DNA of 64,000 bases from Solirubrobacterales bacterium (lineage in GTDB: Bacteria > Actinomycetota > Thermoleophilia > Solirubrobacterales > 70-9), in NCBI GenBank assembly GCA_025936755.1, contig JAICSS010000012.1, forward strand, positions 1-64,000, written 5' to 3'. A program made the translations under genes and the position numbers. The notes under the pieces were generated by a model that was not told the DNA's origin, did no database searches, and saw only the letters and a program-made list of their open reading frames with translations. Positions 1-64,000 of the stretch are shown here, in pieces. Within the stretch, counting starts at the first letter, position 1, and every line of letters begins with the position of its first letter.

Positions 1-1
1 C

Positions 2-460
2 GACAACGTCGCCTTCCCGCTGCGGCAGCACACCGACAAAGGCGAGGAGGAGATCGGCGAGATCGTCAACCGCCGCCTCAAAGAGGTCGGTCTCACCGAG
101 GCGACCTACAAGATGCCGAACGAGCTCTCGGGCGGGATGCGCAAGCGCGCCGGCTTCGCCCGGGCGCTGGTGCTGGAACCGGCGATCGTGATGTTCGACG
201 AGCCCGACTCCGGGCTCGACCCGGTGCGGACGGCGCTGCTCTGCGAGCTGATCCGCGAGGTCCACGCCGAGAACGGCGGCTGCTACCTGGTGATCAGCCA
301 CGACCTCGGCACCGCTCGCCGCATCGCCGACTTCATCGCCGTGCTCTGGAGCGGCAAGATCGTCGAGTCGGGGCCGAAAGAGGAGCTGTTCGACTCCAGC
401 AACCCGTTCGTTAGCCAGTTCCTCAACGCTGACGTCAGCGGGCCGCTCTCGATGGATTAG
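2..460 (+). CDS. Mla-type ABC transporter ATP-binding protein, 3' part
   Basis: The gene enters from before the window; 152 C-terminal residues are visible and end at TAG 458-460. They hold the ABC signature ELSGGM (visible residues 41-46), a Walker B ending in MFDEPDSGLD with the D-loop, and the H-loop VISHD. GGMRKR after the signature and the hydrophobic Walker B match the MlaF/Mkl subfamily, whose members power phospholipid or lipid transport between membranes with MlaE permease and MlaD/Mce proteins; those partners would lie upstream, outside the window. The next gene, an RND exporter, starts three bases after the stop, so the two are probably one operon for envelope lipid handling. The Walker A region is not visible. 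The subfamily call is by motif only. Confidence 0.85.
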   Translation, partial: DNVAFPLRQHTDKGEEEIGEIVNRRLKEVGLTEATYKMPNELSGGMRKRAGFARALVLEPAIVMFDEPDSGLDPVRTALLCELIREVHAENGGCYLVISHDLGTARRIADFIAVLWSGKIVESGPKEELFDSSNPFVSQFLNADVSGPLSMD

Positions 461-463
461 GGC

Positions 464-2863
464 TTGAGCGCCGGAGCCTGGTTCGGGCGCGTCGCGGCGT
501 GGGCGGCCCGGCACGCGCGGGTGGTCCTCGCCGCCGGCGCCGTGCTCGCGATCGTGGCCGCTGTGGGCGCGACCCGGTTGCCGACCGACGCCGGCGTCGG
601 CACCCTGACCGACTCCGATTCCGCCACCGCCCGGGCGACGCGGCAGGTCCGTGAGACCTTCGGCGAAGAACCCGTCGTCGTCCTCGTCAAGGGCGAACTG
701 CCGCAGCTGCTGCTCACCGACGACCTCTTCAAGCTGCTGCGGCTCGAGGGCTGCCTCTCCGGCAAGGTCCCGAAGGGGGCCGAGCCGATCCCCGGGCCCT
801 GCGCCGAGCTGGCGGATATGGAAGCGGTCCAGTTCCTCGCCGGCCCGGCGACCTTCCTCAACGAGTCGGTGGTCCAAATCGACAACCAGCTGCGGCGGCT
901 GGCCGAACACGTGCCGGCCGACCGCTTCCGCGAATACCTGCTGGCGGTGGCGACGCGCTACGGGATAACCAGCGCCCCCAGCATCACCAACGAAGACTTC
1001 GTCGCCACCGTCGTCTTCGACCTGGCCCGCCCGCGCGGGACCCCGAAGGCGCGCCTCTCCTACCTCTTCCCCAACGCCCGCTCGGCCCAGATCATCATTC
1101 GCCTGCGGCCGGACCTGAGCGCCGCCGAACGCCACCGGGCGATCGGGCTGATCGAAGCCGCCGTCGCCGACACGACGCCCCGCAAAGCCTGCAAGGAAGG
1201 GCAGAAACCGGTGCCGTGCTTCGAGCTCGAAGGGGGCAGCTACGTCGTCTCCGGGGCGCCGGTGGTTATCGACGGCGTCTCCCGGGCCCTGAAGGACGCG
1301 CTGCTCCTGCTCTTCGCGCTCGCGGTGGCGGTGATGGCGTTCGTCCTCCTGCTCGTCTTCCGCTCCCGCTGGCCGCTGCTGCCGCTGGCGATCGCGCTGA
1401 TGGCGGCGGCGATTGCCTTCGGCCTCCTGGCGCTGGTCGGGGGCTCGCTGACGATGGCCTCGATCGCGGCGCTGCCGATCCTGGTCGGGCTCGTCGTCGA
1501 CTACGCGGTCCAGTTCCAGGCGCGTTTCGACGAGGCGTTCGGCCCCGCCCGCGGGGCGACGACGATCGCCGCCGCCTGCCTCGCCACCGCGGCGGGTTTC
1601 CTCGCGCTGCAGCTCTCGCCGATCCCGATGGTGCGCGGGTTCGGCTGGCTCCTGATCCTCGGCGTCGCGGTCGGATTCCTGCTCGCCCTGATCGCCGGGC
1701 AGGCGGCGCTGTCGATCCGGGGACCGGTCGGCCTGGAGCCGCGGCGCTGGCGCGGGGAGCGCCTTCTGTCGCTGGCGCAGGCGCACCCGGTGGCGGTCCT
1801 GGCTGTGGGCGTCGGCCTCGCGGTGATGGGCTGGGCAGCGGGGACGCGGGTCGACACCGTCACCGACATCCGGGAGCTGGCGCCGCAGAACGTGAAGGCG
1901 GTGGAAGGGCTGAACGAATTGCAGGACACGACCGGGGTCTCGGGGGAGCTCGATGTGAGCATCACCGCCCCTGATCTCACCGATCCCGAAACGGTCGAGT
2001 GGATGGCCGGGTTCAAGAAGCGGGTGTTGGAAGCGAACGGCTTCAGCGGCGAAAACCCAAGCTGCCTGGATGCGGAGATCTGCCCGGGGCCGGCGCTCTC
2101 GGACTTCCTCGTCCGGGGAGGGGAAACGCCGACTGCGAAACGGATCGACGCGACGCTGTCGGCGCTCTCGCCCTACGCGCTGCGGCAAGTGGCGCCGATC
2201 GACCCGGAAACCGGCGAAGTGGGGAACCAAGCCCTGATCTCGTTCGGGATCAGGGCGCAGTCGCTGGGGGACCAGCAGCAGCTGGTGGAGAGGGTGCGAG
2301 ATGCCATTGGGGAAACGCCGGAAGGGGTTGACGTCCAGTTGGCGGGGCTGTCGGTGATCGCGGCCGAATCGGCCTCGGATCTCTCCAGCAGCAGGTACTG
2401 GCTGACGCTGGCTGGGATCGTCCTCGTCGGGCTGGCGCTGCTGCTGATCTACCGCTCCTGGCGCCGCGCCCTCGTGCCGCTCGTCCCGACGGTGCTGGCA
2501 ACCGGATGGGCATCGCTGCTGCTCTGGGTCACCGGCATCCCGCTGAACCCGATGTCGGCCGCGCTGGGGGCGCTGACGATCGCGATTGCGACCGAGTTCG
2601 GGGTCCTGTTGAGCGGCCGCTTCCACGAGGAGCGGCAGCGCGGAGCGGAGACCGAGGAAGCGCTGCGGCGCGCCTACGCGCGGACGGGGGCCGCGGTCCT
2701 CGCCTCCGGCGCCACCGCCGTCGCCGGCTTCGCCGTCCTCGTCGCCAGCGACGTGCAGATGCTGCGGGACTTCGGGCTGGTCACCGTCGTCGACCTCAGC
2801 GCCGCCCTGATCGGGGTGCTGCTGGTCCTGCCGGCGACCCTGCTGCTGGTGGAGCGCCGGTGA
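464..2863 (+). CDS. RND/MMPL family transporter
   Basis: 799 residues. The layout is that of MMPL/RND permeases: TM1 at about residues 14-36, a large extracytoplasmic loop, a block of five to six TM helices at about 275-420 (including a run beginning LLLFALAVAV), a second loop with several Cys, and a second TM block at about 640-795. This is the duplicated 6+6 TM architecture of proton-driven exporters of lipids or hydrophobic molecules. The start is TTG, three bases after the upstream ATPase stop, with no strong ribosome binding site; translational coupling is likely. The stop TGA overlaps the GTG of the next gene (GTGA). Coupling to an Mla-type ATPase and a membrane thioredoxin points to lipid export or envelope assembly; the substrate cannot be read from sequence. 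Confidence 0.88.
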   Translation: MSAGAWFGRVAAWAARHARVVLAAGAVLAIVAAVGATRLPTDAGVGTLTDSDSATARATRQVRETFGEEPVVVLVKGELPQLLLTDDLFKLLRLEGCLSGKVPKGAEPIPGPCAELADMEAVQFLAGPATFLNESVVQIDNQLRRLAEHVPADRFREYLLAVATRYGITSAPSITNEDFVATVVFDLARPRGTPKARLSYLFPNARSAQIIIRLRPDLSAAERHRAIGLIEAAVADTTPRKACKEGQKPVPCFELEGGSYVVSGAPVVIDGVSRALKDALLLLFALAVAVMAFVLLLVFRSRWPLLPLAIALMAAAIAFGLLALVGGSLTMASIAALPILVGLVVDYAVQFQARFDEAFGPARGATTIAAACLATAAGFLALQLSPIPMVRGFGWLLILGVAVGFLLALIAGQAALSIRGPVGLEPRRWRGERLLSLAQAHPVAVLAVGVGLAVMGWAAGTRVDTVTDIRELAPQNVKAVEGLNELQDTTGVSGELDVSITAPDLTDPETVEWMAGFKKRVLEANGFSGENPSCLDAEICPGPALSDFLVRGGETPTAKRIDATLSALSPYALRQVAPIDPETGEVGNQALISFGIRAQSLGDQQQLVERVRDAIGETPEGVDVQLAGLSVIAAESASDLSSSRYWLTLAGIVLVGLALLLIYRSWRRALVPLVPTVLATGWASLLLWVTGIPLNPMSAALGALTIAIATEFGVLLSGRFHEERQRGAETEEALRRAYARTGAAVLASGATAVAGFAVLVASDVQMLRDFGLVTVVDLSAALIGVLLVLPATLLLVERR

Positions 2864-3519
2864 GGGACCGCTACTCGATCGTCGTCGGGCTGCTCTTCCT
2901 GGCGGTGATCGTGGTCGCGACCGTGAGCACGATCGAGGGCGGGGGGCCGGGGAAGACGCTCGGCCTCGACCAGCTGCCGCCGCGCTGGCCGCTGCCCGAG
3001 TTCGCCGTGCCCGCCGCCGCCGGCCAGCTCGAAGGCGACGCCAACGTCGCCCAGGACGATTGCGAAACCTCGGCGATCCCCTGTCCCGAAGGGTCGGAGC
3101 GGACCCCCGCCTGCCGAATCGAAACCCCCGAAGCGATCCGTGTCTGCGACTTCTTCGGCCGGCCGCTGGTGATCTCGTTCTGGTTCAGCAAAAGCGGCGG
3201 CTGCGTCGCCCAGCAGGATCTGGTGGAGCGGGTCTCGCGGCGCTACCGTGGGCGGGTGGGTTTCCTCTCCTTGGACATCCGCGACGAACGCGACACGGTC
3301 CGGGACCTGATCCGTCAGCGTGGGTGGAAGATGCCGGTGGGGTACGACCGCGACGGCGCGGTCGGCAGCCTCTACGGAATCGGCCTCTGCCCGACGTTCG
3401 CCTACGTCTACCCCGGGGGGACCCTGCAGAGCGCCAGCATCGGCGAACTCACCGCCTCCGAGCTCGGCGATCGTGTCGACCGCCTGCTCGCCGCCACCGC
3501 GGCGGCGGAAGGGGGCTGA
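2860..3519 (+). CDS. membrane-anchored thioredoxin-like (TlpA/redoxin) protein, SxxC variant
   Basis: 219 residues from GTG at 2860, whose GTGA overlaps the exporter's stop. Residues 6-22 are an N-terminal signal anchor, so the domain is extracytoplasmic. The thioredoxin fold is visible as SFWFSKSGGC (residues 106-115), where TlpA proteins have FWASWCxxC, then FLSLDI and the cis-Pro segment LCPTF (P178). The first Cys of CxxC is Ser112 here, leaving Cys115 alone; Cys68, 75, 85, 96 and 177 are further Cys residues. A one-Cys centre favours a mixed-disulfide, isomerase-like or peroxiredoxin-like role over a normal reductase. Position in the exporter operon suggests it services Cys in that system; the exporter's second loop has several. 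Family is fairly sure, chemistry is not. Confidence 0.75.
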   Translation: MRDRYSIVVGLLFLAVIVVATVSTIEGGGPGKTLGLDQLPPRWPLPEFAVPAAAGQLEGDANVAQDDCETSAIPCPEGSERTPACRIETPEAIRVCDFFGRPLVISFWFSKSGGCVAQQDLVERVSRRYRGRVGFLSLDIRDERDTVRDLIRQRGWKMPVGYDRDGAVGSLYGIGLCPTFAYVYPGGTLQSASIGELTASELGDRVDRLLAATAAAEGG

Positions 3520-3520
3520 G

Positions 3521-4192
3521 GTGGGCGCCGGTTCCGCCGGCCAGCGGCTCGGCTGGGTGCCGGCGCCCCAGCAGGGCTGGGTGGCGCCCCACATCGCCTC
3601 CGAGTTCCCCGGCCTCGGGATCGCCTGGGTCGAGGTCGACGCCAAGCCCGGCAAGAGCCCGGAGCCGGTGCGGCGGCGGCTGCGCGACCTCTCCGACCGC
3701 ACCTACGGCTCGCAGGCGATCCGGCTGCGGGAACGGCCGATCCCCTGGGCCTACCGTGTCTTCTTCCGCCAGATCGGGCTCGACCCCGACCGCACCCGCA
3801 CCCCGGTCGAGCAGCTGGCGCTCGACCGCCTCCACGACGGCGGCTTCCGCAGCAACGGCCTGCCCGGGGACGCGCTCGACATCGCGATCGTCGAGACCGG
3901 GGTGGCGCTGCGCGCCTTCGACGCCGAGGCGGTCTCGGGCCGGCTCTGCATCCGCGACTCGGCGCCGGGGGAGTCGCTGGCCGGGATGCCCGGGGAGATG
4001 GCGAAGGGGACGCTGGCGATCGCCGACGAGGCGCGCCCGCTCGGGCTCCTCTTCGGGGCGACGGCGGCGGGCCTGGGGGTCGAGCAGGGAAGCCGCCGGA
4101 TCGTGGTCGCCGCGATCCAGGTCAAGGGGGTGCCGCAGATCGCCGTCGAGGAGGCGCTGTGGATGGCCGCCTCGACTCTGGAGGCGGCCTGA
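3521..4192 (+). CDS. B3/B4 (PheRS beta tRNA-binding-like) domain protein
   Basis: 223 residues from GTG at 3521, one base after the preceding stop. The middle and C-terminal parts (LALDRLHDGGF..., then a GTLAIADEA segment and LGLLFGATAAG) resemble the stand-alone B3/B4 domain found in the beta subunit of phenylalanyl-tRNA synthetase and in many small bacterial proteins annotated as DNA/RNA-binding domain proteins. In PheRS the domain lies near the editing site; free-standing copies have no firmly assigned role. The protein is soluble with no signal peptide. It is probably the last gene of the operon that starts before the window, because the next gene has its own promoter-like motif. The domain call rests on pattern recognition and needs a profile search. 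Confidence 0.55.
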   Translation: MGAGSAGQRLGWVPAPQQGWVAPHIASEFPGLGIAWVEVDAKPGKSPEPVRRRLRDLSDRTYGSQAIRLRERPIPWAYRVFFRQIGLDPDRTRTPVEQLALDRLHDGGFRSNGLPGDALDIAIVETGVALRAFDAEAVSGRLCIRDSAPGESLAGMPGEMAKGTLAIADEARPLGLLFGATAAGLGVEQGSRRIVVAAIQVKGVPQIAVEEALWMAASTLEAA

Positions 4193-4193
4193 C

Positions 4194-4199
4194 TACACT
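4194..4199 (+). promoter_or_regulatory. -10 element for a leaderless transcript (gene at 4207)
   Basis: TACACT ends seven bases before ATG 4207, immediately after the previous stop codon, and no Shine-Dalgarno sequence lies between. This spacing predicts transcription starting at or next to the A of ATG. No clear -35 is visible. Confidence 0.5.
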
Positions 4200-4206
4200 T
4201 TTGGGG

Positions 4207-4701
4207 ATGCCTGCGCTGCTGAGACAAGAGGAAGTTGCCGGTCTGGGCGTCGCCGTCGGCGAGCGCGGGGCGCGGCTGCAGCTGCGGCGGCAGATCGCCC
4301 GGCTCGAGGCGGAGCTGGCGGGCCTCTTCGGGGAGGCCTTCGGCCACGCCGAGGTCCCCCACCGGATCGACTCCGTCGCCCCGGTGCCGCGGGTCCTCGA
4401 CCTCGGCGAGCTGGAGGCGGTGCGAGACGGCCTGGCCGGCCGCGTCGCCGAGGCCCGGCGGGCCCTGGTCGAGCGGCGCCGGGTCGAGGACGAGAACCGC
4501 GAGCTGGTCGAGCGGATGCTCGCCGCCCCTCAGGACTACAAGTGGGTCCGCGTCTCCCGCGAGGACCTCGGCCTCCACGGCTGCGGCCACTGGCACTCGC
4601 GCCCGCGGCTGGGCCCGATCGGGATGCTGATGGGCTGGTGGCGGGTCAAGGTCTCCTCTGGATGTCCCTTAGCCGGGCGGCTCGCGGCCGTTGACCGGTA
4701 A
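4207..4701 (+). CDS. hypothetical coiled-coil protein
   Basis: 164 residues. I do not recognise the family. Residues 10-40 and 65-105 are rich in Leu, Glu, Arg and Ala with few helix breakers (LRRQIARLEAEL; VEDENRELVERML), which suggests two amphipathic helices or coiled coils. The C-terminal third has a His/Trp/Gly-rich segment (CGHWHSRPRLGPIG) that looks conserved and could bind metal. No signal peptide or clear membrane span is present. ATG 4207 was chosen because a TACACT hexamer sits seven bases upstream. The 3' end overlaps the next gene by 11 bases. Confidence 0.6.
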   Translation: MPALLRQEEVAGLGVAVGERGARLQLRRQIARLEAELAGLFGEAFGHAEVPHRIDSVAPVPRVLDLGELEAVRDGLAGRVAEARRALVERRRVEDENRELVERMLAAPQDYKWVRVSREDLGLHGCGHWHSRPRLGPIGMLMGWWRVKVSSGCPLAGRLAAVDR

Positions 4702-5116
4702 GACGAAGACCGGACAGGCGAAGCGGGTCGGGGCGGCCGACAAGCGGCCGCCGGCGCCGTGGGGGAACGCGCCGCTGGCCGAGCTGGTCATCCTCGCCGG
4801 CATCGTCGCCCTGGCGATCGGGGTGATCGGCGGCCACCCGACGGCGATCGCGGCCGGGGTTGCCCTGGCCGGGCTGGGCGGAGTCGAGGTGGCGATCCGC
4901 GAGCACTTCGCCGGCTACCGCTCCCACACGACCCTGCTCGCCGGCGCCGCCTTCGTCCTCGTCACCGGCCTCGTCTTCTACGCGGCGAACCAGATCCTCG
5001 CGGTGGCGCTGGCGGTGGGGGCCGTCGCTTTCGCGCTGACCTTCTACCTGGCTCGCCGCGCATTCCAGCGCGCCTCCGGCGGTCTCAGCTACCGGATCGG
5101 CGGAATGCGCGGGTAA
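4691..5116 (+). CDS. small integral membrane protein
   Basis: 141 residues from TTG at 4691, overlapping the upstream gene by 11 bases. The N-terminal 25 residues are basic and cytoplasmic-looking (many Lys/Arg). Four hydrophobic stretches follow at about 28-46, 50-66, 78-96 and 100-118, and a short basic tail. Nothing catalytic is visible and I do not assign a function. The only start codon that keeps the basic N-terminus is the TTG; its ribosome binding site is weak, in keeping with coupling to the gene before it. The gene is convergent with the IHF-like gene at 5174-5542, with a terminator between them. Confidence 0.6.
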   Translation: MTGKTKTGQAKRVGAADKRPPAPWGNAPLAELVILAGIVALAIGVIGGHPTAIAAGVALAGLGGVEVAIREHFAGYRSHTTLLAGAAFVLVTGLVFYAANQILAVALAVGAVAFALTFYLARRAFQRASGGLSYRIGGMRG

Positions 5117-5130
5117 AAGCGCCGCGACCG

Positions 5131-5163
5131 AAAAAACGCCGCGACCGCTGACGCGGCCGCGGC
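5131..5163 (-). terminator. Rho-independent terminator of the IHF-like gene
   Basis: On the minus strand, 10 bases after the stop at 5174, a 10-bp stem (5154-5163 with 5138-5147, one G-U pair, loop 5148-5153) is followed by six T (5131-5136). The run GCGCCGCGACCG also occurs at 5120-5130, so the arm is partly duplicated next to the T-tract. Confidence 0.8.
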
Positions 5164-5173
5164 AGCGGCAAGG

Positions 5174-5542
5174 TCAGACGGCGAGGGGCTCCCGAAGGTT
5201 CGAGCGGGTGGCGAGCTCGTTGGCGAGGATCCGGCGCTGCCGGGACGTCAGCGTCCCCAGCTGCTTGTTCTCGTTGAGGGAGAGGGGCAGGAGGAACTTC
5301 CGCGCCCGGGTCCGCCCCCAGCGGCGCTGGCTGGTCAAGAGCTCGGCGATGGTCATGCTCTCGGTCTCCCACGGGCAGTCTCGAACCACCTCCGCGGCAT
5401 CCATGTCTCCTCGGGCGATCGCGCGCTTCAGCTCGGCCCGCGCAAGCCGCACCATGTTGGCTCTCTCCAGGGCCCTCATGTGCTGCGGTGCCTCGGCTGG
5501 GGCTGCGATGGTCGATGGTGGTGCCGGTGAGGCAGCTTCCAC
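5174..5542 (-). CDS. actinobacterial integration host factor-like DNA-binding protein (H2TH)
   Basis: 122 residues. The C-terminal part (MTIAELLTSQRRWGRTRARKF, then LTSRQRRILANEL) lines up with mycobacterial IHF: an AELL helix, a G-RTRA-K helix-two-turn-helix segment related to ribosomal protein S13, and a final helix with clustered Arg. Such proteins bind and bend DNA with low specificity and organise the nucleoid. The Pro/Ala-rich N-terminal 30 residues are extra. I placed the start at GTG 5542 because GGAGG stands seven bases before it; an ATG 60 bases further upstream is in frame but has no such site. The gene has its own terminator and a candidate promoter about 150 bases upstream, so the 5' leader is long. 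Family is likely; which IHF-type role it plays is unknown. Confidence 0.72.
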   Translation of the reverse strand: MEAASPAPPSTIAAPAEAPQHMRALERANMVRLARAELKRAIARGDMDAAEVVRDCPWETESMTIAELLTSQRRWGRTRARKFLLPLSLNENKQLGTLTSRQRRILANELATRSNLREPLAV

Positions 5543-5690
5543 TGGGACTCCTCCCTTCAAGGAATCGAATTTGCTGGGGTATGTCGCGTCCGGCCGTGGC
5601 AACCCATGCCCCTCCGAGGGGGCCTGGTCCTACCGGACCGACTCTCTCTTCCCGAACGCCCCGCCAGGGTCGTCTCGGCGAGGAGGCCAA

Positions 5691-5718
5691 GCTATGTCTT
5701 CGGAGTCGCGGGCGTCAA
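5691..5718 (-). promoter_or_regulatory. candidate promoter of the IHF-like gene
   Basis: Minus strand: TTGACG (5718-5713) and CATAGC (5696-5691) with a 16-base spacer. The -35 matches five of six consensus bases, the -10 three. This predicts a leader of about 140 bases. Confidence 0.4.
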
Positions 5719-5784
5719 CCCACCGTCACCGAAGTTCCGTCCGATCCATTCGCTAAGAGCAACAATTTCGACCCATCCAGGAGC

Positions 5785-5804
5785 TTGTCCAAATCTGGAC
5801 AAGG
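5785..5804. repeat. perfect inverted repeat CTTGTCC-N6-GGACAAG
   Basis: Seven-base arms at 5785-5791 and 5798-5804. No T-run follows on either strand, so an operator is as likely as a transcript hairpin. It lies upstream of the candidate promoter of the IHF-like gene. Confidence 0.5.
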
Positions 5805-5832
5805 CCGAAACTCACCCCCCCGGGGGATGTCA

Positions 5833-5853
5833 AATTTTTGTGACCAAAAAATT
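5833..5853 (-). terminator. AT-rich inverted repeat at the end of the SPT-like gene
   Basis: AATTTTT (5833-5839) and AAAAATT (5847-5853) flank seven bases and overlap the gene's TAA stop at 5852. The stem is all A/T and weak, so this may be a terminator remnant or an AT-rich protein site rather than a true terminator. Confidence 0.3.
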
Positions 5854-7108
5854 AAGTGCGCGGTAGGTCCGGGAAGTCCCCGATGACCCGGGCGACGGTG
5901 CCGAGGGCGCCGTCGAGGTGCTCGCGCTCGTGGGTCGCCATCAGGCTGGTCCGCAGCAGCGCCCCGCCCGGCGGAACGGCCGGGTGGATGGCGACGTTGG
6001 TGTAGACGCCGGCGTCGAAGAGGGCCTTCCAGAGCAGCACCGCCTGCCAGTCGTCGCCGACCATCACCGGCACCACCGGCGTCGTCGCGACGCTGCCGTC
6101 GGGCAGCGTCCCCGGCTCGACCACCTGGAGGCCGAGGTGGCGCAGCCCCTCGCGCAGGTACTCGGCGTTGTCGAGCAGGCGGCGGAAAAGCGCGGGGCCG
6201 TCGGCGCGGACCACCCGCAGCGCCGCCAGCGCCGCGCCGACGGCGGCGGGAACGGCGGAGGCGCTGAAGACGAAGGAGCGCGAGGAGATGCGGAGGTACT
6301 CGATCACGTCGGCGGGGCCGGCGATGAAGCCGCCGCAGGAGGCGAGGCTCTTGGAGAAGGTCCCCATCCGCAGGTCGACCTCGTCCTCGAGCCCGAACAG
6401 CTCGCAGGCGCCGGCGCCGCGGGCGCCGAGGACGCCGGCGCCGTGCGCCTCGTCGACCATCAGGCGGGCGCCGTGGGCCCGGCAGAGCTCGACGATCCGC
6501 GGCAGGTCGCAGACGTCGCCCTCCATCGAGAAGACGCCGTCGACGACGACGAGGACGCCACCGCCGTCGGCGGCGGCCCGCTGCAGCATCTTCTCCAGCT
6601 TGTCCATGCGGTTGTGGCGGAAGGGCCGCAGCTTGGCGCCGGAGAGGCGGCAGCCGTCGAGGATCGAGGCGTGGTCGCCGGAGTCGCAGATCACCGTGTC
6701 GCCGGGGCCGAGGATGGTGCCGATGCAGCCGACGTTGGACTGATAGCCGGTCGTGTAGACGATCGCGTCCTCGGTCCGCATCCACTCGGCCAGCTCGCGC
6801 TCGAGGTCGAGGTGCAGCGGCGTCGTCCCGTTCAGCAGGCGCGAGCCGGTGACGCCGGTGCCGAAGGTCTCGAGCGCCTCGCGCGCCCCTGCCTTGACCC
6901 GCTCGTCGCCGGTCAGGCCGAGGTAGTTGTTGGAGCCGAGCATGATCGTCTCCCGACCCTCCATCTCGACGACGGGGCCGGCCTGCGAGGTGAGCAGGCG
7001 GAAGTAAGGGAGGAGGTCGTGCTCCCTGGCGGCTTCGAGCTGCTCGAGGCGGTCGTGGCTGCGCGCCTTCTCGAAGACGTCGACCGGAGCCTTCGCGGTC
7101 TCGCTCAT
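5852..7108 (-). CDS. alpha-oxoamine synthase, serine palmitoyltransferase-like
   Basis: 418 residues, usual for the PLP-dependent alpha-oxoamine synthase family (SPT, KBL, BioF, ALAS). These condense an amino acid with an acyl thioester and release CO2. Visible family marks: GSNNYLGLT (58-66), GTGVTGSRLLNGT (83-95), DEAHG (219-223), and the PLP-lysine segment GTFSKSLASCGGFIAG with Lys253. GTFSKS-LAS-GGF and the following RSFVFSAS are closer to bacterial serine palmitoyltransferases than to BioF or KBL, as I remember them. The neighbour 27 bases away, read the other way, is a GNAT-fold protein like bacterial ceramide synthase. Together they would make 3-keto-sphinganine and N-acylate it. No biotin or threonine-degradation gene is nearby. 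Substrate choice is inference; the family is certain. Confidence 0.82.
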   Translation of the reverse strand: MSETAKAPVDVFEKARSHDRLEQLEAAREHDLLPYFRLLTSQAGPVVEMEGRETIMLGSNNYLGLTGDERVKAGAREALETFGTGVTGSRLLNGTTPLHLDLERELAEWMRTEDAIVYTTGYQSNVGCIGTILGPGDTVICDSGDHASILDGCRLSGAKLRPFRHNRMDKLEKMLQRAAADGGGVLVVVDGVFSMEGDVCDLPRIVELCRAHGARLMVDEAHGAGVLGARGAGACELFGLEDEVDLRMGTFSKSLASCGGFIAGPADVIEYLRISSRSFVFSASAVPAAVGAALAALRVVRADGPALFRRLLDNAEYLREGLRHLGLQVVEPGTLPDGSVATTPVVPVMVGDDWQAVLLWKALFDAGVYTNVAIHPAVPPGGALLRTSLMATHEREHLDGALGTVARVIGDFPDLPRT

Positions 7109-7116
7109 CGCCGCAG

Positions 7117-7126
7117 AGTGTAGGTT
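7117..7126. promoter_or_regulatory. back-to-back -10 elements of the SPT-like / ceramide-synthase-like pair
   Basis: The start codons are only 27 bases apart. On the minus strand TACACT (7122-7117) lies eight bases before ATG 7108. On the plus strand TAGGTT (7121-7126) lies nine bases before ATG 7136. The hexamers share the TA at 7121-7122. Neither gene shows a Shine-Dalgarno sequence. Confidence 0.45.
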
Positions 7127-7135
7127 GCGGCTTCG

Positions 7136-8296
7136 ATGGCCAGCGTCTCGATCCGTCCCGTGCGCTCTCGCCGCGAGCTGAAGCGCTTCGTCAAGCTGCC
7201 GTTCCGCCTCCACCGCGAGAGCGAGCAGTGGGTGCCGCCGCTCGTCTTCGAGCGAATGCAGTTCCTCGACCGCAGGAAGAACCCCTGGTTCGAGCACGGC
7301 GAGGCCGAGTACTTCCTGGCCGAACGCGAAGGCGAGGCGGTGGGGCGGATCAGCGCCCACGTCGACAGCCGCTGGGACGAGTACCAGGGCGGCAGGGACG
7401 CGATGTTCGGCTTCTTCGAGGCCGACGAGGACCCGGAGGCGGTGCGGGCGCTCTTCGACGCCGCCACCGGGTGGGCGCGGGAGCGGGGTCGCGAGCGGCT
7501 GCTCGGGCCGATGGACTTCACCACCAACGACGAGATCGGGATCCTGATCGAGGGGTTCGAGCGCCAGCCGATGATCCTCGAGCCCTGGCACCCGCCCTAC
7601 TACCAGCGGCTGATCGAGGCCGAGGGTTTCGGCAAGGCGATGGACGTGCTGATGTGGGAGCTGCGGATGGGCGAGCTGAAGGAGGGGGAGAAGTTCGACC
7701 CCTCGATCCACGCGGCGGCGGAGAAGGCGCTGCACGACGAAGGGATCGCGATCCGCAACATGCGCAAGCGCGACATGGCCGCCGAGGTGCGCCGCTTCAT
7801 GGACGTCTACAACGAGGCCTGGGGCGACAACTGGGGCTTCGTCCCGATCACCGACGCCGAGGTCGAGTTCCAGGCCAAGAACCTGAAGCAGGTGATCGAC
7901 GAGGAGTGGACCTTCATGGCCGAAAAGGACGGCGAGGTGGTCGGCGCCGCCCTCACCCTGCCCGACATCAACCAGGTCCTGGCGGGGATGGGCGGGCGGC
8001 TGCTGCCCTTCGGCTGGGCAAAGTTCCTGCTCGGGAAGCGCAGGATCGACCGCCTCCGCGTCTTCGCCCTCGGGGTCAAGCACGACTACCGCCACACCGG
8101 CGTCGCCGCCGGCCTCTACCTCGAGCACATCAAGATGGCGGCGCTGCCGGACAAGATCCACTGGGGCGAGATGGGGTGGATCCTGGAGACGAACGAGCCG
8201 ATGAACCGGGCGATGGAGGGGATGGGCGGCAAGGTCGTCAAGAAGTACCGTCTTTACGAGCGATCGATTGAGGGGGGCGACCCCTCGCCCCGCTAG
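7136..8296 (+). CDS. GNAT-fold N-acyltransferase, bacterial ceramide synthase-like
   Basis: 386 residues. The N-terminal half has the pattern of a large GNAT-like family: PVRSRRELKRFVKLPFRLH, WVPPL, NPWFEHGEAEYFLAE, VGRISAHVD and LGPMDFTTNDEIGILIEGF. The C-terminal half holds a second acyl-CoA-fold region (TFMAEKDGEVVGAALTLPD, then GVKHDYRHTGVAAGLYLEH in the place of the acyl-CoA loop). Proteins of this shape, long annotated as hypothetical or N-acetyltransferase, include the bacterial ceramide synthase described in Caulobacter, which N-acylates the sphingoid base; Gram-positive ceramide producers are also known. Divergence from an SPT-like gene with a 27-base gap supports that role. A third gene of the pathway, the ceramide reductase, is not in the window. 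Family match is good; the substrate is inferred. Confidence 0.68.
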   Translation: MASVSIRPVRSRRELKRFVKLPFRLHRESEQWVPPLVFERMQFLDRRKNPWFEHGEAEYFLAEREGEAVGRISAHVDSRWDEYQGGRDAMFGFFEADEDPEAVRALFDAATGWARERGRERLLGPMDFTTNDEIGILIEGFERQPMILEPWHPPYYQRLIEAEGFGKAMDVLMWELRMGELKEGEKFDPSIHAAAEKALHDEGIAIRNMRKRDMAAEVRRFMDVYNEAWGDNWGFVPITDAEVEFQAKNLKQVIDEEWTFMAEKDGEVVGAALTLPDINQVLAGMGGRLLPFGWAKFLLGKRRIDRLRVFALGVKHDYRHTGVAAGLYLEHIKMAALPDKIHWGEMGWILETNEPMNRAMEGMGGKVVKKYRLYERSIEGGDPSPR

Positions 8297-8299
8297 AGT
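8294..8299 (+). promoter_or_regulatory. -10 element for a leaderless transcript (gene at 8307)
   Basis: TAGAGT, which includes the stop codon of the preceding gene, ends seven bases before GTG 8307; no Shine-Dalgarno sequence lies between. Confidence 0.45.
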
Positions 8300-8306
8300 C
8301 GCCCGG

Positions 8307-8636
8307 GTGAGCGAGCTGCACGTAGACGCCGAGGTCGTGGCCGAGGAAGACGCCGGCCCGGCCGAGGCGACCGACCCCGTCCGCCCGCTTCCGGTCGGCT
8401 ACGAGCCCGCCGGGGGCCCGGCGCTGCCGGCGCTGCGGCCCGAGGTGAAGACCGCCGTCCTGGCGACCGCCGGAGGTGTCCTCGCCGGCGCCGCCACCGT
8501 CGCCGCCGTGCGGGCGGTGACCGCCGCCGCCGCCAAGGCGCGGGCGCCGCGTCGCCTCGCCGGCCGCCGCCGCGAGCGTCAGAACGTCGTCGCAAGCCGG
8601 TCGTTCCTGGTCGATGTTCACCTGCTCGGTCGCTGA
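8307..8636 (+). CDS. small hypothetical protein with one hydrophobic segment
   Basis: 109 residues from GTG 8307. The first 45 residues are acidic and Pro-rich; a hydrophobic Ala/Val/Gly-rich stretch at about 48-75 could be one membrane span; an Arg-rich segment and a short hydrophobic tail (SFLVDVHLLGR) follow. No family recognised. The start is supported by the TAGAGT hexamer at -7. The end overlaps the glycosylase gene by 23 bases, so the two are probably transcribed together. Confidence 0.55.
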   Translation: MSELHVDAEVVAEEDAGPAEATDPVRPLPVGYEPAGGPALPALRPEVKTAVLATAGGVLAGAATVAAVRAVTAAAAKARAPRRLAGRRRERQNVVASRSFLVDVHLLGR

Positions 8637-9567
8637 GGCCGAGGTCCGGCCCCCTTCGCCCTACCGGCTGCCGCGGGGCAGCGCTGACAGGACGCTGCGG
8701 GTGCGGGGCGGGGTGGCGACGCGGCTGCTCCACGTCGGCGGCAGCCCGGTCCTCGTCCGCGCCTGGCAGCCGGCGCGCGAGCGGGTGCGGTTCCGCGCCG
8801 AGGCGGTCGATCCGGGCCAGGTGAAGCGCCCGCGGATTGCGATGCCGCCGTGCCCGGGGCCGGCGGGCCGGGAGCAGCTCGAGGAGGCGATCGCGGCGAT
8901 GCGCCGCGCCCTCTGGGTCGACGTCGACCTCGGCGACTTCCACCGGCGCTTCCGCCGTGACCCCCTGGTCGGGCCGCTGATCCGGCGCCGCCCTGACTTC
9001 CGCCCGCCGGGCCGGCCCTGGCCCTGGGAGGCGCTGGCGGCGGCGGTGGTGGGACAGCTGATCGAGGCCAGGCTGGCGGCCTCGATCGAGCGCCGCATCG
9101 CCGGCCGCTGGGGAGCCCGGCTGGGGGAGGGGCCCGGGGCCCTGCGCGACGTCCCCGGCCCGAGCGCGATCGCCGGCCGCGCCCCGGCCGAAATCGAGCA
9201 GATGGAGCTGGTCGGCAAACGGGCGCTGGCGCTGCGGCGGCTGGCCCGCGACGTCGCCGCCGGGCGCTGCCGGATCGAGAGCCCGGAGGGGGACCGGCGC
9301 CTGCTGGCGCTGCCGCAGATCGGCCCCTGGACGGTCCAGTGCCTCGGCCTCTTCGGCCGCAACGAGCTCGACTCGCTGCCGGCCGGCGACCTCGGCTACA
9401 TCAAGCTGGTCGGGCGCCTGGGCGGCGGCGGCCGGCGGGCGACGATCCCCGAGGTGGAAGCCTTCTACGCGCCGTACGAGCCCTACCGCGGCCTGGTCGG
9501 GACGCTGACGCTGGCGGGGCTCCACAGGCTGGTGGCGGCCGGGCCGCCGATGCGCCTCGCCGCCTGA
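8614..9567 (+). CDS. DNA-3-methyladenine glycosylase II (AlkA-like, HhH-GPD)
   Basis: 317 residues. The HhH-GPD superfamily core is clear: a helix-hairpin-helix with LLALPQIGPWTVQ (residues 230-242) and, 16 residues on, LPAGDLG with the catalytic Asp259. The N-terminal 115 residues take the place of AlkA's beta-sheet domain. AlkA-type enzymes flip out and excise alkylated purines in base excision repair. Length is close to AlkA's. ATG 8614 overlaps the small gene before it by 23 bases. Position next to a putative lipid locus says nothing about its job. An 8-oxoguanine-type substrate is less likely because no catalytic Lys or Fe-S Cys motif is present. Confidence 0.8.
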   Translation: MFTCSVAEAEVRPPSPYRLPRGSADRTLRVRGGVATRLLHVGGSPVLVRAWQPARERVRFRAEAVDPGQVKRPRIAMPPCPGPAGREQLEEAIAAMRRALWVDVDLGDFHRRFRRDPLVGPLIRRRPDFRPPGRPWPWEALAAAVVGQLIEARLAASIERRIAGRWGARLGEGPGALRDVPGPSAIAGRAPAEIEQMELVGKRALALRRLARDVAAGRCRIESPEGDRRLLALPQIGPWTVQCLGLFGRNELDSLPAGDLGYIKLVGRLGGGGRRATIPEVEAFYAPYEPYRGLVGTLTLAGLHRLVAAGPPMRLAA

Positions 9568-9627
9568 GACGGCCCCGCCCCCGCCATTCCTCAAGACCTC
9601 TGCTCCGGTCGCCGATGAGCGAGGTGG

Positions 9628-11925
9628 ATGCGCGAACCCGCCGACAGGAACTGGTCCGAAGACGAGGTCAGGGGCTTTCTCGACCAGCTCGCCGCGGGCG
9701 GGCACGACTTCCGGCGCCTGATCGAGCGCCTGCCGGTGATCGTCTACACCGCCGAGCTCGGCGAGCGCGGTCGCTGGCGCTACGTCAGCCCGCAGGTCGA
9801 GGAGATCCTCGGCTACCGGCCGGAGGACTTCGTCCGCGACCCGGGACTCTGGGTCAGCCTCCTGCACCCGCAGGACCGGGAGCGGGTGCTGGCGATCGAA
9901 ACCGAGGAGCACCTCGGCAGCCGCGACACGACGCCGCTCGAATACCGGATCCACACCCGCGACGCCACGGTCGTCTGGATCCACGACGAGGCGGTGCTGG
10001 AAGCCGACGAGGACGGCGTCCCGGTCTGGCACGGGGTCATCTACGACGTCAGCGAGCGCAAGGAGACCGAGGGGGAGCTGCAGCGGGCGCTCTCCCAGCA
10101 GGCGGTGGTCGCCCGGCTCGGCGAGCGGGCGATGCAGAACAGCGACCCGCAGGAGATGATGGAGGCGGCGACCGAGCTGATCGGCAAGGTCGACGGCGTC
10201 CACAGCGCCTGCATCTGGGAGCTCGCCCGCGACGGCCGCCGGCTCAACCTCCGCGCCGGGCTCGAGGGCGCCGTGGTCGGGGCCGGGCGCCGGGTCTCGG
10301 CCTCCCGCGACTCCCACGCCGGCGCCGCGCTGGATTCCGGCACCCACGCGATCGTCGGCGACTGGAACCGGGAGACCCGCCACACGATGCCGCCGGTGCT
10401 GCGCGTCTTCGGCGCCGCCAGCAGCCTCGCCGTCGTCATCGACGGCAAGAACAGCCCCTTCGGCGTGCTCGACGTCCACGCCACCGAGCCGCACCGCTTC
10501 AGCGCCAAGGACGTCCCCTTCGTCCAGGCCGCCGCCAACGTCCTCGCCGACGCGATCGAGCGCCACGCCGCCGACCAGGCGCTGCGCTACCGCGTCCTCC
10601 ACGACTCGCTGACGGGCCTGCCGAACCGACTCAGCTTCGTCGACGCCCTCGGCGAGTCGCTGGACAAGGCGGCGGTCTCGGGCTCCCCGGTCGGGATCCT
10701 CTTCCTCGACCTCGACCACTTCAAGCTGATCAACGACAGCCTCGGCCACCATGCCGGCGACGCCCTGCTGCGGGCGGTGGCGCCGCGGCTCCGCGCGCAC
10801 CTGCGCCCCGGCGACGTCGTCGCCCGCTTCGGCGGCGACGAGTTCGGGATCCTGATCGACCGCCTCGCCGACGAAGGCGAGGCGCTGGCGATCGCCGACC
10901 GCGTCGCCAGCGCCTTCGCCCAGCCCTTCTCGCTCGACGGCGTCGACCACTTCGTCAGCGCCAGCATCGGCGTCGCCGTCTCCCGCGCCTCCGAAGAGCG
11001 CACGGTCAACGCCGAGCTGCTGATCCGCGACGCCGACGCGGCGATGTACCGGGCCAAGGAAGGCGGCCGCGCCCGCTGCGTCCTCTTCGACGCCGAGATG
11101 CGGGCGGGGGCGATGCGGCGGCTGGAGGTCGAACGGGAGCTGCGCCACGCGGTGGAGCGGGACGAGCTGACCCTTCACTACCAGCCCGTGGTCAACCTGC
11201 GCTCGGGAGAGATGACCGGTCTGGAGGCGCTGGTCCGCTGGCGCCACCCCGAGCGGGGGATGCTCGATCCCGCCGAATTCGTCTCGATCGCCGAGGACAG
11301 CGGCCTGATCGAGCCGATCGGGCGCTGGGTCCAGGAGCACGCCTGCCGCCAGGCTCTGGAGTGGCACCAGCTGCGGCCCGACGCGCGGCCGCTCGACGTC
11401 GCCGTCAACCTCTCGGCGCGGCAGGTCGCCCACCGCGACCTGCCCGACGTCGTCGAGGAGGTGATCGCCCGCACCGGCCTCGACCCGATCCACCTGCGGC
11501 TGGAGATCACCGAGGGGGTCCTGGTCGAGGAGTCGGCGACGGCGATCTCCTCGCTGCAGCGGCTGAACGAGCTCGGCGTCCGCCTCGTCCTCGACGACTT
11601 CGGCACCGGCTACTCCTCACTCGCCTATCTGAACCGCTTCCCCTTCCACGCGCTGAAGATCGACTGCTCCTTCGTCGAGGCGCTGGGGATCGAGCAGGAG
11701 GCGACCGCGATCGTCGAGGCGATCATCGGGATGGCGCGGGCGCTCTCGCTGGAGGTGATCGCCGAGGGGGTCGAAACCGAGGTGCAGCTCTCGGAGCTGC
11801 GCCGCCTCGACTGCGACTACGCGCAGGGCCACCTCTTCCACGCGGCGATGCCCGCGCGCGAGGTCAGCCGCCTGATCGCCGAAGGGGCGCTCGGCTATTC
11901 GGGGATTTCGCCCGAGGGCAGGTAG
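9628..11925 (+). CDS. PAS-GAF-GGDEF-EAL bifunctional cyclic-di-GMP enzyme
   Basis: 765 residues, cytosolic. Order: PAS/PAC at about 30-145 (YVSPQVEEILGYRPEDF; VIYDVSERKETE), GAF at about 155-315, GGDEF at about 325-490 and EAL at about 505-755. The cyclase signature GGDEF is intact at 402-406, with the inhibitory site RPGD at 393-396. The phosphodiesterase domain has EAL (533-535), NLSARQ, LEITEG, DDFGTGYSSL and EGVET, so both activities look possible. PAS and GAF would bind a small ligand or sense redox and tune the balance. ATG 9628 has only a GAGG three bases away; an ATG at 9615 is in another frame. The 3' end overlaps the convergent ABC-transporter gene by 31 bases. Confidence 0.93.
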   Translation: MREPADRNWSEDEVRGFLDQLAAGGHDFRRLIERLPVIVYTAELGERGRWRYVSPQVEEILGYRPEDFVRDPGLWVSLLHPQDRERVLAIETEEHLGSRDTTPLEYRIHTRDATVVWIHDEAVLEADEDGVPVWHGVIYDVSERKETEGELQRALSQQAVVARLGERAMQNSDPQEMMEAATELIGKVDGVHSACIWELARDGRRLNLRAGLEGAVVGAGRRVSASRDSHAGAALDSGTHAIVGDWNRETRHTMPPVLRVFGAASSLAVVIDGKNSPFGVLDVHATEPHRFSAKDVPFVQAAANVLADAIERHAADQALRYRVLHDSLTGLPNRLSFVDALGESLDKAAVSGSPVGILFLDLDHFKLINDSLGHHAGDALLRAVAPRLRAHLRPGDVVARFGGDEFGILIDRLADEGEALAIADRVASAFAQPFSLDGVDHFVSASIGVAVSRASEERTVNAELLIRDADAAMYRAKEGGRARCVLFDAEMRAGAMRRLEVERELRHAVERDELTLHYQPVVNLRSGEMTGLEALVRWRHPERGMLDPAEFVSIAEDSGLIEPIGRWVQEHACRQALEWHQLRPDARPLDVAVNLSARQVAHRDLPDVVEEVIARTGLDPIHLRLEITEGVLVEESATAISSLQRLNELGVRLVLDDFGTGYSSLAYLNRFPFHALKIDCSFVEALGIEQEATAIVEAIIGMARALSLEVIAEGVETEVQLSELRRLDCDYAQGHLFHAAMPAREVSRLIAEGALGYSGISPEGR

Positions 11926-12914
11926 CCGTTGTCGAGCAGCTCGCTCGGGTCCGGCAGCGATTCGATCAGGCCGTTGTCCCGCATCCAGCCGGCGAAGGTC
12001 GCCCACTCCCCGGGGTCCATGTAGCCGTAGGGCCGCTTGCCGCCTTCGCCGCCGAGCAGCGGCAGCGTCGCCTTCACCTCCGCCGCGGTCAGTTTCGGTT
12101 CGAGGTCGGGGTTGGCTTCGGTGATCGCCTGCGTCGCCGCGCCGGGCTGCGCCACCGCCGCTTTGGTGCCGCGCTCCAGCGCCGCGAGGAAGAGGCGGAA
12201 CTTCTCCGGGTCTTCTTCCAGGCTCTGCCGCCGGGCCACCAGCACCAGCTCGTCGTAGGTGGGGACGCCGAGCCGGTCGACCGGGGTCACCACCGGGGCT
12301 TTGCCGCGTTCGCGCAGATCGACCCCCTCGACGTTGCTGAAGCCGCCGAGCATCGCCTGGGCCGAGCCGCCGAGCAGGGCGGGGAGGAGGCCGAAGCCGA
12401 CGTTGACCGCCTTGACGTCGTCGGGGGTCAGCTTCACCCGGGCGAGGATCGTCTTCAGGAAGGCGTCCTGGTAGGGGATCCCGGCGGTGGCGATCGTCTT
12501 GCCCTCGAGGCTGCCGATCCCTTTTATCCCCGAGCTCTTCAGCCAGATCATCGAGGTCAGCGGCCGGTCGACCAGGGCGGCGACGGCGACCACGTCGAGG
12601 CCCTCTTCCCGGGCCAGCGCCACCTCGGGCTCGTAGGAGATCGCCAGGTCGGAGCGGCCGGCGGCGACCTGCTTGATCGGCGCCGCGGGATCGGAAGGGG
12701 TCTCGATGCTGAGGTCGAGGCCGGCTTCTTCGAAGTAGCCGAGCTTCTGCGCCATGTAGATCCCGGCGTGGTCCGGGTTGGGGTAGAAGTCGAGCGTCAG
12801 GCTGAAGCCTTCGCTGGCGCCGCTGGTGTCCTCGGACTTCTCGCCGCAGGCGGCCAGGGCCAGCGCGAGGGCGAGGGCGGCGAGGGCGATCGCCCAGATC
12901 CGGTGGCGCGTCAT
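11895..12914 (-). CDS. NMT1/THI5-like ABC transporter substrate-binding lipoprotein
   Basis: 339 residues with a lipoprotein signal peptide ending in the lipobox LAAC at about residues 20-23. The mature part has the NMT1/THI5 pattern: LDFYPNPDHAGIYMAQKLGYF, then VAAGRSDLAISYEPEV, LTSMIWLKSSGI and GSLEGKTIATAG. PNPDHAGIY is typical of binding proteins for the thiamine pyrimidine precursor (ThiY-type); aliphatic sulfonate binding proteins share the fold. It is the last gene of a three-gene minus-strand operon (ATPase, permease, binding protein) with an 11-base gap. No thiamine gene or TPP riboswitch is nearby, and the divergent neighbours are a TauE-like permease and an Rrf2 regulator, so a sulfur substrate remains possible. 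Confidence 0.85.
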   Translation of the reverse strand: MTRHRIWAIALAALALALALAACGEKSEDTSGASEGFSLTLDFYPNPDHAGIYMAQKLGYFEEAGLDLSIETPSDPAAPIKQVAAGRSDLAISYEPEVALAREEGLDVVAVAALVDRPLTSMIWLKSSGIKGIGSLEGKTIATAGIPYQDAFLKTILARVKLTPDDVKAVNVGFGLLPALLGGSAQAMLGGFSNVEGVDLRERGKAPVVTPVDRLGVPTYDELVLVARRQSLEEDPEKFRLFLAALERGTKAAVAQPGAATQAITEANPDLEPKLTAAEVKATLPLLGGEGGKRPYGYMDPGEWATFAGWMRDNGLIESLPDPSELLDNGYLPSGEIPE

Positions 12915-12925
12915 CGCCAGGAGTT

Positions 12926-13678
12926 CTATCGCCAAGTGACGACGCGCCGCTCCGCGAGGGCGGCGAGGCCGATCAGGATCAGCGCCATCGCCGCGAGGAC
13001 GAACACCGCGGCGAACTGTCGGGCGACCTGGTAATTGGCGAGGTCGGACTGGATCAGGCGGCCGAGGCCGGCGTCGGCGCCGACCCACTCGGCGAAGACG
13101 GCGGCGAGGGGAGCGAAGACGACGGCGATCTTGATCCCGCTGAAGAGGCTGGGGAGCGCCGCCGGGGCTTCCACCCGCCGGAACCGCTGCCAGCGGGAGG
13201 CATCGAGGCTGCGCATCATCTTCACCGCCTCCGGGTCGGTCGAGCGCAGGCCGTCGAGCGCGTTCACGGTGATCGGGAAGAAGCAGAAGAGGGCGATGAT
13301 GAGGATCTTGGGGCCGATCCCGTAGCCGAACCAGACGAGGAGGATCGGCGAGATGACGACGATCGGGATCGTCTGCGAGGCGACTATCAGCGGGAAAGCC
13401 GCGTCGCGCAGCAGCCGCCAGCGATGCATCAGGACCGCCATCCCGACTCCGGCGATCAGTGCGCAGAGGATCCCGAGCAGGATCTCGCGCAGGGTGACCC
13501 AGGCGTTTTCGGCCAGCAGCCCGCGGTTCTCCCAGAGCGCGGCGGCGATTTCGGACGGCGAGGGGACGAGGAAGTCCTCGAGGTTGAGCGCGTTGGCGAT
13601 CGCGCCGGTCGAGGCGGCGATCTGCCAGGCGCCGAGCAGCAGCGCGATCAGCCCCAGCGGCAGCAGCCAGCGCCTCAT
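12926..13678 (-). CDS. ABC transporter permease (BPD inner-membrane, ThiX/SsuC-like)
   Basis: 250 residues with six hydrophobic segments. The EAA-type cytoplasmic loop that contacts the ATPase is visible as MMRSLDASRWQRFRRVEAPAALPSLFSGIKIA at about residues 165-196. VPSPSEIAAALWE near the N-terminus is typical of the SsuC/TauC/ThiX permease family. ATG 13678 overlaps the TGA of the ATPase gene (ATGA), so translation is coupled. The binding protein follows after 11 bases. It forms the channel of the importer described for the neighbouring genes. Confidence 0.9.
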   Translation of the reverse strand: MRRWLLPLGLIALLLGAWQIAASTGAIANALNLEDFLVPSPSEIAAALWENRGLLAENAWVTLREILLGILCALIAGVGMAVLMHRWRLLRDAAFPLIVASQTIPIVVISPILLVWFGYGIGPKILIIALFCFFPITVNALDGLRSTDPEAVKMMRSLDASRWQRFRRVEAPAALPSLFSGIKIAVVFAPLAAVFAEWVGADAGLGRLIQSDLANYQVARQFAAVFVLAAMALILIGLAALAERRVVTWR

Positions 13679-14427
13679 CGCGATCCATCCCGCAGCGCCC
13701 GCATCGCCTCCTCGCGGGCGGCGACGAACTCGGGGGCGGTGACGGCGGCGTCGCGCTCGGGGGCGCGGGGGTGGGGGGCGGCCAGCTCGGCGACGATCCG
13801 GGCGGGCCGGGCCGAGAGCACGGCGACCCGGTCGCAGAGGTAGAGCGCCTCCTCGACGTCGTGGGTGACGAGGACGACGGTGCGGGGGTCGGTGCGCAGG
13901 GCCGCCGCCAGCCACTCCTGCATCTCGGCCCGGGTGATCGCGTCGAGGGCGGCGAAGGGCTCGTCCAGGGCCAGCACCGGCTTGCCGGCGATCAGGGTGC
14001 GGAGGAAGGCGACGCGCTGCCGCATCCCGCCCGACAGCTCGTCCGGGCGGGAGGCTTCGAAGCCGGCGAGGCCGAAGCGCTCGAAGAGACCGGCGGCGGT
14101 GCCTCGCGCCTGGCGCCGCCCCATCCCCCGGTTGCGCAGCGCCAGGGCGGCGTTGTCGATCGCCGAGTACCAGGGCAGCAGCAGGTCGCTCTGGGGCATG
14201 AAGGCGCAGCGGCCGAGCCGCCCCTCGCCGTCGCTGGCGCCGCCGATCGAGATCGTCCCGGCGCCCGGATCCTGGAGGCCGCAGATCAGCTCCAGCAGGG
14301 TCGACTTACCGCAGCCGGAGGGGCCGACGAGGCCGAGCACCCCGTGCGCCTCCCCTGCCAGGGAAAGCGAGTCGAGGGTGCGCAGGTCGCCGTAGGAGTG
14401 CGACACCCCCGCAATTTCGAGCCGCAT
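13675..14427 (-). CDS. ABC transporter ATP-binding protein (ThiZ/SsuB-like)
   Basis: 250 residues with all ABC motifs: Walker A GPSGCGKST, Q-loop in FMPQSDLL, signature LSGGMRQR, Walker B VLALDEPFAALD and H-loop VTHD. LDAITRAEMQEWL after Walker B is usual in the nitrate/sulfonate/thiamine-precursor group. First gene of the importer operon. ATG 14427 was chosen over an in-frame ATG 108 bases upstream because the ABC domain begins at once and the upstream stretch is not ATPase-like. It is divergent from the TauE-like gene, with 95 bases between them holding two hairpins. Confidence 0.9.
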   Translation of the reverse strand: MRLEIAGVSHSYGDLRTLDSLSLAGEAHGVLGLVGPSGCGKSTLLELICGLQDPGAGTISIGGASDGEGRLGRCAFMPQSDLLLPWYSAIDNAALALRNRGMGRRQARGTAAGLFERFGLAGFEASRPDELSGGMRQRVAFLRTLIAGKPVLALDEPFAALDAITRAEMQEWLAAALRTDPRTVVLVTHDVEEALYLCDRVAVLSARPARIVAELAAPHPRAPERDAAVTAPEFVAAREEAMRALRDGSR

Positions 14428-14453
14428 CCTGGTATCCTGGCGCACTCCGCACT

Positions 14454-14472
14454 CCTGACCAAGAAGGTCAGG
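14454..14472. repeat. inverted repeat CCTGACC-N5-GGTCAGG in a divergent promoter region
   Basis: Seven-base perfect arms (14454-14460, 14466-14472) lie midway between the ABC importer and TauE-like start codons. A second near-perfect hairpin (GTTCC...GGAAC, 14492-14510) follows directly. Either may be an operator; the Rrf2 product encoded downstream is a candidate ligand. Confidence 0.5.
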
Positions 14473-14522
14473 AAAGTCGAAATCCAGGGAAGTTCCCGCG
14501 GACGCGGAACCAGGAGCAATCA

Positions 14523-15479
14523 ATGGACCCGGCAATCGTCCTCTTCGGATTGGGCATCGGCGTACTCGTCGGCATGACCGGCATGGGCGGAGGCTCGCTG
14601 ATGACCCCGCTGCTGATCCTCATCTTCGGCATCCAGCCGACGACCGCGATCGGCACCGACATCTTCTACTCGGCCGTGACCAAGACCGTCGGCGGCTGGC
14701 GCCACTTCCGGATGAAGACGGTGAACATGGAGCTGGTCAAATGGCTGGCGCTCGGCAGCGTCCCCTCCGCCGTCGCCGGCGTCGCTCTCGTCTCCTGGCT
14801 GCAGACGCAGGTCGGGGAAGACCGGCTCGACGAACTCGTCTACGCGGTCCTCGGCGGCACCCTGCTGATGGTCGGGGTCATCACCCTCGCCCGGGCCCTG
14901 ATCCTGCGCAGCCTGATCGACGAGCGCGACCGCTTCGACGTCGAGCGCCGCCACAAGGTCGCCGCGGTCGCGATCGGCGCCACGACCGGTTTCGTGATCG
15001 GCGTCACCTCGGCCGGCTCGGGCACGGTGATCGCGATCCTGCTGATCGCCGTCTACCGGCTGGCGCCGAAAAAGGTCGTCGGCACCGACGTCTTCCACGC
15101 CGCGATCCTGCTCTGGGCCGCCGGGATCGCCCACTGGATCGGCGGCAACGTCGACTTCGTCCTCGCCGGCAACATCCTCCTGGGATCGGTGCCGGGCGTG
15201 ATCATCGGCGCCGCGCTGTCCGACAGGGCGCCGCAGGGCTTCATCCGCACCGCCCTCGGCCTCGTCCTCGTCGGCTCGGGCATCGTCACGGTCCAGAAGG
15301 GCGACCCGTCGGTCTGGCCGATCGCGGCCGGCGTCGCCGCGATCGGGCTCGGCCTGGTCCTCTACGCGCCGCACTGGCTCAACCGCCGCCGCGAGGCCCA
15401 GCGCCTCGAAGAAGAGGACCTGGAGCGACAAGAGCCTGATCAGGCAGGGGCGCTCGGCCGCACCCTGCCCGCCGACTGA
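14523..15479 (+). CDS. TauE/SafE (DUF81) family membrane permease
   Basis: 318 residues with about eight hydrophobic helices in two related halves, each starting with the family's Gly-rich pattern: GIGVLVGMTGMGGGSLMTPLL near the N-terminus and GFVIGVTSAGSGTVIAILL at about residue 158, each followed by a GTDIF/GTDVFHA motif. TauE/SafE proteins export sulfite, sulfoacetate or related anions. The start has AGGAG six bases upstream. The next gene, 12 bases on, is an Rrf2-type regulator, and the divergent operon is an ABC importer of the sulfonate/thiamine-precursor type. Together they look like a sulfur-handling locus, though no oxidase or sulfonatase is present to prove it. Residues 140-152 form a charged cytoplasmic loop. 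Confidence 0.87.
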   Translation: MDPAIVLFGLGIGVLVGMTGMGGGSLMTPLLILIFGIQPTTAIGTDIFYSAVTKTVGGWRHFRMKTVNMELVKWLALGSVPSAVAGVALVSWLQTQVGEDRLDELVYAVLGGTLLMVGVITLARALILRSLIDERDRFDVERRHKVAAVAIGATTGFVIGVTSAGSGTVIAILLIAVYRLAPKKVVGTDVFHAAILLWAAGIAHWIGGNVDFVLAGNILLGSVPGVIIGAALSDRAPQGFIRTALGLVLVGSGIVTVQKGDPSVWPIAAGVAAIGLGLVLYAPHWLNRRREAQRLEEEDLERQEPDQAGALGRTLPAD

Positions 15480-15493
15480 TTTACTAGATAAAT
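15479..15493. promoter_or_regulatory. AT-rich palindrome over the Rrf2 start codon
   Basis: ATTTA-CTAGA-TAAAT spans the TauE stop and the first bases of the Rrf2 ATG. It is the only such AT-rich block nearby, and Rrf2 proteins often bind AT-rich dyads, so autoregulation is plausible. Confidence 0.4.
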
Positions 15494-15953
15494 GCGAGTT
15501 TCCGCGAAGGCCGACTACGCGGTGCGGGCGGCCGCCGAGCTCGCCGCCGCCCAGAAGGAGGAGGCGCCGGTCAAGGGCGAGCGCCTGGCCGACGCCCAGG
15601 ACATCCCCCTGCAGGTCCTCGAGCACATCCTGCTGGAGCTCAAGCACCACGGCATCGTCCGCGCCCGCCGCGGCGCCAAGGGCGGCTACTGGCTCGCCCG
15701 CCCCGCCGACGAGGTGACGGTCGCCGAGATCGTCCGCGCCGTCGAGGGCCCGATCGCCCACGTGCAGTCGACCCCGCCGGAGGACATCGAGTACCGCGGC
15801 AACGCCGAGCACCTGCAGGCGGTCTGGATCGCGGTCCGCGCCAGCCTCCGCACCGTGCTCGAGGAGGTCACCCTCGCCGACCTCGTCTCCGGCGAGCTTC
15901 CCAGCGTCGTCGGCGACCTCACCGCCTCGCCCGACGCCTGGGTCGCCCGCTAG
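15492..15953 (+). CDS. Rrf2-family transcriptional regulator without Cys
   Basis: 153 residues, the usual Rrf2 length. MRVSAKADYAVRAAAELA at the N-terminus, the recognition helix region IPLQVLEHILLELKHHGIVRARRGAKGGYWLARP and VAEIVRAVEGP are diagnostic of the family's winged helix. Members such as IscR and NsrR carry three Cys that bind an Fe-S cluster; CymR senses cysteine metabolism through a partner. This protein has no Cys at all, so it cannot hold a cluster and would sense something else. It follows the TauE-like gene by 12 bases, probably in one operon, and may control that gene and the divergent importer. Confidence 0.9.
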   Translation: MRVSAKADYAVRAAAELAAAQKEEAPVKGERLADAQDIPLQVLEHILLELKHHGIVRARRGAKGGYWLARPADEVTVAEIVRAVEGPIAHVQSTPPEDIEYRGNAEHLQAVWIAVRASLRTVLEEVTLADLVSGELPSVVGDLTASPDAWVAR

Positions 15954-16008
15954 CGAGCCGGCCGCCTCTCGGTTGCTTTGCGGTCGGTGCGGGTGGAGAC
16001 TCGGGCTC

Positions 16009-17400
16009 GTGTCGAGCGCCGGCGTGGGATCTGACGCAGCTGAGGAAGCGGCCAAGGGCCGGGATGCTCGCGGTTCCGTGCCCCGAAGCGCGCACGGGGA
16101 GCTGACGGTCGGGTCGCGGGACCCGGTGCGGATCCTCGGGGGGCAGGACGAGAGCCGCGTCGCCGAGCTGGTCCCGATCCGCTACGAGCGGATGCTCGCC
16201 TCGCCCTTCGCCTTCTTCCGGGGGGCCGCGGCGGTGATGGCCGCCGACCTGGCGCAGGCGCCGGCGGTCGGGCTGGAGGCGCAGTTGTGCGGCGACGCGC
16301 ACCTGTCGAACTTCGGGGTCTTCGCGGCCCCCGACCGTCGCCTCGTCTTCGACTGCAACGACTTCGACGAGACCTGCCGCGGCCCGTTCGAGTGGGACCT
16401 GAAGCGGCTCGCCGCCAGCATCGTCCTCGCCGGCAGGGAGCGCGGCTTCGGCAAGGCGGAGCGGCGGCGGACGACGCTCGCCGCCGTTGGCGCCTACCGC
16501 CGCTCGATGCGGAAGTTCGCGGCGATGCGCAATCTCGACGTCTGGTACTCGCGGCTCGACGTCGAGCCGGCGGTCGAGGCGCTGCGAGGCCAGCTCGACG
16601 ACCGCCGCCTGCGCCGGCTCGAGCGCAATCTCGCCAGGGCCCAGGCAAAGGACAGCCTCCGCGCCCTCGGCAAGCTCACCCGCGAGCGCGACGGCGAGGT
16701 CAGGATCCTCAGCGACCCGCCCCTGATCACGCCGCTGGCGGAGCTGACCGACGCCGCCGACGCCGAGCAGCAGCTGCAGGCGGTCCTGGCCGCCTACCGC
16801 GAGACGTTGAGCCCGGACCTCCAGCGCCTCGTCGGCTCCTACCGCTACGCCGACGCCGCGCGGAAAGTCGTCGGGGTCGGCAGCGTCGGCACCCGCGCCT
16901 GGATCGTGCTGCTGCTAGGCAGGGACGCGGGCGACCCGCTCTTCCTGCAGGCCAAGGAAGCGCAGGCCTCGGTGCTGGAGCCCTACCTGGAAGGGGGCGC
17001 TCCCTCCGACCACGGCCGCCGCGTCGTCGAAGGGCAGCGGCTGATGCAGGCGGCGGGCGACGCCTTCCTCGGCTGGGTCACGGCCAGGGGGGTCGACGGC
17101 GAGGAGCGCTGCTTCTACGTGCGCCAGCTCTGGGACGGGAAGGGGTCGGCGGAGGTCGAGCGCATGTCGGCGCCGGGCCTCGCCATCTACGGCGGGCTCT
17201 GCGGGGAAGCCCTGGCGCGCGCCCACGCCCGCTCGGGCGAGCGCGTCGCCATCGCCTCCTACCTCGGCAAGGGCGATGCCTTCGAGAAGGCCCTCGCCCG
17301 CTTCGCCGAGGCCTACGCCGACCAGAGCGAAAGTGACTTCGAGCGGCTGCGCGAGGCCGCCCGCAGCGGCGAGATCGCCGTCGCGGAGTCGCCGGCATGA
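16009..17400 (+). CDS. DUF2252 family protein
   Basis: 463 residues from GTG 16009; a TTG at 15973 is an in-frame alternative and neither has a clear ribosome binding site. The protein matches the DUF2252 family pattern: RDPVRILGGQDESRVAELVPIRYERM, FFRGAAAVMAADL, LCGDAHLSNFGVF, LVFDCNDFDET, FEWDLKRLAAS and a C-terminal RQLWDGKGSAEVE. CGDAHLSNFG and FDCNDFDE resemble the HGDxHxGN and DFD motifs of aminoglycoside-phosphotransferase-fold kinases, so a kinase-like role is often suggested, but no substrate is known to me. Its stop overlaps the ATG of the next gene (ATGA), so it is co-translated with the holin-like/phosphodiesterase fusion. Confidence 0.82.
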   Translation: MSSAGVGSDAAEEAAKGRDARGSVPRSAHGELTVGSRDPVRILGGQDESRVAELVPIRYERMLASPFAFFRGAAAVMAADLAQAPAVGLEAQLCGDAHLSNFGVFAAPDRRLVFDCNDFDETCRGPFEWDLKRLAASIVLAGRERGFGKAERRRTTLAAVGAYRRSMRKFAAMRNLDVWYSRLDVEPAVEALRGQLDDRRLRRLERNLARAQAKDSLRALGKLTRERDGEVRILSDPPLITPLAELTDAADAEQQLQAVLAAYRETLSPDLQRLVGSYRYADAARKVVGVGSVGTRAWIVLLLGRDAGDPLFLQAKEAQASVLEPYLEGGAPSDHGRRVVEGQRLMQAAGDAFLGWVTARGVDGEERCFYVRQLWDGKGSAEVERMSAPGLAIYGGLCGEALARAHARSGERVAIASYLGKGDAFEKALARFAEAYADQSESDFERLREAARSGEIAVAESPA

Positions 17401-19472
17401 GCCTGGCGACCCTGCGGCGGAGCGTCTTCGTCCTCCTGCTCGACGCCGTCATCCTCCTCCTGCTCTCGGAGCTGCTGAACGGGTTCGTCCTCGACGGCGC
17501 CGCCACCGCGCTCGGCGCGGCCGCCTTGATCGGCCTGCTGAACGCCCTGGTCTGGCCGGCGCTCGCCCGGCTCGCCCTGCCGCTGACGGTGCTGACCCTC
17601 GGCCTCGCGGGGCTCGTCCTCAACGGCGTCTTCGTCACCTTCGCGATCGACCTCCTGCCGGGGGCCGAGGTGGCCACGGTCTGGGAGGGGATCGTGGTCA
17701 CGGTGCTGCTCGCGGGCCTCACCGCCGCGATCTACTCGCTGCTGGCGATCGACGAGGACGAAGCCTGGCACCGCAACGTCGTCCGCCGCCAGGCGCGCCG
17801 CCGCAAGCAGGTGGTCGAGAGCGACGTCCCCGCGGTCCTCTTCCTCGAGATCGACGGCCTCGCCCACGACGTCCTGCTGCGGGCGCTGCAGGACGGCAGC
17901 GCGCCGACCCTGGCGGCCTGGGTCCGCGGCGGCTCGCACCGCCTGCGGCGCTGGGAGACCGACTGGTCCTCCCAGACCGGCGCCTGCCAGGCGGGCCTCC
18001 TGCACGGCTCCAACGAGGACATGCCGGCCTTTCGCTGGTGGGAGAAGGAGCGGGGCGCGGCGATCGTCACCAACCACCCCCGCGACGCCGAAGAGATCGA
18101 GCGCCGGCACTCGGACGGGCGCGGCCTGCTGCACGCCGACGGGGCCAGCCGCGCCAACATCCTCTCCGGCGACGCGCCGCACTCGATGCTGACGATGAGC
18201 ACGGCGCTGCGGCGCCGGCGCCCGATCGGCAGCGACTACGCTGCCTACTTCGCCCGCCCCTACGCAGCGGCGCGGACCCTTGCCCTGGTGATCGCCGACG
18301 TCGTCCGCGAGCGACGCGCGGCGCGGAGCCAGGTCCGCGACGACGTCCGCCCCCGCATCCACCGCGGCCGCAGCTACGTATTCGCCCGCGCCTGGGGGAC
18401 GGTGGTCCAGCGGGACCTCCAGGTCGCGACCGTGATCGGCGACGTCCTTGCCGGGCGCCCGGTCGTCTACACGACCTTCCTCGCCTACGACGAGGTCGCC
18501 CACCACTCGGGCATCGAGCGCCACGACGCCCTGGCCGTCCTCCGCGACCTCGACCGCCAGATCGCCCGGATCGCGGCAGCCTGCGACGAGGCGCCGCGAC
18601 CCTACCGGCTGGTCGTCCTCTCCGACCACGGCCAGTCGCAGGGCGAAACCTTCCGCGACCGCTACGGCCAGACCCTCGAGGAGCTGGTCCGCGAGGCCTG
18701 CGACGCCGAGAGCGTGATCGCCGCCGAAGCGGGCGACGACGACGCCCTCTCGTATCTGAGCGCCGGCCTGACCGAGGTGGCGCGGGACGACACGATGGCC
18801 GCCCGCACCGTGCGCGCCGCCACGCGCGACCGGCTCGCCGACGGCGCCGTCGCCCTCGATCCCGCCAGCCGTCGCGAGGTCGAGGAGACGCACGACGGAG
18901 GCGAGCTGCCCGAGCTCTCGGTGATGGCGTCGGGGTGCCTCGGGCTGATCAGCTTCCCCCGTCAGCCGGGGCGCGTCAGCCTGGAGCGGATCGAGGCGCT
19001 CTATCCCCGGCTCGTCCCCGCCCTGCGCGAGCACCCCGGCATCGGTTTCCTGCTGGTCCGCTCCGAGCGGCAGGGGGCGCTGGCGATCGGCGCCGGCGGC
19101 ACGCATTTCCTCGACCAGGACCGGGTGGAGGGAGAGGACCCGCTGGCGCCCTTCGGCCCCAACGCCGCCGGCCACCTGCGCCGGACCGACGGCTTTCCCC
19201 ACTGCGCCGACCTGATGCTCAACAGCACCTACTGGCCCGAGTTCGGCGAGGTCGCCGCCTTCGAGGAGCTGGTCGGCTCGCACGGCGGCATGGGCGGGAC
19301 CCAGAGCTTTCCGTTCGTGCTGCACCCGAGCGAGCTGGAGTGGCCGGCGGAGGAGGTGGTGGGGCCCGAGCGGGTCCACCGCGTCTTCCGCGGCTGGCTC
19401 GCCGGGCTGGGGCAGACGGCCTACGCGAAGGCGGTCGACTCGCCCGGCGAGAGCACGCGCGTCGCCACCTGA
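17397..19472 (+). CDS. holin-like membrane domain fused to an alkaline-phosphatase-fold phosphodiesterase
   Basis: 691 residues. The first 120 hold four hydrophobic helices like the phage-holin family 4 membrane domain. The rest belongs to the alkaline phosphatase/nucleotide pyrophosphatase superfamily: LFLEIDGLAHDVL with the first metal Asp, SSQTGACQAGLLHG with the nucleophile Thr/Ser, YDEVAHHSG, LSDHGQSQG and a late GSHGGMGG, which supply the Asp/His ligands for two metal ions. Such enzymes hydrolyse phosphodiesters or transfer phosphoryl groups. The N-terminal domain would tether the catalytic part to the membrane; a basic stretch (RRQARRRKQ) after TM4 suggests it faces the cytoplasm. ATG 17397 overlaps the DUF2252 stop. 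The end overlaps the convergent metallo-beta-lactamase-fold gene by 52 bases. Confidence 0.8.
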   Translation: MSLATLRRSVFVLLLDAVILLLLSELLNGFVLDGAATALGAAALIGLLNALVWPALARLALPLTVLTLGLAGLVLNGVFVTFAIDLLPGAEVATVWEGIVVTVLLAGLTAAIYSLLAIDEDEAWHRNVVRRQARRRKQVVESDVPAVLFLEIDGLAHDVLLRALQDGSAPTLAAWVRGGSHRLRRWETDWSSQTGACQAGLLHGSNEDMPAFRWWEKERGAAIVTNHPRDAEEIERRHSDGRGLLHADGASRANILSGDAPHSMLTMSTALRRRRPIGSDYAAYFARPYAAARTLALVIADVVRERRAARSQVRDDVRPRIHRGRSYVFARAWGTVVQRDLQVATVIGDVLAGRPVVYTTFLAYDEVAHHSGIERHDALAVLRDLDRQIARIAAACDEAPRPYRLVVLSDHGQSQGETFRDRYGQTLEELVREACDAESVIAAEAGDDDALSYLSAGLTEVARDDTMAARTVRAATRDRLADGAVALDPASRREVEETHDGGELPELSVMASGCLGLISFPRQPGRVSLERIEALYPRLVPALREHPGIGFLLVRSERQGALAIGAGGTHFLDQDRVEGEDPLAPFGPNAAGHLRRTDGFPHCADLMLNSTYWPEFGEVAAFEELVGSHGGMGGTQSFPFVLHPSELEWPAEEVVGPERVHRVFRGWLAGLGQTAYAKAVDSPGESTRVAT

Positions 19473-20179
19473 GGCGCCAGCTCGCGCGTTCGCGAGGCGA
19501 ATTCCCCGGCCGGCAGCAGCAGGCGCCCCGGGCGGAGGCGGCCGAGCCCGAGCGGGTAGAGCGTGCCCCAGTGGATCGGCACGGCGAGGCGGGGGGAGAG
19601 CAGCGCCGCCGCCTGCGCCGCCCGCTCCGGGTCGAGGTGGCCGGGACCGAGCGTCGGGCCCCAGCCCCAGACCGGCAGCAGCGCCAGGTCGAGTCCCGGC
19701 GCCAGGTCCCTCATCCCGTCGAAGAGGTCGGTGTCGCCGGCGAAGTAGACGCTGCGGCTGCCGGCGATCGTGAAGCCCACCGCCTCGACCGCGGGCGCGC
19801 CCCGGCGCCGGCCGCCGTCGTGGTCGGCCTCGACCGCGGTCACGGTCAGGGCGCCGACCGCGCTCGAGTCCCCGGGGGCCAGCTCCTCGACGTCCGCGAA
19901 GCCGTGGCGCTCGAAGAAGCGCCGGGATCCCGGCGGGACCAGCAGCCGCACCCCGGGGCCGAGCCGCCGCAGCGAGGCGAGGTCGGCGTGGTCGCGGTGG
20001 AGGTGGGAGATCAGGACCGCGTCGATGCCGGCGCTGAGATGCGGGGCGGGCAGGGGCCCGTGCCGGACCAGCGGCCCGATCCGCGGGCGCAGGACCGGGT
20101 CGGTGAGCAGGCGGGTCCCGTCGATCTCGATCAGGACCGTGGCGTGTCCGACGTAGGTGAAATCGTCCGGATTGCTCAT
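19421..20179 (-). CDS. metallo-beta-lactamase-fold hydrolase (UlaG-like)
   Basis: 252 residues, no signal peptide. TYVGHATVLIEIDGTRLLTDPVL at the N-terminus and the metal motif HLHRDH (H59, H61, D63, H64) are typical of the UlaG/RomA-like branch, as are YFAGDTDLF and AVPIHWGTLYPLG, which give the later Asp and His ligands. Characterised relatives act on lactone or N-acyl-phosphatidylethanolamine phosphodiester substrates, but the substrate here is unknown. The start ATG shares bases with the ATG of the divergent permease gene (CATG at 20177-20180). The 3' end overlaps the phosphodiesterase fusion by 52 bases on the opposite strand. Confidence 0.85.
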   Translation of the reverse strand: MSNPDDFTYVGHATVLIEIDGTRLLTDPVLRPRIGPLVRHGPLPAPHLSAGIDAVLISHLHRDHADLASLRRLGPGVRLLVPPGSRRFFERHGFADVEELAPGDSSAVGALTVTAVEADHDGGRRRGAPAVEAVGFTIAGSRSVYFAGDTDLFDGMRDLAPGLDLALLPVWGWGPTLGPGHLDPERAAQAAALLSPRLAVPIHWGTLYPLGLGRLRPGRLLLPAGEFASRTRELAPQVATRVLSPGESTAFA

Positions 20180-21326
20180 GCCCCGCCGAGTATGGCTCCG
20201 TCGCGAGAAAGACACGGCCGAGGACGAAGTCCTCGCCCTCGCGCCCGGTGAGTTGAGCGGGCTCTTCTCCGCCCCCCAGTGGCTGCGTGACCTCGGCTTC
20301 TCCTCCTGGCTGCTGGTCGGCGTCGGCGCCGCCCTGGTGGCGGCGATCTGGCTGCTCTCGCTGACGGAGACGATCGTGATGCCGGTGATCACGGCGGGGA
20401 TCGTCGCCTCCGTCGCCGGGCCGCTCGTCGATCGGCTGCGTGGCGTCGGCGTTCCCCGCGCCGCCGGCGCCGGCCTCGTCCTGCTGGCGATCGTCCTCAT
20501 CGCCCTCGGGGTGGGCTTCATCGTCCTCACCGGCATCGCCAGCCAGGCCGACAGCCTCTCGGCTCGCCTGCACGAGGGGGCAAGCGAAATCGAGTCGTGG
20601 GCGAAGGGGCTCGGGGTCAAGGCCCCGACGGCGGCAGACGCCAACTCGCAGGCCAGCGCCTCGATCAGCGGCGGCTTCCAGGCCCTGACCCATGGCGTGC
20701 TGGGCGGAATCGACAAGCTCGCGGGCCTCGCCGTCTTCCTCTCCTTCACCGCCCTCAGCCTGTTCTTCCTGCTCAAGGACGGCCCGGAGATCGGTGGCTT
20801 CGTCGAGCGCCACCTCGGCGTCCCCATCCCGGTTGCGCACTCGATCCTCGGCCGGGTCGCGAGCAGCATGCGCGGATACTTCCTCGGGGTGACGATCGTC
20901 GCCGCTTGGAGCGCCCTGCTGGTCGGGATCGGGTCGCTGGTCCTCGGCGTCCCGCTCGCCGGCACGATCGCCGTGGTCACCTTCCTCGGCGGATACGTGC
21001 CCTACGTCGGCGCCTGGACCGCGGGCGGCTTCGCCGTCCTCATCGCCCTCGGCGGCTCGGGTCCGGAGGCGGCGGGGGCGATGGCCGTGATCGTCCTGCT
21101 GGCGAACGGGGTGCTCCAGCAGCTCGTCCAGCCGATCGCCTACGGCGCGGCCCTGCAGCTGCACCCGCTGGCGGTGCTGATCGCGACGATCGCCGGCGGT
21201 TGCCTGTTCGGGACGGTGGGGCTGGTCCTGGCGGCGCCGCTCCTCTCGGCCGCGGTGAAGATCGCCGCCGATCTCACCGCGGCCGCAGGGGGAGAGGCGG
21301 AGGCGCCTCGGCCTTCAGGCCAATAG
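20178..21326 (+). CDS. AI-2E family (PerM-like) transporter
   Basis: 382 residues. After a charged N-terminus come the family's hydrophobic helices: two at about 45-80, a third near 95-118, then a soluble stretch and five more from about 180 on. GYVPYVGAWTAGGFAVLIALG and LQQLVQPIAYGAALQLHPLAVLIA are characteristic of the AI-2E/PerM family, which includes autoinducer-2 exporters and Na+/H+ antiporters. ATG 20178 was taken; a GTG 21 bases upstream is in frame but would lie well inside the divergent gene. The start codons of the two genes overlap, so at least one promoter must lie inside the other gene. Confidence 0.85.
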   Translation: MPRRVWLRREKDTAEDEVLALAPGELSGLFSAPQWLRDLGFSSWLLVGVGAALVAAIWLLSLTETIVMPVITAGIVASVAGPLVDRLRGVGVPRAAGAGLVLLAIVLIALGVGFIVLTGIASQADSLSARLHEGASEIESWAKGLGVKAPTAADANSQASASISGGFQALTHGVLGGIDKLAGLAVFLSFTALSLFFLLKDGPEIGGFVERHLGVPIPVAHSILGRVASSMRGYFLGVTIVAAWSALLVGIGSLVLGVPLAGTIAVVTFLGGYVPYVGAWTAGGFAVLIALGGSGPEAAGAMAVIVLLANGVLQQLVQPIAYGAALQLHPLAVLIATIAGGCLFGTVGLVLAAPLLSAAVKIAADLTAAAGGEAEAPRPSGQ

Positions 21327-21704
21327 CTTGGCCTTCGCCCGCTCGAACTCCTCGTTCGACAGGTCGCCCTTCGCCTTCAGCTCGCTGAGCTTGTGCAGCT
21401 CATCGGCGGGCGAGCTGCGGGCCTGCTGGCGGATGTAGGAGTCGAGCTGGCCTTTGGCGTCCGCCTGCGCGTCGATCGTTCGCTTGCGCATCCCGTCTCC
21501 GCGGGCGACCAGATAGATCAGCGCCCCGAGGAACGGCAGGACGAGCAGGAAGAACACCCACGCCGCCTTCGCCCAGCCGGAGGTCTCGTGATCGCCGAAG
21601 AGATCGGAGATGATCGCGAAGAGAATCCAGAGCCAGGCGACGAAGAGGAAGAACTCGAGGACGAGCAGGAGCGCTTCCCCGAAGCTGATGTCCGCGATCG
21701 GCAT
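21315..21704 (-). CDS. small membrane protein with PLDc_N and SHOCT domains
   Basis: 129 residues. Two helices (about 10-33 and 46-68) form the PLDc_N type membrane domain with the typical KAAWVFFLLVLPFLGALIYL. The C-terminal 30 residues (ADELHKLSELKAKGDLSNEEFERAKAKLL) are a SHOCT motif, a short amphipathic segment found at the end of many bacterial membrane proteins and thought to mediate oligomer contacts. No enzymatic residues are present. It lies three bases downstream of the DUF7144-type gene and is probably in its operon. It overlaps the AI-2E transporter gene by 12 bases at the 3' ends. Confidence 0.8.
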   Translation of the reverse strand: MPIADISFGEALLLVLEFFLFVAWLWILFAIISDLFGDHETSGWAKAAWVFFLLVLPFLGALIYLVARGDGMRKRTIDAQADAKGQLDSYIRQQARSSPADELHKLSELKAKGDLSNEEFERAKAKLLA

Positions 21705-21707
21705 CGT

Positions 21708-22121
21708 CTATTCCTCCCATCGCGCGGTCAGCTGGTAGATGATCGTGACGTCGAGGATGATCATCAGGAACGCCCACAGCGGTGCGGCGGGGAACCAGAC
21801 GATCTGGGCGACGGCGTTGATCGCGACGAAGAAGATCGCCGCCATGCGAGCCCACTCGGCGCCGGCGAAGAGGCCGAGGCCGGTGCTGGCGACGAGCGAG
21901 CCGAGGATCAGGTGTATCCATCCCCAGGTGGTGACGTCGGCGATGATCACGCCCTGGCCGCCGACGAAGACGATTTCGTTGTTGAGGATCCCCGCCAGAC
22001 CCCAGAGGGCGTCGAGCGATCCGACTATGAACAGGAGGACGCCGGCGAAGACGGTCCATCCCGTCGGCTGCCTTTCCTCGACTCTGCGCCGGTCTGCACC
22101 GGCGGCGCCGCTGGTCTCCAT
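21708..22121 (-). CDS. four-helix membrane protein (DUF7144-like)
   Basis: 137 residues. After about 20 polar residues the sequence TGWTVFAGVLLFIVGSLDALWGLAGILN opens a four-helix bundle; TWGWIHLILGSLVASTGLGLF and a final FLMIILDVTIIYQLTARW complete it. This is the pattern of a small actinobacterial membrane family (DUF7144) with no known function. ATG 22121 has GAGGAG nine bases upstream; an in-frame GTG further up lacks a site. A good promoter lies 77 bases upstream. The downstream PLDc_N/SHOCT gene follows after three bases. Confidence 0.75.
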   Translation of the reverse strand: METSGAAGADRRRVEERQPTGWTVFAGVLLFIVGSLDALWGLAGILNNEIVFVGGQGVIIADVTTWGWIHLILGSLVASTGLGLFAGAEWARMAAIFFVAINAVAQIVWFPAAPLWAFLMIILDVTIIYQLTARWEE

Positions 22122-22197
22122 TTGCTTCTCCTCGTATGTGGTTTGCGATTGGTTCGCAGACAGCGCCCCTACCGACAACTCACTGAGTGCACTGACG

Positions 22198-22226
22198 ACC
22201 ATAGAACTGGTTCGTACTCAAAGCAA
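22198..22226 (-). promoter_or_regulatory. promoter of the DUF7144-like / SHOCT operon
   Basis: Minus strand: TTGCTT (22226-22221), 17-base spacer, TATGGT (22203-22198). The -10 matches four of six bases and the TANNNT actinobacterial form. The leader would be about 70 bases and contains the GAGGAG site. Confidence 0.5.
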
Positions 22227-22234
22227 CCGCAGCG

Positions 22235-22795
22235 TCACGGCCGGCTCCACGGACGCTCCATCCAGGTGAGGCAGGTCCAGCCGGGGATCGGCTCCCCGAG
22301 CGGGTCGCGGCTCTCGCCGTGGGCGAAGGTGCTGAGGCCGCAGTTGTGGGAGCCGAGGTTCCAGAGCCCGGCCGCCATCGGCGCCGCGAAGCTCTCGCCG
22401 AGGACCGAGTCGAGGAGGAAGAAGCGGGTGAAGATCCCGTGGCTGACGAGCAGCGGCAGCTCCCCGGCCTCGCCGCGCTCCAGCTCCGCCTTCAGCCGCC
22501 GTACCCGGGCGAGGGCCTGCTCGAAGGTCTCGCCCGAGGTCAGCTCGCCCGCGTACTCGATCTCCTCCGGCTCGAGCCCGAGCGGCGCGGCCACCGCCTC
22601 GGCGGTTTCGCGGGCGCGGCGCAGGGGGCTCGTGAAGAGGCGGCTGACCCCGTGCCCGGCGAGGCCGGCGCCGGCCGCATGCGCCTGCTCGACGCCCTTC
22701 CCGGTGAGTTTGTCGCTCTCGGAGTGCGCCGCCGGCTCGCCGCTGCGGGCGGCGTTGTGGACCGACTCGCCGTGGCGGAGGAAGAGCGCCCTCAT
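22235..22795 (-). CDS. histidine phosphatase family protein
   Basis: 186 residues. LFLRHGES at residues 4-11 holds the phosphorylated His9; TSPLRRARETAEAV is the second Arg motif, and VSHGIFTRFFLL supplies the second catalytic His. This is the phosphoglycerate-mutase-like fold used by a range of phosphatases and mutases; small members such as this usually dephosphorylate small molecules or proteins. ATG overlaps the TGA of the VWA gene (ATGA at 22795-22792), so it is translated with that gene. A role in the MoxR-VWA system is possible but not shown. Confidence 0.9.
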   Translation of the reverse strand: MRALFLRHGESVHNAARSGEPAAHSESDKLTGKGVEQAHAAGAGLAGHGVSRLFTSPLRRARETAEAVAAPLGLEPEEIEYAGELTSGETFEQALARVRRLKAELERGEAGELPLLVSHGIFTRFFLLDSVLGESFAAPMAAGLWNLGSHNCGLSTFAHGESRDPLGEPIPGWTCLTWMERPWSRP

Positions 22796-24204
22796 TCGGC
22801 GGCGGGGGCGGCGCCGGCGACGACGTCGACGAAGTTCTCCAGGTGTTTCGTCGTCCAGCACTCGAAGGCGCCGTCGCAGTGGCGCTCGTAGGCGGCCATC
22901 ACCGAGTCGCCGTAGTTCCAGTAGAGCTTCGGCTCGGGGTTGAGCCAGAACAGGCGCCCGGCGCGCTCGGCGATCTGGGCGAAGACCTCGGCGTGGGGCT
23001 CGCGGCCGTTGGTGCGGGCGTCGCCGAGGACGATCACGGTCGAGCGCGGGTCGAGCTCTTCGGAGATCTCGGTCAGGAACTCGAGCCAGACGCGGCCGTA
23101 GTCGGTGTAGCCGGAGACGTCGGCGACGCCGCCCTCGGAGGAGATCTTCTGCGCTATCGCGGCGAAGTCGCGCTCGTGCTCGAAGACCTCGGTCACCTCG
23201 GAGATCCGCTCGATGAAGACGAAGCTGCGGAGCTTGCGGAACGAGTCGTGGAGGGCGTGGAGGACCGAGAGGAAGAAGACGCTGGCCGAGGTGACCGAGG
23301 TGGAGACGTCGCAGAGGACGTAGATCTCCGGCCGCCGCGGCCGCTTCGGCCGGTAGCGCAGCCGCAGCGGCACGCCGCCGGTCTCCAGGGAGGCCCGCAT
23401 CGTCCGCCGCACGTCGACGTGCCGGCCCTTCTTCCGCCCCCGCTGCTCGTGCCCCAGCGTCGCCAGCCGCCGCTTCATCTGCGAGACGGCGCGGTGGACG
23501 GCGGCGAGGTCCTGGGTCGGGCTGGTCGGCAGCGCCCGGTCGAGCTCGGCGAGGGGGCGGGAGGGGGGCAGCGTCTCGGTCCGCTCGATCAGGTCGCGCT
23601 CGAGCTCGCGCCGCAGGTGGCGCTCGAACCCGGTCAGCTGGTCGCGGTCGATCGGCGGCCGCTCGCCGCCGTCCTCGCCCGGCGGCTGCGAGCCGGCGGT
23701 GAGCCCGAGGGTGCGGCGGATCCGCTGCACGTCGACCCCGACCACGCCCGAGCCCTCGGCGCGGCCGAAGGCGGCGATCGCCAGCCGCGCCAGGTCGCGC
23801 ATCGCGTCCTCGTCGCCGGCGGCGATCGCCTCGCGGATCGCCTCGGAGAGCTCGTCCATGTCGAAGCGCTCGCCGTCGCCGGCCGGCGGCCCGCCCTCGG
23901 CGTGCTCGGTGACGCCGCGCTGCACCGCCTCGGCCTCGGCGGTGCGGAAGAAGTAGCGGTCGAAGAGCAGCTCGAAGACGCGGCGGTCGTCCTGGGACTT
24001 GGCGATCGTCGCCGCCAGCGCCTCGCGGAAGTCCGCCCGCGAGGTCCAGCCGACCTCGCCGAGGGCGGCGAAGGCGTCGAGGATCTCCGAGGTGCCGACC
24101 GCCACCCCCTCGCCGCGCAGCTCCTCGCAGAACCCGAGCAGCTTCGCCGCCATCCCCGGCGGCCCGGCCTCGGCTTTCGGCCCGTAGGGCGATCGCGCGT
24201 CCAT
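22792..24204 (-). CDS. VWA (CoxE-like) domain protein, partner of MoxR
   Basis: 470 residues. The C-terminal 180 form a von Willebrand A domain: EIYVLCDVSTS (MIDAS Asp299, Ser301, Ser303), FIERISEVTEVF, a GYTDYG segment and VIVLGDARTNGR. The N-terminal part (SEILDAFAALGEVGWTSRADFREAL; ELLFDRYF) is typical of CoxE-like proteins that work with MoxR-type AAA+ ATPases in metal-cofactor insertion or complex maturation. Its likely partner MoxR is the minus-strand gene at 26490-27374, separated by two plus-strand ABC genes. The start is supported by TATTAT seven bases upstream. The 3' end is coupled to the histidine phosphatase. Family confident; the client is unknown. Confidence 0.87.
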   Translation of the reverse strand: MDARSPYGPKAEAGPPGMAAKLLGFCEELRGEGVAVGTSEILDAFAALGEVGWTSRADFREALAATIAKSQDDRRVFELLFDRYFFRTAEAEAVQRGVTEHAEGGPPAGDGERFDMDELSEAIREAIAAGDEDAMRDLARLAIAAFGRAEGSGVVGVDVQRIRRTLGLTAGSQPPGEDGGERPPIDRDQLTGFERHLRRELERDLIERTETLPPSRPLAELDRALPTSPTQDLAAVHRAVSQMKRRLATLGHEQRGRKKGRHVDVRRTMRASLETGGVPLRLRYRPKRPRRPEIYVLCDVSTSVTSASVFFLSVLHALHDSFRKLRSFVFIERISEVTEVFEHERDFAAIAQKISSEGGVADVSGYTDYGRVWLEFLTEISEELDPRSTVIVLGDARTNGREPHAEVFAQIAERAGRLFWLNPEPKLYWNYGDSVMAAYERHCDGAFECWTTKHLENFVDVVAGAAPAAE

Positions 24205-24210
24205 CGGGCC

Positions 24211-24217
24211 GATAATA
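24211..24217. promoter_or_regulatory. overlapping -10 elements for two divergent leaderless genes
   Basis: GATAAT (24211-24216, plus) ends seven bases before ATG 24224, and TATTAT (24217-24212, minus) ends seven bases before ATG 24204. Each matches TATAAT at five of six positions and they share five base pairs. The start codons are 19 bases apart. Confidence 0.55.
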
Positions 24218-24223
24218 GGAGCG

Positions 24224-25798
24224 ATGGAGAGCGGGCGGGCCGGCTTCGAAGGGTCGGGAACGGAGGCGCTGCGGGAGCTGCGGGCAGCTCGGCGGCGCCA
24301 CTACGTCGAGGAACTGGACGTGATGGAGCTGCTCTACCGCGTCTACGTCGGCGCGATCTTCGGCGCGATCGGCCTCGGCGTCGTCGCCGGCGCCGTCGCC
24401 GAAGCCCCGGCGACCGCCGGCGCCGTCGAGTCGCTGCGGCTGCACGGGCCGGCGCTGCTCGGGGCGGGCGTCGCCGTCCTGGTTCTGGCCGGGCTCCGTG
24501 CCGGCGCCCGCGGCGGGCCGCTGGCGATCGAGGCCGCCGAGGTGCAGTACGTCCTGCTGGCCCCGATCGACCGGGGCGCCGCCCTGCGGCCGGCTGCGGT
24601 ACGACAGCTGCGGGCGGCGGCTCTCGTCGGCGCGGTCCTCGGGGCCGTCCTCGGCAACTTCGTATTCCGGCGCCTGCCCGGTTCGCCGGTCGAGTGGATC
24701 GGCTGCCTGGCGTTGTTCGGGGCCCTGGTCCCGGTCTCCGTCCTCGGGGCCGCGCTGCTCGCCAGCGGCCGCCGGCTGCAGCCGCGGGTCGCGAATGCCA
24801 CCGGCCTCCTGCTGCTCGTCTGGTCCGGTCTCGACGTCGCCTTTGGCTGGACCACCTCGCCCGGCACGGCGCTGGGGGAGCTGGCAACGCTGCCCTTCCA
24901 GCATGGGGCGCGGCTCTGGCTCGTGGTAGGCGGAGCGGTTTTCGCATTGGCGCTCGCCGCCGCCGGCCTGGGAGGGATCGGCGGCATCCTGCTCGAGGCG
25001 GCGCGGCGACGGGCCACCCTCGTGGCCGAGCTGCGCTTCTCCGCCGCCGTCCAGGATCTGCGCACGGTCGTCCTCCTGCGACGCCAGCTCGCCGCGGAGC
25101 GACCGCGGCGGCATCCCTGGCTGGCGCTGGCGCCGGGGCGCGGCTACCCCGTCTGGCGCCGCGACTGGCAGAGCTTCCTGCGCTGGCCGGCGGCCCGAAT
25201 CGCCCGTGTCCTGCTGATCGGCGTCGGCGCGGGGGCGCTGGCGGCGGGCGCCTGGGCCGGCGCCACGCTCGCCCTCTTCCTGCCCGGCTTGATGCTCTTC
25301 GTCGTCGCGCTCGACTTCGCCGAGCCCCTGGCCCAGGAGTCCGACCACCCCTCTCGACGCCAACTGCTGCCGCTCGCGCCGGGGTCGTTGATCCCGCGCC
25401 ATCTCGCCGCGTCCACGCTGGCGGTTGCAGTCGTCATCCTCGGCGGCTCGCTCGGCGCCGTCGCCGCCGGGGCGAACGCCGCGACCGCGCTCGGGCTGGG
25501 CGCCCTGCTCGCGCTTCCGCTCGCCCTCGTCCTCACCTGCTGCGCGGCCCTCAGCGCCACCGCCGATCCCTACGCGTACATGTTCAGTCCCCAGCTCGGC
25601 TACGCGGTGACTGCGGCGCCGCTCCTCGGCAGCTCGCTGATCGTCGCGGTGCCGCTGCTGGCCGAGCGGGAAGCCGGCCGTGGAGGCGGGGCGGCGGCCG
25701 CGGCCGGGGGAATCGTCTTCACCCTCGCCATCGTCGGCGGCGTGCTAGTAGCGGTCCTCTCCCAGCGCTTCCGCAAGCGGGATGCGGTGGCTGCATGA
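24224..25798 (+). CDS. ABC exporter membrane subunit
   Basis: 524 residues with roughly ten hydrophobic segments (first at about 45-66, last at about 495-515) and a long cytoplasmic loop near 275-315 rich in Arg (LRRQLAAERPRRHPW). No binding-protein or catalytic motif. The following ABC ATPase gene overlaps its stop (ATGA), which marks it as the permease of an ABC-2-like exporter. The substrate is unknown. The pair sits between the MoxR and VWA genes but on the opposite strand, fitting exactly between them. The start has GATAAT seven bases upstream and no Shine-Dalgarno sequence beyond AGGAG overlapping the spacer. Confidence 0.72.
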   Translation: MESGRAGFEGSGTEALRELRAARRRHYVEELDVMELLYRVYVGAIFGAIGLGVVAGAVAEAPATAGAVESLRLHGPALLGAGVAVLVLAGLRAGARGGPLAIEAAEVQYVLLAPIDRGAALRPAAVRQLRAAALVGAVLGAVLGNFVFRRLPGSPVEWIGCLALFGALVPVSVLGAALLASGRRLQPRVANATGLLLLVWSGLDVAFGWTTSPGTALGELATLPFQHGARLWLVVGGAVFALALAAAGLGGIGGILLEAARRRATLVAELRFSAAVQDLRTVVLLRRQLAAERPRRHPWLALAPGRGYPVWRRDWQSFLRWPAARIARVLLIGVGAGALAAGAWAGATLALFLPGLMLFVVALDFAEPLAQESDHPSRRQLLPLAPGSLIPRHLAASTLAVAVVILGGSLGAVAAGANAATALGLGALLALPLALVLTCCAALSATADPYAYMFSPQLGYAVTAAPLLGSSLIVAVPLLAEREAGRGGGAAAAAGGIVFTLAIVGGVLVAVLSQRFRKRDAVAA

Positions 25799-26493
25799 GC
25801 CCCCCGCGAGCGCTCCTGCGCGCCGAGGATCTCGGCCGCGAGTACGAGGGCTTCACCGCCCTCGACGGCCTCTCGCTCGAGCTGGCCGCGGCAGAGCTTC
25901 TCGGGCTTGTCGGCCCCAACGGCGCCGGCAAGACCACCTTCCTCAACCTCGCCGCCGGCCTGCTCGAACCGACCTCCGGGCGGATCGAGATCGGGGGGGC
26001 GGCCGCCGGCTCGGTCGAGGCCCGCCGCGCGCTCTCCTACCTTCCCGACACCCCCGTCTTCTACGAAGACCTGAGCGTCGCCGAGCACCTCGGCTACGTG
26101 GCCGGCCTGCACGGGGTGGATCGCCCCGGGCCGCGGATCGAGTCGCTGCTGGGCCGGCTCGGCCTGGCCGAGCGGAGCGACAGCCTGCCTGCCGAACTCA
26201 GCCACGGGATGCGCCAGAAGGCCTCGATCGCGCTTGCCTTCGTTCGCCCTTTCTCGGTGCTGCTCGCCGACGAGCCCTTCGACGGCCTCGACCCGCCCAG
26301 CCGTTCTGTCCTGTTCGACCTGCTGGCCGAGGCCCGCGCCGGGGGCGCCGCCGTGGTCGTCTCGACGCACCGCCCGGACGTGATCGCCGCCGCGAGCCGC
26401 TGTGTCGGCATCCGCGAAGGCGCCCTCGCCTACGATGGCCCTCCCGACGGGGAGGAGATCGCCGGCTTCTTCGACGCGGCGCTCTCCGGCTAG
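25795..26493 (+). CDS. ABC transporter ATP-binding protein
   Basis: 232 residues. Walker A GPNGAGKTT (about residues 40-48), Q-loop replaced by SYLPDTPVF, signature LSHGMRQK, Walker B VLLADEPFDGLD and H-loop STHRPD. LPDTPVFYEDLSV and LSHGMRQK mark the ABC-2/drug-export (CcmA-like) group. The signature has His where most have Gly (LSGGQ to LSHGM), as in several exporters. ATG 25795 overlaps the permease stop. The stop codon shares bases with the stop of the convergent MoxR gene (CTAG at 26490-26493). Confidence 0.9.
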   Translation: MSPPRALLRAEDLGREYEGFTALDGLSLELAAAELLGLVGPNGAGKTTFLNLAAGLLEPTSGRIEIGGAAAGSVEARRALSYLPDTPVFYEDLSVAEHLGYVAGLHGVDRPGPRIESLLGRLGLAERSDSLPAELSHGMRQKASIALAFVRPFSVLLADEPFDGLDPPSRSVLFDLLAEARAGGAAVVVSTHRPDVIAAASRCVGIREGALAYDGPPDGEEIAGFFDAALSG

Positions 26494-27374
26494 CCCGCGG
26501 CTGGGCTGGAGGGCTCGGCGAGCTTCACCCCGACCCGCTCGGCGACGAGGTCGATGTCGGTGCGGTGCTTGACGATGATCGACATCGACTGGGTGAAGGT
26601 CTCGCGGTCGATGTCCTCGGCGCCCAGCAGCAGCAGCGTCCGCGCCCAGTCGATCGACTCGGCGATCGAGGGCGGCTTCTTCAGGTCGAGGCCGCGGACC
26701 ATGCGGATCACCTCGACCAGCTTCCGCGCCAGCGTCTCGGAGATCTCCGGCGTGTGCAGGCGGACGATTTCCATCTCCCGCTCGAGCTCGGGGTAGTCGA
26801 GCCAGAGGTAGAGGCAGCGGCGCTTCAGCGCCTCGGTCAGCTCGCGCGAGTCGTTCGAGGTGAGGACGACGATCGGCATCGTCGTCGCCTCGATCCGCCC
26901 CAGCTCGGGGATCGTGATCTGGAAGTCGGAGAGCAGCTCGAGCAGCATCGCCTCGAACTCCTGGTCGGTCTTGTCGATCTCGTCGATCAGCAGGACGACG
27001 GGCTCGCGGCTGGCGATCGCCTGCATCAGCGGCCGCTCGAGCAGGAAGTCGGTGCTGAAGATGTCGTCCTGGACGTCTTCCCAGCCCGCCTCGCCGCCGG
27101 CCTGGATCCGCAGCAGCTGCTTGCGGTAGTTCCACTCGTACATCGCCTTCGCCTCGTCGAGGCCCTCGTAGCACTGCAGCCGCACCAGCTCGCGGCCGCT
27201 GGCGCGGGAGAGCGCCTTCGCCAGCTCGGTCTTGCCGACGCCGGCCGGGCCCTCGACGAGGACCGGCTTGCCGAGCTTCTGGGCGAGGAAGGAGACGAGC
27301 GCGGCCGGCTCGTCGGCGAGGTAGCCGACCGCGGCCAGGGACTGCTTCACCTCTGCGACGGAGCCTTCGGCCAT
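26490..27374 (-). CDS. MoxR-family AAA+ ATPase
   Basis: 294 residues. Walker A GPAGVGKT at 42-49, Walker B VVLLIDEID at 126-134, a sensor-1 Asn in VVLTSNDSREL and the MoxR helix-2 insert region around WEDVQDDIFSTDFLLERPL. MoxR ATPases act as chaperones that mature metalloenzymes or envelope complexes, together with VWA proteins such as the one at 22792-24204. The start has TATCAT seven bases upstream and no Shine-Dalgarno sequence. It is divergent from a small membrane gene with a shared promoter core. If MoxR and the VWA gene were once adjacent, the ABC exporter pair was inserted between them. Confidence 0.9.
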   Translation of the reverse strand: MAEGSVAEVKQSLAAVGYLADEPAALVSFLAQKLGKPVLVEGPAGVGKTELAKALSRASGRELVRLQCYEGLDEAKAMYEWNYRKQLLRIQAGGEAGWEDVQDDIFSTDFLLERPLMQAIASREPVVLLIDEIDKTDQEFEAMLLELLSDFQITIPELGRIEATTMPIVVLTSNDSRELTEALKRRCLYLWLDYPELEREMEIVRLHTPEISETLARKLVEVIRMVRGLDLKKPPSIAESIDWARTLLLLGAEDIDRETFTQSMSIIVKHRTDIDLVAERVGVKLAEPSSPAAG

Positions 27375-27381
27375 GCCGGCG

Positions 27382-27389
27382 ATGATAAT
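27382..27389. promoter_or_regulatory. overlapping -10 elements for divergent MoxR and small membrane gene
   Basis: TATCAT (27387-27382, minus) ends seven bases before ATG 27374, and GATAAT (27384-27389, plus) ends eight bases before GTG 27398. The two share four base pairs. This repeats the arrangement at 24211-24217. Confidence 0.5.
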
Positions 27390-27397
27390 CCCGCCCG

Positions 27398-27637
27398 GTG
27401 CTCGACCTTCTGCCGCCCCTGGCTTTCCTCCCGCACAGCCCCGCGCCCTACATCGCGCTGATGCTGGCGGGGTTCGCGATCGGGATCCTCGGCCACCTCG
27501 CCCGCGCCCGCTGGCTGGTCGCCGCCGGCGTCATCCTGATCTTCCTCGGGGCCCTGCTGTTCCCCCTGCTCGCCAACGTCACCAGCGAAGACCGCCCGCC
27601 GCCGATCGAAGAATCCCGCGGGGATAGCGGCGAATAG
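27398..27637 (+). CDS. small two-helix membrane protein
   Basis: 79 residues from GTG 27398. Two hydrophobic segments (about 17-33 and 38-57) joined by a short basic turn (LARARW), then an acidic, Pro-rich tail. No family recognised. The start is supported by GATAAT eight bases upstream. The next gene, PPK2, begins 19 bases after the stop with its own -10 motif. Confidence 0.55.
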   Translation: MLDLLPPLAFLPHSPAPYIALMLAGFAIGILGHLARARWLVAAGVILIFLGALLFPLLANVTSEDRPPPIEESRGDSGE

Positions 27638-27644
27638 AGCCGGG

Positions 27645-27650
27645 TAGGTT
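27645..27650 (+). promoter_or_regulatory. -10 element for leaderless PPK2 transcript
   Basis: TAGGTT ends six bases before ATG 27657. No ribosome binding site lies between. Confidence 0.45.
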
Positions 27651-27656
27651 CGATCC

Positions 27657-28418
27657 ATGGGCCGTCTCGGCGAAGTCGACCTCACCCGGGACCTGGACAG
27701 GCAGCAGGCGCAGGAGAGGCTGAACCGCGAGGGGGAGCGGCTGGCGCAGCTGCGGCTGACCCTCGGCGGCCTGATCGGGGAGTGCCGGGCCGGGCCGCCG
27801 CTGCTCGTCGTCTTCGAGGGCTGGGACGCCTCCGGCAAGGGAGGGGCGATCAAGCGCCTGGTCGCGCCGCTCGACCCCCGCCACGTCCGCGTCGCCCGGT
27901 TCGCGGCTCCCACTCCCGACGAGAAGCGCCATCACTTCCTCGGCCGCTTCTGGCCGGCGCTGCCGGGCTGGGGCGGGATGACCGTCTTCGACCGCTCCTG
28001 GTACGGCCGGGTGCTGGTCGAGCGGGTCGAGGGCTTCGCCACCGAGCAGCAGTGGAGCCGCGCCTACCGGGAGATCGACGACTTCGAGCGCACGCTCGCC
28101 GACGAGGGCGCGATCATCGTCAAGCTCTGGCTCCACATCTCGTCCGAGGAGCAGCTGAAGCGGTTCGAAGCCCGCGCCGCGGACCCGCTGAAATCGTGGA
28201 AGCTGACCGACGAGGACTGGCGCAACCGCGAGCGGCGGCCGCGGTACGAGGAGGCGGTGGAGGAGATGCTGGAGCGGACCGACCGCGAGAACGCGCCCTG
28301 GCGGGTGATCGCGGCGGAGTCGAAGCGGTTCGCCCGGGTCGAGGTGATCCGCGTCGTCAACGAGGAAATCGAGCGGGGAATGAGGCGCGCGGGGCAGGAA
28401 CCGCCGCCCCCGCCCTAA
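27657..28418 (+). CDS. polyphosphate kinase 2 family protein
   Basis: 253 residues. Walker A-like GWDASGKGG (55-63), Walker B FDRSWYGR (111-118) and the lid/substrate segment with LKRFEARAADPLKSWKLTDEDW are diagnostic of PPK2, which transfers phosphate between polyphosphate and nucleotides. The single domain and the spacing fit class I or III; which nucleotide it uses cannot be told by eye. Start by ATG with TAGGTT six bases upstream. The neighbours downstream are a lipoprotein and two Ca2+/cation antiporters, which could link polyphosphate and calcium storage, though that is speculative. Confidence 0.9.
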   Translation: MGRLGEVDLTRDLDRQQAQERLNREGERLAQLRLTLGGLIGECRAGPPLLVVFEGWDASGKGGAIKRLVAPLDPRHVRVARFAAPTPDEKRHHFLGRFWPALPGWGGMTVFDRSWYGRVLVERVEGFATEQQWSRAYREIDDFERTLADEGAIIVKLWLHISSEEQLKRFEARAADPLKSWKLTDEDWRNRERRPRYEEAVEEMLERTDRENAPWRVIAAESKRFARVEVIRVVNEEIERGMRRAGQEPPPPP

Positions 28419-28462
28419 ACTCCCGCTCCGGTCCTGTCTTCGAGCACGAGGAGTCACATCTC

Positions 28463-29572
28463 TTGACCCGTTTCCGAATTCTTGCGCTGTTCGCTGTCCT
28501 GACCGCGGTCGCGGCCGTCTTCGCCGCCTGCGGGAGCAGCAGCGACAGCACTGGCAGCAGCGGCGAAGACCCGCAGAAGGTCCTCGAAAACGCCAGCCTC
28601 GAAGGCGTCAAGAGCGGCGAATTCGAGCTGGCGCTGAACGTCACCGCCGAAGGCGACGAAGGCGGCGACGTCGAAGTCGACCTCTCCGGACCGTTCGAAG
28701 CCGGCGCCAAAGGCGAACTGCCCCAGGTCGAACTGAGCGCCGAAGCGAGCGGCTCGGCCGGCGGCGAAGACCTCGACTTCGAAGGCGGCCTGACGCTCCT
28801 CACCGACCACGGCTTCGTCGAATACGAAGGCGAAGCCTACGAAGTCGACCCGACCACCTTCGGCTTCCTCAAGTCGGCGCTGGAACAGGCGCAGCAGCAG
28901 GAAGGCGAAGCGGACGTCACCGCCTGTCAGAAGGCGGCGGAAGGGATCAAGTTCAGCCAGTTCGCCGAGGAACTCGTCAACGAAGGCGGCGCCGACGTCG
29001 ACGGCGCCTCGACGACCAAGATCAGCGGCGACCTCAACCCCGGCGGCGCCGTCGACGCGCTGATCCAGCTGACCGAAGACCCGGCCTGCAGCTCCCAGCT
29101 CGAAGCCGCCGGGCCGCTGCCGATCGGCGAACTCGAAGAAGCCAAGGGCGAACTCTCGAAGGCGATCAAGAACGCGCACGTCGAGCTCTACGTCGGCGAC
29201 GACGACATCGTCCGCAAGATGGCGCTGGAACTGACGATCCAGCCGCCGGAAGCGAGCGACGAAAAGGTCGAACTGGAAATGGAACTGACGCTGTCCGGCG
29301 TGAACGAAGAACAGAGCTTCTCCGAACCCTCCGACGCGAAGCCGCTGGAAGGGCTGTTCAAAAAGCTCAAGATCAACCCGCTCGAACTGCTGAAAGGCAC
29401 CGAAGAGGGACTCGGCGGCCTGCTCGAAGGCCTGAGCGGCGGCCTCTCGGGTGGATCCTCCGGCGGGTCCTCTGCGGGCGGGTCGGCGGCGAAGGCGAAG
29501 GAATACGCGCAGTGCCTGCAGGAAGTCCAGACCTCGGCCGACCTGCAGAAGTGCGCCGACCTCCGCAAGTAG
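28463..29572 (+). CDS. exported lipoprotein, LppX/LprG-like
   Basis: 369 residues from TTG 28463, with GAGGAG nine bases upstream. A signal peptide (TRFRILALFAVLTAVAAV) ends in the lipobox FAAC at about residues 20-23, so the protein is a lipoprotein on the outer face of the membrane. The body is acidic and beta-rich (VKSGEFELALNVTAEG; VEVDLSGPFEAG; GLTLLTDHGFVEYEGEAYEV), like LolA/LppX/LprG folds that carry lipids. A Gly/Ser-rich linker precedes a small C-terminal segment with two Cys (YAQCLQEV...KCADL) that could form a disulfide. Glutamate is coded almost only by GAA in its first 110 residues, unlike most neighbours. Cargo unknown. Confidence 0.65.
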   Translation: MTRFRILALFAVLTAVAAVFAACGSSSDSTGSSGEDPQKVLENASLEGVKSGEFELALNVTAEGDEGGDVEVDLSGPFEAGAKGELPQVELSAEASGSAGGEDLDFEGGLTLLTDHGFVEYEGEAYEVDPTTFGFLKSALEQAQQQEGEADVTACQKAAEGIKFSQFAEELVNEGGADVDGASTTKISGDLNPGGAVDALIQLTEDPACSSQLEAAGPLPIGELEEAKGELSKAIKNAHVELYVGDDDIVRKMALELTIQPPEASDEKVELEMELTLSGVNEEQSFSEPSDAKPLEGLFKKLKINPLELLKGTEEGLGGLLEGLSGGLSGGSSGGSSAGGSAAKAKEYAQCLQEVQTSADLQKCADLRK

Positions 29573-29627
29573 CAACCAGGTGAACCAGGGAGGGCCTCGC
29601 CTCGACGCGTCCTTTTTGAGGACGCCG

Positions 29628-30704
29628 ATGGGCTGGCCCTACCTGCTGACGCCGCTGATCCCGGTCGCGGTCGTCCTCGAGCTGGCGCACGCCCCGGCGA
29701 CGGTCGTCTTCGCCGCCTCGGCGCTGGGGATCATCCCCACCGCGGCGCTGATGGGGCGCGCGACCGAGGAGCTGGCGGCGCGCTCGGGGCCGGGGATCGG
29801 CGGCCTCCTCAACGTCACCTTCGGCAACGCGCCGGAGCTGATCATCGCCCTCTTCGCCCTCGCCCAGGGTCTGCAGGAGGTGGTCAAGGCCTCGATCGTC
29901 GGCTCGATCGTCGGCAACATGCTGCTCGTCCTCGGGGCGGCGATGCTGGCCGGCGGCATCGGGCGCGAAAAACAGCGCTTCAGCCGCACCAGCGCCAGCA
30001 TCCAGACGACGATGCTGATGCTGGCCGGGGCGGCGCTGATCATGCCGGCGATCTTCGAGCTGGTCGAGGGCAAGGGCCTGCCCGATCCCGGCGCCGAAGC
30101 GATCCACTACGGCGGCACGGTCGAGCAGCTCTCGCTGGCGGTCGCGATCGTCCTCATCGCCACCTACGTGGCCGGGCTCTTCTTCTCCCTGAAGACCCAC
30201 CGCGACCTCTTCAACCCCGAGTACGAGGAGGAAGACACCTGGGGCTGGTCGACCCGCACCTCGGTGATCGCGCTGGCGATCGCCGGCGTCCTCGTCGGGG
30301 TGATGTCCGAGGTGCTGGTCGGCTCGATCACCGAGGCCTCGGAATCGGTCGGCCTCTCCGAGTTCTTCATCGGCGTCATCGTCGTCGCGATCGTCGGCAA
30401 CGCCGCCGAGCACTGGGTCGCGGTCCTCGTCGCGATGAAAGACAAGATGGACCTCGCGGTCAACATCGCGATCGGCTCCAGCGCCCAGATCGCCCTCTTC
30501 GTCGCGCCGGTGCTGGTGATCGCCTCCTTCTTCATCGGCCCCTATCCGCTGGCGCTGGTCTTCAACGGCTTCGAGCTGGGGGCGATCCTGCTGGCGATCC
30601 TGGTCGGCAACCACGTCACCGCCGACGGCGAGTCGACCTGGTTCGAGGGAGCACAGCTCCTGGCCGTCTACTTCGTCTTCGGCCTCGCCTTCTATTTCGC
30701 CTAA
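29628..30704 (+). CDS. calcium/proton exchanger (CAX family)
   Basis: 358 residues, about 11 helices. The two alpha repeats of the cation/Ca2+ exchanger superfamily are clear: NVTFGNAPELIIALFAL and GNAAEHWVAVLVAMKDK, the acidic residues of which bind Ca2+. LPDPGAEAIHYGG and an acidic loop (YEEEDTWG) lie in the middle linker, as in CAX. The enzyme would export Ca2+ in exchange for protons. ATG 29628 with GAGG six to seven bases upstream was chosen; an in-frame GTG at 29580 would add 16 residues. A second antiporter of a different branch follows directly. Confidence 0.88.
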   Translation: MGWPYLLTPLIPVAVVLELAHAPATVVFAASALGIIPTAALMGRATEELAARSGPGIGGLLNVTFGNAPELIIALFALAQGLQEVVKASIVGSIVGNMLLVLGAAMLAGGIGREKQRFSRTSASIQTTMLMLAGAALIMPAIFELVEGKGLPDPGAEAIHYGGTVEQLSLAVAIVLIATYVAGLFFSLKTHRDLFNPEYEEEDTWGWSTRTSVIALAIAGVLVGVMSEVLVGSITEASESVGLSEFFIGVIVVAIVGNAAEHWVAVLVAMKDKMDLAVNIAIGSSAQIALFVAPVLVIASFFIGPYPLALVFNGFELGAILLAILVGNHVTADGESTWFEGAQLLAVYFVFGLAFYFA

Positions 30705-30714
30705 CCACGCTCAG

Positions 30715-30720
30715 TAGGCT
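30715..30720 (+). promoter_or_regulatory. -10 element for leaderless antiporter transcript
   Basis: TAGGCT ends six bases before ATG 30727; no Shine-Dalgarno sequence lies between. Confidence 0.45.
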
Positions 30721-30726
30721 CGGCGG

Positions 30727-31728
30727 ATGGAAGTCCTGCTCCTGCTCGTCAGCTTCGCGATCGTCCTCACGGGCGCGCTGATCTTCACCAACGCGGTGGA
30801 GTGGATCGGCCACCGGCTCGAGGTCGGGGTGGGGGCGGTGGGGAGCATTCTCGCCGCGGTCGGGACGGCGATGCCGGAGACGCTGATCGCGATCGTCGCC
30901 CTGGTCGACGCCAACGAGCGCTCCGAAGGCGTCGCGATCGGCGCGATCGTCGGCGCCCCCTTCCTGCTCGGCACCCTGGCGATGGGGCTGGTCGGGCTCT
31001 TCGCCTACCTCTACCGCGACAAACGCGACCAGGGCCTGGAGCTGAACGTCCACCGGCCGACGCTCGAGCGCGACCTGCTCTTCTTCCTCTCGCTGTTCGC
31101 CCTCGGCGGCATGCTCGCCTGGGGACCTCCGGCGGAGGTGCGGATCCCGGTCGGCATCGCCTTCCTCGCCGCCTACGTCCTCTACATCCGCCTGACCCTG
31201 AAGGGCGGGGGGGACGTGCAGAGCGAGGAGTCGCTCAACCCGCTGATCTTCGAGCGCCGGCCCGAGCGGCGGGAAGAGCCCGCCCTGGCCCTCTGCGTGA
31301 TCCAGCTCCTGGTCGGCCTCGGGGCGATGGTCGGCGGCGCCCACCTCTTCGTCGAGGAGCTCCTCCACATCGCCGAGAGCATCGGGGTCGAGCCCCTCAT
31401 CCTGGCGCTGATCCTGGCGCCGCTGGCGACCGAGCTGCCGGAGAAGGTGAACAGCTTCTTCTGGGTGCGGGAAGGCAAGGACGCCCTGGCGTTGGGCAAC
31501 ATCAGCGGCGCCATGGTCTTCCAGTCGACGATCCCGGTCGGGATCGGCCTGATCTTCACCGAATGGGACCTCAGCTGGACCGCGATCCTCTCGATCGCCC
31601 TCGGCCTCGCCGGCGGCCTCCTCGCCTACGAGAGCCTGCACCGGGCGCGGCGGTTCAAGCTGCCCGCCGTGATCGGCTGGTTCGCGCTCTACGGCGCGTT
31701 CCTCGCAACCGTTGTCGCCAGCGCCTGA
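30727..31728 (+). CDS. sodium/calcium exchanger family (YrbG-like) antiporter
   Basis: 333 residues, about ten helices. The alpha-1 repeat is GTAMPETLIAIVALVDAN and alpha-2 is ATELPEKVNSFFWVREGKDALALGNISGAMVFQSTIPVG, matching the YrbG branch of the CaCA superfamily. Pro-Glu in each repeat is the ion-binding pair. A cytoplasmic loop at about 165-190 is Arg/Glu-rich. Different from the CAX-type gene just upstream in sequence and repeat motifs, so the tandem is not a recent duplication. Ion specificity is not readable by eye. It has its own -10 motif and abuts the peroxiredoxin gene end to end (stop 31728, stop 31729). Confidence 0.85.
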   Translation: MEVLLLLVSFAIVLTGALIFTNAVEWIGHRLEVGVGAVGSILAAVGTAMPETLIAIVALVDANERSEGVAIGAIVGAPFLLGTLAMGLVGLFAYLYRDKRDQGLELNVHRPTLERDLLFFLSLFALGGMLAWGPPAEVRIPVGIAFLAAYVLYIRLTLKGGGDVQSEESLNPLIFERRPERREEPALALCVIQLLVGLGAMVGGAHLFVEELLHIAESIGVEPLILALILAPLATELPEKVNSFFWVREGKDALALGNISGAMVFQSTIPVGIGLIFTEWDLSWTAILSIALGLAGGLLAYESLHRARRFKLPAVIGWFALYGAFLATVVASA

Positions 31729-32199
31729 TCAGGCGGCGGCGAGCTCGGCGAGCGCCTTCAGGACCAGCTCGTCGTGCTTTTTCGGCTGGACTTTCGGAAA
31801 GACCCTGGCGATCTTGCCCTTCGGGTCGATGATGAAGGTGGCGCGGGCGACGCCCATGTACTTGCGCCCGTACATCGACTTCTCGACCCAGGCGCCGTAC
31901 TTCTCCGCCACCGCGTGGTCGGCGTCGGCGAGCAGGGTGAAGTCGAGGCCGTATTTGCCGGCGAATCCGTCGACGTCCTTCACCTCGTCGGGCGAGACCC
32001 CGATCACCCGCGCCCCGGCGGCCTCGTAGTCGGCGCGGCGGTCGCGGACCCCGCAGGCCTGGGTGGTGCAGCCGGAGGTATCGGCCTTCGGGTAGAAGTA
32101 GAGGACGACGGTCTGTCCCCGCAGATCGGAGAGCTTCACCTTCTCGCCGTTCTGGTCGGGCAGGGTGAAGCTCGGTGCTTTGTCCCCCTCGGCGAGCAT
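31729..32199 (-). CDS. bcp: atypical 2-Cys peroxiredoxin (BCP/PrxQ type)
   Basis: 156 residues, the normal BCP length. FYPKADTSGCTTQACGVRD carries the peroxidatic Cys44 and, five residues on, the resolving Cys49, the spacing of the intramolecular-disulfide BCP/PrxQ class. GVSPDEVKDVDGFAGKYGLDFTLLAD and RATFIIDPKG are further family marks. It reduces hydroperoxides with thioredoxin as electron donor. ATG 32199 has a GGAGGGG ribosome binding site. Upstream gene ends two bases before its start, so the three minus-strand genes from 33013 down form an operon. Confidence 0.94.
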   Translation of the reverse strand: MLAEGDKAPSFTLPDQNGEKVKLSDLRGQTVVLYFYPKADTSGCTTQACGVRDRRADYEAAGARVIGVSPDEVKDVDGFAGKYGLDFTLLADADHAVAEKYGAWVEKSMYGRKYMGVARATFIIDPKGKIARVFPKVQPKKHDELVLKALAELAAA

Positions 32200-32201
32200 C
32201 G

Positions 32202-32534
32202 CTACCCCTCCGGCTCGGGGTCCGGTTCGGGCCGTTCCTCTTCTTCTTCGAGGTCGTCGTCGCTCGCTTCGAGGGCCTCGGCGCCGAGCGAGTCGCCCTG
32301 GCTGCTCGTCTCGAAGGCCTCGAGCGCGCGGTCGCGGCTCTCTTCGTCGACGGGGACGTCGTCGGAGACGCGGACCCACTCGGCCCCTTCGCCCTCGAGG
32401 TCGTCGAAGACCTCCTGGTCGACGGAGGCCGAGTCGTCGACGATCACGACCACCTCGGTCTGCGGGTTGAAGTAGGTCCCCGGCTGGACGAGCATCTCCT
32501 CGACCTCGTAGACGTTCTCCTGCGGCCCGGCCAT
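32202..32534 (-). CDS. acidic hypothetical protein
   Basis: 110 residues. The first half (YEVEEMLVQPGTYFNPQTEVVVIVDDSASVDQEVF) looks folded and beta-rich; the second is Glu/Asp-rich and ends in a Glu-Pro tail, likely disordered. No family recognised. Its ATG overlaps the stop of the upstream gene by one base (TGATG), which suggests coupled translation, and the peroxiredoxin starts two bases after its stop. Confidence 0.6.
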   Translation of the reverse strand: MAGPQENVYEVEEMLVQPGTYFNPQTEVVVIVDDSASVDQEVFDDLEGEGAEWVRVSDDVPVDEESRDRALEAFETSSQGDSLGAEALEASDDDLEEEEERPEPDPEPEG

Positions 32535-33013
32535 CAGGGCGATCCTATGAGATCCGCCAGCTGCCGTTCGGTCTCCGCCTCGACGTCGAGCGGATCCAAT
32601 CCTTCGCGCAGTCGCCGCTCGTTGCGGGCGACGACGAGCTGCCGCACCTCGGCCCGCAGCTCGGCGTCCATCGCCTCCTCGCCGCGGGGCTGCCCGGCCG
32701 CCGCGAGCAGGCGCTCGGTCTCCGCCTCGACGTCGAGCGGCGTCTCGCCGCGCTGCCGCCGGCGCTCCGATTTCGCCTCCAGCATCTGCCGCACCTCGGC
32801 CGCCTGGATCGCGGGATCGACCGCCTGCGGGGCGCCGCCGCCCGCCCGCCGCTGCGGGCGCTCGTCGAGGATCGCGAACGGGCCGCCGCCCATCGTCTCC
32901 CAGCCGCCGCCGACCCGCTTCAGCAGCAGCCCGATCAGCGGCGCCGCCACGCCGGTGAAGACGAGCAGCGCGACACCCTTCTGCAGAGCCGAAAGAGCCA
33001 GCGGGAGGGACAT
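32534..33013 (-). CDS. membrane-anchored protein with an internal repeat
   Basis: 159 residues. One hydrophobic helix at about 5-30 (ALQKGVALLVFTGVAAPLIGLLL) anchors a helical, Arg/Glu-rich remainder. That remainder contains two copies of a roughly 45-residue unit, each with Arg-rich NERRLREG/SERRRQRG followed by PLDVEAETER and a short Leu-rich end. The repeat suggests a duplicated helical hairpin. No family recognised. Start: ATG 33013 with TACCCT six bases upstream. First gene of the operon that ends with the peroxiredoxin. Confidence 0.62.
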   Translation of the reverse strand: MSLPLALSALQKGVALLVFTGVAAPLIGLLLKRVGGGWETMGGGPFAILDERPQRRAGGGAPQAVDPAIQAAEVRQMLEAKSERRRQRGETPLDVEAETERLLAAAGQPRGEEAMDAELRAEVRQLVVARNERRLREGLDPLDVEAETERQLADLIGSP

Positions 33014-33019
33014 CGGGCA

Positions 33020-33025
33020 AGGGTA
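33020..33025 (-). promoter_or_regulatory. -10 element for leaderless transcript (gene at 33013)
   Basis: TACCCT on the minus strand (33025-33020) ends six bases before ATG 33013. No ribosome binding site lies between. Confidence 0.45.
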
Positions 33026-33086
33026 GAGGGCGCATTCGGAACTGGCTTGTCGCGGCGAAACGCGCCTCACGTCCTCCTCCGTCCGC

Positions 33087-33118
33087 TAACCTTGAGGACC
33101 GGTTGACTGACCAGTCAA
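33087..33118 (+). promoter_or_regulatory. acyl-CoA dehydrogenase promoter with TetR-type operator
   Basis: TAACCT (33087-33092) is a candidate -10. Just downstream lies a perfect dyad with arms TTGACTG (33103-33109) and CAGTCAA (33112-33118) around AC. Dyads of this length and style are bound by TetR-family repressors of fatty-acid genes. Placed at about +4 to +19, it would block transcription when bound. No regulator gene is adjacent. Confidence 0.6.
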
Positions 33119-33192
33119 TCGGTAGGAACGTCAGCCCTCCGGCGGCGCTCCCGCAAACTTCCAAGAACCGCGAAGAAAAGGAGCACCGACCG

Positions 33193-34419
33193 GTGGTCGA
33201 CTTCACCCTCACCGATGAGCAGAAGGACCTGCGCGAGCTGGCCCACAGCTTCGCCGAGAAAGACATGCGCAAGGTCGCATGGGAGTACGACGTCGACGGC
33301 ACCTGGCCGCAGGACGTGATCGAGAAGGCCTGGGAGGTCGGGTTGATGAACACCCACGTCCCCGAGGCCTACGGCGGCGCCGGCCTCGACTACCTCTCCG
33401 GCTGCCTGATCGAGGAGGAGTTCGGCTGGGGCTGCTCGGGCATCGGCACCTCGCTGGCGGCCAACGGCCTCGCCTCGGCGCCGATCACCCTCGGCGGCTC
33501 CGAGGAGACGAAGAAGAAGTACCTGGGGATGCTGACCGAAGCTCCCAAGCTCTGCTCCTTCGGCCTGACCGAGCCCGACGCCGGCTCCGACGTCAGCGGG
33601 ATGAAGACCAAGGCCGTGAAGAAGGGCGACAAGTACGTCGTCAGCGGCTCCAAGTGCTTCATCACCAACGGCACCTACGCCGACTACTTCACGGTCTTCG
33701 CCAAGACCGATCCCGAGGCCGGTCACCGCGGCATCAGCGCCTTCGTCGTCGACGCCGACCTCCCCGGGGTCTCCGTCGACAAGAAGGAGGACAAGATGGG
33801 TCAGCGGGCCTCCAACACCGCGACCATCTCCTTCGACGAAGTCGAGATCCCGGCCGAGAACCTCCTGGCCGAGGAAAACAAGGGCTTCAAACTGGCGATG
33901 ATGACGCTCGACCGGACCCGCCCCGGCGTCTCGGCGATGGCCGTCGGCATCGCCCGCGCGGCGCTCGAATACGCCACGGACTACTCCAAAGAAAGGGTCC
34001 AGTTCGGCGTCCCGATCGCGATGCACCAGGCGATCCAGTTCATGATCGCCGACATGGCGACCAAGGTCGAGGCCGCCCGGCTGCTGACCTGGAACTCCGC
34101 GTTCCTGCTCGACCAGGGCGTCCGCAACTCGAAGATCTCCTCGATGGCCAAGCGGTTCGCCGCCGACTCGGCGATGGAGGTGACCACCGACGCCGTCCAG
34201 GTCTACGGCGGCTACGGCTTCATCAAGGAGTACCCGGTCGAGAAACTGATGCGCGACGCGAAGATCATGCAGCTCTACGAGGGGACCAGCCAGATCCAGC
34301 GCCTCGTCATCGCCAAAGAAGTCCTGCTCCCGCGCCAGGCCGAGGCCGCCCCGGCCCCCGACGCCAAGGCCCAGGCCTCCGAGCAGAGCCAGTCCGAGCA
34401 GGCCGCCGCGACGGTCTAG
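33193..34419 (+). CDS. acyl-CoA dehydrogenase
   Basis: 408 residues. FAD-dependent acyl-CoA dehydrogenase marks: FTLTDEQKDLRELAHSFAEK at the N-terminus, FGLTEPDAGSDVSGMKTKA, KCFITNG and a C-terminal YGGYGFIKEYPVEKLMRDAKIMQLYEGTSQIQR. The YEGTSQIQ segment includes the Glu that serves as the catalytic base in short/medium-chain enzymes. It carries out the first step of beta-oxidation, passing electrons to ETF. GTG 33193 has AAGGAG nine bases upstream; TTG 33103 is in frame but lies inside the operator. A strong terminator follows the stop. Confidence 0.93.
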   Translation: MVDFTLTDEQKDLRELAHSFAEKDMRKVAWEYDVDGTWPQDVIEKAWEVGLMNTHVPEAYGGAGLDYLSGCLIEEEFGWGCSGIGTSLAANGLASAPITLGGSEETKKKYLGMLTEAPKLCSFGLTEPDAGSDVSGMKTKAVKKGDKYVVSGSKCFITNGTYADYFTVFAKTDPEAGHRGISAFVVDADLPGVSVDKKEDKMGQRASNTATISFDEVEIPAENLLAEENKGFKLAMMTLDRTRPGVSAMAVGIARAALEYATDYSKERVQFGVPIAMHQAIQFMIADMATKVEAARLLTWNSAFLLDQGVRNSKISSMAKRFAADSAMEVTTDAVQVYGGYGFIKEYPVEKLMRDAKIMQLYEGTSQIQRLVIAKEVLLPRQAEAAPAPDAKAQASEQSQSEQAAATV

Positions 34420-34442
34420 CCCCGAGGCCTCACCGCTTCACC

Positions 34443-34474
34443 AAGCCGCCGGCCCCACGGCCGGCGGCTTTTTT
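34443..34474 (+). terminator. Rho-independent terminator of the acyl-CoA dehydrogenase gene
   Basis: A 12-bp perfect stem (34443-34454 with 34459-34470, loop CCAC) is followed by a T-run to 34474. It lies 24 bases after the stop. Confidence 0.92.
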
Positions 34475-34529
34475 GCGCTCAGAGCGAGGTCGCAAGGCGA
34501 CCAACGGCGGCGTAGGGGGGAGAAATCAG

Positions 34530-34578
34530 GGTGTGGTTGAGCTTTGACGTGGTATGCACGCCAAAGCTCAACCACACC
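34530..34578. repeat. 49-base near-perfect hairpin with the start codon in its loop
   Basis: The arms G-GTGTGGTTGAGCTTTG (34530-34546) and its exact complement (34562-34578) form 17 pairs; after one A-C mismatch (34547/34561) four more pairs (CGTG/CACG) close a five-base loop GTATG (34552-34556) that contains the ATG of the AbiEi/DUF559 gene. No T-run follows. Confidence 0.85.
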
Positions 34579-35501
34579 TGCGGGCGGCGGGGCGGCATCA
34601 GGCGCTCGCGGCGCTGGCGGAGCGCCAGCACGGCGTCGTTTCGGTGGGGCAGTTGAAGGAGTTGGGATATTCGAGGGACCGGGTCAGATGGTCAGTGCGA
34701 ACCGGATATCTCCATGCAATCGATCGCAGTGTGTATGCGGTGGGACATACGAATTTGTCGGCCCACGCGCAGTGCTTCGGGGCGGTGTTCGCTTGTGGGC
34801 CGGGAGCGGTCCTGAGCCATTATTCGGCAGCTTGGCTGCACGGGCTGGCTCGGTGGAAGCCGGCTCCGTTTCACGTCACCGGGCCCGTGGCGCGGCGGCC
34901 GCGATTGCCGGTGCGAATCCACCGGGCGCGGCGGCTGATGGAGGTCGATCGGGCGTCGATCGAAGGAATCCCGACCACGGCGGTGCCGCGGATGCTGCTG
35001 GACCTGGGCGCCGTATTGAGGTACGAGCAGTTGGAGAAGCTCGTGGAGCGCAGCGAAGAACGCGGTCTCTTCGACCTGCGGGCAGTCGAGGAGCTACTCG
35101 CTCGCACCGTCGGCCACCATGGGCACAAGCGGCTGCGACGGGCAATTGCGCTCTACATGCCCACCGGCTTCACGCGCTCCGGGCTGGAGAAGCGGTTCCT
35201 GGAGCTCGTCATCGCCGCGGGCCTGCCACGGCCGCACACGAACTACTTCGAGCACGGGTTCGAGCTCGACTGCTACTGGCCCGAGCACCGGTTCGTGGTC
35301 GAACTCGACGTCTTCGAGACGCACGGGACCCGCGCCGCCTTCGAGCGGGACCGCAAGCGGCAGGAGGACCTGCTGCTGGTGGGGATCGAGATGATCCGGG
35401 TGACCGGGCCGCGGCTGCAGCGCGAACCGGAGGAGGTGGTCCGGCGGGTCGCCCGGCTACTCAGCGAGCGGGGGCCGTATCGCGGCGCTTCGAGGCCTTG
35501 A
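34554..35501 (+). CDS. AbiEi-like N-terminal HTH plus DUF559 nuclease-fold protein
   Basis: 315 residues. The N-terminus ([39 protein letters not shown]) matches the winged-helix of AbiEi antitoxin-like proteins. The C-terminus ([60 protein letters not shown]) is DUF559, related to very-short-patch-repair endonucleases, with the D...E-D pattern of a PD-(D/E)XK centre. Such fusions are common in Actinobacteria and their role is unclear; no AbiEii toxin is adjacent. ATG 34554 lies in the loop of a long hairpin. Between about 34660 and 34770 the gene is richer in A/T than its neighbours, which suggests transfer. It overlaps typA by 41 bases at the 3' ends. Confidence 0.72.
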
Positions 35502-37311
35502 GCCGCGCCGTTTTGTCGAGCTCGACCTTGCGCAGGCGGACCGCGTCGGGGGCGATTTCGACGCACTCGTCCTCGCGCACGAACTCCAGCGCGCCTTCCA
35601 GCGAGAGCCGGGTCGGCGGCGCGAGGCGGACCAGCACGTCGGCGCTGGCCGCGCGCATGTTGGTCTGCTGTTTGGCCTTGGTCGGGTTGACGTCGAGGTC
35701 GTCTGAGCGGGAGTTCTCGCCGACGATCATCCCTTCGTAGACCTCCTCGCCGGAGCCGACGAAGAGCTTGCCGCGGTCCTGCAGGCTCTGCAGCGAGTAG
35801 CCGGCGGTCTGGCCGCGGCGATCGGAGACCAGCGACCCGGTCTGCCGCGTGCGCAGCTCGCCCGCCCAGGGCTCCCAGCGGTCGAAGACATGGTGGAGGA
35901 GGCCGCTGCCGCGGGTGACGGTGAGGAACTCGGTGCGGAAGCCGATCAGGCCGCGGGCCGGCACCAGGTACTCCATCCGCACCCAGCCGGTCGAGTGGTT
36001 GACCATCTGCTCCATCCGCCCTTTGCGCCCGGCCAGCATCTGGGTGACGTCGCCGACGTGCTCCTCGGGGACGTCGATCGCCAGGCGCTCGACCGGCTCG
36101 TGCGTCTTGCCTTCGATCTCGCGCGTCACCACCTGCGGCTGCCCGGCGGTCAGCTCGTAGCCCTCGCGCCGCATGATCTCCAGCAGCACCACCAGCTGCA
36201 GCTCGCCGCGCCCCTGCACCTCCCAGGCGTCGGGCCGTTCGGTCTCCCTGACCCGCAGCGAGACGTTGCCGACCAGCTCGGCGTCCAGGCGCGAGAGGAT
36301 CTGGCGCGCGGTCAGCTTGTCGCCCCCCTGGGTTCCGGCCAGCGGCGAGGTGTTGATCCCGATCACGACCGAGAGCGAGGGCTCGTCGACGGTGATCACC
36401 GGCAGCGGCCGCGGATCCTCCGGATCGGCCAGCGTCTCGCCGATCGTCACCTCTTCGATCCCGGCGACGGCGATGATTTCCCCCGGCCCGGCCTCCTCGG
36501 CGACGACCCGCTCCAGGCCCTGCGTGACGTAGAGCTCGGAGACCGCGGCGCGCTGGACGCTGCCGTCGGCGCGGCACCAGGTGATCTGCTGCCCCGAGCG
36601 GATCGTCCCCTGGTGGACGCGGCAGATCGCCAGGCGCCCCACGTAAGGGGAGGCGTCGAGATTGGTCACGTGCGCCTGCAGCGGCGTTCCCTCGTCGTAC
36701 CGGGGGGCCGGGATCTTCTCCAGCATCAGGTCGAGCAGCGGGGTGAGGTCCTCTCCCTCGACGCCCTCCTCCAGCGCCGCCCAGCCGTCCCTGGCGTTCG
36801 TGTAGACGATCGGGAAGTCGATCTGCTCGGAGTCGGCGTCGAGGTCGATGAAGAGCTCGTAGACCTCGTCGACCACCTCGGCGATCCGCGCGTCCGGGCG
36901 GTCGACCTTGTTGACGACGAGGACGATCGGCAGCTTCCGCTCCAGCGCCTTGCGCAGCACGAACCGCGTCTGCGGCAGCGGCCCCTCGCTGGCGTCGACC
37001 AGCAGCAGCGCCCCGTCCACCATCGTCAGCGCCCGCTCGACCTCGCCGCCGAAGTCGGCGTGGCCCGGCGTGTCGACGATGTTCAGCTTCACCTCGCCGT
37101 AGGTGACCGCGGTGTTCTTGGCGAGGATCGTGATCCCCTTCTCGCGCTCGAGGTCCATCGAGTCCATCACCCGCTCGGCGACGTCCTGGCCCTTGCGGAA
37201 GGTCCCGGTCTGCCACAGCATCGCGTCGACCAGCGTCGTCTTCCCGTGGTCCACGTGGGCGATGATCGCGATGTTTCTGAGGTCTTTTCGGAGGCTCATG
37301 GCACTTCGCAT
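35461..37311 (-). CDS. typA: translational GTPase TypA/BipA
   Basis: 616 residues. GTPase motifs: AHVDHGKTT (G1), GITILAKN (G2 region), DTPGHADF (G3) and NKVDRPDA (G4). The EF-G-like domains III and V follow, and the BipA-specific C-terminal domain shows [11 protein letters not shown] and the lysine-rich [15 protein letters not shown]. TypA binds the ribosome and supports growth in cold and stress. Two in-frame ATGs compete: 37311 with GAGG eight bases upstream and 37299, which gives [18 protein letters not shown] chose the first. It lies after the cold-shock gene on the same strand, an association that suits cold adaptation. Start uncertain by four residues. Confidence 0.95.
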
Positions 37312-37401
37312 TCCTGCGTCCTCGTCGCTCATGTGCAGAGCACACTCGCTCCTGCGTCCTTGGACTGCTCGGCCCTGAACCACCGAAAAGCCCACAGAGG
37401 C

Positions 37402-37430
37402 AAAAAAAACGGGACCCGGCTGGGTCCCGT
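37402..37430 (-). terminator. Rho-independent terminator of the cold-shock gene
   Basis: On the minus strand a nine-bp perfect stem (37430-37422 with 37417-37409, loop of four) is followed by eight T (37409-37402). The stop codon is 22 bases upstream. Confidence 0.9.
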
Positions 37431-37452
37431 CATTAAAGCGAGTACGCCGAAG

Positions 37453-37656
37453 CTACTGCTGCTGAACGCTCGCGGCGGCCGGGCCTTTGGGGCCTTCTTC
37501 GGACTCGTAGCTCACTTTGGCGCCCTCGGTCAGGGACTTGAAGCCCTCGCCCAGGATGGCGCTGTGATGAACGAAGACGTCCTTCGAGCCGTCGTCGGGC
37601 GTGATGAACCCGTAGCCCTTGTCGTCGCTGAACCACTTGACAGTTCCAGTCGGCAT
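37453..37656 (-). CDS. cspA: cold-shock protein (CspA family)
   Basis: 67 residues, a single cold-shock domain. [21 protein letters not shown] holds RNP1 (KGYGFI) and [10 protein letters not shown] holds RNP2 (VFVHH), the aromatic RNA-binding faces. Such proteins melt RNA structure and help translation. The start has GGAGG seven bases upstream; a second ATG four bases earlier is out of frame. The 5' leader of about 100 bases contains a hairpin (37734-37749), as is usual for cold-shock mRNAs. Confidence 0.95.
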
Positions 37657-37733
37657 GCATTGCCTCCACTTCATGTGCTGCGAACGCGGAGGATGCGATG
37701 AAGCAACGACTGCGAGCGCTACGCACAACTTTC

Positions 37734-37771
37734 GCCGGTAATCACCGGCCCTAACGCAGGGCACCGTAGCA
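37734..37771 (-). promoter_or_regulatory. cold-shock gene promoter and leader hairpin
   Basis: Minus strand: extended -10 TGC-TACGGT (37771-37763) and, about eight bases into the predicted transcript, an inverted repeat GCCGGT-N4-ACCGGC (37749-37734). The repeat could be an operator or a leader hairpin. No good -35 is seen. Confidence 0.35.
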
Positions 37772-37809
37772 GGATCACCCTCCGCTGCCGCGCCAAATGA
37801 GGGCTTTAC

Positions 37810-40095
37810 TTGCTTCCGCTCGTGCCGATATACAGAGGAGTGACCATCTCTGGTTCCGCAGTCGGCCGCCTGGCCCTGGTCTTCGCAGTCGCCTCCGCGG
37901 CCCTGCCCGCCGCCGCCGTCGCCGCCCCGAGCCCGCTTTCGCCGCCGCTGCAAGAGCTGGCGGAGCCGGCCGTCGCCGCCAAGCCCCTCGCCGCCCAGGC
38001 CCACCGGCTCGGTCTCCCGGCCGACGGGCCCGGCAGCCTCGTGCGGGACGGCGGGCGCGTGCTCGTCACCGCTCGCCTCACCGGCGGCATCGCCGCCGCC
38101 GTCGCCGGGCTGCGGCAGGCCGGGGCGCGGATCGTCAGCGTCGGCGCCGAGAGCGGGACGGCGACGCTCGCGGTCGCCCCGAGGAGCCTGCTCGAGGTGG
38201 CCGCCGCCCCCGGCGTCGGCGCCGTCTGGCAGGTGCGGGCGCCGGTCGTCTTCACCCCGGAAGGACAGTGCGAAGGCGGCGCCGCAATCTCGGAGGGGCT
38301 GTCCCAGCTTCAGGTCGACGACGCCCGCACGGCCTTCGATCTGCGCGGAAAGGGAGAGACGATCGGCGTCCTCTCCGACTCCTTCGACAGCGCCGAAGCG
38401 GCGACGACCGCCCAGGGCGACGTCCTCTCCGGCGACCTTCCCGGGCCGGCGGGAACCTGCTCCGGGCAGCAGCTGCCGGTGAACGTCCTCGCCGAGGGCC
38501 CAGCCGACGGCACCGACGAGGGCCGGGCGATGCTGCAGGTCGTCCACGACCTCGCCCCCCACGCGAACCTCGCCTTCGCCACCGCCTTCGAAAGCGAAGA
38601 ATCCTTCGCCCAGAACATCGAAGCGCTGGCGCGGCCGGTCTCCGAAGGCGGCGCCGGCGCCGGCGTGATCGTCGACGACGTCGCCTGGTTCGAAGAGCCC
38701 TTCTTCCAGGACGGGCCGATCGCGGCGGCGGTCGACAACGTCACCGCCGACGGCGTCACCTACCTCAGCGCCGCCGGCAACGACAACCTCTTCGACAGCT
38801 CCGGCAACCGGATCGCCTCCTGGGAAGCGCCCTCCTTCCGCGACTCGGGCGGCTGCCCGGCGGCGATCGCGAGCGGCTCCCACTGCATGGACTTCGACCC
38901 GGGGGCGGGCAGCGACGACACCTTCGGCATCGCCGTCGAACCGCACGAAACGCTGACCCTCGACCTGCAGTGGGCCGAACCGTGGAACGGCGTCGCCACC
39001 AACCTCGACGCCTACCTCCTCTCCAGCACCGGGCAGCTGCTGGCGAAATCGACCGAAGCCAACGTCAGCGGCACCCAGCGGCCGGTCGAGATCGTCCAGT
39101 GGGTGAACAGCTCGGCCAGCGCCCGGACCGGGCAGCTGGCGATCAACCGCCGCATCGGCGCCAGCCCGCGGCTGAAGTTCATCCTCCTGGAGAACGGCGG
39201 CGGGGTGAGCGCGACCGAGTACCCGAAATCGAGCGGGGGCGACGTCGTCGGCCCGGCCGTCTTCGGCCACGCCGGCGCCGAGAGCGCGATCGCCGTCGCC
39301 GCCGCTCCCTACGACGACAGCACCAGGGTCGAGCGCTACTCCTCCCGCGGTCCCGTCACCCACCTCTTCGGCCCGGTCGAAGGGCCGGTGCCGGCGCTGC
39401 CCTTCGGGGTGCCGCAGGTGATCCCGAAGCCCGACCTCGCCGCCACGGACTGCGGCGCCACCACCTTCTTCGCCTTCCTCCAGGCCGGGAAGTGGCGCTT
39501 CTGCGGCACCTCGGCGGCGGCGCCCCACGCGGCAGCCGTGGCGGCGCTGGTGCGGCAGGCGAAACCGACCCTGCCGCCGCAGCAGGTGCGGGGCGCGCTC
39601 GAAGAAACCGCGGCGCCGGTCGGCGCCTTCCCGGCCGACGCGGCCGGGGCGGGCCTGGTCGACGCCGACGCCGCGATCGCCAGCCTGCCGGGCCCGGTCG
39701 AAGGGGGCGACGGTCCGAGCGAACCGGCGCCGGCGCTGGAAACGACGAGCGGGTCGGCGGGGGTCCCGCCGGCGCCGCAATCGGCCCCGGCGCCCACCGG
39801 CCCCCTGCCCACGCCCAGGCCGGCGCTCCCGAGCACGACGATCCTCGAGCGCCCGCCGGCGCTGGTCCGCACCGGCGCCCGCAGCGCCCGCCTCGTCTTC
39901 CGCTTCGGCTCCGACCAGGCCGGCGCCACCTTCCTCTGCAAGGTCGACCGCCGCCCCTACCGCGACTGCGCCGCCCGCTTCGCGCGCCGTTACCGGCTCG
40001 GCCGCCACGTGCTGAAGGTGCGAGCGAAGAGCCGGACGGGTGCGCTCGACCCGACCCCGGCCGTCTCCCGCTTCCGGGTCAGGCCCGCCGGCTGA
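37810..40095 (+). CDS. exported subtilase-like protein lacking the catalytic His motif
   Basis: 761 residues from TTG 37810, with GAGGG six bases upstream. A signal peptide covers about residues 18-39. The S8 fold is visible: catalytic Asp190 in IGVLSDSF, the oxyanion Asn324 in AAGNDN and the nucleophile Ser568 in GTSAAAPH. The usual HGTH motif is absent; in its place stands [12 protein letters not shown] with Glu237, as in sedolisin-type Glu triads. After a Pro/Thr linker the last 80 residues form an Ig-like domain with two Cys ([13 protein letters not shown]), common in exported proteins of this bacterial group. Whether it cleaves peptide is uncertain. Convergent end next to the TVP38 gene leaves three bases. 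Confidence 0.8.
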
Positions 40096-40098
40096 CGC

Positions 40099-40785
40099 TC
40101 AGGCCGAGCTGCGGCCCTGCCGCCGCATCGTCCAGTGCCCGGCCCCCAGCAGCGCCAGCAGGGCGAGACCGCTGCCGATCACCAGCGGGTCGGTGAGGGA
40201 GAGGTCTTCCAGGCGGGTGCCGAAGTAGACCGAGATCGCGGTGATCGGCAGGTAGCCGACCACCGTCGTCCAGAGGAAGCGCGGCAGCGGCACCCGCGCC
40301 GCCCCGGCCGCGTAGGAGACGATGCTGAAGGGGAGGATCGGGATCAGCCGCATCGCGATCAGCAGCGTCGCGCCGCCGCGCTCGATCCCCTTCTCGACCC
40401 GCTCGAAGCGCTCGGCGCCGAACCAGCGGTCCAGCAGCGGCCGCGCGATCGACTGCCCGATCGCCCAGCAGACGAGCCCGTTCAGCAGCCAGCCGAGCAT
40501 CACCAGCAGCAGCGCCGGGAGGAACCCGTAGGCGAAGCCGGCGGCGGCGTCGACGATCTCGGCCGGGTAGAAGACGATCGCGTGGAGGGCGGCGAGGGCG
40601 AGGATCAGCAGCGGCCCCCAGGCGCCGAGCTCGTCGATCTGGTTGCGAACCTCGTCGTGGTCGCCCTGGAGGACCGCCGTCACCGAATCCCGCAGGGGGT
40701 CGACGAGGACGACGACGAGCGCCATCAGGACGAGCCCCAGCAGCGTCACCCCGATCTCTGCCCACGGCAGGCGGTTCCTCTCCAC
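40099..40785 (-). CDS. TVP38/TMEM64 family membrane protein
   Basis: 228 residues from GTG 40785. Helices at about 10-30 and 58-115 and three more after 160. The family signature FYPAEIVDAAAGFAYGFLPALLLVMLGWLLNGLVCWAIGQ and MRLIPILPFSIVSYAAGA are clear; Arg and Pro in the latter are conserved in DedA-type proteins, which flip or scramble lipids in characterised relatives. The start has TAGCCT six bases upstream and no Shine-Dalgarno sequence. Confidence 0.87.
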   Translation of the reverse strand: MERNRLPWAEIGVTLLGLVLMALVVVLVDPLRDSVTAVLQGDHDEVRNQIDELGAWGPLLILALAALHAIVFYPAEIVDAAAGFAYGFLPALLLVMLGWLLNGLVCWAIGQSIARPLLDRWFGAERFERVEKGIERGGATLLIAMRLIPILPFSIVSYAAGAARVPLPRFLWTTVVGYLPITAISVYFGTRLEDLSLTDPLVIGSGLALLALLGAGHWTMRRQGRSSA

Positions 40786-40791
40786 GCGCCT

Positions 40792-40797
40792 AGGCTA
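40792..40797 (-). promoter_or_regulatory. -10 element for leaderless TVP38 transcript
   Basis: TAGCCT on the minus strand (40797-40792) ends six bases before GTG 40785, inside the 20-base gap after the helicase stop. Confidence 0.4.
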
Positions 40798-40805
40798 GAT
40801 GTCGC

Positions 40806-42932
40806 TCAACGGCTCGCGCGCAGCCGCTCGGCGAGGCCGGAGTGGCGGCCGCCGCCGTCGTCGCGTCGCACCGCCGCGGCCAGGGAGGCCCGGTCGCCGA
40901 CGAGTACGCAGCTGTTGCGGGCGCGGGTGATCGCGGTGTAGAGCAGCGGCCGGGTCAGCATCCGCGCGTGCGAGCGGTGGCAGACGCCGACGACGACCGG
41001 CACCTCGCACCCCTGCGCCTTGTGCACCGAGATCGCGTAGGCGAGCCGCAGGGTCGCGGTCTCGCCGTAGGGGATGACGAGGCTGCCGCCGTCGTCGGCG
41101 TCGACGACGATCGCTTCCTCGTCGGGGTCGTCGGCGCGGAGGAAGACGATCGAGCCGTTCATCAGCCCCAGCTCATGCGAGTTGCGGGTCTGGATCAGGC
41201 GATCGCCGATCCGGAAGCGCTCGTTCAGAGCCGGTTTCCCGTCCGGGTTCAGCTCCGCCTGCAGCCGCTCGTTGAGGGCGTCGATCCCGACCGCCCCCCG
41301 GTACATCGGCGCCAGCACCTGCACCTCGCGGATCGGGTCGACGGCGAATTTGCCGGGAGCCCGCTCGGCGACCACCTCGACCACCGTCTCCAGCGCCCGC
41401 TCCGCCGTGCCCCGCTCGATGAAGAAGAAGTCGTGGTCCTGGTCGGGGCCGGGGTCGAGGTGGGGGGGACGGCCGTGGTTGATCTCGTGGGCGGCGGTGG
41501 TGATCATCGAGCGCGCCGCCTGGCGGAAGATCTGGGTCAGCCGCACCGCCGGCGCCGCCCCGGAGGCGATCAGGTCCTCGAACGGCTTGCCGGCGCCGAT
41601 CGGCGGCAGCTGGTCGGCGTCGCCGACGAAGACGACGTGGGTGCTCTCGGCGAGGCCCTCGAGCAGCACCTGGATCAGGCGCAGGTTCAGCATCGAGGAC
41701 TCGTCGACGATCACCAGCTCGGCCGGGAGCGGCCGACCCGGCCGGAAGGCCGGTTCCCGCCCCGGCATCCACTCGAGCAGGCGGTGGATCGTCATCGCCT
41801 CGTGGCCGGTCGCTTCCTCCAGCCGCCGCGCCGCCCGCCCGGTCGGGGCGCAGAGGGCGATCGTCGCGTTGGCCGCTTCGGCCTCGGCGACGATCTCCTT
41901 CGTGCACTTGGTCTTGCCGACGCCGGGCCCCCCGGTGAGGACCGAGATCCGCGTCCCGAACGCCGCCCGCACCGCCGCCCACTGCTCGTCGGTGAGGTCG
42001 TCGCGGGGCTCTTCCCCGGGGTCGTGGTCGAGGTGGGGGGGAGCGGCGACGCGGGCCGCCAGGGTCGCCGCCACCGCCCGCTCGCTCTCCAGCGTCCCGG
42101 CGCGGTAGATCCGCCCCTCCTCCTCGACCGCCCCCGGGGCCCGGGCGAGCACGTCGGGGTCGGGGGCGAGGCCGATCAGCCGTCCGGTGCGGCGGCTCAA
42201 CTCCTCCAGCGGCAGGTAGCTGTTCCCCTGCGCCTCCGCCTCGATCAGCGCGTAGAGGGCGGCGGCCTGCGCCCGCCGGCTCGATTCGGGCGGGACGTCG
42301 GCGGCGAGGGCGATCTTGTCGGCGCGGGCGAAGCCGACGCCGGGGACCTCGGTCAGCCGGTAGGGGTCCTCGTGCAGGATCGTCGTCGACTTCTCGCCGT
42401 AGCGGGCGTGGATCGGCGCCGCCAGGTGCGCCAGCCCGTGCGGCGCCAGCTGCACGTGGAGGTCGCGGATCGCCCGGCTGGCGAACCAGGACTGAGTTGC
42501 CGCCGCGGCCTGGTCGGGGTTGACACCGCGCAGGGAGCCGAAGACCCGCTGCGGGTCGGCGGCGATCGCCTGCAGCACGCCCTCGCCGTGCTCGTCGCAG
42601 AGCGCCTCCGCGCGCTTCTGTCCGATATGGCGCAGCGAGGTCAGGTAGGCGACCTGACCCTCGCGATCGGCGGGGTCGAGCGGCAGCGCCCCCTGCGCCC
42701 GCAGCTGGCGTCCGTAGCGGCTGTGGGTCTGCCACTCGCCGCTGACTTCGGCCCGGTCGCCGGCGTCGAGGTGGGCCACCGGCCCGACCAGGGCGAATCC
42801 CTCGCCGGAGTCGGCCTCCTGCACCTCGAGCACCGCGTAGCCGTCGTCGTCGGCCTTGTAGATGACGCCGACGACTTCGACCGTGCCGCTGTAGGAGGCG
42901 GCGTCGGAGTCGAAGAGGGTGGCTGTTCGCAT
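40806..42932 (-). CDS. recD2: RecD2-type ATP-dependent DNA helicase
   Basis: 708 residues, the usual RecD2 length. An N-terminal OB-like region (GVIYKADDDGYAVLEVQ), tandem helix-hairpin-helix stretches (SLRHIGQKRAEALCDEHG; VPGVGFARADKIA), then the SF1B helicase core: Walker A LTGGPGVGKTK near residue 345, APTGRAARRL, VDESSM, VGDADQLPPIG and the C-terminal AYAISVHKAQG and LLYTAITRAR. RecD2 unwinds 5' to 3' and acts in DNA repair without RecBC; neither recB nor recC is near. ATG 42932 gives MRTATLFDSD; an ATG 27 bases upstream is possible. Confidence 0.92.
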   Translation of the reverse strand: MRTATLFDSDAASYSGTVEVVGVIYKADDDGYAVLEVQEADSGEGFALVGPVAHLDAGDRAEVSGEWQTHSRYGRQLRAQGALPLDPADREGQVAYLTSLRHIGQKRAEALCDEHGEGVLQAIAADPQRVFGSLRGVNPDQAAAATQSWFASRAIRDLHVQLAPHGLAHLAAPIHARYGEKSTTILHEDPYRLTEVPGVGFARADKIALAADVPPESSRRAQAAALYALIEAEAQGNSYLPLEELSRRTGRLIGLAPDPDVLARAPGAVEEEGRIYRAGTLESERAVAATLAARVAAPPHLDHDPGEEPRDDLTDEQWAAVRAAFGTRISVLTGGPGVGKTKCTKEIVAEAEAANATIALCAPTGRAARRLEEATGHEAMTIHRLLEWMPGREPAFRPGRPLPAELVIVDESSMLNLRLIQVLLEGLAESTHVVFVGDADQLPPIGAGKPFEDLIASGAAPAVRLTQIFRQAARSMITTAAHEINHGRPPHLDPGPDQDHDFFFIERGTAERALETVVEVVAERAPGKFAVDPIREVQVLAPMYRGAVGIDALNERLQAELNPDGKPALNERFRIGDRLIQTRNSHELGLMNGSIVFLRADDPDEEAIVVDADDGGSLVIPYGETATLRLAYAISVHKAQGCEVPVVVGVCHRSHARMLTRPLLYTAITRARNSCVLVGDRASLAAAVRRDDGGGRHSGLAERLRASR

Positions 42933-43009
42933 AGCTCGACAAAGGCTAGGCGCCGGCAAGGCGCGACCGGCCCCGGCCGAGGCCGCAGTTTGCGGTCGCG
43001 GCGATCGTC

Positions 43010-43015
43010 TAGGTT
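43010..43015 (+). promoter_or_regulatory. -10 element for leaderless transcript (gene at 43022)
   Basis: TAGGTT ends six bases before ATG 43022, with no ribosome binding site. Confidence 0.45.
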
Positions 43016-43021
43016 CGGACG

Positions 43022-43240
43022 ATGGCCCCTGCTCGCCCTCCCGCCGGCCTCTGCGACCGCTGCCGTCACCAGCGTCTGGTGCCGAATACCCGCGGCTCGG
43101 TCTTCTCGCTCTGCGAGCGCTCGCGCGAGGACCCGGCCTACCCGCGCTATCCGCGGCTGCCGGTGCTCACCTGTCCGGGCTTTGACGCCAGGCCGGGACG
43201 GGACCAGGCTGGCGGTCCCGGCTCCGGGCCGCGCCGATAG
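43022..43240 (+). CDS. small Cys-rich protein, possible zinc ribbon
   Basis: 72 residues. CDRCRHQRLVPNTRGSVFSLC followed by YPRLPVLTCPGF provides four Cys (about residues 11, 14, 31 and 51) in a C-x2-C ... C ... C layout that could bind zinc. The pattern looks like a small actinobacterial family without known function. Tail is Gly/Pro/Arg-rich. It overlaps the convergent bactofilin-like gene by 74 bases; the overlap covers its tail. Confidence 0.65.
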   Translation: MAPARPPAGLCDRCRHQRLVPNTRGSVFSLCERSREDPAYPRYPRLPVLTCPGFDARPGRDQAGGPGSGPRR

Positions 43241-44081
43241 CAGCGGCGATCAGGCCGAGGCCGAAGACGACCGCCGCGAGGCCGGAGAGGAAGCCGAGGA
43301 CGGGCACCAGCGCCAGCGCCCTCAGGATCGCCAGCCCGGCGAGGAAGCCGAGGATGCGCTTGCGCGGCGGTCCCACCAGCCGCCGTCCCAGCGCCCAGGC
43401 CGAGGCGCAGTAGGCGAGCGCCGCCAGCGGCAGCAGCGCCAGCAGGATGACGAATGCCAGCGGTAGCCCGACCAGCGTCACCGCGGCGATCGCGCCGGCG
43501 ACGGGGAGGGCGATCACGACCCCGACCCCGATCGCGACGAGCCGGCCGAGCCCGCGCCGGGAGCGCTCGTAGACGGCCTCGGCGGCGCCGGGGGCGAGGA
43601 GCAGGAGCAGCCCCCCGAGCGCCGCCATCGAGATCCCCACCGCGAGCCAGAGGGCGAAGGCGCCGAAGAAGGGGAGGAGGCCGAAGGAGTCGAAGCCGTT
43701 CTGCCTGCTGACGTCGCCGTGGACGATCGCGCTGCCGGCGACGTCGGGCCGCTCGTCGGCGTAGCGGACGTCGCCGCCGACGAAGGCCCGCGGCAGCAGC
43801 CGCGCCTGGCCGCCGAAGGTGATCAGGTCGCCGTCGATCCTGCCCGAGACGAGGGCGTCGCCGGAGAACAGCACCACGTCGCCGTCGACGTGCCCCGCCA
43901 CCCGCGCGTCGCCGTTGAAGACCACGACCCCGTCGACCGTGTGGCCGTGGGGGACGGTGACGTCGCCGGAGACGACGACGATCGCGTCTTCGCCGTGGCC
44001 GGAGGTCTGCGCCGGCGCCGCCGCCGGCAGCGCCAGGGCGACGAGGAAGCCGAGGACGGCCAGGGACGAGAGGCGCCGCAT
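43167..44081 (-). CDS. exported bactofilin-like beta-helix domain with membrane helices
   Basis: 304 residues. Signal peptide to about residue 25. Residues 33-125 show the repetitive turn pattern of polymer-forming bactofilin-type beta-helices (VVVSGDVTVPHG; VVVFNGDARVAGHVDGDVVLFSGDALVSGRIDGDLITFGG). Four to five hydrophobic helices follow (about 138-165, 182-245 and 258-290). The layout suggests an extracytoplasmic beta-helix tethered by a membrane domain. Exact role unknown. A TAGGCT lies nine bases before the ATG. The 3' end overlaps the small Cys-rich gene. Confidence 0.72.
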   Translation of the reverse strand: MRRLSSLAVLGFLVALALPAAAPAQTSGHGEDAIVVVSGDVTVPHGHTVDGVVVFNGDARVAGHVDGDVVLFSGDALVSGRIDGDLITFGGQARLLPRAFVGGDVRYADERPDVAGSAIVHGDVSRQNGFDSFGLLPFFGAFALWLAVGISMAALGGLLLLLAPGAAEAVYERSRRGLGRLVAIGVGVVIALPVAGAIAAVTLVGLPLAFVILLALLPLAALAYCASAWALGRRLVGPPRKRILGFLAGLAILRALALVPVLGFLSGLAAVVFGLGLIAAAIGAARSRDRQPGPVPAWRQSPDR

Positions 44082-44108
44082 CAGGTCCCCAGCCTATCCC
44101 GTGGATGT

Positions 44109-44501
44109 TCAGCTCCGCATCGGGTCCGGCTCGCCCAGCTTGCTGATCGCAGGAGCCTCGTAGGGGCCGCCCGGGACGCCGCCGACGATCACCATCCGCA
44201 GCCCCTCCGGCCCGGGCCAGACCTTTCGCTTGGTACCCGAGGCCACCCGAGCCATGTGGTCGGGGTCGAGCGGGAAGCGCTGGCCGTCGATCTCGATCTC
44301 GCCACCGCCCCGGATCGCCATGAAGACCTCCTCCTGGCCGTCCTCGGCGTGGTCGTGCTCGGGGTAGTCCTCGAAGCTCGGCGGCAGGTCGATCACCTGC
44401 AGCCCGAACGACTCGACGCCGAGCTCGGCCCGGGCGCGCTTGAAGGCGCCGAGGTAGACGGCCTCCATCTCGTCGATCTTCTTCACCGCGTACTCGCTCA
44501 T
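44109..44501 (-). CDS. cupin-domain protein
   Basis: 130 residues. The cupin beta-barrel shows EDYPEHDHAEDGQEEVFMAIRGGGEIEIDGQRF (first motif, with His and Glu ligands) and DHMARVASGTKRKVWPGPEGLRMVIVGG (second motif, its His missing or replaced). ATG 44501 was chosen because GGAGG lies seven bases before it; an ATG two codons upstream is too close. Divergent from a TetR gene, with a perfect palindrome between them, so it is likely controlled by that regulator. Substrate unknown; small cupins of this kind are often metal-dependent isomerases or dioxygenases, or only binding proteins. Confidence 0.82.
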   Translation of the reverse strand: MSEYAVKKIDEMEAVYLGAFKRARAELGVESFGLQVIDLPPSFEDYPEHDHAEDGQEEVFMAIRGGGEIEIDGQRFPLDPDHMARVASGTKRKVWPGPEGLRMVIVGGVPGGPYEAPAISKLGEPDPMRS

Positions 44502-44544
44502 CTTCATTCCTCCCGTCAGCCGCCGGCTCTTCCAGCGGACCTGT

Positions 44545-44556
44545 ACGAACGTTCGT
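44545..44556. promoter_or_regulatory. TetR-type operator between cupin and TetR genes
   Basis: ACGAACGTTCGT is a perfect 12-bp palindrome 16 bases before the TetR start and 44 bases before the cupin start. This motif is a common TetR-family operator core; auto-repression and repression of the cupin gene are expected. Confidence 0.65.
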
Positions 44557-44571
44557 GCTTTTCTCTATCCT

Positions 44572-45162
44572 GTGTCTGTGACTCCCGTCACCCAGAAGGG
44601 ATCGGAGACCCGGGCCTCGATCCTCGACCGCGCCGTCGACCTCGCCTCGGTCGAGGGCCTGGAGGGCCTGACGATCGGACGGCTGGCGGCCGAGCTGCGG
44701 ATGAGCAAGAGCGGCCTCTTCGCCCACTTCGGCTCCAAGCAGGAGCTGCAGCTGGCGACGATCGGGGCCGCCGGCGAGCGCTTTCGCGCCGCGGTGATCG
44801 ACCCCGCCCTGGAGCTCCCGGACGGCGCCCCGCGCCTGCGGGCGATGGCCGAGCGCTACCTCGACCAGTTGCAGGACTATTCGGGCGGCTGCTTCTGGGC
44901 GGCGACCTCGGCCGAGTACGACGACCGGCCCGGCCCGGTGCGCGACGCGATCGCCGCCGCGCTCGACGCCTGGCTGCGGGAGCTGGAGCGCCAGGCCCGG
45001 ATCGCGGGGATCGACAACCCCGAGCGCTTCGCCTTCGAGCTCTTCTCGCTGGTGATGGGGGCGAATGCCCGCTCCCGACTCAGCGGCGACCGCGAGGTCT
45101 TCGCCCACGCCCGCGAGGCGATCGACCGCCTGCTGGGCGATTTGGCCGGCGAAGGCGGGTAA
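44572..45162 (+). CDS. TetR-family transcriptional repressor
   Basis: 196 residues. The N-terminal helix-turn-helix (SETRASILDRAVDLASVEGLEGLTIGRLAAELRMSKSGLFAHFGSKQEL) is a textbook TetR domain; the C-terminal part (FWAATSAEYDDRPGPVRDAIAAALDAW) matches the ligand-binding family with a TetR_C-type region. It most likely binds the palindrome at 44545-44556. Start GTG 44572, with a second GTG at 44578. A flavin-dependent oxidoreductase follows 43 bases downstream and may be under its control too. Confidence 0.93.
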   Translation: MSVTPVTQKGSETRASILDRAVDLASVEGLEGLTIGRLAAELRMSKSGLFAHFGSKQELQLATIGAAGERFRAAVIDPALELPDGAPRLRAMAERYLDQLQDYSGGCFWAATSAEYDDRPGPVRDAIAAALDAWLRELERQARIAGIDNPERFAFELFSLVMGANARSRLSGDREVFAHAREAIDRLLGDLAGEGG

Positions 45163-45205
45163 GTACCGTTCCGGGGACCCCAGACCCCGCCGGAAGGAGC
45201 TTCAG

Positions 45206-46051
45206 ATGGACCTCGCGATCGGCCTCCCCAACGCCGTCCCCGGAACCACGGGCGCGCAGCTGACGGAGTGGGCCCGGCGAGCCGAGGCGCGCGGCTTCTC
45301 CAGCCTCGGGACGATCGACCGCCTCGCCTACCCGAACCTCGAGCCGCTGACCTCGCTGGCCGCCGCGGCGGCGGTGACCGAGCGGATCGGGCTCGCGACC
45401 ACGGTCCTGCTGGGGCCGCTGCGGGTCAATCCGGTGGCGCTGGCGAAGCAGGTGGCGAGCCTGCACGCAATCTCCGGCGGGCGGATGACCCTGGGCATCG
45501 GCCTCGGCGGCCGCGAGGACGACTACGAGCTCGCCGGCGTCGACACCGGCAGCCGCGGCCGCGACCTCGACGCGATGCTGGCCCGGATCAGGGAGGTCTG
45601 GGAGGGAGGGGAGATGGGTCCCAACCACGATTCGCGCCCGCGCGTCCTCGTCGGCGGCTCGGTCGAGGCCTCCTTCGAGCGCGCCGCCCGCTTCGGCGAG
45701 GGCTGGATCGCGGCGGGTGCGCCGCCGGACCAGTTCGCCGAATGGCGCCAGGGCTTCGAGGCCGCCTGGTCGCAGGCCGGCCGCGGCGAGCAGCCCCAGA
45801 ACGCCTCCCTCGCCTACTACTCCCTCGGCGACCGCGCCGAGGAGGACGCCCGCGCCTACCTGACCGACTACTACGCCTGGCTCGGCGAGGACACCGCCAA
45901 CTTCATCGCCGGCTCCGCCGCCAAGGACCCCGAGACCGTCAGGCAGTACGTCGAGGCCTTCGAGGGGGCGGGCTGCCAGGAGCTCTTCCTCTTCCCCAGT
46001 TCCAGCGACCCCCGGCAGGTCGACCTCCTCGCCGACGCCGCCGGGATGTAG
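45206..46051 (+). CDS. LLM-class flavin-dependent oxidoreductase
   Basis: 281 residues. Luciferase-like monooxygenase fold: IGLPNAVPGTTGAQLTEWARRAEARGFSSLGTIDRL, then a TERIGLATTVL segment, PVALAKQVASLHAISGGRMTLGIGLGGREDDYEL and PRVLVGGS. These bind FMN or F420 in the barrel; LLM enzymes act on aldehydes, alkanes, mycolates or drugs. The substrate cannot be told. AAGGAG lies seven bases before ATG 45206. Downstream of the TetR gene on the same strand. Confidence 0.9.
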   Translation: MDLAIGLPNAVPGTTGAQLTEWARRAEARGFSSLGTIDRLAYPNLEPLTSLAAAAAVTERIGLATTVLLGPLRVNPVALAKQVASLHAISGGRMTLGIGLGGREDDYELAGVDTGSRGRDLDAMLARIREVWEGGEMGPNHDSRPRVLVGGSVEASFERAARFGEGWIAAGAPPDQFAEWRQGFEAAWSQAGRGEQPQNASLAYYSLGDRAEEDARAYLTDYYAWLGEDTANFIAGSAAKDPETVRQYVEAFEGAGCQELFLFPSSSDPRQVDLLADAAGM

Positions 46052-46076
46052 CGCGGATCCGGGAAGATCGACGGCG

Positions 46077-46655
46077 ATGGCCGACGAGCTGCCCATCCAT
46101 CTCTTCGCGGAGCCGAAAGACCTCGAGGCGTGGCTGGAGGAGAACCACGGCTCCTCCGACGGTCTCTGGCTGAAGATCGCCAAGAAGGGATCGAAGCAGC
46201 GCAGCGTCACCTATGCCGAGGCGCTGGAGCTGTCCCTCTGCTTCGGCTGGATCGACAGCCAGAAGCGATCGTTCGACGAGAAGCACTTCCTGCAGCGGTT
46301 CACGCCGCGGCGTCCTCGCGGCCGCTGGTCGCGGATCAACCGCGGGAAGGTCGAAGCTCTGATCGTCGCTGGGCGGATGCGGCAGGCAGGCATGGCCGAG
46401 GTCGAGGCCGCGAAAGCAGACGGGCGCTGGGAGGCTGCGTATGAGGGTCAGCGGACCGCGAAGGTTCCACCCGACCTCCAGCGCGAGCTCGACGCCAGCG
46501 CCGCCGCCGCCGAGTCCTTTGCCTCCCTCGACAGCGCCAACCGCTACGCGATCCTCTACCGCCTTGACGAGGCGAAGAAGCCGGAGACGCGGCAGCGGCG
46601 GCTGCGGAAGTTCGTCGCCATGCTCGAGCGCGGGGAAAAGGTCCACGGTCCCTAG
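46077..46655 (+). CDS. YdeI/OmpD-associated family protein
   Basis: 192 residues. The family pattern is clear: WLEENHGSSDGLWLKIAKKGSKQRSVTYAEALELSLCFGWIDSQKRSFD, then FTPRRPRGRWSRINRGKVEALIVAGRM and a C-terminal LDSANRYAILYRLDEAKKPETRQRRLRKFVAML. YdeI proteins are often annotated as bacteriocin-protection related; their biochemical role is not settled. Cytosolic. ATG 46077 with a weak GGAAG site. RlmN follows after nine bases, but with its own -10 motif. Confidence 0.85.
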   Translation: MADELPIHLFAEPKDLEAWLEENHGSSDGLWLKIAKKGSKQRSVTYAEALELSLCFGWIDSQKRSFDEKHFLQRFTPRRPRGRWSRINRGKVEALIVAGRMRQAGMAEVEAAKADGRWEAAYEGQRTAKVPPDLQRELDASAAAAESFASLDSANRYAILYRLDEAKKPETRQRRLRKFVAMLERGEKVHGP

Positions 46656-46658
46656 ACT
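46653..46658 (+). promoter_or_regulatory. -10 element for leaderless rlmN transcript
   Basis: TAGACT, which includes the YdeI stop codon, ends six bases before GTG 46665. No Shine-Dalgarno sequence. Confidence 0.45.
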
Positions 46659-46664
46659 CGGCTC

Positions 46665-47645
<981 letters not shown>

Positions 47646-47653
47646 CCCCGGAT

Positions 47654-47699
47654 CGTTTCCATCCTTTTGGCTCCCATAGGAACCAAAATGCTGGAAACG
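47654..47699. repeat. 46-base nested imperfect inverted repeat upstream of the P450 gene
   Basis: Outer arms CGTTTCCA (47654-47661) and TGGAAACG (47692-47699), middle arms TTTTGG/CCAAAA and inner TCC/GGA around CATA. It lies nine bases after the RlmN stop with no T-run behind it, so a protein-binding site is more likely than a terminator. Confidence 0.6.
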
Positions 47700-47703
47700 A
47701 CCG

Positions 47704-47728
47704 AACTGGCTGTTCAGCCAGTTACGAT
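47704..47728 (+). promoter_or_regulatory. P450 promoter with perfect 20-bp operator
   Basis: Arms AACTGGCTG (47704-47712) and CAGCCAGTT (47715-47723) around TT, directly followed by the -10 TACGAT (47723-47728), which ends six bases before ATG 47735. The dyad occupies the spacer between -35 and -10, the classical repression site of TetR-family proteins. Confidence 0.65.
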
Positions 47729-47734
47729 CACGGC

Positions 47735-49174
47735 ATGGCCACGGTCGACACCACGGCGCCGGTCGCGCGGCCGCCGGAGCGCTCCGGAAACCCGCTGCGG
47801 CGGGTCGGCGGCGACCTCTGGGACGAGTGGCGGGGGAGGGGGAGGTTCCCGCCCGGCGACACCGACTTCAGCTGGGCGCGCACCCACCAGATCGCCCACG
47901 ACCCGCTGCCGCTCCTGCTCGACGCCTACGAACGCTACGGCCCGGTCTTCAGCCTGCGGCTGCTGCACTCGCGGGTCGTCTTCATGCTCGGCCCGGAGGC
48001 GAACCACTTCGTCACCGTCGGCCACCCGGAGAACTTCCACTGGCGCGAGTCGAGCTTCGGCGACCTGATCCCCTTGCTCGGCGACGGGCTGCTGACGGTC
48101 GACGAGGACTACCACGACCGCGCCCGGGCGATCATGATGCCCGCCTTCCACCGCGAGCAGGTCGCCGTCGCCGCCGAGGCGATGACGATCGAGGCCGACC
48201 GCGCGATCGCCGCCCTCCCGGCCGGCGAGGTCGTCGACGTCTACGAGTGGATGCGCAACCTGGCGATGCGGATCGCGATGCGGGCGCTGCTCGGCCTCGA
48301 CCCCGACGAGGCCGGCAAGGGCGCCGCCGCAGCCCACCACTTCGAGCGCGCCCTCGGCTATTACGGGATCGACTTCGGCCTGCGGCTGCTGCGCGGCCCC
48401 GGCTCTCCCTGGCGCCGGCTGGTCGCCTCGCGCGAGGTCCTCGACGAGATCGTCTTCGCCGAGATCGCCCGCCGCCGGGCCCAGCCCGACCCCGGCCGCC
48501 GCGACATCCTCAGCCTGCTCTGCGGCGCCCGCGGCGCCGCCGGCGAGGAATTCAGCGACCGCGAGATCCGCGACCAGGTGATGACCCTGATGTTCGCCGG
48601 CCACGACACCTCGACCTCGACCCTGACCTTCATGCTGCACGAGCTGGGCCGCCACCCGGAGGCGACCCGGCGCCTCCACGAGGAGCAGGACCGGGTGCTG
48701 GGAGGGGAGACGCCGACGCCGCAGCAGCTCGAAAGGGAGATGCCCTACCTGGAGACGGTCCTCGACGAGGTCCTCCGCCTCTACCCGCCGGCCTGGATCG
48801 GCCCCCGCCGGGTGATCCGCGAATTCGAGTTCGGCGGCTGCACGGTGCCGAGGGGCGCCTATCTCAACTACTGCTCCTGGGCCAGCCACCGCCTGCCCGA
48901 GGTCTTCCCCCAGCCCGAGGCCTTCATCCCCGAGCGCTTCGCCCGCGAGCGCAAGGCGGCGCTGCCGCGCGGCGCCTACGTCCCCTTCGGCGGCGGCTCC
49001 CGCATCTGCATCGGCAAGCGCTTCGGCCAGACCGAGGTGAAGCTGGTGGCGACGAAGCTGCTGCAGCGCCTCCGCCTCGAGTCCCTTCCCGGCCGCACGA
49101 TGACGATCCGCCAGATGCCGACGCTCTCGCCGCGCGGGGGCCTGCGGATGCGCGTTGAGGATCGGACGTCATGA
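47735..49174 (+). CDS. cytochrome P450
   Basis: 479 residues. P450 motifs in order: I-helix MFAGHDTSTSTL (proton relay Thr), K-helix ETVLDEVLRLYP with ExxR, and the heme loop FGGGSRICIGKRFG with the axial Cys425. TSTLTFMLHELGRHPEATRRL is like CYP families that hydroxylate fatty acids, terpenoids or sterol side chains (CYP4/CYP102-like rather than bacterial class I small forms). No ferredoxin or reductase is adjacent. The promoter is covered by two dyads, so expression is probably substrate-inducible. ATG 47735 follows the -10 by six bases. Confidence 0.94.
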   Translation: MATVDTTAPVARPPERSGNPLRRVGGDLWDEWRGRGRFPPGDTDFSWARTHQIAHDPLPLLLDAYERYGPVFSLRLLHSRVVFMLGPEANHFVTVGHPENFHWRESSFGDLIPLLGDGLLTVDEDYHDRARAIMMPAFHREQVAVAAEAMTIEADRAIAALPAGEVVDVYEWMRNLAMRIAMRALLGLDPDEAGKGAAAAHHFERALGYYGIDFGLRLLRGPGSPWRRLVASREVLDEIVFAEIARRRAQPDPGRRDILSLLCGARGAAGEEFSDREIRDQVMTLMFAGHDTSTSTLTFMLHELGRHPEATRRLHEEQDRVLGGETPTPQQLEREMPYLETVLDEVLRLYPPAWIGPRRVIREFEFGGCTVPRGAYLNYCSWASHRLPEVFPQPEAFIPERFARERKAALPRGAYVPFGGGSRICIGKRFGQTEVKLVATKLLQRLRLESLPGRTMTIRQMPTLSPRGGLRMRVEDRTS

Positions 49175-49183
49175 TTCCCCGCG

Positions 49184-49321
49184 GTGATTCCTCTCGCAGC
49201 AGCTGAGACCTGGTGGGCCGTCCTCGGCGGCCTGATCCCGATCATCGGCCTCGCCCTCCTCAGCTACATCATCTATCTAGCCGTGAAGAAAGGTGACGAT
49301 GGGGAAGACGGCTCTCGGTAG
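49184..49321 (+). CDS. 45-residue single-helix membrane protein
   Basis: Too small for routine gene calling. From GTG 49184, nine bases after the P450 stop: a short polar start (VIPLAAAETWW), one hydrophobic helix of about 23 residues (VLGGLIPIIGLALLSYIIYLAV) and a charged tail (KKGDDGEDGSR). The stop codon lies within the left arm of the 108-base inverted repeat. The helix and the positive-inside Lys pair look like a genuine small membrane protein, but no ribosome binding site is clear. It could be co-transcribed with the P450. Confidence 0.45.
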   Translation: MIPLAAAETWWAVLGGLIPIIGLALLSYIIYLAVKKGDDGEDGSR

Positions 49322-49414
49322 GGGTTGAACGGCTTGTACTTTTTTGGGCGCGCAGCCGGCGCCAGCCGGCGGCGCGAGTAAAAAAGTTGAGAGAGACCCC
49401 TACCGAGAGCCGTC
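49307..49414. repeat. 108-base nested inverted repeat next to glutamine synthetase
   Basis: Outer 18-bp perfect arms (49307-49324 and 49397-49414, starting GACGGCTCTCGG). Inside: ACTTTTTT/AAAAAAGT arms, then GCGC and GCCGGC arms around a GCCA loop near the centre. On both strands the T-run precedes and the A-run follows the central hairpin, opposite to a Rho-independent terminator. It lies between a plus-strand gene and the minus-strand glutamine synthetase stop (10 bases away). Confidence 0.85.
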
Positions 49415-49423
49415 CCTCGAGCG

Positions 49424-51568
49424 CTACTTGATGAACAGCATCTCCTCGTACTTCGGCAGCGGCCAGAGGTCGTCGGCGACGACGCGCTCGAGCTTGTCGG
49501 CGGCGTCGCGGACGCTGTCCATCGCGCCGAGCTGCTTGTCGCGGGCGTGCTTGGCCATCTCCAGGCCCTCGAGGCCGGGGTCGGCGTTGGCCGCTTCCAG
49601 CTCTCCCAGGCCGGCGACCAGCTCGTCGACGAGGCCGCGGACCTCGCCCTCGATGGCCGAGACGCCGGACTCGCCGATCAGCGCCAGATAGCGCAGCGCC
49701 GCCGGCAGGATCATCGTCTTCGCGATCGAGAAGGCCGTCTCCGCCTCGATGTTGGCCCGCAGCCAGTACTGCTCGACCCAGACCTCGTAGCGGGACTCCA
49801 GCTCCCCTTTGGAGAGGACGTGGTAGTTCTCGAACGCCGCGACGGTGCTGTCGGCCAGCACCTCCGGCAGCGCGTCCGGGGTCGTTTTCAGGTTCTTCAG
49901 CCCGCGCCGCTCGGCCTCCCGGTGCCACTCCTCGGAGTAGTTGTCGCCGCCGAAGCAGATCTCCTTGTTGGCCAGGTAGCTCTCTTTGACGATCTCGATC
50001 ACGGCCTGCGGCATCTGCTCGCCGCCGTTCAGCCTCGCCTCCAGCTTGCCGGCGAGCTCGTCGATCGCCTCGGCCGCGATCGTGTTCAGGACCGTGTTCG
50101 GGAAGCCGAGCGACATGCTCGACCCCAGCGCCCGGAACTCGAATTTGTTGCCGGTGAAGGCGAACGGCGAGGTGCGGTTGCGGTCGCCGCCGTGCAGCGG
50201 CAGCGGCGGCAGCACCTGCGCCCCGAGGTCGAGGAAGGAGGCCGGCGTGTTCGGGTCGCCTTCGCCGGTCGCGATCGCCTCGAACGCTTTTTCCAGCTCA
50301 CCGCCGAGGAAGATCGAGATGATCGCCGGCGGCGCCTCGTTGGCGCCGAGGCGGTGGTCCTGGCCGATGTTCGCGACCGAGGCGCGCAGCAGCCCCTGGT
50401 GCTTGTTGACCGCCTGGATCACCGCCGTGCAGAAGAACAGGAAGTGGATGTTGTCCGCCGGCGTCTCGCCCGGGTTGAGCAGGTTGGCGCCGGTGTCGGT
50501 CCCCATCGACCAGTTGTTGTGCTTGCCGGAGCCGTTGACCCCGGCGAACGGCTTCTCGTGCAGGAGGCAGACGAGGCCGTAGCGGCGGGCGACGTTTTCC
50601 AGCGTCTGCATCAGCAGCTGCTGATGGTCGGAGCCGACGTTGGAGTTCTCGAAGATCGGGGCGATCTCGTACTGGGCCGGCGCCACCTCGTTGTGGCGGG
50701 TCTTGACCGGGATCCCGAGCTTGCGCATCTCCAGCTCCGACTCGAGCATGAAGGCGAGCACCCGCTCCGGGATCGAGCCGAAGTAGTGGTCGTCTAGCTC
50801 GTGGCCCTTCGGCGGCTTGGCGCCGAAGAGGGTGCGGCCGGTGGCGATCAGGTCGGGCCGCTCGAAGAAGTACTGCTCGTCGATCAGGAAGTACTCCTGC
50901 TCGGGGCCGACGGTGGTGAAGACGCGCTGGCTCTCCTCGTCGCCGAGCAGCCGCAGCGCCTTGATCGCCGAGCGACTGAGGGCGTCCATCGAGCGCAGCA
51001 GCGGGATCTTCGCGTCGAGCGCCTCGCCGGTCCAGGAGGCGAAGGCGGTGGGGATGCAGAGCAGCGCCCCGTTCGGGTTCTCGAGGATGAAGGCGGGGCT
51101 GGTCGGGTCCCAGGCGGTGTAGCCGCGGGCCTCGAAGGTGGCGCGGACGCCGCCGGTCGGGAACGAGGAGGCGTCGGGCTCGCCCTGGATCAGCTCCTTG
51201 CCGGAGAAGCCGGCCAGCGCCTTGCCTTCGTCGGCCGGCTCGAAGAAGGAGTCGTGCTTCTCCGCGGTCGAGCCGGTCAGCGGCTGGAACATGTGGGTGT
51301 AGTGGGTGGCGCCGTTCTCCAGCGCCCATTCCTTCATCGCCTCGGCGACCGCGTCGGCCAGGCTCGGATCCAGCGCCTCGCCGCCCTCGAGCGTCGTCTG
51401 CAGCTTCTCGAAGACGTCCTTCGGCAGCCGGTCCTTCTGCGCCGCTGCCGAGAACACGTTCTGCCCGAACGGGTTGTTCTCCGGGATGGTCAGGTCCTGC
51501 GCGCCGAGGGCCCCTCCGTTGGAGCTCCACTGGGCCGCGGTCACGTTTTGCTGGCGAATGCGAGTCAT
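49424..51568 (-). CDS. glnN: type III glutamine synthetase
   Basis: 714 residues, twice the length of GSI and typical for GSIII. Diagnostic segments: [99 protein letters not shown] and [19 protein letters not shown]. It makes glutamine from glutamate and ammonia with ATP; GSIII is found in cyanobacteria, Bacteroidetes and some Actinobacteria. An ammonium transporter lies 5 kb away. The start lies about 120 bases downstream of an inverted repeat (51685-51702) that may be a regulatory site. Convergent with the small membrane gene, with a 108-base inverted repeat between. Confidence 0.95.
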
Positions 51569-51684
51569 CGGTCGGGTTTCTCCCCCACTAGCGCGCGCTC
51601 GGTTGTCCCGGCGCGATTGATTGAAAGTCTCGGTCCCTCGAAAAAGAGCGCCACAGAGCCTAATAGCGGCTGCGGTATCGCGCT

Positions 51685-51702
51685 TTTGTACCGCCGTACA
51701 AA
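51685..51702 (-). promoter_or_regulatory. inverted repeat TTTGTAC-CGCC-GTACAAA upstream of glutamine synthetase
   Basis: Seven-base perfect arms about 120 bases before the glutamine synthetase start and about 80 after the NlpC/P60 stop. The remaining 213-base intergenic region shows no gene. The repeat could be a nitrogen-control operator; it does not match the GlnR box I know. Confidence 0.4.
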
Positions 51703-51781
51703 GCTCGGGCGGAGGGACTTATCCCCGCTGTCGCCGCAGCCGAGATCGACCCCACCCGGCTGTGCCGAAAGTCGGATGCGG

Positions 51782-52312
51782 TTACTGGAGGGGGGTCGCC
51801 TGCAGCAGCCCGAGCGGGTGGCGCAGGCGGAAGCCGCCGGTGGGACGCATCTGCTCGCTCCAGCCGGGGCCGCTGCGGTCGCCGTCTTCGCTGTAGGAGG
51901 TGTCCCAGCGGAGGCCGGCGATCACGGCGAAGACGTGTTCCTCGTTGGCGTAGATGCGGACCCAGGAGCCGGCGCCGCCGCCGCCCCAGCGCATGAAGCC
52001 GGTCGAGTCGAGCGGCGATTCGAGCAGGCCGGCGGCGTGCATCACGTAGCTGACCGAGCCCGAGCAGTCGTAGCCGCGCGAGCTCCAGCTGCGGTGGCCG
52101 CCGCCCCAGACGTAGGGTCGGTGGCGGATCCGGTTGGCGGCTTCGATCATCGCCTTCACCGCCGGCGGCGCCGAGGGCGGGGCGACGGCGCGGCCGTCGC
52201 CGACCAGCTTCGCCTGCGGCACCGCGGCCGAGGCCGGCGACGCCGAGCCGAGCAGAGCGCCGCAGCAGAGCAGCGCGCAGACGATCGTCAGGAACTTCCC
52301 CCACCTTCGCAT
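51782..52312 (-). CDS. exported NlpC/P60-like peptidoglycan hydrolase
   Basis: 176 residues. Signal peptide to about residue 30 (SASPASAA). The NlpC/P60 (DL-endopeptidase) marks are YDCSGSVSYVMHAAGLL with Cys83 and EEHVFAVIAGLRWDT with His126. RPYVWGGGHRSW upstream is also typical (RxPYxWGG). It would cleave the stem peptide of peptidoglycan. No SH3 or LysM targeting domain is present. ATG 52312. Its gene runs toward glutamine synthetase. A TetR remnant ends 24 bases upstream of its start. Confidence 0.85.
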   Translation of the reverse strand: MRRWGKFLTIVCALLCCGALLGSASPASAAVPQAKLVGDGRAVAPPSAPPAVKAMIEAANRIRHRPYVWGGGHRSWSSRGYDCSGSVSYVMHAAGLLESPLDSTGFMRWGGGGAGSWVRIYANEEHVFAVIAGLRWDTSYSEDGDRSGPGWSEQMRPTGGFRLRHPLGLLQATPLQ

Positions 52313-52336
52313 GAAGGTGCTGTATCGACCGGGTGC

Positions 52337-52745
52337 TCAGGAGACTTGAGCGGGGTCCGGCGGCGAGCCGGCGGCGATCAGGGCGCCCGTCAGGACACCC
52401 AGCAGGAGGTCGCGCATCTCTTCGCGCCCGACGTCGCCGTGCTCGATCCAGTTGAGGCAGGCGCCGTCCATGAACCAGAGCCAGCCGCTGACCGCGGTCC
52501 GCGCTTTCGGCGGCGCGCCGTCGGGGTAGAGGCCGTCGAGGATTCGCTGCGCCGTCTCCCGCCGCACCTCTTCGATCAGGTCGCGGATCGCGGCGACGCC
52601 GGTCGCGCTCTGCATCAGGTTGCGGTAGCGACCGCGTTCTCCTCGACCAGGGAGAGGAACCCGTCGAGGCTCTTGGTCAGCTGCTCGACCGGAGGCAGCT
52701 CGGGGTCGGGGGCGGTCCGCTCCCAGAGCCGCTCGGCCCAGGGCG
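52337..52745 (-). pseudogene. TetR-family regulator remnant: no HTH, one frameshift
   Basis: The last 92 codons (52337-52615) read like a TetR ligand-binding domain (IRDLIEEVRRETAQRILDGL; WLWFMDGACLNWI). Continuing upstream on the minus strand, the sequence codes EQLTKSLDGFLSLVEENAV in another frame; a missing base near 52632-52636 breaks the join to AYRNLMQSATG. Upstream of about 52745 the TetR reading ends, without a start codon or helix-turn-helix. At the same spot the plus-strand DUF2339 fragment begins. The gene therefore looks broken both by a frameshift and by loss of its 5' third. Confidence 0.7.
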
Positions 52746-52748
52746 ACG

Positions 52749-53144
52749 GTGGTCGGCTACCTCAGCGCCGCCGGCTTCGTCTACCTGGGCTCGATCGCGA
52801 TCATCGAGGTGATCGGCGACAACGCCGGCGGCGAAGCACGCCAGATCGGCCAGTCCTGGCTCTCGGCCTTCTGGACGGCGACCGGCCTCGGCGCGGTCGT
52901 CTGGGGCATGGTCCGGCGCTCGCCGCAGGCCCGCCTCGGCGGCCTCGCCCTGCTGGCGGTGGCGATCGTCAAGGTCTGGACCTACGACCTCTCCGAGCTG
53001 GAAGAGCTGGCCCGGGCGCTCTCCTTCGTCGCCCTCGGCCTGCTGCTGCTGGCCGGCGCCTTCGCCTACCAGCGCTTCAAGCCGGAGGAGGAAGAGGAGC
53101 CCGTCGAAGAGGTGGCGGAGGGGGAGCCGCAGCTCTTCCCATAG
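52749..53144 (+). CDS. C-terminal fragment of a DUF2339-like membrane protein
   Basis: 131 residues with three to four helices. GLGAVVWGMVRRSPQARLGGLALLAVAIVKVWTYDLSELEELARALSFVALGLLLLAGAFAYQR matches the C-terminal end of DUF2339 proteins, which are usually several hundred to a thousand residues long. The visible GTG 52749 is only where the frame happens to begin; the bulk of the gene is missing. The break coincides with the end of the divergent TetR remnant, as if one deletion had removed the 5' parts of both. Whether the fragment is expressed is doubtful. An assembly error could look the same. Confidence 0.6.
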   Translation: MVGYLSAAGFVYLGSIAIIEVIGDNAGGEARQIGQSWLSAFWTATGLGAVVWGMVRRSPQARLGGLALLAVAIVKVWTYDLSELEELARALSFVALGLLLLAGAFAYQRFKPEEEEEPVEEVAEGEPQLFP

Positions 53145-53237
53145 GCGGGCGAGCGGGAGCCCCGGGCATCTGTATAGCCTGCGGTTCCCGCGGCCCGCGC
53201 CGCTCCACAAAGCCGAAAAAGAGAGGGTTCACTCTTC

Positions 53238-55238
53238 ATGTTCGTCTCCAAGGCCGCCGTCGTCGGCGGCGGCACCATGGGCGGCGAGATCGCGCAGGCG
53301 ATCGCCGCCTCCGACATCCCCGTCGTCGTCAAGGACATCGACCAGAAGTTCGTCGACGCCGCCCTCGACAAAGCCCGCGGCGTCACCGAGGGGCAGCTCG
53401 CCCGGCTGGTCAAGAAGGAGAAGCTGACCCAGGAGCAGGCCGACGCGCGGCTGGCCGAGGTGATGGGGAACATCACCGGCGCCACCACCTACGAGGAGTT
53501 CGGCGACGTCGACTTCGTGATCGAGGCGGTGCCGGAGAAGATGGAGATCAAGCAGGCGGTCTTCCGCGAGATCGACGCGGCGACCCCGGGGCACGCGATT
53601 CTCACGTCCAACACCTCCTCGCTCTCGATCACCGAGATCGGCGAGGCGACGCTGCGCCCCGACAAGGTCGTCGGCTTCCACTTCTTCTACCCGGCGTCGA
53701 TCATGCCGCTGGTCGAGGTGATCGTCGGCGAGGACTCCTCGCAGGAGACCGCCACCGCCGCCTACAACTTCGCCCAGGCGATCAAGAAGCAGCCGATCGT
53801 CTGCGGCGAGGTCCCCGGCTTCGTCGTCAACCGGATCCTGATGGCGACGATGGGGGAGATCTGGCGCGCCCAGGAGGAGCAGGGGCTGTCGCTGAAGGCG
53901 ATCGACGAGGCGATCGCCGGCGCCCAGCTGGCGCCGATGGGCCCGTTCTTCCTCACCGACCTGCTCGGCCTCGACACCGTCTTCCACGTCGCCGAGCACC
54001 TGCACGAGTCCTACGGCGAGAGCTTCTACGTCCACGAGGGCCTGCGGGGGCTGGTCTCCGAGGGCAAGCTCGGCGCCAAGACCGGCGGCGAGGGCTTCTT
54101 CAAGGACGGCGAGCAGAACGTCCCCGGCGACGTCGAGCCCGACGCCGAGGAGCTGGTGGCGATGTTCTCCAGCCGTGCCCTGATCGAGGCCTGCCTGCTG
54201 GTCGAGGAGGGCGTCTGCTCGGTCCGCGACATCGACCTCGGGATGATGGCCGGGGCCGGCCTCGACCCGCGCAAAGGCCTGCTGCCGCCGTTCTGGAAAG
54301 CCGACGTCACCGGGCTCGACCAGGTGCTGGAGACGATGGAGGGGCTGGAGGAGCGCTACGGCGAGCGCTTCAGCCCACCCGTCACCCTGAAGCGCCTGGT
54401 CGCCCAGGGCCGCCACGGCCTCGGCACGGGGCAGGGCTTCTACCCCTACCCGCAGGCCGACGAGGGCGAGCAGACCGAGACGGTGAAGCTGGAGACCCGC
54501 GGCGGCGTCGCGATCGCCTGGCTCGCCAACCTGCCGATGAACTCGCTCTCCCCGCAGGTGATCGCCGACCTGGAGACGGTCTGGAACCGTCTCAAGGAGG
54601 GCGGCGAGGTCGGGGCGATGGTGATCGCCTCCGCGGTCCCGGTCGTCTTCTCCGCCGGCGCCGACATCAAGGCCTTCACGACGCTCGACGAGGCCAGCGG
54701 GGCGGACCTGATCAACCGCGCCCACGCGCTCTTCCGCGACTTCGGCAAGGCGCGGGTCGCGACGATCGCCGCGGTCAACTCGATCGCCTTCGGCGGCGGC
54801 TGCGAGCTGGCGATGGCCTGCGACGTGCGGATCGCCGCCGAGGCCGCGGTCTTCGGCCAGCCCGAGGTGAAGCTGGGGATCATCCCCGGCTTCGGCGGCA
54901 CCCAGCGCCTGGCCCGCCTGGTCGGGCCGAACAAGGCGCTGGAGCTGAACCTGGTCGGCGACGCGATCCTCTCCGAGGAGGCGCTGGAGCTGGGCCTCGT
55001 CAACCGCGTCGTCCCCGACCACGAGCTGTTCGAGACGGCGCTGATGTGGGGCCGCAAGCTGGCGGCGCGGGCGCCGGTCGCGGTCGAGCAGATCAAGACC
55101 GTCTCCCACCAGGGCGACATCGACGCCGGCATCGAGGCCGAGAAGCAGGGCTTCGCCACCGCCTTCGGCAGCGAGGACGCCAAGGAGGGCATCGGCGCCT
55201 TCCTCGGCAAGCGCACCCCGAAGTGGAGCGGCAGGTAA
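53238..55238 (+). CDS. 3-hydroxyacyl-CoA dehydrogenase / enoyl-CoA hydratase fusion
   Basis: 666 residues. N-terminal 3-hydroxyacyl-CoA dehydrogenase: Rossmann loop VVGGGTMGGEIAQAIA, NTSSLSITEI, VGFHFFYPA and GFVVNRILM. C-terminal enoyl-CoA hydratase (from about residue 420): FSAGADIKAF with the oxyanion loop, AFGGGCELAMACDVRIA and QPEVKLGIIPGFGGTQRLARLVG with the catalytic Glu pair. Together they perform steps two and three of beta-oxidation. The order is the reverse of E. coli FadB (hydratase first). GAGAGGG lies ten bases before ATG 53238. The deacetylase gene follows 11 bases after. No thiolase is in the window; the acyl-CoA dehydrogenase at 33 kb supplies step one. Confidence 0.95.
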   Translation: MFVSKAAVVGGGTMGGEIAQAIAASDIPVVVKDIDQKFVDAALDKARGVTEGQLARLVKKEKLTQEQADARLAEVMGNITGATTYEEFGDVDFVIEAVPEKMEIKQAVFREIDAATPGHAILTSNTSSLSITEIGEATLRPDKVVGFHFFYPASIMPLVEVIVGEDSSQETATAAYNFAQAIKKQPIVCGEVPGFVVNRILMATMGEIWRAQEEQGLSLKAIDEAIAGAQLAPMGPFFLTDLLGLDTVFHVAEHLHESYGESFYVHEGLRGLVSEGKLGAKTGGEGFFKDGEQNVPGDVEPDAEELVAMFSSRALIEACLLVEEGVCSVRDIDLGMMAGAGLDPRKGLLPPFWKADVTGLDQVLETMEGLEERYGERFSPPVTLKRLVAQGRHGLGTGQGFYPYPQADEGEQTETVKLETRGGVAIAWLANLPMNSLSPQVIADLETVWNRLKEGGEVGAMVIASAVPVVFSAGADIKAFTTLDEASGADLINRAHALFRDFGKARVATIAAVNSIAFGGGCELAMACDVRIAAEAAVFGQPEVKLGIIPGFGGTQRLARLVGPNKALELNLVGDAILSEEALELGLVNRVVPDHELFETALMWGRKLAARAPVAVEQIKTVSHQGDIDAGIEAEKQGFATAFGSEDAKEGIGAFLGKRTPKWSGR

Positions 55239-55249
55239 CGACGCCGCAG

Positions 55250-55984
55250 GTGGAGCGACTGGCCGAGCTGCTCGGCCGGTCGCGCCGCGCCGTCGCCCTC
55301 ACCGGCGCCGGCGTCTCGGTCCCCTCGGGGATCCCGGACTTCCGCACGCCGGAGACGGGGCTGTGGGCGAAGGTGGACCCGATGGAGGTCGCCCACATCG
55401 GCGTCTTCGAACGGGAGCCGGAGCGGTTCTGGTCCTACTACCGGCCGCGCTTCCAAGCCCTGGGGGACAAGGAGCCGAACCGGGCGCACGAGGCTCTGGC
55501 GGAGCTGGAGCGGCGGGGGCTGATCGAGGGCGTGATCACCCAGAACGTCGACCGCCTGCACCGCGCAGCGGGCTCGGAGAACGTGATCGAGGTCCACGGC
55601 TCGATCGAGACCTCCTCCTGCACCGCTTGCGGGACTTCGTTCGGACTGGAGGAGGTCGACGATCTCTTCGACGAGGGCGGCGTCGCGATCTGCGCCGCCT
55701 GCGGCGATGCGGTCAAACCCGACGTCGTCCTCTTCGGCGAGATGCTGCCGGCAGCGGCGCTCGAGCGGGCGACCGAGCTGGCGGCAGCGGCGGACCTGAT
55801 GCTCTGCGTCGGCTCCTCGCTGGCCGTGCACCCCGTCGCGGGGCTGCCCCAGCTGACCCTGGACGGGGGCGGGCGGCTGGCGATCGTCACCAAGGGCGAG
55901 ACGCCCTACGACGCCGATGCCGTGCTGAAGCTCGGCGGCGAGGTCGACGAGGAGCTGGGCGCTCTCGTCGAGGCCCTGAGCTGA
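55250..55984 (+). CDS. cobB: Sir2-family NAD-dependent protein deacylase
   Basis: 244 residues from GTG 55250. Sirtuin marks: GAGVSVPSGIPDFR (18-32), TQNVDRLH (97-104), catalytic His116 in EVHGSIE, zinc Cys at 124/127 and 148/151, and VGSSLAV. It removes acyl groups from lysines using NAD+. Next to a beta-oxidation fusion gene it may regulate acetyl-CoA metabolism by deacetylating enzymes, as CobB does for acetyl-CoA synthetase. The Ala-Tyr-Arg-Arg motif that favours desuccinylation is not seen, so deacetylation is more likely. Start choice: first GTG after the fadB-like stop. Confidence 0.9.
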   Translation: MERLAELLGRSRRAVALTGAGVSVPSGIPDFRTPETGLWAKVDPMEVAHIGVFEREPERFWSYYRPRFQALGDKEPNRAHEALAELERRGLIEGVITQNVDRLHRAAGSENVIEVHGSIETSSCTACGTSFGLEEVDDLFDEGGVAICAACGDAVKPDVVLFGEMLPAAALERATELAAAADLMLCVGSSLAVHPVAGLPQLTLDGGGRLAIVTKGETPYDADAVLKLGGEVDEELGALVEALS

Positions 55985-55999
55985 ACCCGGGCGGAGCCC

Positions 56000-56317
56000 C
56001 TAGAACCTGACGCGCTGCGCCCGGCAGTCGCCGACGATCGTTTCGGCCCGGGCACCGTCGAACCGCGCCGCGCGGGTGCAGACCCTGACGGCTTCCTGTC
56101 CGCAGGCGCTGATCGTTTCCGCGCCGACGATGCCGGCGACCTGGGAGCGAATGCAGCCCTTGGCCGGGCCGGGGTTGCTGTCGCCGACGGTGAAGAAGAC
56201 CACCCCCAGCATCGTGGCGAGGGTGAGGAGGAGGGCGGCCATCGCGGCTCGCCGCTCGCGGGTGTTGAGCTTGTAGAGCGGGGTCGTCTGCCGCTCGTAA
56301 TGGCCTTCCAGTGGCAT
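56000..56317 (-). CDS. small single-helix membrane protein
   Basis: 105 residues. One helix at about 29-47 (LLLTLATMLGVVFFTVGD) between a charged cytoplasmic N-terminus and an extracytoplasmic tail with three Cys (CIRSQVAGIVGAETISACGQEAVRVC) and a fourth near the end. The tail is likely stabilised by disulfides. No family recognised. ATG 56317 chosen; a TATGGT lies nine bases before it. Confidence 0.5.
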   Translation of the reverse strand: MPLEGHYERQTTPLYKLNTRERRAAMAALLLTLATMLGVVFFTVGDSNPGPAKGCIRSQVAGIVGAETISACGQEAVRVCTRAARFDGARAETIVGDCRAQRVRF

Positions 56318-56471
56318 CGCGAGGCCACCATATCGCTCTGCGGAGAGCGGAATTTCGCCATCGGGGCGAAGCCCGGGCGGCGATCTTTGGACAGTTGTAC
56401 CTAGCGACTCCGGGGCAGCGGCGACAGGGTGGGGCGGTCCATCCGGGTCAAAGAAAGGAAGCGCCAGTTCA

Positions 56472-57836
56472 ATGGAATATCTGAGCGAAGGGGCCAACTC
56501 GTGGCAGATGACGGCCGCCACGCTGGTGGGGCTGATGAGCGTCCCGGGGTTGGTCGTCCTCTACGGCGGCGTCATGCAGAAACGCTGGTCCGTCAACTCG
56601 ATGATGATGGCGTTCGTCGCCTTCGCGATCGTGCTCGTCCTCTGGGTGCTGGTCGGCTTCAAGATGGCTTTCGGAGACCCGATGCACATCTTCGGCGCGA
56701 CCAGCGGCTTCTTCGGCAACATGTGGGGCAGGCCGGGCTCGATCCTCAATAGCCACAGCCTGCTGGAACAGGCGCACATCGGCGACCTGCCGGAAGAAGA
56801 ATTCCTCTTCCCGATGTCGACCCTGGCCTACTTCCAGATCGTCTTCGCGGGAATCACGCCGCTGCTGATGCTCGGGTCCGTCCTCGGCCGCTTCAACTTC
56901 AAGGCCTGGATCCCGTTCGTCGCCCTCTGGACCCTGCTCGTCTACACGATCAACGCTTTCATGATCTGGGGCGGCGGCTTCTTCGCCCAGCAGGGCGCGA
57001 TCGACTACTCCGGCGGCTACGTGATCCATCTCGCCGCCGGCGTCTCCGGCTTCGTCGCCGCCTGGGTGATCGGGCCGCGGCTGCAGCGCGACCGAGAGGT
57101 GGACGCACCGAACAACCTGGCGATGGTCGCGATCGGGGCCGGGCTGCTGTGGATGGGCTGGAACGGGTTCAACGGCGGCGACTGGTACAGCGCCGGCGAA
57201 GTCGCCTCCGCCTCGCTGCTCAACACCAACATCTGCGTCGCCGTCGCTTTCCTCGTCTGGGTCGGGATGGACTACCTGACGGGACGCAAGCCGAGCCTGA
57301 TCGGCAGCGTCAACGGGATGATCGTCGGCCTCGTCGCGATCACCCCGGGCGCCGGCTTCGTCAACGGCTGGGGGGCGATCGCGATCGGCGTCGTCGCCTC
57401 GGTGCTTGTCTACCTGGCGCTCAACTACCTCAGCCGCATGCGGCCCTTCCGCAACGTCGACGACACCCTCGGCGTCGTCTACACCCACGGCTTCGCCGGG
57501 GTGGCGGGCGGTCTCCTGGTCGGCGTCTTCGCCAACAACCTGATGGCCGGCGAACACGAAGGGCTGATCTCCGGCGGCGGGCTGCACCTGCTCTGGGTTC
57601 AGGCCTACACGGCGGCCTGGGTGATCGCCTTCTCGGCGATCGGGACGTTCATCCTCCTCAAGCTGGTCGGCCTGGTGGTCCCCCTGAGGATGACCGAGGA
57701 GGACATGGAGACGGGCGACATCGCCGTCCACGGGCACGAGGTGTACCCGTCGGACGTGCCGTCGCTGGGCTATCCGGACGGCATCCCCGCGAGTCAGGCG
57801 ACGAGTCGACCCGCGCCGGCCGGCGGCGCCGCTTAG
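56472..57836 (+). CDS. amt: ammonium transporter (Amt)
   Basis: 454 residues with 11 helices. Amt family segments: GLMSVPGLVVLYGGVMQKRWSVNSMMM, IDYSGGYVIHLAAGVSGF (first twin-His), NMAMVAIGAG-type and GFVNGWGAIAIGVVAS plus VVYTHGFAGVAGGLLVG (second twin-His). Amt moves ammonium through a hydrophobic pore. There is no GlnK gene next door, unlike the usual amtB-glnK pair; the universal stress protein gene comes next instead. AAAGGAAG lies about ten bases before ATG. The C-terminus is long and Pro-rich. With the type III glutamine synthetase it forms an assimilation route. Confidence 0.94.
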   Translation: MEYLSEGANSWQMTAATLVGLMSVPGLVVLYGGVMQKRWSVNSMMMAFVAFAIVLVLWVLVGFKMAFGDPMHIFGATSGFFGNMWGRPGSILNSHSLLEQAHIGDLPEEEFLFPMSTLAYFQIVFAGITPLLMLGSVLGRFNFKAWIPFVALWTLLVYTINAFMIWGGGFFAQQGAIDYSGGYVIHLAAGVSGFVAAWVIGPRLQRDREVDAPNNLAMVAIGAGLLWMGWNGFNGGDWYSAGEVASASLLNTNICVAVAFLVWVGMDYLTGRKPSLIGSVNGMIVGLVAITPGAGFVNGWGAIAIGVVASVLVYLALNYLSRMRPFRNVDDTLGVVYTHGFAGVAGGLLVGVFANNLMAGEHEGLISGGGLHLLWVQAYTAAWVIAFSAIGTFILLKLVGLVVPLRMTEEDMETGDIAVHGHEVYPSDVPSLGYPDGIPASQATSRPAPAGGAA

Positions 57837-57859
57837 GGAGCCGTTGCCAAACGTGGACT

Positions 57860-57890
57860 GGAACCGCCCTCCTCTCTCCAGGGCGGTTCC
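57860..57890 (+). terminator. hairpin after the ammonium transporter gene
   Basis: An 11-bp perfect stem (57860-57870 with 57880-57890, loop of nine) 23 bases after the stop. No T-run follows, so it may terminate weakly or protect the 3' end. Confidence 0.5.
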
Positions 57891-57936
57891 GGTCTGCCAA
57901 CCTGGCCTGACCCATGTTCGAACGGAGGCAGCTCCA

Positions 57937-58617
57937 ATGGCATTGAAGATCATCGTTTCCTACGACGACACCGACAACGACCGCGACGCGCTGGCGCTCG
58001 GCCGTCTCCTCGCTTCCTCGGGGGCCGATCTCTCGCTCGCCTATGTCCGCCACTCCTCCGGCGCATCGCTGGAGCAGGAGCAGGCCGAGCAACTGCTGGC
58101 TCGCGGCGCCGCCTCGATCGGTGCTCCGGAGATGCAGCAGTACGTGGTGGTCAATCCCGCCACCAGCGTCGGCCTCACCGAACTGGCCGAGCAGGAGAAG
58201 GCCGACGTGATCGTCTTCGGCTCCGAATACCGGACCGCCGCGGGCTTGGTCAAGCCGGGGATATCGGCTCACAAACTGCTCCTGGGCGGCCCCTCGGCGA
58301 TCGCCGTCGCGCCGGCCGGCTTCCACGCCGACCCCGGCCCCGGCGTCGACGTCCTCGGGGTCCTCGACGAGGGGGACCCTGCCGCTCGCGACACCGCCGC
58401 CAGCCTCGCCGGGGCGCTCGGCGCCGAGGTCGCCGAGCATGGTTCGGGGCCGGTCGACCTCTTGGTCGTCGGTTCCCGCCCAGAGGCACTCGACGGCAGG
58501 GTCGTCCTCAGCGCCGCCAGCGATTACGCCGTCGAGGCGGCCACCCACCCGGTGCTGGTGATCCCGCGCGGTGTCCCGGTGGACTTCGAAGCTGCCCCGG
58601 CGGCTACCGCTGGATGA
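57937..58617 (+). CDS. universal stress protein family protein
   Basis: 226 residues, longer than a single Usp domain (about 140). The first domain (KIIVSYDDTDNDRDALALGRLLA; ADVIVFGSEYR; SAHKLLLGGPSAIAVAP) is clear; the remainder (VDVLGVLDEGDP; VDLLVVGSRPEALDGRV; THPVLVIPRG) looks like a truncated second copy. The ATP-binding motif GxxGxx(9)GS is degenerate. Role: stress response, no known reaction. GGAGG lies nine bases before ATG 57937. Its end overlaps the convergent small gene by 14 bases. Confidence 0.82.
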   Translation: MALKIIVSYDDTDNDRDALALGRLLASSGADLSLAYVRHSSGASLEQEQAEQLLARGAASIGAPEMQQYVVVNPATSVGLTELAEQEKADVIVFGSEYRTAAGLVKPGISAHKLLLGGPSAIAVAPAGFHADPGPGVDVLGVLDEGDPAARDTAASLAGALGAEVAEHGSGPVDLLVVGSRPEALDGRVVLSAASDYAVEAATHPVLVIPRGVPVDFEAAPAATAG

Positions 58618-59053
58618 CGACGATCACGGCTGCGACCTCCGGGTCGCGGCCGTCGATCCGCTTCGCCAGGCCCCCGAGGTCGACCCTGCGGGCATGATGG
58701 GTCGAAGCCAGCTCGGCGACGGTCTGCACGGCTGATTCGGTTTCGATCACCAGCGCCGCCGGCCCGCTGCCGCCGTGGCGGTCGCGGGCGGCCTCGAGGA
58801 GCGGCCGGGTGACGTCCTCGGAGACACGCTCGGCGTTGGCCCAGCCTTGGCCGAAGGAGAGCTCGGGATTGCTCAACTCCGATCCCTCGAGGATCCGCAG
58901 CTCGCTCTCCTCCGCATCCCATTTACGGTCGCCGAGGAGGACCGGCCGGCCCGAGAGCCACGGCTCGAGCACCGTGTGCCGCAGCTCCTCGGCGCCGAGG
59001 TTGAAGGAGCGGGCGCGCTGCAGCCCGGAGCTGACCTCGATGTGGAACGGCAT
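58604..59053 (-). CDS. conserved hypothetical protein
   Basis: 149 residues, cytosolic. FHIEVSSGLQRARSFNLGAEELRHTVLEPWLSGRPVLLGDRKWDAEESELRILEG reads as an alpha/beta domain; the rest is mixed and ends in VAAVIVVIQR. The pattern looks like an actinobacterial family without a known role. TAGCGT lies eight bases before ATG 59053 on the minus strand. Confidence 0.6.
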   Translation of the reverse strand: MPFHIEVSSGLQRARSFNLGAEELRHTVLEPWLSGRPVLLGDRKWDAEESELRILEGSELSNPELSFGQGWANAERVSEDVTRPLLEAARDRHGGSGPAALVIETESAVQTVAELASTHHARRVDLGGLAKRIDGRDPEVAAVIVVIQR

Positions 59054-59092
59054 CCCCGGCGACGCTAGCGGTTTCACGGGCGAAGAGTTGGG

Positions 59093-59761
59093 ATGATCCG
59101 ACCGATGCCGCCCTCCCTCCCCGATGCCGTCGTTTTCGACAACGACGGGCTCCTGCTGGACACCGAGTCGGTCTGGACCCGGGCCGAGGAAGACCTCTTC
59201 GAGCGCCGGCGGCTCCGGTTCACCCCGGCCGACAAGCGCGAGCTGGTCGGCACCTCGGCGGAGATCGCCGGCGCCATCCTCGAGCGGCGGCTCGGCGAGC
59301 CCGGGCGGGCGGCGGAGCTGATCGAGGAGCTGAACGCGCTCGTCGTCGCCGAGCTCGAGCGCGGGGTGGAGGCGATGGTCGGCGCCCGGGAGCTGCTCGA
59401 GCGCCTGCGCGAGCAGGGCGTTCCGATCGGCCTCGTCTCCAACTCCCCGCTGCGCTTCGTCCGGCGCTCGATCGAGATCGTCGGCTTCGAGGCCCACTTC
59501 GACGTCGTCCTCAGCGCCCACGAGGTGGCGGCGCCGAAGCCGGCGCCCGACCCCTACCTGGAGGCCTGCCGCCGGCTGGGCGTGGAGGCCGGGCCCGCGG
59601 TGGTCGCGCTGGAGGATTCGCCGACCGGGGTGGCGGCCGCCCGGGCGGCTGGGCTGACCGTGATCGGCGTCCCTTCGGTCGAGGGGGTGGAGCTCGAGGA
59701 GGCTCACCACCTCGCCGAGACGCTGCTCGACGAGATCGTCTCGCATCACCTCAATGTCTAA
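59093..59761 (+). CDS. HAD-superfamily phosphatase
   Basis: 222 residues. Motif I FDNDGLLLDT with nucleophile Asp16 and acid Asp18, motif II LVSNSP and motif III/IV APKPAPDPYLEACRRLGV and VALEDSPTGVAAARAAG. The helical cap between 20 and 90 is of the beta-phosphoglucomutase/Gph type. It dephosphorylates a small sugar phosphate or glycolate, which cannot be told. Start ATG 59093; ATG 59105 is a possible alternative. Confidence 0.88.
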   Translation: MIRPMPPSLPDAVVFDNDGLLLDTESVWTRAEEDLFERRRLRFTPADKRELVGTSAEIAGAILERRLGEPGRAAELIEELNALVVAELERGVEAMVGARELLERLREQGVPIGLVSNSPLRFVRRSIEIVGFEAHFDVVLSAHEVAAPKPAPDPYLEACRRLGVEAGPAVVALEDSPTGVAAARAAGLTVIGVPSVEGVELEEAHHLAETLLDEIVSHHLNV

Positions 59762-59776
59762 GGCTCGACTTTAGAT

Positions 59777-60643
59777 TTAGCCTTTGAGCACGCGGCGGCG
59801 TCGCAGGACGCGCTCGCACAGCTTCAGCAGCTCCTCCACCCGGTCGCGCCGCTCAGGCGACAGCGGACCTGAGAGCACCTCGTTCGCCGCCTCGCCGGCT
59901 TCGCTCCGCCGCGCCTGCAGTGCCGCCATGTCCTCCTCGTGCCCTGGATCCGCCAGCGCGTCCTTCAGCTCGACCAGAAGCGCCTCGAGCCCGACGCGCA
60001 GCTGCAGCGCCGCCTCGCGGTCGCGGCCGGCGTCGAGGTCGGCGCGGGCGCGGAGGAGGAGGGTCTCGCAGGCGTCGGCGCGCTCGCGGCCGCCGAGGAT
60101 CGCCGCCACCCGTTCCTGCGGCCGCAGCTCCTCGTCGCGGCGGCGCCGGCGCGAGGAGCGGGGGCCGACGTCGACCTTGCGGGCGTCGCGGAAGCGGCCG
60201 GCGGCCGTCTCCTCGCCGCTGCCGAAGCCGAGCAGGATCCGCTCGGCGTCCTCGACGGAGAGCTCGCTTCGGGAGGATGGGTTGGCGCTGGCGAGCGCCT
60301 GCGCGTGCAGGGCGCGGTTGAGCAGCTCCAGGGCTTCGTCGACGAGGACCTCGACGGTGTCCTCGGCCTCGACGGCCTCGTCGAGCCAGCGCGCCGCCGC
60401 CTCCTCGCCCTCGAAGCGGGCGAAGGCGCGGATCGCGGTGACCCGCGTCAGCCTCAGCGGCGCCGCCTCGCCGTCGGGCTTGCGCGGCTTCCGCCGCCGC
60501 CGGCCGGCCGCCGGGGCCCCCACCCCCTGCAGGACGAGGACGCTCTCGGAGGCCTCCGGGTCGAGCCCGCGCACCAGGTAGCGGCCGTCGGCGAGGGGCA
60601 GCGGCCCGGCGAAGTCGAGTTGGACGAATCCGAACAGGGTCAG
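59777..60643 (-). CDS. hypothetical protein, probably started by CTG
   Basis: 288 residues if started at CTG 60643. LTLFGFVQLDFAGPLPLADGRYLVRGLD at the N-terminus looks like a conserved domain start, then VLVLQGVGAP, an Arg-rich segment, LTRVTAIRAFARF and a long helical C-terminus with RRDEELRPQERVAAILGGRERADACETLLLRARADL. No family recognised. The start CTG shares bases with the TGA of the murein hydrolase gene (CTGA), exactly where other pairs here use ATGA or GTGA. The next in-frame start, GTG 60574, would delete the conserved N-terminus. Translation is therefore probably coupled and non-canonical. Confidence 0.6.
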   Translation of the reverse strand: MTLFGFVQLDFAGPLPLADGRYLVRGLDPEASESVLVLQGVGAPAAGRRRRKPRKPDGEAAPLRLTRVTAIRAFARFEGEEAAARWLDEAVEAEDTVEVLVDEALELLNRALHAQALASANPSSRSELSVEDAERILLGFGSGEETAAGRFRDARKVDVGPRSSRRRRRDEELRPQERVAAILGGRERADACETLLLRARADLDAGRDREAALQLRVGLEALLVELKDALADPGHEEDMAALQARRSEAGEAANEVLSGPLSPERRDRVEELLKLCERVLRRRRVLKG

Positions 60644-62928
60644 TCGCCGTTGCCGGCCGAGATGCCGCCGTTGGTGCGGTCCGGCACCGCGTACTTCGAG
60701 GGGTGGACCGGCACGTCCGGGTTTTCGATTTCGCCGAGGCGGGTGATCAGGCGGCTCCACTGGTCCGGTTTCAGCAGGGCGGCGAACCGGGTTTCCATCG
60801 AGCCGGCGGTCGGGCGGTAGCCGACGTGGACGTGGTCGTAGTGGTCGGGCAGCGCGAAGCTGGTTTCACCCGGCAGGTCCTCGAGCGAGATCACCTGGTG
60901 GGGGTGCATCGTGCCCTGCAGCCGCAGCACTTCGTGGATCAGTTCGTCGGTCGGCGTGCCCGGGCCCTGGTGCCCGGTGACCGGGACGCCGTTGATCACG
61001 GCGATGTCGACGGCGGTGCCGGTGCTGTGCTCGGAGACGTTGCCGGAGCTGGTGAGGTAGCCGTGGCCGCACTCCAGCGAGGTGATCGTCAGCTTGTAGC
61101 CCCGGGTGCTCAGGTACTCGAGCATCGCCAGGATGCGGCGGTCGATGCGGCCGCTGGCGATGTCTTCGCGCCCGCATTCGTAGATGTCGAGGTCTTCGTC
61201 GGCGAGGACCCGCTTGATCAGGGCATCCTTGGAGAGGAGGAGGACGCCGGCGCCGCTCAACTTCGCGAACGGGCTCTTGCCCTTGGCGCGGTAGATCGCG
61301 GTCGCCTCGAGCAGCTTCCAGCCGTCGAGGATCGGCTTCGGGTCGATTCGCGGTGCGCCCTTGCCAGCCGGGCGAATCGAGAAGTTGATGTGGGGGTCGA
61401 TCCCTTCCTCGCTGCCGGCGACGCGGGCGAGGACGGTGCCGGCGATCACCTTCGAGCCGACCTTGAGCGAGCCCTTGCCGCTGGCGGCGATCGCCGCTTC
61501 GACCGCGTCGCTGGCGGTGCCCTTGCCGCTGCCGGTGCGCTCGGGGTAGGCGCGCAGCCGCGGCCGCAGGTTCTGGCTTTCGACCGGGACCCGCTTCTCC
61601 CGGCCGGTCGGCATCACCACCAGGCGCCGGTCGCGGACGAGCCTGCCGAGCTCGGCGTAGGTGTAGCGGTTGCCGTAGGTGTCTTCGAGGACGGCGAAGT
61701 TGCCGAGCCGCTCGGAGTGGCCGAGCTTGCGGACGATCCCGTCGTTGACGGCGACGACCGGGGCCCCCTGCTTGGCGAAGATGTTGATCCCGCGCGGGGT
61801 GGGGGAGGAGGAGATGACTTCGGCGGCGTTGCCGTAGTCGGGGCTTTCGCCCTGCTTCAGGGAAGCGCGGGCGGCGACGTCGTCGGCGTAGCGGGCGTTG
61901 GCGGCGATCGGGAAGTGGGCGCCCTCGGTGAGGCCGGTCAGGGAGCCGACGAGGTCGGAGGGGAGGCGGCCGTAGGCGCGGGCGTAGAGGAGGACCTCCT
62001 GGACGTACCAGTCGGCGTGGTTGTAGGAGAAGATCGCCTGGTAGAGGTCGCGGTTGCCGCCGGCCAGCTTCAGGTAGTGGGCGGCGGCGCAGATCGCGTC
62101 GACGGGGTTGTAGGGGTCCTTTCTGCCGTCGCCGTTGGCGTCGAGCCCGAACTGTTCCCAGCTCGAGGGCAGGAACTGCATCCAGCCGACGGCGCCGGCG
62201 CTGGAGACGTTGGTGTTGGTGCCGAAGTCGGTCTCGATTTTGTTGATCGAGGCGAGCACCTCCCAGGGGATCCCGTATTCGGTGCCGCAGGCCTGGTAGA
62301 TCGGCAGCAGGAAGGGCGGGATTTCGAAGCTGTCGATGACGAAGTTGGGGACGCCGATCGGCGCCGGCCCGAAGGGGGCGATCGTCGTCGTCGGGTTGGC
62401 GGCGGTGGGGGCGCCGCCGGCCGAGTACTGGGAGCCGCCGTCGGAGGCCTTCGGGGCGGGCGGGTCGCCGCCGCCGTTGGCGCTCGGCGCGGTCACCGCG
62501 CCGTTGCCGCCGCCGCCGCCGGGATTGCCGAGGCTGTCGTTGGGGGTGACGCCGGGGCCGGATCCGCTGCCGCCGATGCTCGACCCTTGCTCGAGGGCGC
62601 CCTTCTTACCGGGGGCCGGGGCGGGCGCTTCTTCGGGGGCGGGGACGGGATCGGATTCGGTCGCCCCTCCGGCGGCCGGCGCGCTCGGCGCCTCGTCGTT
62701 GTCGGCCGGGGTTTCGCAGTCGGGGTCGGCTTCGTCGACGAGGCCGTCGCCGTCGTCGTCGATGCCGTTGGCGCAGGCCGGGGCCGAGAGCGAGGGCACC
62801 GCCGTGGTCGTGGCGGGGTCGACCGCCGAGCTGTCGGAGAGCGGCTCGCCGCCGGCCAGGGCAGCGCCCAGCGCGGCAACCAGCAGGAAGCCGGTGAAAG
62901 CGAGGATTAGTGCGAACTTGGTTCTCAT
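60640..62928 (-). CDS. exported murein hydrolase with three domains
   Basis: 762 residues. Signal peptide to about residue 24. A Ca2+-loop-like repeat (NGIDDDGDGLVDEADPDC) and a Gly/Pro/Ser linker follow. Then a lytic transglycosylase domain (ASINKIETDFGTNTNVSSAGAVGWMQFLPSSW with catalytic Glu), a degenerate M23-like domain (YAEL in place of YAHL; HINFSIR in place of HLHFEIR) and a C-terminal M15-like D,D-peptidase domain (SEHSTGTAVDIA and HYDHVHVGY, the His and Asp metal ligands). It would cut glycan and peptide bonds of murein. ATG 62928 chosen over an in-frame start 81 bases upstream. The hypothetical gene at 59777 is translated from its stop. Confidence 0.83.
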   Translation of the reverse strand: MRTKFALILAFTGFLLVAALGAALAGGEPLSDSSAVDPATTTAVPSLSAPACANGIDDDGDGLVDEADPDCETPADNDEAPSAPAAGGATESDPVPAPEEAPAPAPGKKGALEQGSSIGGSGSGPGVTPNDSLGNPGGGGGNGAVTAPSANGGGDPPAPKASDGGSQYSAGGAPTAANPTTTIAPFGPAPIGVPNFVIDSFEIPPFLLPIYQACGTEYGIPWEVLASINKIETDFGTNTNVSSAGAVGWMQFLPSSWEQFGLDANGDGRKDPYNPVDAICAAAHYLKLAGGNRDLYQAIFSYNHADWYVQEVLLYARAYGRLPSDLVGSLTGLTEGAHFPIAANARYADDVAARASLKQGESPDYGNAAEVISSSPTPRGINIFAKQGAPVVAVNDGIVRKLGHSERLGNFAVLEDTYGNRYTYAELGRLVRDRRLVVMPTGREKRVPVESQNLRPRLRAYPERTGSGKGTASDAVEAAIAASGKGSLKVGSKVIAGTVLARVAGSEEGIDPHINFSIRPAGKGAPRIDPKPILDGWKLLEATAIYRAKGKSPFAKLSGAGVLLLSKDALIKRVLADEDLDIYECGREDIASGRIDRRILAMLEYLSTRGYKLTITSLECGHGYLTSSGNVSEHSTGTAVDIAVINGVPVTGHQGPGTPTDELIHEVLRLQGTMHPHQVISLEDLPGETSFALPDHYDHVHVGYRPTAGSMETRFAALLKPDQWSRLITRLGEIENPDVPVHPSKYAVPDRTNGGISAGNGD

Positions 62929-63039
62929 CCCGGTGCGGCCCTGCCCACGCTCGGATTCCCCTCCCTGGGCAAGTCGTTGGAAGCTACCCACTACTACTTG
63001 CGTCCGCAACGCGCGGAGCGCCTCCCAACATGGCCTTAA

Positions 63040-63060
63040 TCATCGTTTGAAGCATCGTTT
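63040..63060. repeat. tandem CATCGTTT motif in a divergent promoter region
   Basis: CATCGTTT occurs at 63041-63048 and 63053-63060, a 12-base spacing, between the murein hydrolase and coiled-coil protein starts. A tandem site on one face of the helix is possible. The rest of 62929-63086 shows no gene. Confidence 0.4.
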
Positions 63061-63086
63061 CAGCGGCAGGATTTCAGTCGAGCCGG

Positions 63087-63455
63087 ATGCGCTCGTTAAG
63101 CTGCTGGGCCTTGGCCTACGAGGATTACGAGCAGGACGGGCTGCGGGCGCGGGCCGAGCAGGCGCTCGGCGAGCTGGCGCAGGCCCTGATCGACAATCCC
63201 ACCCTCCACGACGCCGTGACCGCCGCCCTCGGCGCCCGCGAGAAGGCGCTGGAGGCCCAGCAGGCGGCGATGAGCGCGCTCAACCTGCCCTCGGCGACCG
63301 ACGTCGAACGGCTGGAGCGGCGGCTGCGCTCGTTCTCGCAGCGGCTGGAGGACGTCGAGGAGGCGATCGACGACCTCAGCCGTGAGCTCGGGGCGCTGCG
63401 GCGAGAGAAGGCGAAGAAAGAACCGAAAAAGGCTAAGGCTAACCCTCAACCTTAG
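63087..63455 (+). CDS. hypothetical coiled-coil protein
   Basis: 122 residues from ATG 63087; a TTG eight codons on is an alternative. After YEDYEQDGLRARAEQALGELAQALIDNPTLHDAVTAAL the C-terminal half has heptad-like VERLERRLRSFSQRLEDVEEAIDDLSRELGALRREK and a Lys-rich tail. This resembles small helical proteins that pack on polymer granules or membranes, but I do not name a family. It overlaps the stop of the convergent phosphorylase gene by four bases. Confidence 0.55.
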   Translation: MRSLSCWALAYEDYEQDGLRARAEQALGELAQALIDNPTLHDAVTAALGAREKALEAQQAAMSALNLPSATDVERLERRLRSFSQRLEDVEEAIDDLSRELGALRREKAKKEPKKAKANPQP

Positions 63456-64000
63456 GGTGAGAATAAGCCCGCGGCGGCGCGGCCGGCGCGTTTCGCCGCT
63501 TCCTGCAGGTCCTCGTCTCGGAGTTCTCCCATCCCGCTCTTCTCGACGACGATGAGGAGGGCGGCGATGGCGACGCCGACGCGCTCTGCGGTGGCGAAGA
63601 GGGCGGCCGTCTGCATGTCCGCCCCCTCGGCGAGGACCGATGGAAGGTCCCGCTCGGGGCGGTAGATGCTGTCGAGGCTGACGGCGCGCCCCGGATTCGA
63701 CTTCGGCAGCCGCTCGCGCAGGGCTGCGGTCAGACCCGGGTCCGGCTTCTCTGCGTTCGCCTCCGTGACCAGGAGGAGGTCTCCCAGCTCCAGATCCCCC
63801 AGGGAGGCGCAGGTGCCGAGCCGGATCGCCCGCCGGACCCCCAGCTCGGCGAGGTCGGCGAGGACGACGGAGGCGCTCGGGCCGCCCATCCCGGTCGCCT
63901 GGACCGTCAACTCGTGCCCCGCCGGGGTCGTGCCCGTGTAGCCCCAGAGCCCGCGCGCGTGGTTGCTCATCTTCGGCTGCCCGAGCAGCTCCTGGGCCAG
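63452..64000 (-). CDS. purine-nucleoside phosphorylase-like protein, 3' part
   Basis: 183 codons are visible and the frame continues past the window end (LAQELLGQPKMSNHARGLWGYTGT). TVQATGMGGPSASVVLADLAELG and IRLGTCASL are phosphorylase-family (PNP/UDP type) marks; the Met-Glu motif that binds ribose is seen as ADMQTAALFATAERVGV with Met-Gln instead of Met-Glu. The enzyme splits nucleosides with phosphate. ATG 63970 is in frame but lies inside the domain, so it is not the start. The Glu to Gln change in that motif is unusual, but could be a family feature. Confidence 0.75.
   Translation of the reverse strand: MAQELLGQPKMSNHARGLWGYTGTTPAGHELTVQATGMGGPSASVVLADLAELGVRRAIRLGTCASLGDLELGDLLLVTEANAEKPDPGLTAALRERLPKSNPGRAVSLDSIYRPERDLPSVLAEGADMQTAALFATAERVGVAIAALLIVVEKSGMGELRDEDLQEAAKRAGRAAAGLFSP

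What the first reader, a model, noticed from the sequence alone, without database searches (positions are those of the whole stretch)
49307..49414. 108-base nested inverted repeat with reversed terminator polarity
Seen: 18-bp perfect outer arms, an asymmetric internal loop, T6/A6 arms and a GC-rich core with palindromic GCCGGC. On both strands the T-run comes before and the A-run after the core hairpin, so it is not a normal bidirectional terminator. It sits in a 102-base gap between a small membrane gene and the glutamine synthetase stop, with its left arm holding the small gene's stop codon. It could be a mobile palindrome, a structured RNA or a 3'-UTR element.
Basis: seen in the sequence. 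Interest (0 to 1): 0.6.

Follow-up and report, generated by a model that had tools for sequence, protein, structure and literature searches.

The report
Dispersed mobile DNA hairpin after genes
The hairpin is one copy of a previously undescribed family of about 110-base palindromes scattered after genes in two related genera of soil actinobacteria; it behaves like a small mobile element, but none of the enzymes that move similar elements elsewhere was found in these genomes.

Summary
The hairpin at 49307-49414 is real (RNA fold z = -8.3) and is not a one-off. It belongs to a dispersed family: two copies in its own genome and 1 to about 50 covariance-model matches per genome in 13 relatives. 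The family occurs in only two genera of the Solirubrobacterales 70-9 family. It matches no Rfam family and no other genus searched. About 145 copies share an asymmetric core: a CG[T/G] bulge, CTTGTAC/GTTRAG, and a GA/GA or GRA/GRA loop. The core sits between a variable tip and roughly 20-bp arms that change from copy to copy yet stay complementary. The T6/A6 runs are simply the two sides of one stem; other subfamilies use GC pairs there, so terminator polarity is a red herring. Copies lie directly after stop codons, sometimes as inverted pairs. Empty orthologous sites, recent amplification in two genomes and a neighbour gene with an altered end show that it inserts. Best explanation: a REP/REPIN-like non-autonomous mobile hairpin, probably recognised as a folded single strand. 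It lacks the GTAG tag and the Y1/RAYT transposase that define classical REPs, so it works like a REP but cannot be filed as one. A 3'-UTR RNA or terminator role is the main rival.

The parts
49307..49414 (+). complete palindromic element (family orientation '+', i.e. GAACGGCTTGTAC reads on the + strand)
   Evidence: covariance-model hits 49306-49415, E 1.4e-17 with R1 and 6.3e-17 with R2
49307..49326 (+). left outer arm; contains the TAG stop (49319-49321) of the small ORF
   Evidence: arms covary between copies
49395..49414 (+). right outer arm, complementary to the left arm
49327..49339 (+). left side of the conserved core: GAA, CGG bulge, CTTGTAC
   Evidence: near-invariant in the alignments
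49386..49394 (+). right side of the conserved core: GTTGAG, AGA
   Evidence: near-invariant in the alignments
49340..49345 (+). T6, left strand of the inner stem
   Evidence: the stem is conserved as pairs, not as T/A, in other subfamilies
49380..49385 (+). A6, right strand of the inner stem
49346..49379 (+). variable GC-rich tip (GCCGGC hairpin in this copy); tips are partly homogenised within a genome
49184..49321 (+). small membrane ORF (45 aa) whose C-terminus ends inside the left arm; orthologues in relatives without the element end in a different, mostly longer tail
49424..51568 (-). type III glutamine synthetase; its stop is about 9 nt from the element, and the same site is occupied in two relatives
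31728..31750 (.). empty orthologous site in this window (two abutting convergent stops, GCCTGATCAGGC) of an element present in relative G026

Best explanation
A member of a lineage-restricted family of non-autonomous mobile hairpins that works like REP/REPIN elements. Shown here: a hairpin of about 110 nt with a conserved asymmetric core and copy-specific but self-complementary arms; dispersed copies after stop codons, singly or as inverted pairs; empty orthologous sites; recent expansions in two genomes; persistence at orthologous sites in two genera with compensatory change in the arms. Inferred: during replication or transcription the strand reading GAACG[G/T]CTTGTAC folds on its own; an unidentified enzyme recognises the bulged core on that strand, as TnpA-REP recognises the bulge of E. 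coli REPs; and the unit (single hairpin, or hairpin-spacer-inverted hairpin) is copied into compact 3' ends of genes, where it does little harm and even supplies stop codons. Afterwards the arms drift but stay paired, either through selection for a foldable substrate or through template-switch correction of palindromes, while tips are partly homogenised within a genome.
For: Dispersed family: second own copy at C1:114358-114470 and many copies in relatives. Covariation: 97.8% of 721 cells paired, 22 of 33 pairs with two-sided changes, 0 of 500 shuffles as high, and every slid control far lower; 714 double-changed cells in 88 copies. Empty sites: G026 copy vs this window 31728-31750, G031 copy between a TGA and the dxr start vs empty G019, G031 copy vs G009/G006/G011; an inverted pair in G001 vs empty G002 and G010, with only one arm left in G004. 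At the glutamine synthetase site it is present in G000, G001 and G010, truncated in G004 and absent in G003, G005, G006, G008, G009 and G011. Recent expansions: G005 units of about 356-380 bp whose similarity ends at the palindrome edge, and about 35 similar copies in G001. Inverted pairs. In recent G001 copies the palindrome continues into unique flank, mean 3.46 bp vs 0.64 in swapped-flank controls, as if inserted into small hairpins. Arms are more alike at the same site than elsewhere (0.667 vs 0.519), and tips are more alike within a genome (0.593 vs 0.514). Wobble pairs favour the '+' strand (46 G.T vs 24 A.C, p = 0.012).
Against: No transposase was found: Y1_Tnp is absent from every element-bearing genome, no integron integrase passes the cut-off, and a reverse transcriptase occurs in only 3 of 14 element-bearing genomes. 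The copies carry no gene, and no target-site duplication was seen by eye. Strong persistence at orthologous sites and the orientation bias after stop codons (30 of 41 tandem contexts) would also fit a cellular RNA role. The genomes are MAGs, so absence of a gene is not proof.
Confidence: 0.7

Rival explanations
1. A cis-acting 3'-UTR RNA element or unusual transcription terminator: the hairpin forms in the mRNA just after the stop codon and stops polymerase, blocks exonucleases or binds a protein through its conserved internal loop.
For: 59 of 65 copies with a co-oriented upstream gene have its stop codon within -45 to +20 nt of the arm edge. In tandem contexts the same strand is in the transcript in 30 of 41 (p = 0.004). 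Strong covariation. At the glutamine synthetase site relative G007 has an ordinary A4/T4 hairpin terminator instead.
Against: No U-tract follows the hairpin. Purine GA/GA loops and G.T wobbles favour the opposite strand, the one antisense to the gene. Some copies lie in divergent upstream regions. Copy number varies from 0 to about 50 between congeners, and orthologous genes in relatives manage without it.
Confidence: 0.17
2. A cellular DNA-binding site (nucleoid, gyrase or recombination factor) whose copies co-evolve with their binding protein.
For: Genome-specific core changes such as CTTGCAC in G026 and partly homogenised tips.
Against: Copy number too variable (0 in G002, 2 in G000, about 50 in G001); arms and tips differ widely; recent bursts in single genomes.
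Confidence: 0.07
3. A member of integron attC-type sites or of classical GTAG REP elements.
For: GTTAAGY resembles the attC R box GTTRRRY, with extrahelical bases and a variable tip. Size, inverted pairing and extragenic location resemble REPINs.
Against: No integron integrase over the cut-off and no cassette arrays. No Y1 transposase in any carrier, no constant GTAG head, and a much longer stem.
Confidence: 0.05
4. Chance or decayed sequence without function.
For: Only two copies in this genome.
Against: About 145 homologous copies with hundreds of compensatory changes.
Confidence: 0.01

Closest known systems
REPINs / REP-BIME elements (RAYT-associated; PMC3116915, PMC8266576)
   Same: Non-autonomous extragenic palindromes, single or as inverted pairs, folding into long hairpins of about 70-110 nt; irregular bulge in the stem; genome-specific families; intergenic locations
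   Different: No GTAG head, 20-bp arms that differ from copy to copy, a conserved 110-nt core architecture, and no Y1/RAYT gene in any carrier genome
CGTC-tagged REPs (PMC3733652)
   Same: Palindromic repeats without a dedicated transposase; some copies here carry CGTC in the core bulge (CGTCTTGTAC)
   Different: CGTC REPs have 8-9 bp stems, 4-5 nt loops and a terminal CGTC tag; here CGTC is internal, changes to CGGC or CGTT, and the stem is far longer; the paper lists CGTC repeats in five phyla, none of them Actinobacteria
Correia/NEMIS and ERIC elements (from general knowledge, not tested here)
   Same: Transcribed-region palindromic miniature elements of 100-150 bp near gene ends
   Different: Those have conserved terminal arms; here the arms are the most variable part and the interior is conserved
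Integron attC sites (general knowledge)
   Same: Imperfect palindrome with extrahelical bases, a variable tip and a GTTRRRY-like box
   Different: No integrase, no gene cassettes, and long paired arms outside the boxes

Membership tests
Classical REP / REPIN (GTAG type) | imperfect palindrome repeated in extragenic space | tested here: met
   dispersed extragenic copies
Classical REP / REPIN (GTAG type) | conserved unpaired GTAG (or variant) tetranucleotide at one end | tested here: not met
   flanks and arm ends vary between copies
Classical REP / REPIN (GTAG type) | Y1 tyrosine transposase (RAYT) in the genome | tested here: not met
   PF01797 absent in all g1 and g9 genomes of the family search; the genomes are MAGs 73-100% complete
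Classical REP / REPIN (GTAG type) | inverted pairs as a replicative unit | tested here: met
   EL(-)/EL(+) pairs at several loci; one pair versus empty sites
CGTC REP | terminal CGTC tag, 8-9 bp stem | tested here: not met
   alignments
Integron attC | integron integrase in the genome | tested here: not met
   TIGR02249: 0 of 50 genomes over the cut-off
Integron attC | GTTRRRY box | tested here: inconclusive
   GTTAAGY matches but its partner strand does not
Known Rfam RNA family | covariance-model score over the gathering threshold | tested here: not met
   no hit over threshold at the element
Intrinsic terminator | GC stem followed directly by a U-tract | tested here: not met
   sequence
Retron / group II intron-like retroelement | reverse transcriptase in the carriers | tested here: not met
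   PF00078 in only 3 of 14 carriers searched
3'-UTR structured RNA | transcript that folds and is processed or stable | not testable with these tools
   no RNA data

The most novel reading that the evidence does not exclude
A new class of mobile hairpin moved by an enzyme unrelated to the Y1/RAYT transposases, which recognises a folded single strand with a CG-bulged, GA/GA-loop core and inserts into small palindromes at the 3' ends of genes; its arms co-vary in place after insertion and its tips are exchanged between copies.
Probability: 0.35. Interest if true: 0.75.

Novelty: new variant of a known kind. Interest (0 to 1): 0.6.

Why it matters
REP-like palindromes are among the commonest bacterial repeats, yet some families, such as the CGTC REPs, have no known mobilising enzyme. 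This family keeps its arms complementary while their sequence changes, has insertions with recognisable empty sites, and occurs in a lineage where no Y1 transposase was found. It therefore offers a clean case for finding how such hairpins spread without RAYTs, and for separating selection from template-switch correction as the cause of arm covariation. It would also be a new repeat family for annotating Thermoleophilia genomes.

Tried and rejected
Rfam scan: only sub-threshold microRNA-like matches, as expected of any long hairpin. attC site: integron integrase absent. RAYT/REP membership: Y1_Tnp absent. Retroelement: reverse transcriptase patchy. Viral origin: no match to the core pattern in viral contigs. 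Wide distribution: the core pattern in 84,980 species hit 43 Actinobacteria stretches, nearly all titled Solirubrobacterales or Thermoleophilia, and one Ignavibacteria stretch taken as chance; model R2 found only two genera among 54 in the order and 128 in the class. Terminator polarity: rejected because the T/A stem is replaced by GC pairs elsewhere. A conserved helix in the tip was not found.

Full report
The two outer arms (49307-49325 and 49396-49414) are perfectly complementary, the whole folds far better than shuffles (z = -8.3; for DNA), and it fills the 102-base space between a 45-aa membrane ORF, whose TAG lies in the left arm, and the stop of a type III glutamine synthetase.

It is a family. 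A DNA search of the window's own assembly gave a second, diverged copy on contig C1. A search of 100 relatives gave many more in a few genomes. Aligning 22 copies showed the anatomy, read on the window's + strand: variable arm; GRA (or GA); one R-Y pair; CG[T/G] bulge; CTT paired with RAG; GU opposite U; AC plus an inner stem; a tip of about 35 nt; then the matching right side AAAAAGTTRAG-Y-GRA and the right arm. In this structure 97.8% of cells pair, 22 of 33 pairs have changes on both sides, and no shuffle or slid control comes close. With 88 copies there are 714 double-changed cells. The T6/A6 runs are one stem: in G007 it is ACCCT/AGGGT or ACCTTCC/GGAAGGT, and in G005 and G001 other sequences again.

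Distribution. Model R1 found the family in two of twelve genera of the window's taxonomic family. R2 found it in the same two of 54 genera in the order (232 genomes) and of 128 in the class (399 genomes). An exact core pattern run over 84,980 species hit 43 stretches of actinobacterial MAGs, nearly all titled Solirubrobacterales or Thermoleophilia, including 'Solirubrobacterales bacterium 70-9', and one Ignavibacteria stretch taken as chance. No viral contig matched. R2 matches per genome: G001 53 (some may be the two strands of one copy), G031 24, G019 18, G007 15, G005, G010 and G026 12 each, G004 and G011 10 each, G006 7, G003 6, G009 4, the window's genome 2, G008 1, G002 0.

Position. Of 83 copies with genes called on both sides and no false ORF across them, 33 are convergent, 41 tandem and 9 divergent. 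In tandem contexts the same strand follows the gene in 30 of 41 (p = 0.004), and the upstream stop codon is within -45 to +20 nt of the arm in 59 of 65. The conserved TAA in CTTAAC and the TAG in GGTAGGGG serve as stop codons for several genes that run into the element. Close inverted pairs, '-' left and '+' right, 80 to 440 bp apart, occur between convergent genes and also in divergent regions.

It inserts. At the glutamine synthetase site the element is present in G000, G001 and G010, half-deleted in G004 and absent in six congeners, where the gap to the convergent ORF is as short as 12 nt; G007 has an ordinary terminator hairpin there. The neighbouring small protein lacks the tail seen in most relatives without the element. 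Clean filled/empty pairs: G026 against this very window at 31728-31750, where two stops abut as GCCTGATCAGGC; G031 against G019 between a TGA and the dxr start; G031 against G009, G006 and G011; an inverted pair in G001 against empty G002 and G010, with only one arm left in G004. G005 carries a recent burst of units of about 356-380 bp whose similarity stops at the palindrome's outer edge, and G001 another of about 35 hairpins. In those G001 copies the complementarity runs on into unique flank (mean 3.46 bp, up to 9, against 0.64 when flanks are swapped). In relatives some of these sites hold small palindromes (GCGGGCCTAGGCCCGC, GGGGGCTATAGACCCCC), which suggests, but does not prove, insertion into small hairpins.

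It persists. Twenty groups of copies share orthologous flanking genes, some across the two genera. Arms are more alike at the same site (0.667) than elsewhere (0.519). Tips are more alike within one genome at different sites (0.593) than between genomes and sites (0.514) (the pairs are not independent, so the p-values are indicative only). So arms are inherited and co-vary in place, while tips are partly homogenised within a genome. G.T wobbles outnumber A.C (46 to 24, p = 0.012) and folding is slightly better on the + strand. This is weak evidence that the recognised strand is the one antisense to the adjacent gene, which argues for folded DNA, or a transcript from that strand, rather than for the gene's mRNA.

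Mechanism. The closest working analogue is REP/REPIN transposition, in which a Y1 enzyme binds a bulged single-stranded hairpin in a strand-specific way (PMC8266576) and inverted doublets are proposed to move as a unit (PMC3116915). But no Y1 transposase was found in any carrier genome, no integron integrase passes its cut-off, and reverse transcriptases are patchy. CGTC REPs are a precedent for palindromes without a dedicated transposase (PMC3733652). I conclude that this is a mobile hairpin that works like a REPIN but fails the membership tests for the GTAG and CGTC REP families; its enzyme is unknown.

Limits. Nearly all relatives are draft MAGs and several copies lie at contig ends, as repeats do. 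There are no RNA data. Gene calls are mine (codon-usage ORFs). A left-hand region with an AAGCT motif is enriched 20-100 nt before the hairpin and may belong to the full mobile unit, whose left end I could not define outside G005. My literature search found no description of this family, but only open-licence papers are held.

Noticed in passing
L020 687-826 and L022 2212-2355: c-di-AMP riboswitch (RF00379) near the orthologous G001/G010 copies, above the gathering score.
   Followed up: no
20-100 nt left of the hairpins in many loci, e.g. L053, L063, L117: AAGCT-containing motif strongly enriched (AAAGCT 11 vs 0.5 expected, AAGCTC 23 vs 3.2), possibly part of a larger mobile unit.
   Followed up: partly
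L187-L195 (G005), about 235 bp left of the hairpin: An optional inner hairpin CCCCTCCCGAAAACGCTCC...GGAGTGTTTTCGGGAGGGG is present in some copies of the unit and absent in others.
   Followed up: partly
L309 (G004) at the desaturase site; L210 (G004) after glutamine synthetase: Solo arm or half-element remnants, i.e. elements seem to decay by loss of the hairpin between or beyond the arms.
   Followed up: partly
window 5112-5176: Short gap with a terminator-like hairpin, orthologous to a site that holds a unit of about 440 bp in G001 (L308).
   Followed up: partly
L211 (G007) after glutamine synthetase: Perfect hairpin GATGGGCCGAAAACCCGCCATATAGGCGGGTTTTCGGCCCATC, an ordinary bidirectional terminator, where relatives carry the element.
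   Followed up: no
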